IMG/VR virus record: IMGVR_UViG_3300047564_004066
Span: 1-28,365 of that record
Source: a virus
Length of the DNA: 28,365 bases
Direction: 5' to 3' (one strand)
Shown here: one piece after another, positions 1 to 28,365 of the stretch
Numbering within the stretch: position 1 is the first letter of the stretch
How the letters are laid out: each line of letters starts with the position of its first letter
Notes under the pieces: generated by a model
The model's input: the letters and a program-made list of their open reading frames with translations, nothing else
Told to the model about the DNA's origin: nothing
The model's database searches: none
Position numbers and translations under genes: made by a program

Positions 1-84
1 TCCCACTTTTAGTTTGTCTATTTCTGATCTATGAGCATTACTTCGAGTAATGTCAACTAGAGTGATAATTTTGTATCTTGCCAT
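1..84 (-). CDS. Conserved phage protein, N-terminal part only
   Basis: Only the first 28 codons are in the window; the gene runs off the left edge. It starts at ATG (84-82) and reads MARYKIITLVDITRSNAHRS and on without a stop. I have a general memory of T4-like phage proteins of unknown function that begin with a similar ITLVDITR segment, so this is probably a real conserved gene, but no function can be given. No Shine-Dalgarno is visible; a GTTAAATA box (102-95, minus strand), similar to late-promoter boxes elsewhere in the window, lies just upstream. Confidence 0.6.
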   Translation of the reverse strand, partial: MARYKIITLVDITRSNAHRSEIDKLKVG

Positions 85-122
85 AATGTGCTACTATTTA
101 ACTCTACAAATCTTATAGCCGT

Positions 123-146
123 AAAAAAGCCCGGCAAACCGGGCTT
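123..146 (-). terminator. Rho-independent terminator after the 119-aa protein gene
   Basis: A perfect 8-bp stem (AAGCCCGG / CCGGGCTT, loop of 4) lies at 127-146. On the minus strand it is followed directly by a run of six T. It sits 21 nt past the stop codon of the minus-strand gene ending at 168. Confidence 0.85.
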
Positions 147-167
147 AGTCTTCCCATCCCTGGAAAA

Positions 168-527
168 TTATAGTGCGTACAATGTTGTAGGCGCTGTAAC
201 GGTTAAAGTTCCACCTGCTGTGAATGTCCAAACACCGGATGCTGTTAAAGAACCAGCTCCAATAACACGACCAACACGGATTGCCAATGTGTCAATGTCT
301 AGATTGTGATTGTCACCGAAAGTGATAATTGCTAGGCCGTCGCTCTTAACTTGGAACACAGACGAAGTTGTACCAATTTCGTCTGTAACTTTAGCTGCGG
401 TTGCTGCTGTTAAAGCAACTGCGCCATCTGAACCGCTTAATACATATTTGAATACGGTTTGTTGGAATGTCTTTTGTACTACACCTAACGCTACTGCTGT
501 AGGGTTAACTCTTGTAAATTCTGCCAT
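168..527 (-). CDS. Small probable virion protein (119 aa), unknown family
   Basis: Starts at ATG with a strong AGGAG site 6-7 nt upstream. The 119-aa product is rich in Thr, Ala, Val and Gly, has no Cys, no transmembrane segment and few charged residues, and is predicted from its alternating pattern to be mostly beta strand. This composition is common in small phage structural or decoration proteins, but I do not recognise the family. It has its own T4-like late promoter (572-579) and its own terminator (123-146), so it is probably a single-gene, highly expressed late transcript, which supports a structural role by inference only. Confidence 0.7.
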   Translation of the reverse strand: MAEFTRVNPTAVALGVVQKTFQQTVFKYVLSGSDGAVALTAATAAKVTDEIGTTSSVFQVKSDGLAIITFGDNHNLDIDTLAIRVGRVIGAGSLTASGVWTFTAGGTLTVTAPTTLYAL

Positions 528-571
528 GATGTTTTCTCCTTATCAATGATCCCGCTCCGGGACCGGCATAG

Positions 572-579
572 TATTTATA
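572..579 (-). promoter_or_regulatory. T4-like late promoter, TATAAATA
   Basis: Exact match to the T4 late promoter box on the minus strand, followed by C. If the box covers -13 to -6 as in T4, transcription starts near 566, giving a leader of about 39 nt that contains the AGGAG site of the 119-aa gene. Confidence 0.75.
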
Positions 580-591
580 TTGGTAAGGAAA

Positions 592-609
592 AATCAGCCT
601 TTTTGGGCT
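592..609 (-). terminator. Probable terminator of the 2818-to-614 operon
   Basis: On the minus strand AGCC-CAAAAA-GGCT (609-596) is followed by GA and five T. The 4-bp stem is short, extended only by weak A-T pairs, and the hairpin begins just after the stop codon of the gene ending at 614. Confidence 0.5.
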
Positions 610-613
610 ATTT

Positions 614-1732
614 TTAGTCGGTTCTGAAAGGAGTCCAACGATCTCGAGGAACTAATTTCACAGCATCTTTGCCACTCATATAGCCTTCGCCGCCCGGTTT
701 GCCGCCCGTGCTAGCTGTGATGTCGCCTTCGGCTTGGTCTAACTCTGCAATGATCTCATCTTTAGCTTTCATAATTTCTCTAACTAGCTGGAACATGGAA
801 TCCATAACTCCTGCGTTAGCATCATTTATTTCTGCAATCTTTTGTTGCTGACCTGGACTGACTTTACTGGTTGGCAACCAACCTAGAAAACTCTTAGTAT
901 CAATTTTATCCAGTGCTTTGGCCTTGCTTTGATTGTTAACAAAAGTATAGATGATTGTTTGTAGACCACTTAGTCCTTTTACAGGAGTCAATAGTTTATC
1001 GATAGCTGCACTTTGTGAATTAGCTAATTTTTCTATTGTGCCTATATTATCTGCATTTACCGCCGGTTGGTGGCTGACATATGTTTGTCCGAATATAGCT
1101 AAGTCTGGGTTACCAGAAAACGATTCTGCATCAGTAAAATCTATGCCGCCTTTGTCGCCAAAGTATTCTAAAACTTTATGAGCTGCAACACCAACTTTGG
1201 CTCTAGCAATTTTTCTACCTACTTCACTGGATCCTACAACTGAATATGTTGTTTGATTAGGTGTAAAGCTAATCTTTCCACTGGCTCCTTGTTTTGGTTT
1301 GCCTGGATGGAATAAGATATCCCCATAGACATAACCTACGAAATCCTGAGGAGTAGCTGCTTCAAATACTGGCCATAGTGATGCCATATCGGATGCAAAT
1401 TTAGCTCTCCATTCTTCGCCCTTGCCTCTGCTGTTGATAAATTGTTTTAACTCTTCTGGGCTGTTGCTTTTCCCTTCTTCTCTGCCCCAATTATTCTTGC
1501 CCACCATTCGGAAAGTACCATCTTCATCCCTGCCCCAATAGACCGTAGGATTACCATCCCATTTGATGCTGACGTCTTTGGCGTCTTGAGATAGTCCTTT
1601 AAGGACCTCAACAGCACGTTTTGCACCGCCTGGTTCAGTGAACACTAGATCCTCTAGGTGATTAAACTCTCTGCCTACTTTCTTAGGAGCAGGGGCCGCC
1701 TCGGCTTCTGTTAAAAATTCAAATGCTCTCAT
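614..1732 (-). CDS. Ligase-like nucleotidyltransferase with capsid-targeting-like N-terminus
   Basis: 372 aa, last gene of a minus-strand operon; its ATG overlaps the upstream stop by 4 nt (1729-1732), so it is likely translationally coupled. Residues 54-63 contain KWDG, resembling motif I (KxDG, the adenylated lysine) of the ATP-dependent DNA/RNA ligase and capping-enzyme superfamily. GYVYGDIL (133-140) could be motif III, EGYM (349-352) motif IV and VKLV (358-361) motif V; the order fits the superfamily, but the gap from III to IV is unusually long. The first residues, MRAFEFLTEAEA, resemble the capsid-targeting sequence of T4 internal proteins, with LTE-A (7-10) matching the prohead protease rule (L/I)xE. 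Inference: a head-packaged enzyme that enters the host with the DNA. Similar proteins occur in marine T4-like phages as uncharacterised; the ligase link is my own reading. Confidence 0.65.
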   Translation of the reverse strand: MRAFEFLTEAEAAPAPKKVGREFNHLEDLVFTEPGGAKRAVEVLKGLSQDAKDVSIKWDGNPTVYWGRDEDGTFRMVGKNNWGREEGKSNSPEELKQFINSRGKGEEWRAKFASDMASLWPVFEAATPQDFVGYVYGDILFHPGKPKQGASGKISFTPNQTTYSVVGSSEVGRKIARAKVGVAAHKVLEYFGDKGGIDFTDAESFSGNPDLAIFGQTYVSHQPAVNADNIGTIEKLANSQSAAIDKLLTPVKGLSGLQTIIYTFVNNQSKAKALDKIDTKSFLGWLPTSKVSPGQQQKIAEINDANAGVMDSMFQLVREIMKAKDEIIAELDQAEGDITASTGGKPGGEGYMSGKDAVKLVPRDRWTPFRTD

Positions 1733-2544
1733 TTTATTGCTTCCATCATTCTACGGAACCATGCGGGCGTTCCAGTTTGCTTGCTTTCAAATGATATTGT
1801 ATTTTCAGGAAGCTCTATTCCTTGTTTTCCCAGTGTTTCTTTAGCCGCTGCTATCAATTCGTTGTAGTTAGGAAGTTTTTTAATATAATTTAAAATTGTA
1901 TCTACTGATCTAATATCTTTGATTGTGGCTGTTTGTCCTAACAATTCTTTTGCAATATTATTCCAGTCGTCTCCGTTTGGCACAGGCTCGTTGGTTTCAG
2001 GATCAACTAGACCAAATTTAGGACTATATTTTAATCCTCTGGCACGAGCAATGCTACTTAGAACAATATGTCGATGTTCTCCTCGATACGATCCTTGGCC
2101 ACCTAACATACTACCTTGTTGGAATAGGGGATTTGTGCTAAACATAAAATCTGTTTGCACGAAACCGTTTGCATCATCGCCCTTAATTGGTGTTTTTAAA
2201 TGTACGCTATCGCCACTTAATTTTACATTTTCTTTACCAAACTGACTAGCTAATTTAGAAGCAAATTCTTTCTTGTCTACTTCGTTGGCATCAACGCTTA
2301 GATCTAAATCGCCAGAGCTGTTTAATTCCCATGTTCCGTCTGGGTGTTCTTTACGACCAGTGGTGCCCAACCATTTCATTGGTTTTCCGTCATCGGGGCT
2401 TAGGTCTTTGGTAAAGTCTAGACCTGTTACTTGTTCAATCCATGAAATAGTTTCAGGTACGTCGCCCGTAGCGATACGCTGTGTTAACGGTTCTTTATCT
2501 GGGCCTTTAAAAACATTGCCACCTTCAAATAGATTAGTTGTCAT
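1729..2544 (-). CDS. Pol-beta-type nucleotidyltransferase-like protein (271 aa)
   Basis: Residues 76-85 read SSGDLDLSVD, which fits the GS...DxD metal-binding motif of the DNA polymerase beta nucleotidyltransferase superfamily (D79 and D81); VQTDFMF (129-135) provides the third acidic residue (D132) on a beta strand, as expected. The region before the motif is longer than in minimal MNT proteins. Substrate unknown. The gene overlaps its upstream neighbour by 11 nt and its downstream neighbour by 4 nt, so the three are one translational unit. Residues 5-8, LFEG, match the T4 prohead protease site (L/I)xE followed by G, as in the two partner proteins. The pairing of two different nucleotidyltransferase folds in one operon suggests they act in one process, perhaps nucleic-acid end modification; this is inference. 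Confidence 0.65.
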   Translation of the reverse strand: MTTNLFEGGNVFKGPDKEPLTQRIATGDVPETISWIEQVTGLDFTKDLSPDDGKPMKWLGTTGRKEHPDGTWELNSSGDLDLSVDANEVDKKEFASKLASQFGKENVKLSGDSVHLKTPIKGDDANGFVQTDFMFSTNPLFQQGSMLGGQGSYRGEHRHIVLSSIARARGLKYSPKFGLVDPETNEPVPNGDDWNNIAKELLGQTATIKDIRSVDTILNYIKKLPNYNELIAAAKETLGKQGIELPENTISFESKQTGTPAWFRRMMEAIK

Positions 2545-2818
2545 TTGATTCGTCTAATTTTCTCTTTTGTTTACGTGATTCCGCAAATTTTCTCACGCCA
2601 CGTGTAAATTTAGCAGTATCCTGTCCTTTAATAGCATTTATTAAACGGCGTTCAAGCTCGTCCGCTTCTGCCGGATCATAATGCTTGTGAATACTTTCAA
2701 GCAAATTAATTGCTGAATTTATAATATTCGTAGCTCGACTTTCGATTAATGCATCGGTGCTACGTACTTCAGCAATACTATTAAGTTCTTGTAGAATAGA
2801 ACGAGTTCTTAATTTCAT
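2534..2818 (-). CDS. Small charged helical protein (94 aa), first gene of the head-protein-like operon
   Basis: Starts at ATG, weak upstream GGA only. The protein is highly charged, predicted almost fully helical, with a basic C-terminal part (residues 73-88 rich in R and K) and no recognised domain. Its N-terminus holds two sites of the (L/I)xE kind, LQE (9-11) and IAE (15-17). Small, basic, helical proteins with an N-terminal targeting peptide are typical of T4 internal head proteins, so this is my best guess. It is transcribed from a good sigma-70 promoter (2860-2888), and a GTTAAATA box (2846-2839, minus) lies between that promoter and the gene. Confidence 0.65.
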   Translation of the reverse strand: MKLRTRSILQELNSIAEVRSTDALIESRATNIINSAINLLESIHKHYDPAEADELERRLINAIKGQDTAKFTRGVRKFAESRKQKRKLDESNDN

Positions 2819-2859
2819 TGATTGTCCAAATAATAGTGTATTTAACTCAATTTAAAACT

Positions 2860-2888
2860 ATTTTACATTAATTATTATTCTGTGTCAA
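2860..2888 (-). promoter_or_regulatory. Sigma-70 promoter of the 2818-to-614 operon
   Basis: On the minus strand TTGACA (2888-2883), spacer 17, TAAAAT (2865-2860). Predicted start near 2853, leader about 35 nt. A perfect consensus -35 and 5 of 6 at -10 point to host RNA polymerase without a phage sigma factor, hence early expression. Confidence 0.75.
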
Positions 2889-2899
2889 GGTTGTTATTT

Positions 2900-2915
2900 T
2901 TGTGCGATTGCACAA
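2900..2915. promoter_or_regulatory. 16-bp palindrome TTGTGC-GATT-GCACAA
   Basis: A perfect 6-bp inverted repeat with a 4-nt centre in the divergent region between the minus-strand operon starting at 2818 and the plus-strand genes starting at 2973. It lies about 12 bp beyond the -35 box of the minus-strand promoter, a plausible operator position. A protein-binding site or an RNA hairpin are both possible. Confidence 0.4.
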
Positions 2916-2921
2916 GAGCGG

Positions 2922-2929
2922 ACTAAATA
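2922..2929 (+). promoter_or_regulatory. Possible late-promoter-like box ACTAAATA
   Basis: Shares TAAATAC with the clear late boxes (6 of 8 to TATAAATA). Predicted start near 2935, upstream of the gene at 2973. A small inverted repeat CTCAGT-AGAAAC-ACTGAG (2930-2947) follows immediately. Confidence 0.3.
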
Positions 2930-2972
2930 CTCAGTAGAAACACTGAGTCTACACACACTTACAGGGAACCAA

Positions 2973-3149
2973 ATGAACTATATATCACAAAAGATGTTAT
3001 CTATCATGGAACGCTTATCAGAAATGTTTCCAGGTAGCAGTTATCAAAGCCGTTTAGACAGCTATCTAAACACCAAAGGCATTACCGATGCCGCACAATT
3101 GGAACACTATATCCAACAATTCAATTCTCAAAAGGAATCTTATCTATGA
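2973..3149 (+). CDS. Small protein (58 aa), possibly DUF3563-like
   Basis: ATG preceded by AGGGA 5-6 nt upstream. The 58-aa product begins MNYISQKMLSIMERLSEMFP and continues with a YQSRLDSYLNTKG...DAAQLEHYIQQF segment. The pattern of an amphipathic N-terminal helix followed by xYLxx(x)D/AxxLExxxxxx recalls the small DUF3563 family found in Proteobacteria, whose function is unknown; the match is by eye and uncertain. The stop overlaps the next ATG by 4 nt (ATGA), so both tiny genes are translated together and are credible as genes. Confidence 0.65.
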   Translation: MNYISQKMLSIMERLSEMFPGSSYQSRLDSYLNTKGITDAAQLEHYIQQFNSQKESYL

Positions 3150-3268
3150 AAAACTTTTTAAACGTACTTTACGAAATTTTTGAAAGTATTGGCAGAGCCA
3201 AAGCAGCTTCTCATCTAGCACGTTGCGGAATGCATGAAGAAGCTAAAACACTGATGCTGACCAAATAA
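3146..3268 (+). CDS. Tiny protein (40 aa), unknown function
   Basis: Overlaps the previous stop by 4 nt and has a good AAGGA site 9 nt upstream. Sequence begins MKNFLNVLYEIFESIGRAKA and has a SHLARCGMHEEAKTL segment: a hydrophobic N-terminal helix and a second helix of the A(A/S)xLARxGxxEEAK type. I recall small proteins with this pattern in Proteobacteria, including next to DUF3563-like ones, but cannot name a function. The pair may come from the host side and modify envelope or translation; unproven. Confidence 0.65.
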   Translation: MKNFLNVLYEIFESIGRAKAASHLARCGMHEEAKTLMLTK

Positions 3269-3285
3269 AATATTGCCCTGCAAGA

Positions 3286-3293
3286 AGTAAATA
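3286..3293 (+). promoter_or_regulatory. Possible late-promoter-like box AGTAAATA
   Basis: TAAATAC core shared with the clear late promoters, 24 nt before the cupin ATG; predicted start about 3299, so the leader would hold only the AGGAG site. 6 of 8 to TATAAATA. Confidence 0.3.
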
Positions 3294-3316
3294 CACACAC
3301 AGAAGGAGTCTTCTAG

Positions 3317-3733
3317 ATGACTACAAAATTTTCACACGTTAAGGGATCTGAAGTAGAGTTTAAAGGTGGCGGTCTCCGTGACTTTTTCCTTTACAAAGAT
3401 CTTGGCGTGGCGGATGCAACACATGGGCGTGTGCTTGCTCATATTACCAAAGCTAACTTGCCCCCAGAGAATTCGGGTGGAACAGGATGGCACATTCACG
3501 TGGCCGAGTTTCAAATCGTTTACATGTTAAAGGGTTGGGCAAAATTCATGTACGAAGACAAAATACACCTAGTTGAAGCTGGAGATTGCGTACAACAACG
3601 TCCAGGCATAGTACACTACCTGTACGACTACAGCCCAGACATGGAGTATTTGGAAATCATTACTCCAGCTGATTACGGAACAAAACCAGCAGAAGGACCT
3701 TGCGAAATTCCAGCACCTAGTCCATGGGAGTAA
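3317..3733 (+). CDS. Single-domain cupin protein (138 aa)
   Basis: ATG with AGGAG 9 nt upstream. Cupin motif 1 is visible as GWHIHVAEF (58-66): H59, H61 and E64 as likely metal ligands, followed by G73. Motif 2 is GDCVQQRPGIVHY (89-101), with H100 as the fourth ligand. This gives a small beta-barrel metal-binding protein; enzyme type (isomerase, dioxygenase, sugar-binding) cannot be told from sequence. The stop is 3 nt before the alpha/beta hydrolase start, so the two are co-translated. Single-domain cupins are common accessory genes in marine and freshwater phages. Confidence 0.8.
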   Translation: MTTKFSHVKGSEVEFKGGGLRDFFLYKDLGVADATHGRVLAHITKANLPPENSGGTGWHIHVAEFQIVYMLKGWAKFMYEDKIHLVEAGDCVQQRPGIVHYLYDYSPDMEYLEIITPADYGTKPAEGPCEIPAPSPWE

Positions 3734-3736
3734 ACC

Positions 3737-4312
3737 ATGACCTTAGTTTATATTCATGGGGCAAGTGCTACCAGTGAAAGTTTTAACTATATTAGAAGCA
3801 AAATAGGTAGCGGAATTGATGTTAACTATGACAGCCGTAATGGTTTTGAAAACAATCTAAAAGACATTGCAGGTCAATTAACCAATGTGGAAAACATTGT
3901 GTTTATTGCACATAGTTTGGGCGGTATCTATAGTCTACACCTTGCTAATATTATACCGCAGCAGGTATTAGGAGCGGTAACGCTGAGTACGCCCTACGGC
4001 GGAGCAGAGGTTGCAGAATTTGCTAAATTCTTCTTGCCTTTTAGCAGATTGATGCGTGATATTGGTCCCAGTAGTTGGGCCATGCAGCAGGCAAGTAAAA
4101 TAAAGATTCAGCATCCTTGGACTAATATTGTTACGCTGAAAGGGCAAAGTCCGTTTATAGTTGAGCCCAACGATGGGGTTGTTACGATCAGTAGTCAAAA
4201 GTATCTCAAAGATATGGAATTAGTGGAAGTTGAATACAACCACTATGAAGTAGTGCTTAGTGATGAAGTGGTAAAACTTATCAAAGAACGAATAAAAAAG
4301 TTCAGAAAATAA
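3737..4312 (+). CDS. Alpha/beta hydrolase, lipase-like (191 aa)
   Basis: Typical start of the fold, VYIHGAS (4-10, oxyanion-hole HG), then the nucleophile elbow AHSLGG (59-64, S60), an Asp in PNDGVV (D146) and a His in YNHYEVV (H169), giving a complete Ser-Asp-His triad. At 191 aa it is a small version without a large cap. Substrate is unknown; GxSxGG-type elbows occur in lipases, PGAP1-like and acyl-esterases. No signal peptide, so it would act in the cytoplasm or at the inner face of the membrane. Its gene follows the cupin by 3 nt. Confidence 0.85.
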   Translation: MTLVYIHGASATSESFNYIRSKIGSGIDVNYDSRNGFENNLKDIAGQLTNVENIVFIAHSLGGIYSLHLANIIPQQVLGAVTLSTPYGGAEVAEFAKFFLPFSRLMRDIGPSSWAMQQASKIKIQHPWTNIVTLKGQSPFIVEPNDGVVTISSQKYLKDMELVEVEYNHYEVVLSDEVVKLIKERIKKFRK

Positions 4313-4313
4313 G

Positions 4314-4342
4314 TTGCTTTTTTATCTTTAGGCATATATAAT
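4314..4342 (+). promoter_or_regulatory. Sigma-70 promoter for the 91-aa conserved phage protein
   Basis: TTGCTT (4314-4319), spacer 17, TATAAT (4337-4342). Predicted start about 4349. A short inverted repeat GTTAACA (4345-4351) / TGTTAAC (4368-4374) lies at the start of the leader. Confidence 0.65.
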
Positions 4343-4402
4343 AAGTTAACAGCGAAACAGAAGTAGTTGTTAACAACAGACATTACACACAGGAGATTTA
4401 AA

Positions 4403-4678
4403 ATGTCAGAAATTTTTACAGCACCAAAACTACCAGAAGTTAAGTTTAACAAGAACGGCTACGAAATCCGTACAGACATTCTAGCAATGGCTAAGGATCT
4501 TGTTGCACAAGATTTTCATGTTAAATTCCAAGGTTGGGAATTAACTGCCCAACGCGATGAGAAAACTGGACAAATCGTTAGCAAAGTTGATATGCCTACA
4601 TACCCAGGACTTGAGAAAGTTCTAGAAACAGCAGAAAAAATGTACAGCTTTGTAAATGCAGGCGCTTCTAAGAAATAA
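4403..4678 (+). CDS. Conserved phage protein (91 aa), unknown function
   Basis: I chose ATG 4403 because it has an AGGAG site 7 nt upstream; an earlier in-frame ATG at 4367 has none. The protein starts MSEIFTAPKLPEVKFNKNGY and is of mixed helix and strand, ending in a helix with the pattern PGLEKVLETAEKMYSFVN. I recall proteins of this look in many T4-like phages of aquatic bacteria, without function. It is a single-gene transcript with its own sigma-70 promoter and a strong terminator (4733-4757), which suggests high expression early in infection. Confidence 0.75.
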   Translation: MSEIFTAPKLPEVKFNKNGYEIRTDILAMAKDLVAQDFHVKFQGWELTAQRDEKTGQIVSKVDMPTYPGLEKVLETAEKMYSFVNAGASKK

Positions 4679-4732
4679 ATATTAGTTTATAGATTATTGG
4701 CTGCATAGCAGTATATTATATTATAGTAAATA

Positions 4733-4757
4733 GAAAGGGTCCTTTAAGGACCCTTTC
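4733..4757. terminator. Bidirectional terminator between convergent genes
   Basis: Perfect 11-bp stem GAAAGGGTCCT / AGGACCCTTTC with a 3-nt loop. T-rich sequence follows on both strands. It separates the plus-strand gene ending at 4678 from the minus-strand desaturase ending at 4761. Confidence 0.9.
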
Positions 4758-4760
4758 TTA

Positions 4761-5462
4761 TTACCTAACTTTTGCCAATTTTAAAAATTCTAAAATTTTA
4801 ATATACATCCAACCAATGTCAAATTCCCAACGTTTCTGACTAAACTTTGCATTAGCGCCATCGGCATGGTGATTGTTGTGTAATTCTTCACCCCCAATCC
4901 AAAATGCAATAGGCCATAAATTACGACTAGTATCATTAGTATTGGTGTTGCGATAACCCCACCAATGGCTTAATCCGTTAATAACTCCGGCGGCAAAGAA
5001 CGGCACCCATATCATTTGAACACCCCACACCAAGAAGCCCCACGGCCCAAATAACAACAGATCTATGATCAACATTAAGAGAATGCCGAGACGGCTGTGC
5101 GGGGTGTATAAGTTTTCTTCAATCCAGTCGTTGGGAGTATCTTTGCTCAGAGACTCAACCATTATACGATCTTTGCTAGCTTTATGATATAAGAATGCTC
5201 CACCAAACAACACACGCCATATGCCGTATATTTGTGGGCTGTGTGGATCGCCTTCTTGATCACTGCGTTGATGGTGCTTGCGGTGTATAGCTACCCATTG
5301 CTTAGTGACCATTCCTGTAGTTAACCATAACCAAAACCGCATAAAGTGATTTACTGCTGGATGAAATTGGACAGCTCGATGTGTTTGGCTTCTGTGCAAA
5401 TACAGAGTAACACATGCTATAGTGATTTGGACCATCACCAAAGTTGCGATTATTATAGTCAT
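4761..5462 (-). CDS. Membrane fatty-acid desaturase (acyl-CoA/acyl-lipid delta-9 type)
   Basis: 233 aa with the three histidine boxes of membrane di-iron desaturases: HRSQTH (23-28), HRKHH (60-64) and HNNHH (195-199), plus an extra His in NGLSHWWGYRN (162-172). Four or so hydrophobic segments surround the boxes. The family inserts a cis double bond into acyl chains using O2 and electrons from ferredoxin or a similar donor. Shorter than many bacterial desaturases (about 300 aa) but all ligand boxes are present, so likely active. In a phage it would alter host membrane fluidity during infection; inference. Start ATG lies 3 nt after the homing endonuclease stop, so both sit in one minus-strand transcript. 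Confidence 0.9.
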   Translation of the reverse strand: MTIIIATLVMVQITIACVTLYLHRSQTHRAVQFHPAVNHFMRFWLWLTTGMVTKQWVAIHRKHHQRSDQEGDPHSPQIYGIWRVLFGGAFLYHKASKDRIMVESLSKDTPNDWIEENLYTPHSRLGILLMLIIDLLLFGPWGFLVWGVQMIWVPFFAAGVINGLSHWWGYRNTNTNDTSRNLWPIAFWIGGEELHNNHHADGANAKFSQKRWEFDIGWMYIKILEFLKLAKVR

Positions 5463-5465
5463 CTT

Positions 5466-6128
5466 TTACTTATCTAGAACCCAGCCCTTATAAGACTTAT
5501 ACTCTCCCTTGACTAACTTGTATGCTTCGGAAGTTCTGCTAAAATTATATGCGTTTGCTAGGTCTCCGGTAGTTCCGTAAAACTCTCCGTGATCTGGATG
5601 TTTAAATGAATATTTGTTAGAATTTCGTTTCCTTGCCACGGACATTTTACTCTTAGTTTCTTCTGAAAACGGAAGTTTCTTTATACCTTTACCTTGTCCC
5701 ATTTTCTTTTCTGAAATTTTACGCTTAGTTTCTTCAGAATGCTTCTTTCCAAAAAACGTATTCTTTTCTCCCGAACGATCAACACCCCACATTCCGTTGC
5801 CGCTACCAGATCGTAACTCGCTGTTTATTTTGGCATATTCTTCTCTATAAAATGCGTACTTCCGAGAACCGTAAATTTTCCTACCGGACATAATAGTATA
5901 AGCATAAATCATCTTATATCTATCTTCCCCAGATGTCATTTTCGGAAGGAGAAGGTGACAGATATAGTGTTCTCTAGCAGTAAGCTCTACTAAATTAGAT
6001 TGATCATCAGAACCTCCCATAGATTTTGGAATGATATGATGAGTTTCAGAATAGGCTTTTAACACTCTTGACTTTGCTCGTTCTACAATGCTATAATATG
6101 TATGTGAATATTTGTTTTCTTTAAACAT
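5466..6128 (-). CDS. HNH homing endonuclease with NUMOD3 repeats
   Basis: ATG start at 6128 gives 220 aa (an in-frame TTG at 6143 is less likely). Near the N-terminus is an HNH motif, ETHHIIPKSMGGSDDQSNLVEL, of the kind seen in phage homing nucleases. Two NUMOD3-type DNA-binding repeats follow, FGKKHSEETKRKIS and PFSEETKSKMSVA, and a C-terminal segment with FYGTTGDLANAYNFSRTSE that looks like a helix-turn-helix of the NUMOD/IENR kind. It is a free-standing selfish gene inserted between the HAD gene and the desaturase. No Shine-Dalgarno is visible; a GATAAATA late box ends 5 nt before the ATG, so the mRNA may be leaderless. Confidence 0.88.
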   Translation of the reverse strand: MFKENKYSHTYYSIVERAKSRVLKAYSETHHIIPKSMGGSDDQSNLVELTAREHYICHLLLPKMTSGEDRYKMIYAYTIMSGRKIYGSRKYAFYREEYAKINSELRSGSGNGMWGVDRSGEKNTFFGKKHSEETKRKISEKKMGQGKGIKKLPFSEETKSKMSVARKRNSNKYSFKHPDHGEFYGTTGDLANAYNFSRTSEAYKLVKGEYKSYKGWVLDK

Positions 6129-6133
6129 AATAT

Positions 6134-6141
6134 TATTTATC
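6134..6141 (-). promoter_or_regulatory. Late-promoter box GATAAATA before the homing endonuclease
   Basis: NATAAATA match on the minus strand. With T4 spacing (+1 six nt after the box) transcription starts at 6128, exactly the A of the ATG. Confidence 0.5.
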
Positions 6142-6165
6142 AAGGTTTTATTAGATTGGGCAAAA

Positions 6166-6756
6166 ATGAATTATCATGACAAATTAATTTTAACAGATGC
6201 GGATGGAGTTTTGCTTTCCTGGGAATGGGCATTCTCAGTTTGGATGCAAGAACGTGGTTATACACTAACTGCAGATAACAAGAAAAGCTATTATCTGCAT
6301 CATCACTACAACGAGCTAGAAGAAAAAGATGCTAAAAAAGTTGTAAAGACTTTTAATGAATCAGCAGCCATTGGATTCTTGCCTGCGCTACGGGACAGCG
6401 CATACTATGTTAAACGACTGCATGAAGAACACGGATATCAATTCCGTGTCATCACTAGTCTAAGCCTAGATAAAAATGCACAGAAATTACGTGAAATGAA
6501 TTTGCGTAAGATCTTTGGTAATGCTATCGAATCAGTTATTTGCCTAGACACAGGTGCAGACAAGGATCAAGCATTAGAACCCTATCGTGATAGCGGACTA
6601 TGGTGGATTGAAGATAAGCCACAAAATGCCGATGTTGGTTATCGATTAGGATTAAAATCTGTTCTTATTGAACACGGACACAACATGCATCATGTATGCG
6701 AATATCCTGTAGTTAAAGATTGGCGAGAACTTTACAGCATTGTTGTAGGTATATAA
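6166..6756 (+). CDS. HAD-superfamily phosphatase/nucleotidase-like protein (196 aa)
   Basis: I take ATG 6166, because the upstream extension overlaps the divergent homing endonuclease and the conserved part starts here. Motif I is LTDADGVLL (D11, D13), motif II the Thr/Ser in RVITSLS, and motif IV the acidic pair in WWIEDKPQNA. These make a HAD-fold hydrolase resembling 5'(3')-nucleotidase-like phage proteins; substrate unknown. There is no clear Shine-Dalgarno. It lies directly upstream of the riboswitch-TerC unit: the late promoter box overlaps its last codons. Confidence 0.8.
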   Translation: MNYHDKLILTDADGVLLSWEWAFSVWMQERGYTLTADNKKSYYLHHHYNELEEKDAKKVVKTFNESAAIGFLPALRDSAYYVKRLHEEHGYQFRVITSLSLDKNAQKLREMNLRKIFGNAIESVICLDTGADKDQALEPYRDSGLWWIEDKPQNADVGYRLGLKSVLIEHGHNMHHVCEYPVVKDWRELYSIVVGI

Positions 6757-6759
6757 ATA
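6752..6759 (+). promoter_or_regulatory. T4-like late promoter TATAAATA in front of the riboswitch
   Basis: Exact match to the T4 late box. If it covers -13 to -6, +1 is G6765, the first G of the conserved GGGGAGTA of the riboswitch aptamer. Confidence 0.7.
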
Positions 6760-6848
6760 CTCACGGGGAGTAACTAACCAGCAGGGCTGGTTTTATATAT
6801 CGTCAACACGACTAGACTAGTCCGGTATATAGACAAAGAGGTGAGACC
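6760..6848 (+). promoter_or_regulatory. yybP-ykoY-type manganese riboswitch controlling terC
   Basis: The stretch has the conserved 5' GGGGAGTA (6765-6772), a P2 hairpin (AACCAG-loop-CTGGTT, 6776-6792), the L3-type CGTCAA followed by a GACTA-GAC-TAGTC hairpin and CCGG, flanked by TATAT/ATATA pairing, and the conserved 3' GGTGAGACC (6840-6848). This order matches the yybP-ykoY aptamer (as in Lactococcus yybP and E. coli alx and mntP), which binds Mn2+. It sits upstream of a TerC/Alx gene, the usual target. Only 9 nt separate the aptamer from the AAAGGA site and no terminator lies between, so control is probably at translation. CTCAC (6760-6764) could also pair with GTGAG (6841-6845) in read-through RNA, competing with the aptamer. 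Confidence 0.88.
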
Positions 6849-6868
6849 ATAACTTTTAAAGGAAGATT

Positions 6869-7558
6869 ATGGAACTCTTTACACTCCAAGCCCTATGGGC
6901 ATTTCTCGCTATCATTTTGATAGACATTGTATTAGCTGGTGATAACGCTCTTGTTATTGGAATGGCGGCTAATAAATTACCAGACCACTTACGCAAGAAG
7001 GCAATCTTTTGGGGCACCTTTGGTGCTATTGCTATTCGCTTTGTAAGTGTTGCGGCACTGACATACCTATTGATGGTTCCGGGGCTACGTGCAATAGGTG
7101 CCGCAGCATTATTGTGGATTGGTTGGAAACTGGCATTTAACAACGAAGAACATAACGTAGAAGCCAAGGACACTTTCTGGGGTGCTATTGGTACTATTGT
7201 AGTTGCCGATGCTGTCATGGGTATTGACAATGCACTAGGTATTGCCGCAGCCGCAAATGGCAGTTTTATTCTAGTTGCCGCTGGCTTGTTGATCAGTGTG
7301 CCGATTATTTTATTTGGTGCAGGGCTGGTTAGTAAGATACTAGAAAAATATCCAGACACGGTATTTGTAGGTTCATTTGTATTGTTTGCTGTGGCAATGT
7401 TAATGCTAATGAAAGAACCACTAATGGCTGGTTGGTGGGCAGGATTAGTTCCTTGGGCGGCCGTTATTGTACCGTGGGCAGTTGCTCTGGTTATTACTGC
7501 TGTTCAGTATAATAAAGCAAGGCTACACCTACACAAGAAGTTTTTATTTAGAACATAA
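6869..7558 (+). CDS. TerC/Alx/YkoY-family Mn2+ exporter
   Basis: 229 aa, about seven hydrophobic segments. Two signature motifs with acidic residues, DIVLAGDNALVIG (19-31) and VADAVMGIDNALGIAA (about 112-127), are those of TerC-family inverted-repeat transporters. Members preceded by a yybP-ykoY element export Mn2+ or help metallate secreted enzymes. ATG has a good AAAGGA site 5 nt upstream. It is transcribed from a T4-like late promoter through the riboswitch and ends at a strong terminator. Length is close to the YkoY/YceF group (about 230 aa); no nucleotide-binding CBS domains are fused. The gene was probably taken from a bacterium together with its riboswitch. Function as a Mn exporter is inferred from family plus riboswitch. 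Confidence 0.9.
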   Translation: MELFTLQALWAFLAIILIDIVLAGDNALVIGMAANKLPDHLRKKAIFWGTFGAIAIRFVSVAALTYLLMVPGLRAIGAAALLWIGWKLAFNNEEHNVEAKDTFWGAIGTIVVADAVMGIDNALGIAAAANGSFILVAAGLLISVPIILFGAGLVSKILEKYPDTVFVGSFVLFAVAMLMLMKEPLMAGWWAGLVPWAAVIVPWAVALVITAVQYNKARLHLHKKFLFRT

Positions 7559-7584
7559 AAAAGCCCCGAAAGGGGCTTTCTTGT
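7559..7584. terminator. Bidirectional terminator after terC
   Basis: Stem AAAGCCCC-GAAA-GGGGCTTT (7560-7579). On the plus strand it is followed by CTTGTATT; on the minus strand by six T, so it could also end minus-strand transcripts of the thermonuclease gene. Confidence 0.85.
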
Positions 7585-7598
7585 ATTAGTGCTCACTT

Positions 7599-7694
7599 AA
7601 GGATGCCCTCGGGCACGACTCCTACTATCATCCTTGCCCAGCAGCCGGGCCACACTTGTAACGCAAAGCGTTCCTAAGGTAGTGTGATCTTTTT
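7599..7694 (+). ncRNA. Unidentified structured element: three abutting hairpins
   Basis: Between terC and the thermonuclease gene lies a G+C-rich stretch unlike its surroundings. Three stems follow each other with no linker: AAGGATG/CATCCTT (7599-7605 with 7629-7635, enclosing a small GCC-GGC hairpin), GCCC/GGGC (7636-7639 with 7647-7650), and CACACT/AGTGTG (7651-7656 with 7681-7686, enclosing AACGC-AAA-GCGTT). On the plus strand ATC and five T follow (7690-7694), like an intrinsic terminator. It could be a small RNA or a 3' UTR element; the same stems exist on the minus strand as the 3' UTR of the nuclease mRNA. It is not a tRNA and I do not recognise a class. Confidence 0.45.
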
Positions 7695-7699
7695 ATCTA

Positions 7700-8140
7700 T
7701 TACTGGCACCAGCTTTGTTTTGCATCGCCATAGTATTCACGAGCCAAACCGTTGCTGATAAGTCCTTGTCTAATGCTTTGTCCGTTTACCAAGATATCTC
7801 CCAATATACGGCCACCAAACTTATCCCATCCATAGATAATAACTTGGTGCTTAGGGTGGGATTGTAGGGCTTGAGTTGTAAATTTACTCGCCAGTTGCGC
7901 TCGTTGATCTTCTTGTGGACATTGAGCTCTGTGTCCTTTTTCCGGTGTGTCAACTCCGTAGATTCTAACAGCAAGTTCGGGCTTGAGCGGGGCTGGTAGA
8001 AAGGGGGCGGCGATAACAATAGTATCGCCGTCGCTCACTCTAATAATTTTTGCATCATAAGTTGCAGAATTCTTTGGCATCTTGCCTTGTGCAAATGCCA
8101 ACACCGGTAGTGCTAACAATACTAATAAAAACTTTTTCAT
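7700..8140 (-). CDS. Exported thermonuclease (SNase-like, 146 aa)
   Basis: The N-terminus MKKFLLVLLALPVLAFAQGK is a clear Sec signal peptide, with likely cleavage after AFA. The mature part is a staphylococcal nuclease domain: SDGDT (36-40), VRIYGVDTPE (58-67) with catalytic Arg59 and Glu67, and GGRIL (109-113) with Arg111. The mature protein is about 128 aa, small but complete. These enzymes cleave DNA and RNA using Ca2+. Export would put it in the periplasm or outside the cell, unusual for a phage gene: it may degrade DNA of competing phages or released host DNA. TTGGAG site upstream; an AATAAATA late box (8162-8169) precedes it. Confidence 0.9.
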   Translation of the reverse strand: MKKFLLVLLALPVLAFAQGKMPKNSATYDAKIIRVSDGDTIVIAAPFLPAPLKPELAVRIYGVDTPEKGHRAQCPQEDQRAQLASKFTTQALQSHPKHQVIIYGWDKFGGRILGDILVNGQSIRQGLISNGLAREYYGDAKQSWCQ

Positions 8141-8161
8141 ATCAACTCCAATAAGTGCTAT

Positions 8162-8169
8162 TATTTATT
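8162..8169 (-). promoter_or_regulatory. Late-promoter box AATAAATA before the thermonuclease
   Basis: NATAAATA match on the minus strand, overlapping the end of the upstream gene. Predicted start 8156, giving a 16-nt leader that carries the TTGGAG site. Confidence 0.5.
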
Positions 8170-8806
8170 GCCAAGTTACTAATTTAAACTTTTGAGGGCT
8201 TATACCTAGATAATCGCTTTTCCAGTCGCCTTGAGCAAAATAATCTAAATGATACCATTGGTCTTTATGTTTTAGCATGTACTTGCCTACATCTATCCAA
8301 TCGACCTTGGCTAATATAGGTTCTACCTGCTCCTTCATGTCCTGCGTTTCTTTATAGACAAAACTATCCCATTCCCAATGTAAGACTTCAAAAGCGTTAC
8401 CTTCTCTGTCTACCCAATCCATAGAAAAGTCTAATCCCCATTTTGGACGTATTGCTATTACTTTGTTTAACAAAGGTAAAGTTTTAGCCCAATGTTTTAA
8501 TTCTCTAAGAGCTTCACCTGTGTAACCTTTTCGTTCAAACAAATAACTATGATTAAGCACAGCACCTTCAAAAGTTTGACCTTGAACAAACCAATCGTCT
8601 TTTATTGCCCTAATAAACTCTCTGTGTTTTTTTGGTTTTACATAATTGCCGTAGGCAAAATGTTGTTCTATTACGGTTAGGTCATAACCTTCTTGATCAA
8701 AAAGTGCTATGTCTTCGGGGGTAGGAAGATAAACCATTTTTGCCACAGGCTTATCCCAATATCCGTTTGGATTAAACTGGTTGTTAGTTATAACCACGCT
8801 GGACAT
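8165..8806 (-). CDS. Unknown phage protein (213 aa)
   Basis: No family recognised. The protein is rich in Trp, Tyr, Asp and Lys, soluble, without signal peptide or Cys, and begins MSSVVITNNQFNPNGYWDKP. A middle part (residues about 100-160) has alternating helix and strand with many Trp residues. The ATG lies inside the end of the Cys-rich small gene (23-nt overlap), so its translation is coupled to it; no own Shine-Dalgarno stands out. It is the last gene of the late operon that starts at 11968 and includes virion proteins, so a virion or assembly-related role is possible but not shown. Confidence 0.7.
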   Translation of the reverse strand: MSSVVITNNQFNPNGYWDKPVAKMVYLPTPEDIALFDQEGYDLTVIEQHFAYGNYVKPKKHREFIRAIKDDWFVQGQTFEGAVLNHSYLFERKGYTGEALRELKHWAKTLPLLNKVIAIRPKWGLDFSMDWVDREGNAFEVLHWEWDSFVYKETQDMKEQVEPILAKVDWIDVGKYMLKHKDQWYHLDYFAQGDWKSDYLGISPQKFKLVTWQ

Positions 8807-8951
8807 TTTTATCTAGGCAATCAGCACACTGACATTCATTGCAATCGCAGTCGTCTGTCATACAACTAAACCCGCAATGTGCGGTACACCAGCATAAACA
8901 TTTAGGTTTTAGTTTTTGATAAGTATCGTCATTGTGTTCGGTCTTTGTCAT
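8784..8951 (-). CDS. Metallothionein-like Cys-rich peptide (55 aa)
   Basis: Starts MTKTEHNDDTYQKLKPKCLC. Ten cysteines lie between residues 18 and 45 (C18, 20, 22, 26, 30, 35, 37, 40, 42, 45) with one His (H25), including CxC pairs at 18-20-22, 35-37 and 40-42: a metal-thiolate arrangement like metallothioneins, although no exact family is recognised. The gene is supported by the best Shine-Dalgarno in the window (GGAGGAG, 8958-8964, 6 nt before ATG) and by 23-nt overlaps with both neighbours in the same operon. Likely role: binding Zn, Cu or another soft metal, or forming a small zinc-finger cluster. It follows the HiPIP-like gene, so a link to Fe-S assembly is another option. The function is inference. 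Confidence 0.7.
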   Translation of the reverse strand: MTKTEHNDDTYQKLKPKCLCWCTAHCGFSCMTDDCDCNECQCADCLDKNVQRGYN

Positions 8952-9354
8952 CTATCGCTCCTCCGGTGACCCATGCTGTGCAACTGCGATTGCCTGCACA
9001 TTTAAAATGTAGAAAATTGCAGTATCCTAAATCTGCTTTGTGAATTGTTGCCATTGCATCTGCAGATTTTTCATCGCCTTTAATACCGTCTTCTATGCAC
9101 TTCCACATCTTATCTGATACGTCAAAGGCAGCACAATTACCGCACTTCATTGTCTTGGCTGTCTTCTCACTGATGTTCCAAGTGTCTGCGGCATCCTTCC
9201 AATATGATTCTGGTTCGTCGGGATTGGCGGGACCGTAGTGATACGCATCTATGGCCTTCTGGCGATTCTTTAAGTTGACATCGATGTCATAGGTGGCTAT
9301 GGGACAGCCTTTGTTGGCAGCTTCTACTATGCGGATATATTTTCTGTAGGTCAT
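8929..9354 (-). CDS. HiPIP-like iron-sulfur protein of a phage (141 aa)
   Basis: The C-terminal half has CGNCAAF (71-77), GYCNFLHFKC (110-119) and SCTAWVTGG (124-132). The spacing CxxC ... GxC ... x12 ... CxAW is that of high-potential iron-sulfur proteins, in which four Cys bind one 4Fe-4S cluster; likely ligands C71, C74, C112 and C125. An insert of about 20 residues lies between the second and third ligands compared with typical HiPIPs. Cys 17, 86 and 119 are extra. The N-terminus MTYRKYIRIVEAANKG carries IVE-A (9-12), a T4 prohead-protease-like site, so it may be packaged in the head. It overlaps the upstream virion gene by 4 nt and the Cys-rich gene by 23 nt. Confidence 0.65.
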   Translation of the reverse strand: MTYRKYIRIVEAANKGCPIATYDIDVNLKNRQKAIDAYHYGPANPDEPESYWKDAADTWNISEKTAKTMKCGNCAAFDVSDKMWKCIEDGIKGDEKSADAMATIHKADLGYCNFLHFKCAGNRSCTAWVTGGAIDDKDRTQ

Positions 9355-10670
9355 CTCTGTTCAATCCAAGTCATTGCGGCCAGTGCTGATTTGTTAGCGT
9401 TAGGACTGGCAATACATAATGTTAATGTATCGCTGACCGTGCCCATACTGCCACGGCCAAGTTGATATTCGGTGCTTTGATCTAACCTAATGCCTGTACC
9501 TCCGCCACCAATAACAAATCCTGAATCAATATCTACACCGCCAGTGTAGGCAGTGGCCGAAACATCGTATTGTGTAAATGCGTTGGCATCGGGCATATCC
9601 ACAAAGTTAGCATTGGTTAGTGTGGCATTACGAACCAGTTTGTAAAATACTGAAGTGTTATCTATAGTAGCCGCTTGGAAGAATGTAGGTAGCACAATGC
9701 CTTTCAATGCGGTGCTTTTTAATCTAATACTCAGTATGGGATAGAATGTATTGGCACTCGCCATAGTTCTGCCGGTGATAGGACCAGTAATATTCTGTGC
9801 GATACCCAGTTTACTTGGAACACCTTCTGATATAACGCTGTTAGATCCTTGATAGAGATAATGGGTACCTGCTACACCTGTGAGATTTTCTATTTCTAAT
9901 CTAACGGGCAAGAAAGGTGTTGAGCTCCAAGGTATATTAGATACATTACCGTGGCGGAATGTGTGAATAATATGTGTAGCTCCGTTGATCACAAAGCCTA
10001 TGATAATTTCACCCGCACCATACCACTCGTATTCAAAACTCACCATCTGCACTTTGGTAGCATCAGCTACAATACTACTGCTGCCTAGGCCATCTAACTG
10101 GTCACCGTTCCACTGGCTGCGGGGAACACGATTCTCAACCATAACTCCCGATGTGCTGGTACGCACCACTACATTGTATTCGGGCAATCCATCTGCACCT
10201 ATAACTCCAGCATCTTCAAAGAAAAATCCGTTAGCATCATCGAACAGGCCAAAGCGTCTGCGTATGCCTGTTACCGGTGTTTGTAATCTAACAGCATAGG
10301 TCAGCGTACTACTGCGTCCTGGAATGTATCGCATGACATTGCGAGTCTGTCGTGTAACTTTAGATCCCAGTGTGCTGCCCACTGCCATATCTACCCAGTT
10401 GGTATTAGTGTTCCAAGTTGCAGATGCACCTAGTTCTGTGCTTTCATCCCAAACATCTGTCTCTTTACCATATTGGAACGTGTTGAAGAAGTCAGTGGTG
10501 TAGTCTGATATCTTCATGCGGTTCTTGCTAGTGTAACCTGCTTGGCTATCTACGGTTCTCAGTGTTGGCCTACCTTCAGCATCGTACTCCATGGCCTTAT
10601 GAACGTTAAGGAGATTGCTCTCCTGAGGATGGTCGTAATTTGTAGTATTACTTTGATTGCGTTCAGCCAT
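9351..10670 (-). CDS. Virion structural protein, probable tail/fibre or neck component (439 aa)
   Basis: A long, soluble, Thr/Ser/Asn/Gly-rich protein without enzyme motifs. Residues about 95-290 show the alternating pattern of a jelly-roll-like or lectin-like beta domain (segments such as TLTYAVRLQTPVTGIRRRFG and FEYEWYGAGEIIIGFVING); the C-terminal part has repeated short strands and a glycine-rich GGGGTG stretch. I recall similar proteins annotated as structural in T4-like aquatic phages. It is part of the late operon from 11968 to 8165 and precedes the Fe-S protein gene with a 4-nt overlap. The exact virion position is unknown; receptor binding is possible. Confidence 0.75.
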   Translation of the reverse strand: MAERNQSNTTNYDHPQESNLLNVHKAMEYDAEGRPTLRTVDSQAGYTSKNRMKISDYTTDFFNTFQYGKETDVWDESTELGASATWNTNTNWVDMAVGSTLGSKVTRQTRNVMRYIPGRSSTLTYAVRLQTPVTGIRRRFGLFDDANGFFFEDAGVIGADGLPEYNVVVRTSTSGVMVENRVPRSQWNGDQLDGLGSSSIVADATKVQMVSFEYEWYGAGEIIIGFVINGATHIIHTFRHGNVSNIPWSSTPFLPVRLEIENLTGVAGTHYLYQGSNSVISEGVPSKLGIAQNITGPITGRTMASANTFYPILSIRLKSTALKGIVLPTFFQAATIDNTSVFYKLVRNATLTNANFVDMPDANAFTQYDVSATAYTGGVDIDSGFVIGGGGTGIRLDQSTEYQLGRGSMGTVSDTLTLCIASPNANKSALAAMTWIEQR

Positions 10671-10673
10671 TTA

Positions 10674-11432
10674 TTAATGTCCGTTGGTTGCAGAGTTATG
10701 GAATATTCTATCTGTCCAGGTAGATGTTTTAGTAATAGTAGGTGTAGAATAACTCACAATCATTGTTCCAGGTCCGGTGTTATTACCAAACATAATCCTA
10801 ATTGGATAATAAACATTTTGTATTAGACTAATAGTGCCGCTTTGTTCAGTAGTGCCATGTAGACCACCGTTTTGTACAACTGCATTGGTATGAGTATATC
10901 CTGAGATAGCATCTGGACCTATCCACATATAACTAGCATCGTCTGTATTAGTAAAAAAGGTGTATGTTTCTGTCGTTGGCGCAAGGAAATAACCTAGCAA
11001 CATAATAGAATTGTATTGAGGTTGCGAAGTGATATTTAATGTAACCAAGGTGCCTTGCGTTTCAGTTACAGGTGCAACTACGGGGTTATCAAAGAACGTT
11101 AGATCATCGTTAGTGGGGGTGAAATCAAGACCAAAATAACCATTTTCATTGTTAGTTCCAACTCTGTTGTAAAAATAAATGTCTGGGGAAAAGGTAATAC
11201 CTGCAATGTTAATCCAAGGACGTCCTTGTAATAGACCACCAGTATTAGGATTATCAACAACAGAATTATTAGAATATTTTGTAGGAAGATTATCTATATC
11301 GTAGGTATTATTTTCTCTGTAGTAGTTTGCTGTAGTGTCGCCGGCGGCTTGACGTTTAGTTTGAGCTAAATTAAGTTTAGCTAGTTGTCTTGCTTGTTTT
11401 GTTGCAAGTGTTGAAATACCGTTCGCTGCCAT
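10674..11432 (-). CDS. PA14/GLEYA-like adhesin-type virion protein (252 aa)
   Basis: ATG with GGAGA 7 nt upstream. The first 50 residues (ANGISTLATKQARQLAKLNL...) form a charged helix ending in YDIDNLPTKY, a pattern I recall at the start of T4-like virion proteins, probably the attachment to the particle. Residues about 140-240 resemble a PA14/GLEYA beta-barrel: NSIMLLGYFLAPTTETYTFF, TNTDDASYMWIG, then YYPIRIMFGNN and IVSYS. That domain binds glycans in yeast adhesins and many bacterial proteins. Inference: a host-surface or glycan-binding tail protein. Its gene sits in the late operon, 3 nt upstream of the 439-aa structural gene. Confidence 0.75.
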   Translation of the reverse strand: MAANGISTLATKQARQLAKLNLAQTKRQAAGDTTANYYRENNTYDIDNLPTKYSNNSVVDNPNTGGLLQGRPWINIAGITFSPDIYFYNRVGTNNENGYFGLDFTPTNDDLTFFDNPVVAPVTETQGTLVTLNITSQPQYNSIMLLGYFLAPTTETYTFFTNTDDASYMWIGPDAISGYTHTNAVVQNGGLHGTTEQSGTISLIQNVYYPIRIMFGNNTGPGTMIVSYSTPTITKTSTWTDRIFHNSATNGH

Positions 11433-11735
11433 TTAATTATCTCCATGCACTCTTAGGCTATTACCTCTAATGTCGCTAACATGCTTAGGTTTATTTGGGC
11501 CTCCGCCTGCGGCTGTGGTCACTGCTTCAATACTAGCATATTCTTCTTTAGGAGTGTTACTATATTCTGTAGGCTCTCCGCTATTGGCTAAATCAACAAT
11601 CTGTCTAAATCTACGAACATCGTCGTCATAGAATTGTTCATTGGGCACTGACTCATCTGGTCTAGGGATCAATTCTGTTTGTTCAGCATTGTCTAGCATA
11701 TCTAATATGCCTCTAATGATCTCTTGTACTCTCAT
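11433..11735 (-). CDS. Small conserved phage protein (100 aa)
   Basis: Starts MRVQEIIRGILDMLDNAEQT, then an acidic and polar middle part (NEQFYDDDVRRFRQIVDLA) and a Gly/Lys-rich end with NKPKHVSDIRGNSLRVHGDN. No known domain. Its ATG overlaps the stop of the 78-aa gene by 4 nt, and its stop touches the PA14-like gene directly, so it is embedded in the late operon; likely a structural or assembly factor. The N-terminal amphipathic helix recalls the other small phage proteins of this window but lacks a clear protease site. Confidence 0.7.
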   Translation of the reverse strand: MRVQEIIRGILDMLDNAEQTELIPRPDESVPNEQFYDDDVRRFRQIVDLANSGEPTEYSNTPKEEYASIEAVTTAAGGGPNKPKHVSDIRGNSLRVHGDN

Positions 11736-11968
11736 TGTATACCGCCTAGTTGTTTGATACGGTCTAACTCTTCTGTTGCAGGATCACCTTGTTTTTTCAT
11801 AAAATTAACAATATCATCATAATTCTGCATGGTCACCGGACCATCTTTGCTCATGTTAATAACAATCTCCGCTACATCGTGAATATCTGCATCTTGCTTA
11901 ATATCTTCACGAGCAAGTTCTAGCAAACGAATGAATAAGGGTACATCTAATTGCACAATATCAGCCAT
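11732..11968 (-). CDS. Small conserved phage protein (78 aa), first gene of the late structural operon
   Basis: I place the start at ATG 11968 (MADIVQLDVPLFIRLLELAR) because GAGGA lies 7 nt upstream; a longer in-frame start at 12037 lies inside the divergent ALAS gene and has no such site. The product is acidic and helical, ending in DPATEELDRIKQLGGIQ. Unknown function, with the look of a small T4-like virion-associated protein. A GATAAATA late box (11988-11995) is placed for a 14-nt leader. Confidence 0.75.
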   Translation of the reverse strand: MADIVQLDVPLFIRLLELAREDIKQDADIHDVAEIVINMSKDGPVTMQNYDDIVNFMKKQGDPATEELDRIKQLGGIQ

Positions 11969-11987
11969 AGTCAAATCCTCTATTGAA

Positions 11988-11995
11988 TATTTATC
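11988..11995 (-). promoter_or_regulatory. Late-promoter box GATAAATA of the structural operon
   Basis: NATAAATA match on the minus strand; T4 spacing puts +1 at 11982 and leaves GAGGA in the leader of the gene at 11968. It is the only promoter candidate for the five overlapping or abutting genes down to 8929 and beyond. Confidence 0.6.
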
Positions 11996-12010
11996 GTTAA
12001 ATAGCATACT

Positions 12011-13213
12011 ATGATAAACAAAGAACCTTTCAAACAATTAATATTAGATTTAAAAGATACTGGAAAATATCGTGTTTTTAATGACATTCTTCGAGAATCC
12101 GGAAAATTTCCAGCTGCTATATGGTACGGGCCTTATAATATTAAGACCATAGTTAACTGGTGCTCTAATGACTATTTAGGTATGGGTCAGCACAAAGTTG
12201 TCTTAGATGCCATGCATACTGCTCTAGACATGACTGGTGCGGGATCGGGAGGTACTCGAAATATTGGCGGTACTAGCCACTATCACGTAGCATTAGAACA
12301 CGAACTAGCTACCTTGCACAATAAATCAAAAGCATTGTTGTTCAGTTCAGCTTATGTTGCCAACGAGTGGACATTGATAGCTCTAAGTAAAATTGTTCCC
12401 AATGTTCAATTTATATCAGATAGCAATAATCACAATAGTTTAATTATTGGAATACAGCATAGTAAAGCAGCTAAACAAATTTTTGAACATAACAATCTAA
12501 ACGACCTTGAAGATAAATTAGCAAACTCTAGACTATCAGGATATACTCCTTGTATAGTATTTGAGAGTGTTTATTCTATGGACGGAGATGTTAGCCCTAT
12601 CAAAGACATTTGCGATCTAGCAGACAAATACCAAGCCATAACCTATATTGACGAAGTACATGCCGTAGGACTTTATGGAACGCACGGCGGTGGCAAAGTT
12701 GAAGAGTTGGGGTTAGAAAGCCGAATTGATATAATCAACGGAACCTTAGGCAAAGCCTTTGGAGTCCAAGGCGGATATATAGCTGCTGATGCAGATGTGA
12801 TCGATGCTATTCGTTCAGTGGCAGCTGGATTTATCTTTACAACTTCGATGAGCCCAGTAACCTGTGCCGGTGCGTTGGCTGCTGTTAAATGGTTAAAAGA
12901 TCATAGCGAAGTTAGGACTAAACATCAAGAACGTGCTGCAAAGTTAAAGCAGTTATTAAAAGAAAATGATCTACCCGTAATGGATATTTCGACTACACAT
13001 ATCGTGCCTGTGTTAGTTGGCGAAGCCAAACGTTGTAAAGCAATGAGTGATACGTTACTCAATGAGTTCAACATATATGTTCAACCAATTAACTATCCAA
13101 CGGTAGATGTAGGAACTGAACGATTGAGATTTGCGCCAACACCATATCACGACGATGCTATGATGAGCGATCTAATTGTGGCCCTTAAGAGTGTTTTTAA
13201 TAGCGTGAATTAA
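12011..13213 (+). CDS. hemA: 5-aminolevulinate synthase (heme biosynthesis)
   Basis: 400 aa, full length for the family. Alpha-oxoamine synthase features: [10 protein letters not shown] (51-60), [13 protein letters not shown] (77-89), [10 protein letters not shown] (214-223, pyridoxal phosphate contacts) and GTLGKAFG (244-251) with the PLP lysine K248, the number used in Rhodobacter ALAS. The C-terminal INYPTV...GTERLR (360-373) is specific to ALAS rather than to biotin-type BioF. The enzyme joins glycine and succinyl-CoA to give 5-aminolevulinate, the first heme precursor, in the C4 pathway of alphaproteobacteria. No Shine-Dalgarno is seen; a GTTAAATA box ends 7 nt before the ATG. The 3' end overlaps the convergent hldD gene by 17 nt. 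A phage-borne copy would raise heme or tetrapyrrole flux. Confidence 0.93.
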
Positions 13214-14063
13214 TTTTTAAATATTCCACGTATTTAAGAACACCCTGTTCAATAGTTAGAAAGTCATCAACATTTATACCTGCTTCTGAGAGCAACATAG
13301 TATCTGCTTTTGTTTCTATCTGATACTGAGATTTTAAATCGTTTGGCATTTCTATAAACTTCTTAGTTCCGGTATTGCAGGTATCACATAAGATATCAGC
13401 TAGTGTTTCAAAATCTCGACTTTGTCCTGTTCCTAGATCATAGACATTAGGTTGGTAGTTTCTCATAAAATGTAATATGGTCTTAGCAACATCTTCTACC
13501 CATATGAAGTCTCGCCTAAACAAATTAGAATTTTCAAATATGTTAACTTGTCCTGTTTCTTGTATTTGTTGATACCAATGGTAAATGGTACTAGCCATTC
13601 GGCCTTTGTGATACTCATTTGGCCCATAGACATTAAATAATCTAAGAATAACTCCGGTTATTTCGTTTTCACTTACCTGTTTGCTAAATGCATAATGATT
13701 GAGAGGGCCTGCTCCATTTCCGTATATTGCAGCGGTACTGGTAAAAATAAAAGGAATATTATTTTCTAAACAAAATTTGTTCCACATGCGAGTGCTGTGT
13801 ACATTGGTTATATAAATCTTAGACCAATCTTTTTCTAACGTACTAGAATTAGCACCAATGTGTATGACAAAATCAATTCCCGATGGATCGATTAACATTT
13901 CGTCTGTTGAGTGTAAAGAACGATATTTTTTTCCTACTAGATTCTTATATTGATCACCCGTTGGCAAATCATCAAATATAATAATATCATCGAGTCCGTG
14001 TTGATTCAAATATCCTAAAACAACACTACCAATAAATCCGCCTGCGCCAGTTAATACTATCAT
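13197..14063 (-). CDS. hldD: ADP-L-glycero-D-manno-heptose 6-epimerase
   Basis: I use ATG 14063, which overlaps the kinase stop by 4 nt and has GGAAG upstream; another ATG at 14078 is in frame. The 288-aa protein is an extended short-chain dehydrogenase: NAD-binding [10 protein letters not shown] near the N-terminus, the active YxxxK in HYAFSK, and HldD-specific segments [26 protein letters not shown] and [12 protein letters not shown]. The enzyme inverts C6 of ADP-D,D-heptose to the L,D form for the LPS inner core. It is the last gene of the minus-strand ADP-heptose cluster. Slightly shorter than E. coli HldD (310 aa). Confidence 0.92.
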
Positions 14064-14824
14064 TCTATTTCTTCCCATGTTGGTGCATACACACCCAAAT
14101 GTTGAACCGTAATTCCAGCAGCTCGAATAGCATACGGTATAGCTTTGGTAATATCTTGTTGGGTAAGATATTCTGATACTAACGCTGCTAAGAAAGTATC
14201 GCCAGCACCAGTAACATCGGATACTTCTACAGGTGCTGCTGGATATACTATGCCATTGTATCTAGCACCATCTTTGCCTAGTGTAACGATTAAGTCAGTG
14301 CAAGAAGATTTAATTAAACTATATTCTAGACTATTGATCTTTACAATACATCCTTCCAGTCTAGCCAAATCTGTTTTTTTTGTATCAACGAAAATAGGTC
14401 CCGAATATGTCTTTAACAGACTTTCAATTAGCTCGTAACTAATATATCCTTTGTTATAATCACTAATGACAATGGCATCAACATCTAGATGATGTGGTTG
14501 TATATCTCTTACATCCAATGGATCACTTTGGATGTCGTTATCAATTCTTACAATATGTTGTTTGCTTCTTGTGTCGATCAATCTTGTTTTAACACTAGGG
14601 TTTCCTGTTATGAAATAAACATCGCACCCTAGTGTTTGCAAATTTAAATTTACGTTTCCCGCCATGCCTGGCCTTGTATCTCTATAACTAAATTTAAACA
14701 CAGGAACAGGAGCCTCAGGACTGATGCGGTCTACGGTACCGTACTGGTACTCGTCAATGCAATCATCTCCGATTAATAATATTTTGTATGGTATTGGTTG
14801 TTGAGTAATTTTTAAATCGGTCAT
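14060..14824 (-). CDS. D-glycero-beta-D-manno-heptose-7-phosphate kinase (HldE kinase part)
   Basis: 254 aa of PfkB/ribokinase fold: KILLIGDDCIDEYQYG start, the sugar-site motif GMAGNVNLNLQTLG (53-66) and the C-terminal PfkB signature VSDVTGAGDTFLAAL with the catalytic Asp of GAGD. Best match is the N-terminal kinase domain of HldE (RfaE), which makes heptose 1,7-bisphosphate. About 60 residues shorter than the E. coli domain; the region around residues 70-90 appears deleted. The gene overlaps the nucleotidyltransferase gene by 62 nt in another frame, and no later ATG would restore the fold, so the overlap seems real. The stop overlaps hldD by 4 nt. Confidence 0.85.
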   Translation of the reverse strand: MTDLKITQQPIPYKILLIGDDCIDEYQYGTVDRISPEAPVPVFKFSYRDTRPGMAGNVNLNLQTLGCDVYFITGNPSVKTRLIDTRSKQHIVRIDNDIQSDPLDVRDIQPHHLDVDAIVISDYNKGYISYELIESLLKTYSGPIFVDTKKTDLARLEGCIVKINSLEYSLIKSSCTDLIVTLGKDGARYNGIVYPAAPVEVSDVTGAGDTFLAALVSEYLTQQDITKAIPYAIRAAGITVQHLGVYAPTWEEIE

Positions 14825-15167
14825 AAAATTTTATTTGTTTGCAATGCTCTTGACCTATGATAGGTTTTCCCTGATAATCACTGCCTTTTACCATTACATC
14901 TGGCTGGTAGTTTTTAATGTAGTCTATTAACTCTTGGTCGGAGTCAAATATATCAACTCTGTCAACTGCTTTAAGTGCAAATAAAAAACTGGCTCTTTCA
15001 TATTCATTATGCACTGGACGGTCTGAGCCTTTTAATTCTTTTACTCTTCTGTCGCTGTCAATTAAAACATAAACGTAAGAGTTTGGGTATGATCTAGCAA
15101 GTTCTAATAATCTAATGTGTCCAAGGTGCAGTATGTCAAAAGTTCCATTTACTACCACTTTTGTCAA
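14763..15167 (-). CDS. Heptose-1-phosphate adenylyltransferase (HldE cytidylyltransferase-like part)
   Basis: 134 aa: NGTFDILHLGH (7-17) is the HxGH nucleotide-binding motif; IDSDRRVKELKGSDRPV and RASFLFALKAVDRV match the RfaE C-terminal domain, and DVMVKGSDYQGK the substrate loop. The family transfers AMP from ATP to D-glycero-D-manno-heptose 1-phosphate. In E. coli this domain is fused behind the kinase; here it is a separate gene placed before the kinase. The ATG overlaps the gmhB stop by 4 nt (15164-15167). Confidence 0.88.
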   Translation of the reverse strand: MTKVVVNGTFDILHLGHIRLLELARSYPNSYVYVLIDSDRRVKELKGSDRPVHNEYERASFLFALKAVDRVDIFDSDQELIDYIKNYQPDVMVKGSDYQGKPIIGQEHCKQIKFYDRFKNYSTTNTIQNIINRR

Positions 15168-15781
15168 GGCATACTCTCCACAAATTGTTCCAACGTATCA
15201 AATATCTTTGTTCTACGTTTTAATTCTCTGTAGGTAAACTTTTTTAATTCTTTTTCTGTTTCTAACCCGTACCCAGTTCTAACCAATATTGGTTTAGCAC
15301 CTATGTTAATAGCTGCTTTGAGATCTTTTATTTTATCGCCAACATAATAACCTTCTTTGAATTTGATATCAGGGATTTCTTTTTCGGCACGTTTGAACAT
15401 ACCTGTGTTTGGTTTAGCAAACGGATCTTCTCTTCTACTGCTAGCCGAATAATACAATGCATCTATTGTAAAGCATCCTGCTTCGCCTAACAATTTAAAC
15501 ATATGCTCATGAACTTTTTCCACATCGTCTTGTGTATAAATTCCTTTTTCAATTCCGCCTTGATCAGTGATGATCACTATTTTATAACCCTTTCGCCTTA
15601 GAGTAGCTATAGCATCAATGCTACCTGGAATAGGATCAAAATCTTCAACCTTGTAACAATAAGTTCCAAGATCTCTATTAATTACTCCGTCTCGATCTAA
15701 ACCAATTACACACTTGGTTCTGAACTCGCCACCAGACCAAGAAATTTTAGGCTGGTTACTCTGGCTTTGTTGCGGGCCCAT
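15164..15781 (-). CDS. gmhB: D-glycero-D-manno-heptose-1,7-bisphosphate 7-phosphatase
   Basis: The start ATG 15781 has CCAGGAG 9 nt upstream; an in-frame TTG 39 nt earlier is less likely. 205 aa HAD phosphatase with IGLDRDGVINRD (nucleophile and acid Asp), the Thr motif IITDQGGI, and VGDKIKDL as motif IV, all typical of GmhB. The usual zinc loop of GmhB (CxH...CDCRKPHPGM in E. coli) is replaced by SSRREDPFAKPNTGM without Cys, so this is a zinc-free version. It removes the 7-phosphate of heptose 1,7-bisphosphate between kinase and adenylyltransferase steps. The 5' end overlaps the cupin gene by 26 nt. Confidence 0.88.
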   Translation of the reverse strand: MGPQQSQSNQPKISWSGGEFRTKCVIGLDRDGVINRDLGTYCYKVEDFDPIPGSIDAIATLRRKGYKIVIITDQGGIEKGIYTQDDVEKVHEHMFKLLGEAGCFTIDALYYSASSRREDPFAKPNTGMFKRAEKEIPDIKFKEGYYVGDKIKDLKAAINIGAKPILVRTGYGLETEKELKKFTYRELKRRTKIFDTLEQFVESMP

Positions 15782-16145
15782 GTTGGCTATCTCCTGGTAT
15801 AATTCTATAGTTGTCTTCAACTGAATCTGGGGTGCTTACTTCAAAAATCATTGAGTTTGGTTCTAATGCAAACACTTGATGCGGTAGCATAGGGGGATTC
15901 CTCCAAACGTCGCCTTCCTTTAAAATCTTTTCATGATAGGTTGCAGTTTGAGTATCGCAATAGACTAGTTTAAAACTACCTGCATTGATAAACCAAGTTT
16001 CGTCTTTTTCTTTATGAAAGTGCATTGAAAACTTTGCACCAACTTTTTCAAATACTAGAATTTTGCCTGCGTACTTTTCGTTAGTGGCCCAAATAATTTC
16101 GTAGCCCCAACCTTTATCTACTTTACCTTCTAAACGCTGTGTCAT
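15756..16145 (-). CDS. Cupin of the sugar-metabolism cluster (129 aa)
   Basis: ATG 16145 has AAGGA 7 nt upstream. Cupin metal motif MHFHKEKDETW (41-51; H42, H44, E49) and second motif GDVWRNPPMLPHQV with the last His. The pattern WGYE...NEKYAGKIL...FSMHFH...DETW...PPMLPHQ...STPD recalls sugar-phosphate isomerase-like cupins often found beside gmhB-type genes. A role in making or fixing the sugar phosphate is likely by context; the window has no gmhA (sedoheptulose-7-phosphate isomerase), but I would not assign that activity to this cupin without data. Confidence 0.78.
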   Translation of the reverse strand: MTQRLEGKVDKGWGYEIIWATNEKYAGKILVFEKVGAKFSMHFHKEKDETWFINAGSFKLVYCDTQTATYHEKILKEGDVWRNPPMLPHQVFALEPNSMIFEVSTPDSVEDNYRIIPGDSQHGPATKPE

Positions 16146-16146
16146 G

Positions 16147-16950
16147 TTATAATCCTTTTTCACAACTTGTAATGTTGTCCCATCCTAGTTTTTCGATGTA
16201 AATTTCTCTCACATGTGTATAACTAGTAATGTCGTTAAACAGAATGTCTTCCGCTGTCTGTGCCCATTCTTTATCAAGCTCTATATTCAATTTATCTTTC
16301 ATGAAAGATTCTGCATACTGATAGTGAGCCATTGGAGTAGGATGATAATCTTCTCTTTTTACTCGAGTTGGAGAAAGTATTCCTACGGGACCTGTTGGCT
16401 GTGTTAGTGTTTTTTTTGGAAGGTTGGATTCTAAAAACCAATTATTGATAGGAGGCAACCAATCAATATCGTCAAAAACTTCTAGATACTTATGTAGTGC
16501 AGAGAATCTTAGAATGTCTTCCCTTAAATTATCCATGCTAAGAAAATGCCAATTGCATCCTACGTTTTCTAAAAGATGTTTACCCAAAGTTACATAGTTG
16601 CAGGTATGCATGACATAGCTACCTTCATGCCAAAATGTTTTTATAAAGCTATGATCATATCCTGAACTTTTGTTAAAGATATCTCCTTTTGGAATCCACC
16701 CTCGAAATATCTTGTCGTCGACCTTGTGTACATCAAATCTATGAGGATTAGTCCATTGGACTATAACATTGTCTCCAGGACCTACGTTATTAAACAAGAC
16801 CAGTTCATTTAGTCTTTCTAATATACCTTGATTGCCAATGCCGCTGTGTGCATAGTTTTTATACTCGTCAAAGCTTCTACCTACTATATTGGCCCAAGTG
16901 GGCCAATGGTATCTAGTAAAACTGCATCCAACTACAAATAATCTGTTCAC
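16147..16950 (-). CDS. SGNH/GDSL-like hydrolase (267 aa)
   Basis: Begins [20 protein letters not shown], where GCSFT is block I of SGNH hydrolases (nucleophile Ser10). HSGIGNQGI (35-43) is block II/III with Gly and Asn, and [13 protein letters not shown] (about 200-212) is block V with the Asp-x-His pair. Members remove acyl or acetyl groups from sugars or lipids; I recall phage proteins of this group of unknown target. Overlaps clpP by 4 nt (16947-16950) and is followed by the cupin gene one nt later. By context it may modify envelope sugars. Confidence 0.75.
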
Positions 16951-17537
16951 TGACGTCTCTCTATGACCTTGTCTACAAGACCATAATCTAATGCTTCTTG
17001 TGCGCTCATGAATGTATCTCGATCCATGTCTCTTTCAAATTCTTGATATGTTTTTCCTTTACTATTGTGTTTCACATATAGTTCAGTTAACGTTGTTTTC
17101 ATTTTGGTAATTTCTTTGTATTGAATTTCAATATCACTTTGCATACCTCGAGCACCGCCACTAGGCTGATGTATCATATGGCGAGCATAGGGCAACATAT
17201 AACGTTTTCCAGCGGCGCCGGCTTGTGCTAGTAGACTGCCCATTGAGCAGGCTTGACCCATAACATAGGTAGCCACATCGGGTTTGATAAACTGCATAGT
17301 ATCGTAGATGCTCATTCCAGCAGTGACTACTCCGCCAGGACTATTAATAAACAAACTAATTTCTTTGTCTGGATTTTCACTTTCTAAAAATAGCATTTGA
17401 GCTACAATCAAATTGGCCATATTATCTTCAACGGGACCGTTGAGCATAATAATCCTTTCTTTGAGCAATCGACTATAAATGTCATAGGCTCTTTCACCTT
17501 TCGAAGTAGATTCAACTACCATTGGTACTAGTGTCAT
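16947..17537 (-). CDS. clpP: ClpP-type serine protease subunit
   Basis: 196 aa, full length for ClpP without propeptide. Catalytic Ser98 in GQACSMGS (95-101), His123 in [10 protein letters not shown] (119-128) and an Asp in the RDMDRDTF segment (about residue 172). NSPGG (65-69) is the oxyanion strand. ClpP forms a 14-mer that needs an AAA+ unfoldase such as host ClpX or ClpA; no unfoldase gene is in the window, so it probably works with the host one. In phages, ClpP could redirect host proteolysis or process virion proteins. AAGGA site upstream, own sigma-70 promoter at 17561-17590. Confidence 0.95.
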
Positions 17538-17560
17538 ATGTGTTCCTTATCTAATATGTT

Positions 17561-17590
17561 ATTATAGCTGCATTGTTATTTAGAAGTCAA
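17561..17590 (-). promoter_or_regulatory. Sigma-70 promoter of clpP
   Basis: On the minus strand TTGACT (17590-17585), spacer 18, TATAAT (17566-17561). The -35 overlaps the last codons of the upstream gene. Predicted start about 17554, leader 17 nt with AAGGA. It probably also drives the genes downstream to 13197. Confidence 0.7.
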
Positions 17591-18388
17591 CTTCATAAAT
17601 TCTTCATAGATATGATCCGCCCATTCTGTGTGTCTTTGAATGGTAACATGACGGCCTGCATGAAGATCTGCTTCAACTACTCCATAATACATCCCGTATT
17701 TTGACACAAGATATTTTGATTCTTTAAATTTTTCGTATCCGGGATTTATAGTTGTATAATACCAATCTGGGTGTGGTGTCATTGAAGGATCTACATTTTC
17801 ATATTTGGTGTATAGTGCTCTGGGATCGCACTCGACAAAATATAATCTATCTTTTAATTGCGTACTAGCCTTGCTCAAGAAGGCTTCTAATAAAACTAAA
17901 AATTGAAATTTTACCTGTTCGCTGTTGAAAAAATCTAAAAATTGTTTCTGGGACTTCTTTAATGATTCTGGCCACCTATCGGGGTATCCCAAATGCAACA
18001 TTGAAACTCCGTAGTGTTTAAAATCGATCAGTCTTTCTGGGCTAGTTATTCCTACAAATATTAGATCATCATCTTTAATTATTCCCGTATTAAGATCTTT
18101 TTCTAACTCCCAATACATTTTATGAAAAGAGTTTCCACTAATCGCATTGTTTAAACAAGGTACGCCTAACTTGTCAGCTAATTGATTAGCCCAGGAATTT
18201 TTCTTTGAAGCGGTATCATAAATGTGGAAATTAAAATCTTTATACTTTTTTGTTAATAAATCATAAAAATAATGTATTCCGTATTTGGCTTTGATTTCTT
18301 CCGCTCCCGGATACCAATCTTCGTCGACGGTCTCGGCTCCTGTGGTATAGCTACATCCATACACAACTAATCTATTAAATTTCTTCAT
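17576..18388 (-). CDS. Second SGNH-like hydrolase (270 aa)
   Basis: I place the start at ATG 18388 (MKKFNRLVVYGCSYTTGAET), because the extra 30 codons before it have no homology-like pattern and overlap the divergent HNH gene. VVYGCSYTTGAE (8-19) is SGNH block I with the nucleophile Ser13, AISGNSFHKMYWEL holds the block III Asn, and HAGRHVTIQRHTEWADHIYE near the end resembles block V (RHxxxxxHxxWA) with His. Distant from the other SGNH gene of the window. No Shine-Dalgarno; a GATAATTA box (18401-18394) at late-promoter spacing would give a leaderless mRNA. Function: a deacylase or esterase by fold. Confidence 0.7.
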   Translation of the reverse strand: MKKFNRLVVYGCSYTTGAETVDEDWYPGAEEIKAKYGIHYFYDLLTKKYKDFNFHIYDTASKKNSWANQLADKLGVPCLNNAISGNSFHKMYWELEKDLNTGIIKDDDLIFVGITSPERLIDFKHYGVSMLHLGYPDRWPESLKKSQKQFLDFFNSEQVKFQFLVLLEAFLSKASTQLKDRLYFVECDPRALYTKYENVDPSMTPHPDWYYTTINPGYEKFKESKYLVSKYGMYYGVVEADLHAGRHVTIQRHTEWADHIYEEFMKLTSK

Positions 18389-18411
18389 ATCAGTAATTAT
18401 CTTAAAATCTG

Positions 18412-18440
18412 TTGACAAAAGGGTAATCTGAGCATATAAT
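18412..18440 (+). promoter_or_regulatory. Consensus sigma-70 promoter of the HNH gene
   Basis: TTGACA (18412-18417), 17-nt spacer, TATAAT (18435-18440): perfect consensus. Predicted start about 18447. A TAAATAC box (AGTAAATA, 18452-18459) follows within the leader. Confidence 0.9.
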
Positions 18441-18484
18441 AGTCCAAAGTAAGTAAATACTTGTTTAACAAGAAACACATCAAA

Positions 18485-19000
18485 ATGAGCACACTATTAC
18501 TGAACGCAGACATGCAACCTGTTAGCCTTCTACCATTAAGCATTGTAGATTGGCAAGAGGCCATTCGCTACCTCGTTCTGGATAAGGTTGAGGTAATGGA
18601 ATGGCACGACGATTGGATAGTTAGATCCGCCAATTGGGAAACTCGCGTGCCTGCTGTTATCATGCTCAAGGAATACCAAAAACCTAAGAGCACCATGCGG
18701 CTGAGCAAGCGAAACATCTTCTTGAGAGATGAATATACTTGTCAATATTGCGGCACATCGGTCAACGATCAGGCCGCCACTTTGGATCATGTTCATCCAG
18801 TATCGAGGGGTGGCAAGACAACTTGGGAAAACTCTACTACAGCCTGCAAACCTTGTAATTACAAGAAGGCTGCTCATGTAGGCAAGTTCAAACCAAAACA
18901 GGCGCCCTACAAACCCCATTTTTGGGACTTGGTCGAAAAACGCCGCAAACGCGGATTCCATCTTGCTCACCCAAGTTGGGCTGTTTATTTAGGTGTCTAA
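18485..19000 (+). CDS. HNH endonuclease (171 aa)
   Basis: Start ATG 18485 (MSTLLLNADMQPVSLLPLS), close after the leader of the consensus promoter. The first 75 residues form the N-terminal domain seen in phage/bacterial HNH proteins with LNAxxQPVS(L)LPLS and WQEAIRYLVLDKVEV. The HNH core is TCQYCG (about 89-94), LDHVHPVSRGGKTTWEN and ACKPCNYKK: two CxxC pairs for a structural zinc and His-Asn-Asn/His for catalysis. The C-terminal part is basic (KRRKRG). This group has nicking or DNA-degrading activity. Sigma-70 expression and the position beside the ligase suggest an early DNA-metabolism role; a homing role is less likely because no intron is seen. Confidence 0.88.
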   Translation: MSTLLLNADMQPVSLLPLSIVDWQEAIRYLVLDKVEVMEWHDDWIVRSANWETRVPAVIMLKEYQKPKSTMRLSKRNIFLRDEYTCQYCGTSVNDQAATLDHVHPVSRGGKTTWENSTTACKPCNYKKAAHVGKFKPKQAPYKPHFWDLVEKRRKRGFHLAHPSWAVYLGV

Positions 19001-19004
19001 CTAC

Positions 19005-19033
19005 TTGACAACTGCTCCTAACGATGCTATAAT
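19005..19033 (+). promoter_or_regulatory. Consensus sigma-70 promoter of the DNA ligase
   Basis: TTGACA (19005-19010), 17-nt spacer, TATAAT (19028-19033). Predicted start about 19040, leader about 24 nt with AGGAG (19053-19057). Confidence 0.9.
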
Positions 19034-19059
19034 AGTTTTATAGTTAATTGTTAGGAGCA
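19013..19059 (+). promoter_or_regulatory. Inverted repeat that would hide the ligase ribosome-binding site in read-through RNA
   Basis: TGCTCCTAAC (19013-19022) is the exact complement of GTTAGGAGCA (19050-19059); inner pairs 19023-19025 with 19047-19049 extend it to 13 bp (one G-U). The right arm contains the AGGAG site. RNA that starts at the ligase promoter (about 19040) lacks the left arm and leaves AGGAG free; RNA from upstream HNH transcription contains both arms and would sequester it. The loop includes the -10 box. Confidence 0.75.
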
Positions 19060-19063
19060 ACTC

Positions 19064-20383
19064 TTGCGTACACAACCAGAAATTATTATTCAAAAGCTAG
19101 CCGGCGACAATAGTCGTTTGGCTAAAGAAGCCATTTTGGCTCAGTCAATGGACGAAGATCTCAACGAGTTTTTTGAAGGCCTGCGTATGGCGCTAGATAA
19201 ACTCTATACCTTTGGTGTCAAGCAAGTTCCTACCAAAGATGAATTAGGTGGACAGGGCCTGTCATGGGACAATTTTAAACAACTGGCAGAAAGTCTATAC
19301 CGTCGTGAACTTACGGGGCATGCTGCTCGTGATGCTATTAAATTAGCCATGGACGTAGCTACTACAGACCAGTGGAATCATTGGTACAAATTAATTTTGC
19401 AAAAGGATCTTCGTTGCGGAGTCAGCGAAAAGACCGTAAACAACGTTGCAAAAAAACAGAAAAAATCTCAATTCTCTGTGCCTGTGTTCGAATGTATGCT
19501 GGCACACGACGGAGCCAATCACGAAGCAAAGATCACAGGCAAGAAAATTCTTCAGCCTAAATTGGACGGAGTCCGTGCCATTACCGTTATTAATTACGAA
19601 AGTCGAACGGTAACTATGTACACTCGGAATGGCAAGGAGTTGGAAAACTTTGGTCATATTACAAAATATCTAGAAGACAATCTAGATAACTTTGCTCGTA
19701 GCTATGTACTTGACGGCGAGGTTGTCAGTAACTCATTCCAAGACCTTATGAAACAGGTCCACCGTAAATCAGATGTGCAGGCTCAAGATGCACGTCTATG
19801 CTTGTTCGATGTTGTTCCACTTGTAGAGTTTAAAGCTGGCAAGAGTGTGATGGGACAACGTCGACGTTCTCAGTTCTTACATAATTTTGAAAACATCTTT
19901 GCAGACAGCGGGTGTATTGAAATTATTCCTCAAATTGAAGTTAATCTTGATGAATTCCTTGGAGAAATCGAATACAAAGACTACAATAAGGAAATGGTTA
20001 GCAAAGGATTTGAAGGCATTATGATCAAGGACCCGGAAGCAAAATATGAATGTAAGCGATCTGTTTCGTGGCTCAAACAAAAACCCTTTATTGAAGTTAG
20101 CCTTTCAATCACAGCAGTGGAGGAAGGTACTGGCAGGAATGTGGAACGACTTGGCGCATTGGTCTGCGAAGGTGTGGACGATGGTAAATCGATCGTTGTT
20201 AACGTTGGTAGTGGATTCACAGATGGAGATCGCCGTTCTTACTGGGAAGAACGTGATACTCTGGTTGGACAAGTTGTTGAGGTTCGGGCGGATGCTATCA
20301 CACAAAATCAAGATGGCAGCTATTCTCTACGGTTCCCAAGGTTCTTACGTTTCCGCGGTTTCAAAGCTGGCGAAAAGATCTAA
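19064..20383 (+). CDS. ATP-dependent DNA ligase (T4 gp30-like)
   Basis: TTG start, 439 aa, with AGGAG 6 nt upstream. Helical N-terminal domain (about 1-140), then the adenylation domain: motif I KLDGVRAI (166-173, adenylated Lys166), motif III YVLDGEVV, motif IV KGFEGIMIKD, motif V SVSWLKQKP, and in the OB-fold domain motif VI-like LRFPRFLRFR. T4 ligase is 487 aa, so this is a slightly short relative. It seals nicks during replication and recombination. Own consensus sigma-70 promoter, plus a possible sequestering hairpin in longer transcripts. Followed by the 79-aa gene after 19 nt. Confidence 0.95.
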   Translation: MRTQPEIIIQKLAGDNSRLAKEAILAQSMDEDLNEFFEGLRMALDKLYTFGVKQVPTKDELGGQGLSWDNFKQLAESLYRRELTGHAARDAIKLAMDVATTDQWNHWYKLILQKDLRCGVSEKTVNNVAKKQKKSQFSVPVFECMLAHDGANHEAKITGKKILQPKLDGVRAITVINYESRTVTMYTRNGKELENFGHITKYLEDNLDNFARSYVLDGEVVSNSFQDLMKQVHRKSDVQAQDARLCLFDVVPLVEFKAGKSVMGQRRRSQFLHNFENIFADSGCIEIIPQIEVNLDEFLGEIEYKDYNKEMVSKGFEGIMIKDPEAKYECKRSVSWLKQKPFIEVSLSITAVEEGTGRNVERLGALVCEGVDDGKSIVVNVGSGFTDGDRRSYWEERDTLVGQVVEVRADAITQNQDGSYSLRFPRFLRFRGFKAGEKI

Positions 20384-20402
20384 ACTCATAAGGAATTGGG
20401 CT

Positions 20403-20642
20403 ATGGAAAAAGGTGCAATTAAAGATTTAATCTACGGCGGATTAGAAGAGTTGATTACTAATCAGAGATACTATTATTATAGTACCGTAGGCCGAGACTA
20501 TAGTCATTTGACTGAACAGGGTAAAGAAGCTATTACAGAATTTATGGATCTAATGGCCTGGAAAATTAAACTGGCCAACGAGAAAGATTTAGAGCGTCGT
20601 GCTAAAGAACAGGTTATCAATACGCTAAAAGGTAAAGAATGA
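20403..20642 (+). CDS. Small unknown protein (79 aa)
   Basis: Start ATG 20403 (MEKGAIKDLIYGGLEELITN) with AAGGA 7 nt upstream; any longer start lies inside the ligase gene. Helical protein with a charged C-terminus (ANEKDLERRAKEQVINTLKGKE) and an aromatic YYYYSTVGRDYSHLTEQG segment. Unknown family. Overlaps the following membrane-protein ATG by 4 nt and lies downstream of ligase, likely on the same transcript. Confidence 0.75.
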   Translation: MEKGAIKDLIYGGLEELITNQRYYYYSTVGRDYSHLTEQGKEAITEFMDLMAWKIKLANEKDLERRAKEQVINTLKGKE

Positions 20643-20914
20643 AAGAAATATTGGGATTTATGCGCTGGATATTTTCTGGACTAGAGCTATGGCAGTGGGT
20701 GTTATTGTCTAGTTTGATTTTTAATGTAGGTAGCCTATTTGCGATTGGTACGGAAATGGCATCTGCTATGAATGCAATTGGGATGTCTTTGTTGTTAATT
20801 GTAACCTTTAAATGGTTTATGTTAGATCCATTAAAGGCTAGTTGGGCTCGTTATAAAGAGCATCGCAATAATATATTAACCACTATCAAAAATAGCGATC
20901 AAAAAAATGTTTAA
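20639..20914 (+). CDS. Small membrane protein with two transmembrane helices (91 aa)
   Basis: Coupled to the preceding gene by ATGA. Two hydrophobic stretches, residues about 16-37 (LELWQWVLLSSLIFNVGSLF) and 42-62 (around AMNAIGMSLLLIVTFKWFML), followed by a basic tail (WARYKEHRNN). Topology would put both ends in the cytoplasm. Function unknown; it precedes a signal-peptide lyase-like protein and could support export or lysis-related membrane processes, but nothing specific can be seen. Confidence 0.75.
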   Translation: MKEILGFMRWIFSGLELWQWVLLSSLIFNVGSLFAIGTEMASAMNAIGMSLLLIVTFKWFMLDPLKASWARYKEHRNNILTTIKNSDQKNV

Positions 20915-21680
20915 ACCCATTGCATTTGCATTGATGTTATCATTTCCGCTAATTGCCAATAGTGAATGTAACGAAAGGCTTCGGGTAGAAAGAAGCCTAA
21001 GTTATACTAGCTACGGATTTGAAAAAGAAAAAGACATTGTCAAAGCAGGAAAATTTTCTCAGCGGTTTGAACTTCGTCCCGGCGATTGCGCTTCTACTAA
21101 AGGATGGAGCGATTGTTATACTGATCGGTCTAGGACTGAGGTCTCTGTTGAGAAGACTATTTCTGTAGACTCTATTAATTTTATTCGTTTCTATTTGTAT
21201 CTACCGTTAGATTTCCAAACCAGTAACGCTGTAAAAACAACACTGGGCCAATTGCATCAAAGAGGAGGGCCTACCGGAACTGCTGGCGGACATCCTGCTG
21301 CGTTTCCGTTATTGCAATTTGATGCAAGAGGCGACATGTATAGCATGTGTTGGCATGCTAATGTAACTTCTAAGAACACTTGTAAAACATATAACATATC
21401 GCATATGGATGATCTAAAAGGCAGGTGGACAGAGATTCTAATTGAACTAAACACTTCTCCGACTAACGGTTATGCAAAAGTATTTGTAAATGAGCAACTC
21501 AAAGTAGATATAAACGAACCGCTGTTTGTTCATATTCCAAAAGAATTCTATTTTAAATACGGAATTTATAATTCTTTTATTAGCAGAAATAAGGAACCAA
21601 TGCCAACTCAAGTTGCTTATTTCGATGAGGTTCAAATTGTTGATTCTAAAAATAAACTATGCAAAGGAGCATTAGACTGA
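20907..21680 (+). CDS. Secreted polysaccharide-lyase-like protein (257 aa)
   Basis: N-terminus MFKPIAFALMLSFPLIANSE is a Sec signal peptide, cleavage likely after ANS. The mature protein has many beta strands: RFELRPGDC, DRSRTEVSV, GQLHQRGG, PLLQFDARG and YFDEVQIV match the pattern of concanavalin-like polysaccharide lyases (heparin lyase I-like / PF14099-type family), where R-x-E and Q-x-H residues line the cleft. Six Cys could form disulfides in the periplasm. Likely degrades an acidic polysaccharide (alginate, glucuronan or similar); the exact class is not determined. An exported depolymerase, as opposed to a tail-bound one, suggests it clears exopolysaccharide around the infected cell at lysis. 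Overlaps its upstream gene by 8 nt. Confidence 0.72.
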   Translation: MFKPIAFALMLSFPLIANSECNERLRVERSLSYTSYGFEKEKDIVKAGKFSQRFELRPGDCASTKGWSDCYTDRSRTEVSVEKTISVDSINFIRFYLYLPLDFQTSNAVKTTLGQLHQRGGPTGTAGGHPAAFPLLQFDARGDMYSMCWHANVTSKNTCKTYNISHMDDLKGRWTEILIELNTSPTNGYAKVFVNEQLKVDINEPLFVHIPKEFYFKYGIYNSFISRNKEPMPTQVAYFDEVQIVDSKNKLCKGALD

Positions 21681-21925
21681 TGGCAAATTCTATTAACACT
21701 TGGTCACAAATCGTAGAAGATTTACATAATTGGTCTGTGACCAGCGATTTACCGGTATCAAATAATACTATCTCTATGATGGTCAGCGGAACCGAAATGC
21801 TCAAAGTTGCGCCCGATGGATTTTATGTTCGTGGAGTTCGAGTACCTGCGGATGACAAGGAAGCAGAAAAAGTCTATATTGCTTTTAAACAATTTTTAGT
21901 TTGGTCAGAATTGCATAGAAATTAA
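21680..21925 (+). CDS. Small unknown protein (81 aa)
   Basis: Start ATG 21680 shares one nt with the lyase stop (TGATG), and AAGGAG (21664-21669) is upstream. MANSINTWSQIVEDLHNWSV start, then a small beta part with VSGTEMLKVAPDGFYVRGVRVP and a C-terminal helix ADDKEAEKVYIAFKQFLVWSE. The LKVxPDGFYVRGVxVP pattern is the kind of short conserved segment I recall in small T4-like phage proteins. Unknown function. Confidence 0.75.
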   Translation: MANSINTWSQIVEDLHNWSVTSDLPVSNNTISMMVSGTEMLKVAPDGFYVRGVRVPADDKEAEKVYIAFKQFLVWSELHRN

Positions 21926-21949
21926 CATAATAGAAAAGGTGATTTAAGA

Positions 21950-22609
21950 ATGACATCTAGTGTAGCATCTACCTTGGAAGAATTGTTTGGTGATATGCGG
22001 ACAAATTCTGTGAACTACGGTAAGTCGGTTGATATCATTGAGTATCCAACCATAGTTCGATCAGACCTAGAACCAATCAATATTATTAAACCAGGAGAGA
22101 ATGGTCCTTGGATCGCAGGCGGTGCGTGTCTTCGCTGGTATCAAGGACTGCCTGTTAGGGAATCAGATATTGATGTTTTTTGTTCTAGCAAAGAACAGGC
22201 ACAATATATTATAGATGAAGTTCGAAGCTGGGGTAGATATAGCAATAAATTCACTAGCGATAACGCTACAACGTTAGATTATTATTCTAAAGATAATACT
22301 AGCAGTAGTTGGACTATACAAGTTATTACTAAACGATATTACTCCAGTATGCAAGAAATTATCAATAACTTTGATCTCAGTGTCTGTCAAGTTGCCACAG
22401 ACGGCAATCATTGGGAGCTAGGTAAACATACAGCCAAAGACATTCGAGAAAGAAATCTACGTATGGAAATGCCTTTGATGCCAGACGCTTTGAAAAGATT
22501 AGTCAAATATTGGACCTATGGCTATCGTCCAGACGATGGATTAATTGAAGCAGTTCAGAATAATCCTGTTGCTCGTTGGGAGTTTAGTCCTGAGGAGGAT
22601 TACAAATGA
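21950..22609 (+). CDS. Nucleotidyltransferase (pol-beta / CCA-enzyme-like fold), 219 aa
   Basis: Residues 55-78, WIAGGACLRWYQGLPVRESD and on, give the GG...R...DxD signature of the poly(A)-polymerase/CCA-adding head domain, with D73 and D75 as metal ligands. A further acidic and hydrophobic stretch NNFDLSVCQVA (about 142-152) may supply the third carboxylate region. The C-terminal part (RLVKYWTYGYRP) is helical. RNA-binding tail of true CCA enzymes is absent. Substrate unknown; phage-encoded small nucleotidyltransferases of this kind are known but not characterised. AAGGTGA site upstream; 4-nt overlap with next gene. Confidence 0.78.
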   Translation: MTSSVASTLEELFGDMRTNSVNYGKSVDIIEYPTIVRSDLEPINIIKPGENGPWIAGGACLRWYQGLPVRESDIDVFCSSKEQAQYIIDEVRSWGRYSNKFTSDNATTLDYYSKDNTSSSWTIQVITKRYYSSMQEIINNFDLSVCQVATDGNHWELGKHTAKDIRERNLRMEMPLMPDALKRLVKYWTYGYRPDDGLIEAVQNNPVARWEFSPEEDYK

Positions 22610-22989
22610 GAGCTGAACAAAGCTGGAGTCTATTAGATCCAAAACCTGTTTTGCTTTATCTAAAAAAGCACGACGAATATATCGTTTACTGGAACGGTAT
22701 TGCCATGACTCACGGTCAGGCCTTGTGTATGGCTATGGAGTCTTCGGCTAGCATTTATGCCACACCAGAAATGAAAATGTCTTTACAAAAAACTTTTGAG
22801 AAGTTATACTATGCTAATGCCTTTGGTACACGTTCTTGGGATAGTAGGATATCATCTGGTGGGTTTGTTTACGAAAGTCAGAAACGTTGGATGCAAGATC
22901 ACTTAAACAAGCACGTAAAAGATAAAGCAGCTTCGGAAGTATTAGGATGGTTTGATTATTCTAGAGCAAGAAAGGAAGAACATGTATAA
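22606..22989 (+). CDS. Unknown protein (127 aa)
   Basis: Coupled to the nucleotidyltransferase by ATGA (22606-22609). Starts MRAEQSWSLLDPKPVLLYLK, mixed helix and strand, one Cys, no membrane segment or recognised motif. The pairing with the nucleotidyltransferase by overlap could mean a functional partner. Ends with an 8-nt overlap into the next gene. Confidence 0.7.
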   Translation: MRAEQSWSLLDPKPVLLYLKKHDEYIVYWNGIAMTHGQALCMAMESSASIYATPEMKMSLQKTFEKLYYANAFGTRSWDSRISSGGFVYESQKRWMQDHLNKHVKDKAASEVLGWFDYSRARKEEHV

Positions 22990-23203
22990 GACAATTTACA
23001 CAGAAGTAGAAGTTGATGTTGACCTCAGTGACTTTGACACTGATGATCTCATCGAGGAATTAGAAAGTCGAGGTTCCGGAACTCCGGATTTTGGAGATGG
23101 AAAGGATGTTCTAAGAGCAATTTATGAGAAACGCAGATTAGGACAAGACTACCAACAAGAGCTAGATCATTTAATTTGGCTTGGGTTAGGAAAGGTTGTA
23201 TGA
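22982..23203 (+). CDS. Small acidic protein (73 aa)
   Basis: Start ATG 22982 (MYKTIYTEVEVDVDLSDFDT) with AAGGA 5-6 nt upstream. Strongly acidic N-terminal half (VEVDVDLSDFDTDDLIEELESRG), then a helical region ending in QELDHLIWLGLGKVV. The pattern V-x-V-D-L-x-D-F-x-x-D-x-L-I-E-E-L-E-x-R-G occurs in small hypothetical proteins of phages and bacteria; function unknown. Acidic small proteins can mimic DNA, but that is only a possibility. Confidence 0.75.
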   Translation: MYKTIYTEVEVDVDLSDFDTDDLIEELESRGSGTPDFGDGKDVLRAIYEKRRLGQDYQQELDHLIWLGLGKVV

Positions 23204-23376
23204 TTAGAATTATATTTGCATTTGTTATTCTAGCAGTATTGATACATTTTGGTATTATGTCTTGGCAAAAGATGTCGGGGTCGGAACGTTGGTCATTGAC
23301 AAAGACAGCGTTTTATAGTATAATTGTTTCACTGCTAGCGATAGTGGTGATGATGTTTATGGTAGTTTTATTTTAA
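23200..23376 (+). CDS. Tiny membrane protein (58 aa)
   Basis: Start ATG 23200 (MIRIIFAFVILAVLIHFGIM) in ATGA overlap with the previous stop, with AGGAAAGG upstream. Two hydrophobic helices (about 3-20 and 36-58) separated by a polar stretch SWQKMSGSERWSLTK. Unknown function; position before the SPFH lipoprotein suggests a membrane partner. Confidence 0.65.
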   Translation: MIRIIFAFVILAVLIHFGIMSWQKMSGSERWSLTKTAFYSIIVSLLAIVVMMFMVVLF

Positions 23377-23385
23377 GGACACACA

Positions 23386-24180
23386 ATGAAGCGTATTGCA
23401 ACTCTCTCTATTCTTGCCGCCGCAGTTCTCGCCACTGGCTGTACCCGTATCGAAACCGGTGAAGTTGGTGTTCGAGTTGGTTTCGACAAGCAGGTTCAAC
23501 CCGGCGAACTCTTGCCCGGTTCTTTCAATCAAGTCATTATTGGAGATGTACTGACATTTCCAATCAAAGACGTCAACGTAGTTCTAGAGAATATGACTCC
23601 TGTAGCTAAAGATAACTCAACTATGAAAGATTTGGATGCTGTGGTTGTTTACAACATCAACCCAAGTCAAGTCTCTGAGCTGTATTCTACTAAAAATAAG
23701 AGTTTCCATGCTGAGTTTAAGGGCGACACTTATGTGATGTATAACTACATCGTGCAAAATGCTCGTAATGCTATCTACAAGGCAGCACGTAAGTATGAAG
23801 CATTGGACATGGCAGACAATCGTACTGATATGGAGAACTTCATCAAGGAAGAAATTGTTCGCAATCTTGCTGAAGAAAAGCTGGACGGTTCAATTATGAT
23901 CAGTCAGGTTATGATTCGTAATGTCTTGCCAAGCGATACCGTAGTTGAATCAGCTAACGCTTTGGTTCGTGCTAAGAACGAGTTGAAGCAGAAGGAAGTT
24001 GAAGTTAAGACTGCCGAAGCTGAATCACGTCGTATGGCGGCATTGGCTAACAACTCTGGTAGCTCAATTGCGTTCATGCAGGCGCAGGCCATGTTGAACA
24101 TCTCCGAAGGTATTAAGAACGGCAAGGTCCAGACCATTGTTGTTCCAAGTAACTTCAACGCACTAATGATGAACAAGTAA
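23386..24180 (+). CDS. SPFH/prohibitin-like lipoprotein (264 aa)
   Basis: Starts MKRIATLSILAAAVLATGCT, a lipoprotein signal with lipobox LATGC (C19 lipidated). The following GEVGVRVGFDKQVQPGELLPG is the start of an SPFH/Band 7 domain; ANALVRAKNELKQKEVEVKTAEAESRRMAALANNSG is its coiled coil. The end AQAMLNISEGIKNGKVQTIVVPSN is a typical prohibitin tail. Family members form membrane-bound rings that control proteases (HflK/HflC with FtsH) or scaffold membranes. Lipidation rather than a transmembrane helix is unusual for the family and suggests outer face of the inner membrane or the periplasm. The gene uses more C/G-ending codons than neighbours, as for a highly expressed gene. AAGGA upstream. 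Confidence 0.88.
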   Translation: MKRIATLSILAAAVLATGCTRIETGEVGVRVGFDKQVQPGELLPGSFNQVIIGDVLTFPIKDVNVVLENMTPVAKDNSTMKDLDAVVVYNINPSQVSELYSTKNKSFHAEFKGDTYVMYNYIVQNARNAIYKAARKYEALDMADNRTDMENFIKEEIVRNLAEEKLDGSIMISQVMIRNVLPSDTVVESANALVRAKNELKQKEVEVKTAEAESRRMAALANNSGSSIAFMQAQAMLNISEGIKNGKVQTIVVPSNFNALMMNK

Positions 24181-24205
24181 TATGGACAATTAAGGAACAA
24201 TTAAA

Positions 24206-24718
24206 ATGAACTTAATGGAACGATTCCTATCAACCTGTAACTATCGCATTACAGAAGGCAGCGATTATGGCTGGCAATGCTATCCTGATGCTCACTGCTT
24301 AGACTCATGGAACGGCGATCAAGAAGGCCATAGCTTCACCGTAATCTTTAGCACCAAAGATCAAACTTGCTACGAACTACAAGCACACGATTATAAAAAC
24401 AATCGTGCCTATCGTTGGATAAATCCTGATTATAAATTTGCTCATAACGACGAAGCTGCTCATCGAAATGTCAATCCTGTAGAAGCGTGGGACGATTTAA
24501 AATATGTTGATTTAGAATTAGTTGATGATTTTTTTGAAAAAATGGCTGCTATAAACAACGACGAAGATTATGACACTCGAGTCAGTGTTCCTCTTGATCT
24601 AGAAGACGAGTTGCTATTTGATCTTATGATGAGAGCACACGAAAGAGATATTACTCTAAATCAAATGGTTGAAGAGGTTTTGAGACAGACCATTGATCAA
24701 CTTGCTGTTAAGGCTTAA
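24206..24718 (+). CDS. Unknown protein with C-terminal ribbon-helix-helix-like domain (170 aa)
   Basis: AAGGA 9 nt before the ATG. The N-terminal 115 residues are acidic and rich in aromatic residues (YGWQCYPDAHCLDSWNGD, AYRWINPDYKF) and match nothing I know. Residues about 126-163 (VSVPLDLEDELLFDLMMRAH...DITLNQMVEEVLRQTI) look like an Arc/MetJ ribbon-helix-helix: a strand, then two helices with the LNQMVEEVLR pattern. It could bind DNA as a dimer, or use the fold for protein contact. The 3' end overlaps the convergent radical-SAM gene by 11 nt. Confidence 0.7.
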   Translation: MNLMERFLSTCNYRITEGSDYGWQCYPDAHCLDSWNGDQEGHSFTVIFSTKDQTCYELQAHDYKNNRAYRWINPDYKFAHNDEAAHRNVNPVEAWDDLKYVDLELVDDFFEKMAAINNDEDYDTRVSVPLDLEDELLFDLMMRAHERDITLNQMVEEVLRQTIDQLAVKA

Positions 24719-25601
24719 TCTTAGTAGCTAATATATCGAAGCTATTTCTACAATGGCCTGCAGGACATGTTATTGGTTCTGTAGGCCATTTCATTTCTTG
24801 ATCTTTTAAATTACCTATAAAACCATTGTGTCGGCAATGAGCTCTATACACTCTTCCCCAAGCATCAACAACTATTTGTTCGAGGCCTACCCAACACAAC
24901 CAATCATTAAAAGTATTTTTATTTTCTAATACTAGGGTTTGGTAGTCAGTGTAGTTGGTCTGTCCGTTATCCGACAGCACAATATCCCCCATTTGAATCT
25001 TTAACATAGCAACCTGCTCTTCTTGATATTGCATTGGATTGGTATTAAAGACCGGATCGTCAAACAGCATTTTCTTATTAACTGAAACATTAGGCCATTT
25101 TTCTAAAATATAATTTCCTAGTTTATCTAGTTCTTCCCATGAATCTTTCAACATATTGATATTCACATTCACTGAAACATTTTGTTTGATTGCATTATCT
25201 AATGCTATTAAAAATTGAGACGATTGCGTATGTTCAGGATGAAACTCTAAAGTAATGTGATTCGTATATTTTAATAACAATACCCAATCGGTAGCAGATA
25301 AATTTGCATTTGATCTAAATTGTGTATAACAACCTTGACGGTTTGCATATTCTAGAAGTTGATGAAAGTTATTCCATTCAGTAACTTCTCCGCCGGTAAA
25401 ATTTATATTAGGAGTTTTATTAAAGCTATCTGAAAAGTTTTTTACTTGATCTACAAATCTAATGCAGTCATGTATATAAGGTAAATTAATACTTCCAGAA
25501 TTAATGATGTCATGGCAATATGAGCATTTCCATGAGCAGTGATTCATTAGCCACCAATCTACATAAAAATACCTTGCCGACCTAGTACTGGCCAACTGCA
25601 T
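24708..25601 (-). CDS. Radical-SAM enzyme (297 aa) with C-terminal Cys cluster
   Basis: HCSWKCSYCH (21-30) contains CxxxCxxC (C22, C26, C29), the 4Fe-4S site that cleaves S-adenosylmethionine. NFTGGEVTEW matches the GGE motif and the rest forms a partial TIM barrel. A C-terminal part with CWVGLEQIVVDAWGRVYRAHC and CPAGHC gives further Cys residues, similar to SPASM/twitch auxiliary cluster domains of peptide- or protein-modifying enzymes. Target unknown. Its ATG follows directly on the stop of the AlgH-like gene, so the two are co-translated, which suggests that the AlgH-like protein or its tail may be a substrate or partner. Confidence 0.85.
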   Translation of the reverse strand: MQLASTRSARYFYVDWWLMNHCSWKCSYCHDIINSGSINLPYIHDCIRFVDQVKNFSDSFNKTPNINFTGGEVTEWNNFHQLLEYANRQGCYTQFRSNANLSATDWVLLLKYTNHITLEFHPEHTQSSQFLIALDNAIKQNVSVNVNINMLKDSWEELDKLGNYILEKWPNVSVNKKMLFDDPVFNTNPMQYQEEQVAMLKIQMGDIVLSDNGQTNYTDYQTLVLENKNTFNDWLCWVGLEQIVVDAWGRVYRAHCRHNGFIGNLKDQEMKWPTEPITCPAGHCRNSFDILATKIKP

Positions 25602-26162
25602 TTAAGTCATCCAGCTGTCTACGGTCTGTTGAGAACAAATACTACAACTGCTGGTCCACAATCCAGCTGCTTCATAATTATACAACCAATCTGTATTTGG
25701 ATCTTTAACCACTAACCAACTCGAATCATGATCCCAAGGTTCTTTACCATCTAATTCCATATCAAGTTGGCCAGGTGCCCAACTTGCATGACCAAACATT
25801 ATTCGATATCTAGTTGGCCAATGCCCTTCGGCCATTCTGTGAAACATTCCTAGATTACTTGTAATACTCCAGTCTCTATTTACTTTTATGGTATTTTCTA
25901 CACTCCAGGAATTGTCATGCAACATCCAAACCGTAGTAGGAGCAACTGGGCCGCCCCAATATAAATTACAATCTTGAGATAATTCTAAATTCAAAGGCTT
26001 TAGAATATCTTTTAATGTGTGTTCAGTGGGTTTGTTAAGACAGAGTGCGTATGCTCCGCTTGTATTGTAATGTGTGAGAAACATTACTGCTTTGTGAAAC
26101 CTATGATCAGGCATATTTGGGGGAGAAATCAACAAGTCGCCCGCTTTTACCTTAACAGACAT
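25602..26162 (-). CDS. AlgH/YqgE (UPF0301) family protein with Cys-containing tail (186 aa)
   Basis: The family pattern is clear: GDLLISPPNMPDHRFHKAVM (8-27), GAYALCLNKPTEHTL, NLYWGGPVAPTTVWMLH, FGHASWAPGQLDMEL and W near the end. The family's function is uncertain even in bacteria (linked to alginate regulation and redox-sensitive transcription). This copy ends in an unusual tail, WTSSCSICSQQTVDSWMT, with a CSIC pair instead of the usual acidic or hydrophobic end. It directly precedes the radical-SAM gene. TTGGAG site upstream. Confidence 0.85.
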   Translation of the reverse strand: MSVKVKAGDLLISPPNMPDHRFHKAVMFLTHYNTSGAYALCLNKPTEHTLKDILKPLNLELSQDCNLYWGGPVAPTTVWMLHDNSWSVENTIKVNRDWSITSNLGMFHRMAEGHWPTRYRIMFGHASWAPGQLDMELDGKEPWDHDSSWLVVKDPNTDWLYNYEAAGLWTSSCSICSQQTVDSWMT

Positions 26163-26163
26163 A

Positions 26164-26403
26164 TTAACTCCAATCAGGAAGTGGACCGCCGTACTTTTTA
26201 CCTTTAATTTTCTTACCGCGCACTTTCACCCTGTCGTCGCCTACCTTATGGCTCTTGCCGCCGTCTCGAGAACGATAACCTTGTGATTTACACGATGCTA
26301 GTTGACTAGCACCTAACGCAGAGTCGGGTTTACCCGATGTGCATAAAGCACGAGAAGCAGGTTCTTCTCCTAAGGATGATTGGATGACTTCGTTTATTCG
26401 CAT
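26164..26403 (-). CDS. Small basic conserved phage protein (79 aa) with targeting-like N-terminus
   Basis: Starts MRINEVIQSSLGEEPASRAL and continues with LGASQLASCKSQGYRSRDGG and a Lys/Gly-rich end KIKGKKYGGPLPDWS. I recall small proteins with the SxxxLASCKSQGxRxR...GKKVxGKKYGGPLP pattern in T4-like phages of aquatic bacteria, without function. The N-terminal SLGE resembles the (L/I)xE prohead-protease site of the other small proteins of the window, so it may be a head protein. No Shine-Dalgarno; an AATAAATA late box (26408-26415) would start the mRNA about at the ATG. Confidence 0.7.
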   Translation of the reverse strand: MRINEVIQSSLGEEPASRALCTSGKPDSALGASQLASCKSQGYRSRDGGKSHKVGDDRVKVRGKKIKGKKYGGPLPDWS

Positions 26404-26407
26404 GTTG

Positions 26408-26415
26408 TATTTATT
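26408..26415 (-). promoter_or_regulatory. Late-promoter box AATAAATA
   Basis: NATAAATA match on the minus strand, 4 nt before the ATG of the 79-aa gene (26403); T4 spacing puts +1 at 26402, so the mRNA would be leaderless or nearly so. Confidence 0.45.
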
Positions 26416-26447
26416 ACGAATTAAATAACAAGGGCATAAATTATAAC

Positions 26448-27596
26448 ATGTATAAAAAAATCAATAGAGTTCACTTAGAAGTTACATCTAGATGTAATGC
26501 AAGATGTCCGCAATGTTTGCGAAATCATCACGGTACAGAACACATTAAACCAAATCTTCAAGAAACAGAATTATCTCTTGAAACACTAAAAGCAATATTT
26601 GCAGACGACAATTTAAAAAATTTACATGCGGTATTAATTAATGGTAATTACGGTGATATTGTCATGCATTCTTCGCCTTTGCAAATTGTTAGATTTTTTA
26701 GAGAAAAGTACCCAGATAATGAATTGTTGATACACACCAACGGAGGAGCTCTCAAGGACTCTATTTGGAAAGAGTTTGCTCAATTTAATCCAGTAATTGA
26801 GTTTGGCATCGACGGATTGGAAGATACTCATCATTTATATCGACGGAATACCAGCTTCAATACCGTAATTAAGAATGCCAAAGCCTTTATTGATGCAGGT
26901 GGGCAAGCCGAATGGATCATGAATGTTTTTAAACACAATCAACATCAGATTAACGATTGTAAAAAACTAGCGAATGAGTTAGGTTTCAGCAAATTTACTC
27001 ATAGGATTAGCACTCGAGGGCTACCTGAGAATGCAACTATGGTTTTAGATAGTCAATTAAATTTAGATTATCTATTAGAAGTATCCGACTTATTGCCAAA
27101 TAAAAACTCCCAAACACGACCTATTAATTTTTATGAATCTAAAATTGATAATATGAAAAAAATATTTCTAGATGTAAAAGACGGTCCAGTTAATGAAAAA
27201 TTTCATAACCAATCAAAAAATAATTGGCTTAAAAATAACCAAGAGAAGATGTCATTACCTATAACATGCAAAGCTCTTAAAGGTGACGACATTTATATTT
27301 CTGCTCAAGGAATGGTTTATCCTTGTTGTTGGTTGGGTCTACAACGAGCACACGGTCATGCACACTATCATGATGACTTCATTAGCATGTTAGAAAAGAC
27401 CGGAGTAGATGCAGATGACTTTGATCTAAATAAAAAAACATTAACTGAAATATTTGAAGGAAAATATTTTAATTCTATCTTTAATTCGTTTACCAACGAA
27501 AATAGATTGATGAAGTGCTCCGAAACATGCACTTCACCAAGCTACTACGATCAGATGGCTCTTTCTAAATTAGAAAATATAGATTCGTCAACGTGA
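26448..27596 (+). CDS. Radical-SAM enzyme with SPASM-like C-terminus (382 aa)
   Basis: TSRCNARCPQCLRN (13-26) carries CxxxCxxC (C16, C20, C23). NGNYGDIVMH and LLIHTNGG match the core barrel motifs, and the C-terminal part has CKALKGDDIYISAQGMVYPCCW (about 280-301) with KCSETC near the end, the pattern of SPASM auxiliary-cluster enzymes that modify peptides or proteins or process carbohydrate/amine substrates. Substrate unknown. The gene is divergent from the small basic phage gene (44-nt gap) and overlaps the convergent third radical-SAM gene by 46 nt. No Shine-Dalgarno; CATAAATT (26435-26442) sits at late-promoter spacing. Confidence 0.85.
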   Translation: MYKKINRVHLEVTSRCNARCPQCLRNHHGTEHIKPNLQETELSLETLKAIFADDNLKNLHAVLINGNYGDIVMHSSPLQIVRFFREKYPDNELLIHTNGGALKDSIWKEFAQFNPVIEFGIDGLEDTHHLYRRNTSFNTVIKNAKAFIDAGGQAEWIMNVFKHNQHQINDCKKLANELGFSKFTHRISTRGLPENATMVLDSQLNLDYLLEVSDLLPNKNSQTRPINFYESKIDNMKKIFLDVKDGPVNEKFHNQSKNNWLKNNQEKMSLPITCKALKGDDIYISAQGMVYPCCWLGLQRAHGHAHYHDDFISMLEKTGVDADDFDLNKKTLTEIFEGKYFNSIFNSFTNENRLMKCSETCTSPSYYDQMALSKLENIDSST

Positions 27597-28365
27597 GTTG
27601 ACATGATATTGAAAAATTGATCTTTGTTTGCAGACTTAGGAGTACATAGACCACAATTACAAATTCTGTTTGGACATTTAATAATTGGCATGGTTTTATT
27701 TTCTAAGTTTGTTCTCAGCTCGTTGATTATTTTATCACATTCAGAAATTGTACCAATTGGGCCTCTAGTGCCATCAAACTTAGCCTGACATGTTTGATGA
27801 TGATACACGATATCAAGCTGCTGATCGATGGCCATGAAGTACCAATTCACTCCGCAATACCAATCTTTAAAACGTGTGCTTTCAATAAACTTAACTGGCT
27901 GTTCTACTCCGTCTTTATAGGTACACATAGTTTTGCCGCCGCAGCACATACGCCCTAGCTTTCTAGCACTTTCATCTCCTGCTTGTGTTGAGCAAGTATC
28001 TTTGTTTTGAATAACTTCTTCTTGTTTTACTTTAGCATTCTTTTCTGCCCAGAAATCCTTAAGCCATTGTTCTTGCTCTACAGAATAAGTGTGTGTTCCG
28101 TAGTCGAACTTGTCTTTTACGGTTTCTTTATCTCCAATAATCCTAGGAGTATAATTAATTCCGCAGCTTTTCAAATCTTCCATTAGATCAATACATTCTT
28201 GAAAGTATACAGGATCGGCATGCATCATAACATTGACGCTGACAATAAATTTCTTTTCGTGTAGATATTTTATAGATTGTATCACTTTCTTTTTCAGTCT
28301 AGGATCAGCTTCGGTGTGATAACTGATAACTCCTCGATTTGTATATCTAATTAAATCATCAGCCA
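27551..28365 (-). CDS. Third radical-SAM-like protein, 5' end beyond the window
   Basis: The open frame continues to the right edge: codons before the apparent GTG at 28285 read ADDLIRYTNRGVISYHTEAD and on, in frame and consistent with the barrel (ISYHTEADP is like the strand with substrate-facing residues). The CxxxCxxC site is therefore outside the window, so assignment is by similarity of layout. VNVMMHADPVYFQECIDLME fits the core, and the C-terminal half has many Cys (CSTQAG, CCGGKTMCTYKDG, WYCGV, HHQTCQAKFDG, CPNRICNCGLC) like a SPASM or twitch domain. It probably belongs to the same functional set as the two radical-SAM genes next to it. Confidence 0.7.
   Translation of the reverse strand, partial: ADDLIRYTNRGVISYHTEADPRLKKKVIQSIKYLHEKKFIVSVNVMMHADPVYFQECIDLMEDLKSCGINYTPRIIGDKETVKDKFDYGTHTYSVEQEQWLKDFWAEKNAKVKQEEVIQNKDTCSTQAGDESARKLGRMCCGGKTMCTYKDGVEQPVKFIESTRFKDWYCGVNWYFMAIDQQLDIVYHHQTCQAKFDGTRGPIGTISECDKIINELRTNLENKTMPIIKCPNRICNCGLCTPKSANKDQFFNIMSTHVDESIFSNLERAI

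Follow-up and report, generated by a model that had tools for sequence, protein, structure and literature searches.

A yybP-ykoY-type riboswitch candidate lacking helix P4 behind a predicted late promoter and ahead of a terC-family gene in T4-related phages

Introduction

The closest described systems are the yybP-ykoY (Mn2+) riboswitches of Rfam family RF00080, such as those of L. lactis yybP and X. oryzae, and the Mn2+ riboswitches of E. coli alx and mntP, which control metal-export genes at the level of translation. The two E. coli switches are cellular, and their platforms differ from the one described below. The solved structures of the class contain a four-way junction that includes helix P4 (PMC11087558), and Mn2+ is known to stabilise helix P1.1 in these riboswitches (PMC6754395).

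Phage riboswitches are rare in the literature that we searched, and those found there are mainly glutamine riboswitches. They comprise a glutamine riboswitch (in Melnitz, Mosig and pelagimyophages) and a putative psbA element of cyanophages, in a paper that reports no metal-sensing riboswitch (PMC9004378); one survey of pelagimyophages found no riboswitches (PMC7029224). A review of RNA control in T4 noted that no riboswitch had been functionally characterised in that phage and looked hopefully to T4-related genomes for candidates (PMC3014915). A full-text search of open-access papers, which is not proof of absence, returned no earlier report of a phage copy of a yybP-ykoY or manganese riboswitch, in line with an earlier sequence-only reading of the present DNA, which was aware of none. 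Like the glutamine and psbA elements, the leader described here would be a riboswitch carried on a T4-like phage, and it differs from them in ligand class and target.

Results

The DNA analysed here (the window) is a 28,365-base IMG/VR virus record. It encodes a virion structural protein (phrog_1645, E 2e-140), a phage ATP-dependent DNA ligase and a phage nucleotide-sugar epimerase, and is thus phage DNA. The gene of interest, at 6869-7558 on the + strand, as are all leader features given below, matches Pfam TerC (E 2.4e-40) and NCBIfam TIGR03717 R_switched_YjbE (191.4 bits, cut-off 134.8), so that the TerC/Alx-family assignment made from the sequence alone holds. By its TIGR03717 match it is a Mn2+ homeostasis gene of the kind controlled by this riboswitch class. 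It is under purifying selection, with dN/dS of about 0.04-0.09 in most comparisons (dN 0.04-0.13, dS 0.7-3.3). In other phages the same leader precedes TIGR03718 R_switched_Alx (three proteins scanned, 388-391 bits); this subfamily, as in E. coli alx, is used by phages L013, L118 and L388, and eight more contigs with the leader before Alx were recognised by eye from the start or the full length of the protein. Both subfamily names refer to their riboswitch. Elsewhere, the window encodes a fatty-acid desaturase (4761-5462), a ClpP-type protease (16947-17537) and, oddly for a phage, a 400-aa class I/II aminotransferase with no PHROG match (12011-13213), which resembles 5-aminolevulinate synthase or 2-amino-3-ketobutyrate CoA ligase.

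The leader (6752-6871, followed by ATG) reads TATAAATA, CTCAC, GGGGAGTA, ACT, a hairpin (AACCAGC, AGG, GCTGGTT), TTATATA, T and CGTCAACAC, and continues with a second hairpin (GACTA, GAC, TAGTC), CGG, TATATAG, ACAAAGA, GGT, GAGACC and ATAACTTTTAAAGGAAGATT. These parts follow the yybP-ykoY order of L1, P1.2, P2, P3.1, L3, P3.2, P1.2' and L1'. The proposal that a yybP-ykoY aptamer precedes terC is borne out: its named elements lie in order at 6765-6848, where covariance models of bacterial and phage leaders and covariation agree on a short form that lacks P4. The first eight bases of the span proposed earlier, 6752-6759, lie outside the aptamer and form a late-promoter box (TATAAATA). The 5' strand of P1.1 (GG) and loop L1 (GGGGAGUA, or GGGGAGTA in DNA) occupy 6765-6772 and are invariant in 46 aligned copies. 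P1.2 pairs ACU (6773-6775) with GGU (6840-6842) and appears as AC:GU, GC:GC or GU:AC in relatives. It is followed by hairpin P2 (6776-6792), with five of its seven pairs changed on both sides, and by P3.1 (6793-6799 with 6826-6832), in which all seven pairs are. The CGTCAACAC...CGG stretch covers 6801-6825. Within L3, the 5' side, U-CGUCAACAC (6800-6809), contains the invariant A of CGUCA, which by our own matching of numbering we take to be the counterpart of the Mn2+-sensing A41/A48 of the solved structures; hairpin P3.2 (GACUA-GAC-UAGUC, 6810-6822) then leads to the 3' side, CGG (6823-6825). After a 7-nt linker, ACAAAGA (6833-6839), the element closes with GGTGAGACC (6840-6848), that is, the 3' strand of P1.2 and GAGACC. 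The latter supplies the 3' side of L1 (GAGA) and the 3' strand of P1.1 (CC) at 6843-6848, as judged from the alignment and from the solved X. oryzae riboswitch, in which GAGACC forms the same strand (PMC6754395). The first fold suggested a longer P1, CUCAC (6760-6764) with GUGAG (6841-6845). We rejected it, since it would begin ahead of the predicted start site and relatives differ in the five bases that precede GGGG.

Standard pairs make up 98.4% of the pair cells in the 46-row alignment, and both sides change in 16 of 22 pairs; none of 500 shuffles reached these values, and slid controls paired at 26-44%. Covariation is present in each of P1.2, P2, P3.1 and P3.2. The GG:CC pairing of P1.1 is invariant (one G-U), and its 2 bp leave no covariation to score. 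The signatures of L1 (GGGGAGUA / AGACC) and L3 (CGUCA, CGG) are invariant or nearly so; GGGGAGTA, CGTCA and AGAC do not vary at all.

The sequence-only reading had suggested a search with the Rfam yybP-ykoY model as a check. This search gave no RF00080 match in the window, either at the gathering score or at E<=10, and we judge it too insensitive to refute the aptamer. Indeed, the cut-off of 45 bits is also missed by a lactococcal element upstream of a P-type ATPase gene (L360, 38.7 bits), presumably nearly identical to the crystallised L. lactis element, and by the leaders of Polynucleobacter terC genes (26-28 bits), so that the miss reflects a limit of the model; long-form phage leaders scored 18-43 bits. 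The RF00080 threshold is a detection rule and not a defining feature of the class, and reliance on it would have dismissed the aptamer wrongly. A covariance model trained on bacterial sequences alone, namely 16 terC-family leaders (R1), found a single match in the 28-kb window, at 6765-6848 (47.9 bits, E 3e-10), and a second one built from 42 phage leaders with the window left out (R2) gave 99 bits (E 1.4e-24).

The element is widespread among viruses. It was found at 60 of 80 viral loci that encode relatives of the window TerC, most of the other 20 being truncated at contig edges or carrying distant terC genes that lack this particular leader. Together with three pattern scans, these loci place the leader on about 92 viral contigs besides the window, several of which are near-identical and thus not independent. 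A nucleotide search of all phage records gave no match to the element. Among isolate phages, 47 records hold terC relatives, all below 60% identity, and six representative genomes lacked the element, with one match at E 0.26 in an unrelated place. Loose pattern matches in L014, L019 and L036 had no flanking pairing and were discarded as chance. The phage set also excludes L360 and L097, whose yybP-ykoY elements are of other kinds. The L097 element (7866-7946, minus strand) is yybP-ykoY-like, seemingly P4-less, lies on a 356-kb viral contig with no TAAATA box, and precedes a short lipoprotein-like ORF, not terC. About 60 nt ahead of terC (at 3001), three related phage contigs (L159, L160 and L161) are missing the 5' two thirds of the aptamer but keep TAAATA, the platform (GACAAAACTGTGATACCATAACTTTTAAGGA) and an intact terC, as a natural deletion derivative.

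P4 and the four-way junction are absent from the window and from the other short-form copies, and we therefore count the window element as a variant of the class. In their place stands A-C-N-A-A-G-N, in which C, A, A and G vary hardly if at all, and the R1 alignment deletes P4. The long-form phage copies (L144, L165, L167, L176, L178, L179 and L183) and the bacterial copies retain the helix. When 200 Burkholderiales and about 300 Pseudomonadota genomes were searched for leaders without P4, only two matches emerged, both P4-containing and of the Polynucleobacter type. Since some Polynucleobacter leaders before seeming outer-membrane efflux genes have a degenerate P4, we do not claim its loss as unique to phages. 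Five long-form leaders (L144, L147, L167, L176 and L178) lie 80-110 nt before terC; in these the aptamer is followed by an additional perfect hairpin, CCATAATAT...ATATTATGG, together with a second Shine-Dalgarno region, which makes a different expression platform.

The loss of P4, with the conserved linker ACAAAGN instead, could alter the junction, and the phage form might thus have kept the fold while sensing another metal or pH. The E. coli alx leader responds to alkaline pH as well as to Mn2+. PMC9603457 hints at this alkaline response. We nevertheless regard a changed signal as unlikely, because the loops that make up both metal sites, L1 and L3, show little or no variation, the invariant sensing A among them.

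The box TATAAATA at 6752-6759, which holds the stop codon TAA of the upstream ORF (6754-6756), is of the T4 late-promoter type. T4 late promoters have TATAAATA at -13 to -6, and phage Aeh1 uses CTAAATA (PMC1524935). T4 spacing places the predicted +1 exactly on the first aptamer G (6765). Box sequence and spacing relative to GGGGAGTA are shared with the gp55-dependent promoters of T4, from which the locus differs in that the start site would coincide with the first aptamer base. TAAATA stands 4-8 nt (mode 5) before GGGGAGTA in all 53 phage leaders examined, which came from searches that made no demand for this box, versus none of 26 bacterial leaders within 20 nt. The window has fewer TAAATA sites than expected (26 vs 42.6), yet eight of them directly precede genes in the coding orientation (binomial p 2e-5). 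On the strand of the leader, no sigma-70-like promoter was detected in its vicinity. T4 gp55-like sigma homologues are encoded by 5 of 12 related large contigs (E 1e-5 to 9e-9), the window itself being a 28-kb fragment. With a terminator-like hairpin 3' of terC (7560-7579), the locus resembles a single unit of promoter, switch, gene and terminator. The late promoter that would set the RNA 5' end, the missing P4 and the wide distribution had all been overlooked in the sequence-only reading.

At the 3' edge of the aptamer, a hairpin CCAUAA...UUAUGG (6847-6872) pairs the start codon (ATG, 6869) and carries the Shine-Dalgarno sequence AAGGA (6859-6863) in its upper stem and loop. Its 5' end, CC at 6847-6848, doubles as the P1.1 3' strand. 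The mean length of the outer stem is 5.9 bp (3.8 in shuffles), and relatives keep the hairpin in compensatory forms such as CCATTTTAA/TTAAAATGG; in a few leaders (L075, L120 and L187) the AUG is not paired. Over 51 leaders, energy models that include neither Mn2+ nor tertiary contacts gave a mean start-codon openness of 0.13 when unconstrained versus 0.62 with P1.1 and P1.2 enforced. Openness of the Shine-Dalgarno sequence was nearly constant between these computed states (0.67 vs 0.69), so that gating in the model is confined to the start codon. The simplest reading of these computations is a translational switch that would be turned on by Mn2+.

The output might instead be transcriptional, through Rho or pausing. 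The E. coli mntP riboswitch couples to Rho (PMC11647493). Rho sites are often exposed by translational switches. Against this, the start-codon hairpin covaries and no terminator-like site lies between aptamer and terC. We hold a transcriptional output to be about as improbable as a changed signal, and the translational control proposed from the sequence alone, together with its remark on the missing terminator, is probably right. Far less probable is a purely structural 5' element, acting on mRNA stability or as a site for a phage translational repressor: some T4 mRNAs do have structured translation initiation regions (PMC3014915), but this would leave unexplained the conserved unpaired yybP-ykoY signatures, the match to a bacterial riboswitch model and the fact that the targets are exactly the 'R_switched' TerC subfamilies.

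Discussion

The comparisons made here support a phage-borne yybP-ykoY-type aptamer before a terC-family gene, probably with a translational output. We consider it very probable that T4-related phages have put a Mn2+ riboswitch of this class under their own late promoter, where it controls a terC-family membrane metal protein. With the RF00080 elements of L. lactis yybP and X. oryzae the window element shares L1 (GGGGAGUA / (G/A)AGACC), P1.2, P2, P3.1, L3 (CGUCA...CGG), P3.2, a TerC-family target and P1.1 as the likely switch strand. Unlike them, it has a 7-nt linker for P4, a P1.1 cut to GG:CC at the extreme 5' end, a score below Rfam detection and a phage late promoter. The points against our explanation include the lack of an Rfam match, the absence of P4, a P1.1 of 2 bp in the canonical register, the near-constant openness of the Shine-Dalgarno sequence and the few leaders with an unpaired AUG. 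With alx and mntP of E. coli it would share translational Mn2+ control of a metal-export gene.

Late in infection, the phage sigma factor would start RNA synthesis at the first G of GGGGAGUA (6765); the transcript would thus begin with the aptamer, and P1.1 could only be the GG:CC pair. At low Mn2+, P1.1 would not be held, CC would pair with the GG of AUGG in CCAUAA...UUAUGG and the start codon would be hidden. At high Mn2+, L1 and L3 would dock around the ion, P1.1 would form, CC would be withdrawn and the start codon would open, so that TerC is made, which may then export Mn2+ or load it into secreted proteins. Host manganese thus probably sets the amount of TerC-family protein made late in infection by many freshwater T4-related phages. 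If this is right, phages of abundant freshwater bacteria would sense metal status late and tune metal export or metallation to it.

Polynucleobacter is the only cellular source of a close terC that we found. The TerC tree separates a clade of phage genes and Polynucleobacter from all other sampled bacteria (100/100); within this clade Polynucleobacter nests inside the phage genes and adjoins the long-form phage L183 (98/89), and the window gene groups with phage terC. The tree has a midpoint root, an unsettled bootstrap and a long separating branch and gives no firm direction of transfer; a transfer of terC from phage to Polynucleobacter is possible. R1 matched in 25 of 61 Polynucleobacter genomes. 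The leader of their terC genes (L201-L207, L219) resembles that of the window in gene subfamily (about 63% identity), layout and short distance to the start codon. It differs in keeping P4 and GCAAGACC, in a longer P1.1 and in a sigma-70-like -10 box about 13 nt upstream, with no TAAATA. This related leader might suggest a bacterial contig or prophage remnant whose riboswitch is simply the host's, an idea that is barely credible given the virion protein and phage ligase noted above, the late-promoter box in place of a sigma-70 promoter, the same cassette on 115-357 kb contigs with gp55-like sigma and the grouping of the window terC with phage terC.

A wider proposal, whose chances we see as evenly balanced, is that of a phage-specific subclass of Mn2+ riboswitch: a P4-less aptamer with a three-way junction, which is fused to a late promoter so that transcription begins on its first base, through which late expression reads host Mn2+, and which has been exchanged with Polynucleobacter together with terC. 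The leader of the window is a strong candidate for a riboswitch of T4-related phages, with its occurrence on many other viral contigs and before two target subfamilies. It also offers structural work a minimal P4-less aptamer, presumably for Mn2+. As Rfam scans under-count the class, earlier negative scans of viromes may mislead.

Several further observations were made at related loci. A second yybP-ykoY-type element of Polynucleobacter (L407, L411-L416), with a CCATTTA...TAAATGG hairpin and a degenerate P4, lies before a seeming outer-membrane efflux (TolC-like) gene. At some Alx-type phage loci (L104 3'-ward of 4428, minus strand; L346 after 1296), a short ORF beginning MGTFASLASLPF, of about 45 codons in L104, separates switch and alx, which suggests translational coupling or a leader peptide. 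L104 also encodes, near the riboswitch, a permuted tmRNA of betaproteobacterial type (5059-5383; RF01850, 171 bits), which points to a betaproteobacterial host.
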